In this document: one piece after another, positions 1 to 5,709 of the stretch
Layout: every line of letters starts with the position of its first letter
Numbering within the stretch: position 1 is the stretch's first letter
Assembly: GCA_014730235.1 (NCBI GenBank)
Contig: WJIO01000356.1
Span: forward strand, 1-5,709
Reading direction: 5' to 3'
DNA length: 5,709 nt
Source: Candidatus Poribacteria bacterium
GTDB taxonomy: Bacteria; Poribacteria; DTPJ01; WJIO01
Position numbers and translations under genes: made by a program
Notes under the pieces: model-generated
Told to the model about the DNA's origin: nothing
Seen by the model: only the letters and a program-made list of their open reading frames with translations
Database searches by the model: none

Positions 1-830
1 CTATAAACACCAAGCATATACTATTTTTTGTGAGCGGTGCATTTAATAAGCTAGACGAAGTAATCAAAAAGAGGATGCACAAACAAGGCATTGGTTTTGG
101 TGCTGAGATTATTCAAAATCAGGAAAGTGAAAATTACCTGGAAGAATGTAAATCTGTTGACTTCATTGAATATGGTTTTGAACCCGAATTTGTAGGTCGA
201 TTACCTGTTCGGGTAGTGTGTTATGAATTATCAGTGGAAGACCTCTATAATATACTTAAGCATTCCGAAGGCTCTATAGTTAAACAATATCAAAATGCTT
301 TTAAGGCTTATGGGATAGATGTTATTTTTTCAGATGAAAGCCTGTGGCGAATTGCTGAAAAAGCCTATGAGGAAAAAACCGGGGCTAGAGCTTTATCCAC
401 AGTATGTGAAAAGACAATGCGGGAATTTAAATTTGAATTACCCTCATCTGAAATTAAACATTTCGTTGTAACCTCTGAGATGGTAAATGATCCTAAGTCT
501 GAGTTAAAAAAGCTTATGGAAAATCCCAAAGCGAATAAAATCATTATAGCTCATGAGTTGCTAAAGGAATATGAAAAACAATTTATGACCAAACATCAGA
601 TTAAATTATCATTTTCAGACGAAGCAGCAGGCCTTATAAGCCAGAAATCCGAAGAAACACAAAAAGATATTAAAGGCGTATGTGATGAAATATTAATTGA
701 CTTTGAATACGGTCTCAACCTGATCAAAAGAAATACAGGAAAAACTGAATTCACTATAACCAAGGAAGTTATTCTTGATCCAAGCGGAACTTTAGACAAA
801 TGGTTCAAAGAATATTACAACAAACAATAA
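1..830 (+). CDS. ClpX-like AAA+ unfoldase, C-terminal part, with a duplicated small domain (5' end outside window)
   Basis: Partial gene. The frame is open to the left edge and the bases before the first GTG (position 30) already encode the ClpX-type strand ILFFVSGAF, so GTG-30 is not the start. Residue numbers below count from that GTG. Visible family marks are the GIGFG loop at 20-24, whose IGF tripeptide docks ClpX onto ClpP, EFVGRLPV at 53-60 with the arginine finger R57, and the sensor-2 motif TGAR at 117-120. The region 83-162 is the normal ClpX C-terminal small domain. ClpX normally ends soon after this point, but here about 100 more residues follow, and 177-259 aligns with 83-162 as a second, diverged copy. 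The Walker A and B motifs and any zinc-binding domain would lie outside the window. By family, it should unfold proteins using ATP in the cytoplasm, possibly for ClpP. It is probably a ClpX paralogue rather than housekeeping ClpX. The next gene starts four bases after the stop. Confidence 0.88.
   Translation, partial: INTKHILFFVSGAFNKLDEVIKKRMHKQGIGFGAEIIQNQESENYLEECKSVDFIEYGFEPEFVGRLPVRVVCYELSVEDLYNILKHSEGSIVKQYQNAFKAYGIDVIFSDESLWRIAEKAYEEKTGARALSTVCEKTMREFKFELPSSEIKHFVVTSEMVNDPKSELKKLMENPKANKIIIAHELLKEYEKQFMTKHQIKLSFSDEAAGLISQKSEETQKDIKGVCDEILIDFEYGLNLIKRNTGKTEFTITKEVILDPSGTLDKWFKEYYNKQ
276..809 (+). repeat. Tandem duplication of the AAA+ C-terminal small domain within the ClpX-like protein
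   Basis: Copy 1 covers about 276-515 and copy 2 about 558-809, with a short linker between them. Aligned pairs include KQYQ...F with KEYE...F, FSDE with FSDE (residues 100-103 and 195-198), IAEK with ISQK, VCE with VCD, and near the ends T.E...DP with T.E...DP (148-155 and 244-251). The relation is seen at protein level only; the DNA has diverged, so the duplication is old. Copy 2 lacks the GAR sensor-2 arginine, which argues that it no longer contacts nucleotide and serves another role such as hexamer packing or partner binding (inference). Confidence 0.75.
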
Positions 831-834
831 TAAT

Positions 835-1635
835 ATGAATAAACTAATTATACCGTTTGTATTGATAACAATAATAGCAATATTTATTGGAAATAATGCA
901 CTTTCATCAGAAATATCAGAACAGATATACAGTGTGGGAACAAAATTTACCCTGGATGCTAGTTTCTGGGGTTTATCAGTATCAGGTAATATGGAAGTAT
1001 CGGAGAAAACTACCCTTAATGATAAAGACGCAATTCTCATAAGATCTAAAGTGACAAAGTTTGGGGGATTGATGGGTTTTATCGCCAGATTTCTCAGAAC
1101 TTATAAAGGTTCTGATACCTTTGATTCATATATTGACGCCAAGACCAAAAGAACCATGCGTTATCAGGTATATAAGAGCAATGATGACGGAACTAAAGAT
1201 GTCAAAGAGCATGTATATTTTAACCGTAAAGAAAACAAAGTCATATCTCTTAAGGATGATAAAGTTATTATAAAAAATGCAAAACCGGATCTTCAGGAAC
1301 TTTTTGGTTCATTTCTTGAGCTTATATGTAAAATGAATGAAAAAGGCCTGGCATTGGGTCAAAGATTTTATGTAAATCTGTATGAGCATGAAAGAGCAAG
1401 CCAGATTGAAATTAAAGTTAAGGATTATATGATCATAAATGGTATACCATCATATATTGTCTTTATAGATGATATACCAAATATGTTTAAATATCCCGCT
1501 CAATTGGAAGCTCAGATTATAAAGAATAGCAAGGGCTTCTGGATTCCAGTAAGGGGAAAATGCATTATAAAAATTCGATTCTTTCCAGATGTAACGGTTA
1601 AAGGCAGGCTAAGTCAGGAGCGCTTTGGCAATTGA
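835..1635 (+). CDS. Exported DUF3108-like protein
   Basis: A 266-residue protein of unknown function. Residues 1-25 form a signal peptide: a lysine, a long hydrophobic stretch (4-19), then NALSSE as a likely signal peptidase I site. There is no lipobox. The mature part is predicted to be beta-rich and periplasmic. It has the layout of DUF3108 proteins: an early strand with SFWGLSVSGNMEV (43-55), a Y...DTFDSYID stretch (90-101), a VYFNRKENKV segment (127-136), and a late part where GLALGQRFYVNLY (171-183) and FWIPVRG (235-241) match the 'GQ' and 'P V' positions of the family. It is more diverged than the clear family member at 3263-4018. The start lies four bases after the ClpX-like stop and has no Shine-Dalgarno sequence, so translation probably depends on ribosomes finishing the upstream gene. 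The assignment to DUF3108 is inference from motif order; export is well supported. Confidence 0.75.
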   Translation: MNKLIIPFVLITIIAIFIGNNALSSEISEQIYSVGTKFTLDASFWGLSVSGNMEVSEKTTLNDKDAILIRSKVTKFGGLMGFIARFLRTYKGSDTFDSYIDAKTKRTMRYQVYKSNDDGTKDVKEHVYFNRKENKVISLKDDKVIIKNAKPDLQELFGSFLELICKMNEKGLALGQRFYVNLYEHERASQIEIKVKDYMIINGIPSYIVFIDDIPNMFKYPAQLEAQIIKNSKGFWIPVRGKCIIKIRFFPDVTVKGRLSQERFGN

Positions 1636-1790
1636 TGTAGCATAATTACATACCTACGTATCAAAAAGGTGTCACATATCTAAAATATCCGGAAGAAAAT
1701 AATAAACTAAATCCCCTTATTCCAGTATTTATAAGCAATTACAGACTTGGCATGGGTGTTGCAGTTATAACATTATGGTTAGAGAATTAA
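1635..1790 (+). pseudogene. Remnant of an unidentified gene: TGATG start followed by amber, then 49 open codons
   Basis: The TGA stop of the preceding gene (1633-1635) overlaps an ATG at 1635-1637, the TGATG arrangement typical of translationally coupled genes. The next codon in that frame is TAG (1638-1640), and then 49 codons stay open until TAA at 1788-1790. The product looks like real protein: it contains YIPTYQKG, NPLIPVFISNYRLG and ends GVAVITLWLEN, with a hydrophobic stretch close to the C-terminus. No other start codon precedes most of it. I do not recognise the family. The simplest reading is the 3' tail of a gene whose front was deleted, or a small coupled gene killed by a nonsense change at codon 2. 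Amber readthrough is possible but has no support in this window. Confidence 0.45.
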
Positions 1791-1823
1791 ATTTAAAGAT
1801 AAACTGGAGAGGAGGAAAAGACA

Positions 1824-2669
1824 ATGACTAAAGCCATTTGGAAATCAGCTATATTTTTAATATTTATCCCGGTTTTGATACTTCAGGGATGTAGTTCCAA
1901 CAGTGGAGATGTAATTGTTATTGACGAGAGTGCTCCAGCAGCCCCTCGTGGAGTTTACAGCGTTACAGGTGATGAAGTGGTTGTAATACACTGGTATCCT
2001 AATCAAGAAATGGATCTTGATGGTTATGTTATATACCGCAGTCCCACTGAATTTGGTGATTACGAAGAAATTGCAGTAACCGGACCAAATACAACAAATT
2101 ATGTAGATGATGATGTGAAAAACGGACTAACATATTATTATGCCATTGCAGCATTTGATAACGATGGTAACGAAAGCGATTTAAGTCCGGAAATAGTAGA
2201 TGATACACCCCGTCCAGAAGGAATGAACGTAACATTAAACGATTATATTCTGGAACCGGATTTTAGCGGTTTTGATTTTTCCCGGCCCGATAAAAATGCA
2301 CAGCCTTTTGATGCCCGGGGAACAGATATATATTTTGGTGTAGGAACTGTTGACGGTGAGGTAAGTGTACCTTACATATACACTGTAAATGACGATATAG
2401 GTATACAGGATCTGGGATATACCGATTCTATGGACGATGTAGACGTTTCCCCGACTCAGGGCTTTACCTTTGGATTTGTGGAAGCTATTACCGGACATAC
2501 CTATGCATTTTTAACTCTTGACGGTAATTATGCGAAAATAAGGATTATTGATGTTAGAATAGAATGGCTTGCTGATGATATAGACGATGCCTGGATGACT
2601 TTTGATTGGGCATATCAGCTACAGGTTGATAATCCCGAGCTTGCTCCCAAAAAGGCACTAGAAGAATAA
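1824..2669 (+). CDS. Lipoprotein with a fibronectin type III domain and a C-terminal HmuY-like domain
   Basis: A 281-residue lipoprotein. The start is fixed by AGGAGG at 1810-1815, eight bases upstream of the ATG. Residues 1-23 form a lipoprotein signal with the lipobox LQGC (modified Cys23); the residue after it is Ser, which in E. coli would favour outer-membrane sorting. An acidic linker leads to one fibronectin type III domain (about 39-128), with hallmarks VVVIHWYP, LDGYVIYRS and TYYYAIAAFDNDGNESDLS. The last part (about 160-275) is a second domain in which GHTYAFLTLDGNYAKIRI (224-241) and MTFDWAYQ (258-265) stand out. That strand pattern resembles HmuY-type beta domains and the tails of FN3 lipoproteins in FCB-related bacteria; this is recollection and not searched. 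The protein probably sits on the cell surface or in the periplasm and binds a protein or sugar; the ligand is unknown. It is co-transcribed with the next gene (18-base gap). Confidence 0.85.
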   Translation: MTKAIWKSAIFLIFIPVLILQGCSSNSGDVIVIDESAPAAPRGVYSVTGDEVVVIHWYPNQEMDLDGYVIYRSPTEFGDYEEIAVTGPNTTNYVDDDVKNGLTYYYAIAAFDNDGNESDLSPEIVDDTPRPEGMNVTLNDYILEPDFSGFDFSRPDKNAQPFDARGTDIYFGVGTVDGEVSVPYIYTVNDDIGIQDLGYTDSMDDVDVSPTQGFTFGFVEAITGHTYAFLTLDGNYAKIRIIDVRIEWLADDIDDAWMTFDWAYQLQVDNPELAPKKALEE

Positions 2670-2687
2670 TATAAGGAGGATTAAGCC

Positions 2688-2993
2688 ATGAGCCGACGAA
2701 GAATTTTGACAATGCTGCCTTTGTTTCTGATTGCTGTATTTGCGATTGCCGCTTGTGAAAATTATGACCTGGAAGTTCGAAATAAAACTGACGAGGTTCT
2801 TGATATATACGTCGATGAATATTACGAAGGTTCTCTCGCTCCTAAGAATTACTTGATTATAAGGGATTTATCTCATGGTGAGCATTACATTGAGGCCTTT
2901 AACCTGGATGAAGATTTAATTGCAGTGGACGATATTTACATAGATGGTGACAGCAAATGGATAATATATGATACATATTATCGGCTTTATTGA
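2688..2993 (+). CDS. Small lipoprotein with a PEGA-like beta domain
   Basis: A 101-residue protein, second gene of the lipoprotein operon. AAGGAGGA at 2673-2680 with a seven-base spacer fixes the ATG. Residues 1-23 are an arginine-rich n-region (MSRRR), a hydrophobic core and the lipobox IAAC, giving a lipid-modified Cys23 followed by Glu. The mature part is only about 78 residues and reads as alternating strands: YDLEVRNKTDEVLDIYVDEY (26-45), a GSLAPKNY turn, then LSHGEHYIEAFNLDED. This 'N-x-T ... YVD ... G ... P ... GEH-x-x-EA' order is like PEGA domains, small surface beta modules, although the PEGA signature itself is not intact. It is very acidic and rich in Tyr and Asp. The strong terminator 68 bases downstream closes the operon. 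Function is unknown; a partner of the FN3 lipoprotein is a reasonable guess from the shared operon. Confidence 0.8.
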   Translation: MSRRRILTMLPLFLIAVFAIAACENYDLEVRNKTDEVLDIYVDEYYEGSLAPKNYLIIRDLSHGEHYIEAFNLDEDLIAVDDIYIDGDSKWIIYDTYYRLY

Positions 2994-3060
2994 TAACTGT
3001 AAACCCGAAGGATGAATTAACGTCATAATACTGTGGCTCGTTCTTTAAAATAAAAGCGAT

Positions 3061-3088
3061 AGCACACGTTTTAAAAACGTGTGCTTTT
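3061..3088 (+). terminator. Rho-independent terminator of the lipoprotein operon
   Basis: The perfect 10-bp stem AGCACACGTT / AACGTGTGCT (3061-3070 and 3076-3085) has loop TTAAA and is followed by TTTTAT. It lies 68 bases after the stop of the small lipoprotein gene and separates it from the DUF3108 gene. A-rich sequence on its left (TAAAAG) means it may also stop transcription on the opposite strand. Confidence 0.9.
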
Positions 3089-3262
3089 ATATTATGGCTC
3101 TTCAGAGTTAAGTATGGTAGTAATAAAAGAATCCTGTGTATTGTCATCCTAATTTTGCAGAAATAGCAGGCTGAGAAAATTTTCAATTTACTAATACACT
3201 AAACAACAGAAGAACCCATATTGTTTATTATTATTTGATGTTATGGAAGGTGTTTTTTAGCC

Positions 3263-4018
3263 ATGAAAGGCTTTATTTCCCATAAAAAAATTATAATATT
3301 TATATTTGCTATATCCGTATGGTCATCTACCATGAGTGTATTAAGCGCTCAACCACTTCTGGAACAGCCTACCATATGGAATGGAAAATTTAAAAGCGGC
3401 GAAGAACTTGAATACAACGTAAAAGTACGGGGAATTCCAGCCGGAACTCAGGTTATGAAAATAGATGGAAATTTAACCTGGAGCGGAAATAATGTTTACC
3501 ACGTCAAAAGTGAATCTAAAATAACAAGGCTATTCAGTCTGTTTTATTCCTTTGATAACCGCAGTGAAAGCTTTATTGACAGCACTTATTTACATCCTTT
3601 ATATTATAGTCGAAAGATTATTGATGGTGGTTATAAAGGACGTACGATAGTTGATTTTGATCAGAAAAATCAGATTGCCAGAGTTGTAAAGGACAAAAAA
3701 TATAAAGAGATAGAAATACCTACAGGTATTCAGGATGAATTATCTATGATCTATCTACTGCGAAGTAAAGATATTGAAGTGGGTCAAAGCTATAAATTTC
3801 CTGCTCTTATCGGTACAGAAATTATTGACGCAAAAGTATCAGTTCTTAGATATGAAAAAGTAGACACTGATATGGGAAAAATTAAAACTATTGTTGTTAA
3901 AACTACGCCCAAAAATATTGTTATATGGCTTACGGATGATGCAGCCAGAATTCCTGTAAAGATAGAAGCGGACAGCAAATTAGGTAAGATTGTATTTAAA
4001 TTAGAACATATACGATAA
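3263..4018 (+). CDS. Exported DUF3108 family protein
   Basis: A 251-residue protein and a clear member of the DUF3108 family (periplasmic proteins of unknown biochemical role, found in Gram-negative-type bacteria). Residues 1-29 are a signal peptide with an n-region HKK, a hydrophobic core and a signal peptidase I site LSAQ (cut after Ala29). Family hallmarks in order are GEELEYNVKVRGIPAGT (46-62), the central F...YSFDNRSESFID (91-106), QDELSMIYLLR followed by GQSYKFP (157-180), and the closing WLTDDAARIPVKIEA with GKIVFKL (222-247). Its length is normal. The start follows GGAAGGTG at 3245-3252 with a 10-base spacer, a moderate ribosome-binding site. It stands alone between two terminators, and no convincing promoter was found in 3089-3262. 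It is a distant relative of the exported protein at 835-1635, so DUF3108-type proteins appear twice here. It ends convergent with the metallopeptidase gene. Confidence 0.9.
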   Translation: MKGFISHKKIIIFIFAISVWSSTMSVLSAQPLLEQPTIWNGKFKSGEELEYNVKVRGIPAGTQVMKIDGNLTWSGNNVYHVKSESKITRLFSLFYSFDNRSESFIDSTYLHPLYYSRKIIDGGYKGRTIVDFDQKNQIARVVKDKKYKEIEIPTGIQDELSMIYLLRSKDIEVGQSYKFPALIGTEIIDAKVSVLRYEKVDTDMGKIKTIVVKTTPKNIVIWLTDDAARIPVKIEADSKLGKIVFKLEHIR

Positions 4019-4065
4019 TAATAACCTGTATTCTATCACAATTCAGGGTGAAGAATATAGATTGT

Positions 4066-4087
4066 AAAAGCTGCTTATCCGGCTTTT
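4066..4087. terminator. Probable bidirectional terminator between convergent genes
   Basis: AAAAGCTG (4066-4073) pairs with CGGCTTTT (4080-4087), an 8-bp stem with one G-T pair and a six-base loop. The A-run on one side and T-run on the other give each strand a stem ending in U residues, as is common between convergent genes. It lies 48 bases after the DUF3108 stop. It is weaker than the one at 3061, because the U-run is part of the stem. Confidence 0.45.
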
Positions 4088-4119
4088 GAAAATTTCAGGA
4101 AAACGGTATATCTCACCTA

Positions 4120-4195
4120 ATTAAGGTTTCAGCAGATTTTAACAAAAAACTCCAAACCCGGATTGTTCTACAGGATTATAAAAAGAAACCTTAAT
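4120..4195. repeat. Widely spaced perfect 11-bp inverted repeat
   Basis: ATTAAGGTTTC (4120-4130) and GAAACCTTAAT (4185-4195) are perfect inverse copies separated by 54 bases with no evident coding content. The repeat lies in the gap between the convergent DUF3108 and metallopeptidase genes, 12 bases past the latter's stop. It could be a long-loop RNA stem protecting the 3' end of the metallopeptidase transcript, or the edges of a small degraded insertion. The arms alone do not decide between these. Confidence 0.5.
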
Positions 4196-4207
4196 AATAT
4201 AAAATAG

Positions 4208-5032
4208 TTATTTTACCAAAATATGAGCTATGGGTTTAGAGGAGTTATTTCCTTTGTTTTCTAACCAGATAAGGGATAAAATCTGCTTAAATTTTGGAAA
4301 ATACCGGGACTGCTCGATCATTTTAGCTTTGCTATCTGAAGCGCTTTTCGACCAGGAATTTATATAAACTTCCCCATGAGCATCTAAATCTTTAATATCT
4401 TTATCAAACAGCTTTTTGGCAAAAGTTCCCTCCTGTAAAGGCGCACTTCTAGAAAGATAGAGGGATTTATCCTTTCTGAAGCTCTCTGAATATGAAAAAT
4501 ATCTGATTTTGCCCTCTTCCGAAACTATTATAGCGCAAACTTCAGGATTGAATCTAGCGTATCTGATTGCTGTACTGGTTATGGAGGTTTTATATTTTCT
4601 TGCCAGAAAACTTATGGTTTTCAGGCTTATATCCCTGTTTTGTATATCCTGCCTGAAAACATTTTCAGGCATCAGAAGCTCAACGGCAAACTCATTGGCT
4701 TCTCTCTCCTCCTTTTTAATATACTCACCAAGACTTCCTATATCTTTGCCAAAACATTGATAGCCTAAACTGTTGTGATAATCTATAGTATAATGACCCA
4801 ATTCATGAGCAATGGTAAATCTTATTCTTGCCTTTGACTTTATAGAACTATTCACCATTATGCCCCAGTTCCCCTCAACTGAAATAAGATAACCATCATA
4901 TCCGCTGTCAGCTTCTCGCTCCCATACGGATATACCCATTTTTTCAGCTATTTTTCGAGGGTAAACAGGAATATCTGATATACTAAGTCCAGAGAGCAAA
5001 TCTCTGGCATAATAAGTCGGAAGTTGACGCAC
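4208..5032 (-). CDS. ImmA/IrrE family zinc metallopeptidase, long form
   Basis: A 274-residue cytoplasmic protease of the ImmA/IrrE (DUF955) family. The zinc site is visible: HELGH at 76-80 gives His76, catalytic Glu77 and His80, and EREAN (109-113) supplies the third ligand, Glu111. The family landmarks FAVELLMP (115-122) and a helix-turn-helix-like SFLARKYKTSITSTAIRYA (141-159) follow. Beyond about residue 165 there is a C-terminal domain (CAIIVSEEGKIRYF ... INSWSKS ... IWLEN), as in IrrE-type proteins, which are longer than the minimal ImmA. Family members cut a partner XRE repressor and so switch on its targets; the XRE gene directly upstream on the same strand is the likely substrate. 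The start is GTG: the frame closes just upstream and no ATG is near. The ribosome-binding site AGGTGG is four bases away. The gene has its own promoter in the 121-base gap. Confidence 0.93.
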   Translation of the reverse strand: MRQLPTYYARDLLSGLSISDIPVYPRKIAEKMGISVWEREADSGYDGYLISVEGNWGIMVNSSIKSKARIRFTIAHELGHYTIDYHNSLGYQCFGKDIGSLGEYIKKEEREANEFAVELLMPENVFRQDIQNRDISLKTISFLARKYKTSITSTAIRYARFNPEVCAIIVSEEGKIRYFSYSESFRKDKSLYLSRSAPLQEGTFAKKLFDKDIKDLDAHGEVYINSWSKSASDSKAKMIEQSRYFPKFKQILSLIWLENKGNNSSKPIAHILVK

Positions 5033-5036
5033 TTTC

Positions 5037-5042
5037 CCACCT
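5037..5042 (-). promoter_or_regulatory. Ribosome-binding site setting the GTG start of the metallopeptidase
   Basis: Read on the minus strand, AGGTGG stands four bases before GTG at 5032-5030. The spacer is short and the start codon is weak, so the protease is probably made at a low level. An in-frame TAA a few codons upstream excludes an earlier start. Confidence 0.55.
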
Positions 5043-5047
5043 GTAAA

Positions 5048-5097
5048 TTACTTAATACGCTATATATCTTTGACAAAAACTACCATTTTACTTAGTA
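5048..5097. repeat. Pair of TTACTTANTA direct repeats, a candidate operator, upstream of the metallopeptidase gene
   Basis: TTACTTAATA at 5048-5057 and TTACTTAGTA at 5088-5097 differ at one position and lie exactly 40 bases apart, close to four helical turns. The second copy overlaps the -10 box of the metallopeptidase promoter and the first lies in its leader, a layout that would suit repression by a regulator bound at both sites. The region is AT-rich, so chance cannot be ruled out. Confidence 0.35.
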
Positions 5098-5122
5098 TAT
5101 CATAGTTATGGCGTAAATGCAA
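5094..5122 (-). promoter_or_regulatory. Sigma-70-type promoter of the metallopeptidase gene
   Basis: On the minus strand, TTGCAT (5122-5117) and TATACT (5099-5094) are separated by exactly 17 bases. The -10 has five of six consensus bases and the -35 begins with the TTG triplet. Transcription would start near 5087, giving a leader of about 55 bases. The block TTGCATTTAC (5122-5113) is identical to the one at the XRE promoter. Confidence 0.65.
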
Positions 5123-5153
5123 TATTTTCAATGCTTTACAGATAAATATGCTA

Positions 5154-5486
5154 CTAATCCTGACCGTTCCTGCTCTTAAGAAACTCATAGAATTCCAGCA
5201 TGGTTTGCTTATCCTTCTCAGAAAGCTCCATAAATCCCCTGAACATAACACTGACCTTCGGGTCTGCCAGTATATCATCATATCCTTTCTTTTTTCTACC
5301 CAGTAAATAGTCAGTGGTAACCTTCAAAGCCTCAGCCAGCTTGGATAAGGCGTCAAAAGAAGGTTTACGAGCACCGGATTCAAATTGAGAGATAGCTGCA
5401 GGAGTAAGCTTCGCAGCCCTTGCCAACCGGGTTTGTGTAAATCCCAGATCCGTTCTACGGTTTTTAATTCGCTTTGCTACCGACAT
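5154..5486 (-). CDS. XRE-family transcriptional repressor, ImmR/DdrO type by context
   Basis: A 110-residue DNA-binding protein. The HTH_3 (Cro/C1) domain fills residues 5-63: IKNRRTDLGFTQTRLARAA, then the recognition region LTPAAISQFESGARKPS and LAEALKVTTDYLLG. A short tail follows, with DDILADPKVSVMFRGF (70-85) and a final helix LSEKDKQTMLEFYEFLKS (88-105), a tail type common in repressors paired with ImmA/IrrE proteases and the likely place for cleavage or dimerisation (inference). Start: ATG at 5486 with AAAGGAGG (5502-5495) eight bases upstream, the best ribosome-binding site on this strand. The protease gene follows 121 bases downstream on the same strand with a separate promoter. The repressor probably controls both promoters, since they share the TTGCATTTAC block. 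No integrase, excisionase or DNA-repair gene is in view to show whether the switch belongs to a mobile element or to a stress response. Confidence 0.93.
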   Translation of the reverse strand: MSVAKRIKNRRTDLGFTQTRLARAAKLTPAAISQFESGARKPSFDALSKLAEALKVTTDYLLGRKKKGYDDILADPKVSVMFRGFMELSEKDKQTMLEFYEFLKSRNGQD

Positions 5487-5513
5487 ACTTCTCGCCTCCT
5501 TTCAAAACATTTT

Positions 5514-5521
5514 ACAATTGT
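5514..5521. promoter_or_regulatory. Palindrome ACAATTGT in the XRE leader, a candidate operator
   Basis: This perfect 8-bp palindrome lies between the predicted transcription start (about 5523) and the ribosome-binding site of the XRE gene. XRE repressors bind short palindromes and commonly control their own gene from such a position. No copy of it was seen at the metallopeptidase promoter, so its role is uncertain. Confidence 0.3.
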
Positions 5522-5529
5522 TATTTATA

Positions 5530-5558
5530 TATTAACATAACGTGCCGGGTAAATGCAA
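5530..5558 (-). promoter_or_regulatory. Sigma-70-type promoter of the XRE gene
   Basis: On the minus strand, TTGCAT (5558-5553) and TTAATA (5535-5530) have a 17-base spacer. A second -10 choice, TATAAA, lies a few bases further on. The block TTGCATTTAC (5558-5549) repeats exactly at the metallopeptidase promoter with the same spacing to its -10. The leader would be about 37 bases. Confidence 0.55.
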
Positions 5559-5709
5559 GGCTTTTTTCTGAGTGCGATTTAAAATTGTATTTATGCCGCC
5601 AACCCTTTTCTATACCTTCCCCAATATTCTTTCCATTTGTCGTTCTTCCACTTCAGCCTCAATAAAGTGGTGTATTGAGCACCTTCTGTGGTCCATCGCA
5701 TTCCACTCC
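5559..5709 (-). mobile_element. End of an insertion sequence entering from the right edge
   Basis: The transposase C-terminus (stop at 5591) shows that an insertion sequence occupies the right edge. Its terminal inverted repeat should lie between the transposase stop and the XRE -35 box, about 5559-5590, a stretch that includes GAGTGCGATTTAAAATTG. The exact border and target duplication cannot be set, because the other end is outside the window. Confidence 0.5.
5591..5709 (-). CDS. Transposase C-terminal fragment, ISKra4-like (5' end outside window)
   Basis: On the minus strand the frame is open from the right edge to TAA at 5593-5591 and gives 39 residues. They begin SGMRWTTEGAQYTTLLRLKW and end in a basic, aromatic tail (KWKEYWGRYRK). 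The order G-M-R-W-x-x-x-G-A-Q-x-x-x-x-L-R followed by a W-rich stretch is typical of the extreme C-terminus of ISKra4-type and related DDE transposases, where it follows the last catalytic glutamate. The catalytic residues are outside the window, so I cannot say whether the element is intact. The stop position relative to the motif looks normal, so this end is not obviously truncated. Family naming is from motif memory; another DDE family with the same tail is possible. Confidence 0.65.
   Translation of the reverse strand, partial: SGMRWTTEGAQYTTLLRLKWKNDKWKEYWGRYRKGLAA

Follow-up and report, generated by a model that had tools for sequence, protein, structure and literature searches.

A second consecutive small domain in a divergent family of ClpX-type unfoldases

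The window analysed here, a stretch of 5,709 nucleotides at the start of a contig from a Candidatus Poribacteria genome (G000:C299:1-5709), opens with a frame for the C-terminal part of a ClpX-like protein. An earlier note, made from the letters alone, had read this frame as an unfoldase carrying two consecutive C-terminal small domains. Is the second domain (D2) truly a copy of the first (D1), what kind of ClpX carries it, and what might it do there?

Results

A gene broken at the contig edge

The frame at positions 3-830 is open at its 5' end, where it is cut by the contig start. The protein had initially been counted from position 30; this GTG is an internal codon only, and the gene starts on another contig, C21. 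When the N-terminal half of a relative was searched against the same genome, the missing 5' half was located at G000:C21:4-786(-) (locus L217, 68% identical). This piece likewise extends to a contig edge, and the assembly is broken inside the gene for the ClpX paralogue. Read by eye, the C21 piece ends R-T-I and the window opens CT-ATA-AAC-ACC (I-N-T), with about five bases common to both. Because the ends abut and each relative is encoded in one open frame of about 500-600 residues, we infer that the C21 piece and window positions 3-830 form one gene, which would encode a ClpX-like AAA+ protein of about 537 residues. The part inside the window comprises the following features.

3..830 (+): 3' half of the gene for the ClpX paralogue with a double small domain, 275 codons plus stop; putative 5' half at G000:C21:4-786(-)
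3..209 (+): closing part of the large AAA+ domain, sensor-1 segment (INTKHILF) through arginine-finger segment; Pfam AAA_2 over residues 1-69, and alignment
90..98 (+): IGF loop tripeptide, the ClpP-docking loop of canonical ClpX (PMC7112951); [IL]GF in 100 of 103 relatives
186..206 (+): arginine-finger motif EFVGRLP; 102 of 103 relatives
228..497 (+): first small domain (D1), in the canonical position; Pfam ClpB_D2-small (41.8 bits) and ClpX NCBIfam models
378..389 (+): sensor-2 motif TGAR within D1; 102 of 103 relatives
498..593 (+): D1-D2 junction; in the full-length model of the relative L006 a single helix (residues 414-448) bridging the D1 end and the beginning of D2
513..827 (+): second small domain (D2), lacking the sensor-2 motif; profile comparison, AlphaFold2 model and structural matches

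Elsewhere in the window, positions 835-1635 and 3263-4018 encode two DUF3108 proteins (Pfam 26.4 bits, barely above the cut-off, and 134 bits). By eye, a gene of similar sequence also follows the ClpX paralogue in a genome of the same order (L087). An adjoining IrrE/ImmA-like M78 metallopeptidase (4208-5032, -) and Cro/C1-type regulator (5154-5486, -) resemble an ImmA/ImmR-type pair.

The second domain has the ClpX small-domain fold

Taken as a single sequence, D2 was barely recognizable. It scored 13 bits against the Pfam small-domain model, below the cut-off, and on its own matched the ClpX NCBIfam model weakly (E 0.0019). Searching PDB sequences with the D2 profile returned only weak fragments, of DnaK/Hsp70 and other proteins, those of DnaK being the best.

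Direct comparison of D1 and D2 gave a clear signal. The two blocks aligned in the earlier note (residues 83-162 and 177-259, counted from position 30) sit where it had placed them, and a Smith-Waterman alignment of both domains of the window protein scored 82, against a mean of 27 (s.d. 4.9, maximum 53) for 2000 shuffles. Aligning family profiles of D1 and D2 (104 rows) with hhalign resulted in a probability of 98.8 and a score of 86.2 over 75 columns; 300 column-shuffled controls reached a mean of 12.0 and a maximum of 21.2, and the reversed control 17.9. An HMM of D2 also matched the sole small domain of family members that possess only one, with E-values for the matched stretch of 6e-10 to 1e-3.

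AlphaFold2 folded the D2 segment alone with a mean pLDDT of 89.5 and a pTM of 0.78, in the order H-E-H-H-H-E-H-H. The best 50 Foldseek matches listed for this model were all ClpX chains (probability 1.00, query TM about 0.5-0.6), with E-values of only 0.009-0.04, as expected for 100 residues. VIA-align gave Z-scores of 7.7-10.1 to the small domains of ClpX and HslU over 86-95 residues, and since values below about 8-13 can be common among helical folds, the assignment rests on the consistent list of structural matches and not on Z by itself. These results confirm that D2 shares homology and fold with the ClpX/HslU small domain (ClpB_D2-small). The alternative named at the outset, an unrelated fold for residues 165-266, was thereby checked by profile and by structure prediction, and it was the small-domain fold that emerged.

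A complete motor without the ClpX N-terminal parts

A motif census of the relatives found Walker A, Walker B and the GYVG pore loop in 103 of 103 and sensor 1 in 101. Together with the arginine finger and the TGAR of D1 listed above, the motor motifs are close to invariant. The suggestion that the second copy had lost the sensor-2 GAR motif holds across the family: the D2 of 12 relatives contains a GAR string, each time in its first helix, and in no relative does it stand at the sensor-2 site. Mean pairwise identity was 67% for the large domain, 58% for D1 and 37% for D2, the least conserved folded part.

Neither the C4 zinc-binding pattern nor the RKH loop occurred in any of the 103 relatives, and both the zinc-binding domain and the loop are absent from the N-terminal half encoded on C21. 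At the profile level, zf-C4_ClpX was not detected in five scanned family members. Both elements are present in the canonical ClpX of the same genome (L004, 434 residues), which coexists with the double-domain paralogue.

The full-length model of L006 (pLDDT 80.8, pTM 0.66) matched solved ClpX chains, with Z-scores as high as 33.8, across the AAA+ core and D1. Kinship with ClpX and the doubled small domain, both asserted in the earlier note, are thus borne out; the protein is, however, no canonical ClpX with one more domain but a member of a whole family without the zinc-binding domain or the RKH loop.

An old side branch of ClpX in several phyla

Five full-length members scored 307-351 bits against NF003745 (cut-off 359) and 284-322 bits against TIGR00382 (cut-off 370.75), compared with 651 and 641 bits for the canonical L004. 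The family is therefore outside canonical ClpX as defined by the NCBIfam equivalogs. In a quick PMSF tree the family and canonical ClpX fell on separate sides of a branch with SH-aLRT support of 100, both on long stems.

A homologue search for the double-domain architecture recovered a multi-phylum family. Within Poribacteria the double form was found in 57 of the 58 genomes sampled. The family was also present in Verrucomicrobia (25/115), Acidobacteria (6/80) and the phyla of a Spirochaetes record (17/120, plus one doubtful), a Deltaproteobacteria record (L025; 17/58, including four single-domain members and two fragments), a Bdellovibrionia record (2/114, one of them single-domain) and L082 (7/9); these counts include the centre genome, and the phylum name is that of the centre genome only. 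Omnitrophota, Planctomycetota and Kiritimatiellae records were also among the relatives. The family proves to be an old and widespread side branch of ClpX, patchy outside Poribacteria, and no one-off.

Matches listed from plasmid records spanned the AAA+ core and D1 only, and none covered 80% of the query. Two genomes of the L082/G066 phylum (G125 and G126) carry two gene copies each. A 433-residue protein at G484:C87:24622-25800 (+) scored 371 bits, compared with at least 540 for near-complete family members and a maximum of about 352 for canonical ClpX; it is possibly an intermediate form.

Origin and likely loss of the second domain

Compared by hhalign, D2 scored 79-91 with D1 of its own family (random subsets of seven rows) and 30.7 with the small domain of canonical ClpX from related genomes (also seven rows). 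The D2 HMM reached an E-value of only 0.02 on the canonical ClpX of its own genome. Since D2 is closer to the D1 of the family than to the canonical domain, this profile comparison points to a tandem duplication inside the family.

Five members (L154, L155, L159, L160 and L208) end after D1, and the fetched DNA contained no remnant of D2. L154 and L155 are nested among double-domain members (the starred branch, support 96), which makes at least one loss of D2 likely. L160 and L208 were placed near the unresolved base of the tree, where the single-domain form may be ancestral. Less conserved and missing from some members, D2 does not appear to be part of the motor, and the motor does not need it.

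Gene neighbourhood

One strong ClpP is encoded in the genome, and its gene adjoins canonical clpX on contig C261. No clpP turned up among the neighbours that recur around the paralogue gene in the fetched loci, and no gene neighbour was conserved across lineages, those in Verrucomicrobia and Poribacteria being different. At Verrucomicrobia loci (L052, L061 and others) a gene that by eye looks like one for a membrane-bound class III nucleotide cyclase starts at most about 10 bases downstream and is followed by recR and lipA; the cyclase-like gene belongs to a gene cluster in 37 loci. A role in a defence system was considered and rejected, as PADLOC produced weak generic AAA+ matches only.

Discussion

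We favour the reading, at a probability of roughly 0.6, that the product of this gene is a divergent ClpX-type unfoldase, the second in its genome, that likely shares ClpP, and that D2 is a peripheral accessory, most likely for docking substrates or adaptors. The motor and the fold are evident from sequence or models. Six subunits would assemble into a ClpX-like ring, in which D1 would perform the usual work as hinge, sensor 2 and contact with the large domain of the neighbour. Carried on the long helix that leads out of D1, D2 would lie at the ring periphery, unable to sense nucleotide. There it could offer a docking surface in place of the two missing elements, zinc-binding domain and RKH loop, and possibly also brace the subunits. 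Substrates would be handed to the single ClpP encoded beside canonical clpX. The accessory role is suggested by the fall in conservation from the large domain through D1 to D2 and by the members that lack D2. A more specific version, in which the duplicated domain forms a nucleotide-blind second tier round the hexamer and a built-in adaptor platform replacing both lost elements, in a multi-phylum family sharing ClpP, is tentative, and as a whole the odds are somewhat against it.

D2 might instead be mainly a structural brace that packs against the adjacent subunit, makes the ring stiffer and has no say in substrate choice. The E. coli ClpX small domain packs against the large domain of the clockwise neighbour (PMC7112951), and D2 retains this fold and has no sensor-2 motif, as a brace might. 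However, a brace would hardly be expected to be the least conserved folded part or to be missing from some members. It also fits badly with L082, and apparently L176-L182 and L185-L186 from the phylum of G066, where some 50 extra residues lie between D1 and D2. We consider a mainly bracing role rather unlikely.

Another possibility is that the protein unfolds or chaperones its clients without ClpP, as mitochondrial ClpX can do, with D2 aiding their holding or release and the IGF loop persisting as a relic. The gene never adjoins clpP in the sampled loci, and the family has neither zinc-binding domain nor RKH loop; both observations would suit such a chaperone. The retention of [IL]GF in nearly all relatives, across several phyla, is nevertheless more than a relic would predict. 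In E. coli the IGF loop makes most of the contacts with ClpP (PMC7112951), and docking, as predicted from this one loop, is probably conserved here. Independence from ClpP thus appears unlikely. That the C-terminal helical domain D2 is unrelated to D1 and resembles it by chance or convergence, to which the weak single-sequence scores and the DnaK fragments might have pointed, is contradicted by the hhalign score of 86 against a shuffled maximum of 21, the HMM matches to the D1 of single-domain members and top structural matches that are all ClpX or HslU.

On the reading we prefer, an accessory D2 on a ClpP-sharing unfoldase, two ClpX-type motors would appear to share one ClpP, raising the question of how substrates are allotted to each. 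Members with and without D2 provide a natural experiment on the role of a small domain outside the motor.

Comparison with known systems

The nearest described protein, compared by description only, is ClpX3 of Myxococcus xanthus (MXAN_2743). As reported, it is 43.5% identical to E. coli ClpX and, like the family described here, is a second-tier ClpX that lacks both the N-terminal domain and the RKH motif; its deletion made cells heat-sensitive, and the protein, lacking the zinc-binding domain, aggregated on purification (PMC11423568). The text consulted does not mention a second small domain, and membership of ClpX3 in the family is a lead. A literature search of openly available journal papers found none that describes a double small domain, and the branch is apparently undescribed.

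HslU (ClpY) matches the fold of D2 alone (Z 7.7-9.0). In contrast to the family it has one small domain, and the HslU scores of the family are far below both its own ClpX scores and the HslU cut-off. Canonical ClpX, from E. coli or from the same genome, shares with the paralogue the large and small AAA+ domains, the Walker motifs, GYVG, the IGF loop, the arginine finger and sensor 2. It differs in possessing an N-terminal C4 zinc domain, an RKH loop and one small domain, whereas the paralogue family has neither of the first two and has doubled the third. Specificity in AAA+ unfoldases is usually acquired through N-terminal or inserted domains. In this family the element that was copied, and retained across several phyla, is the small domain, which is integral to the ring.
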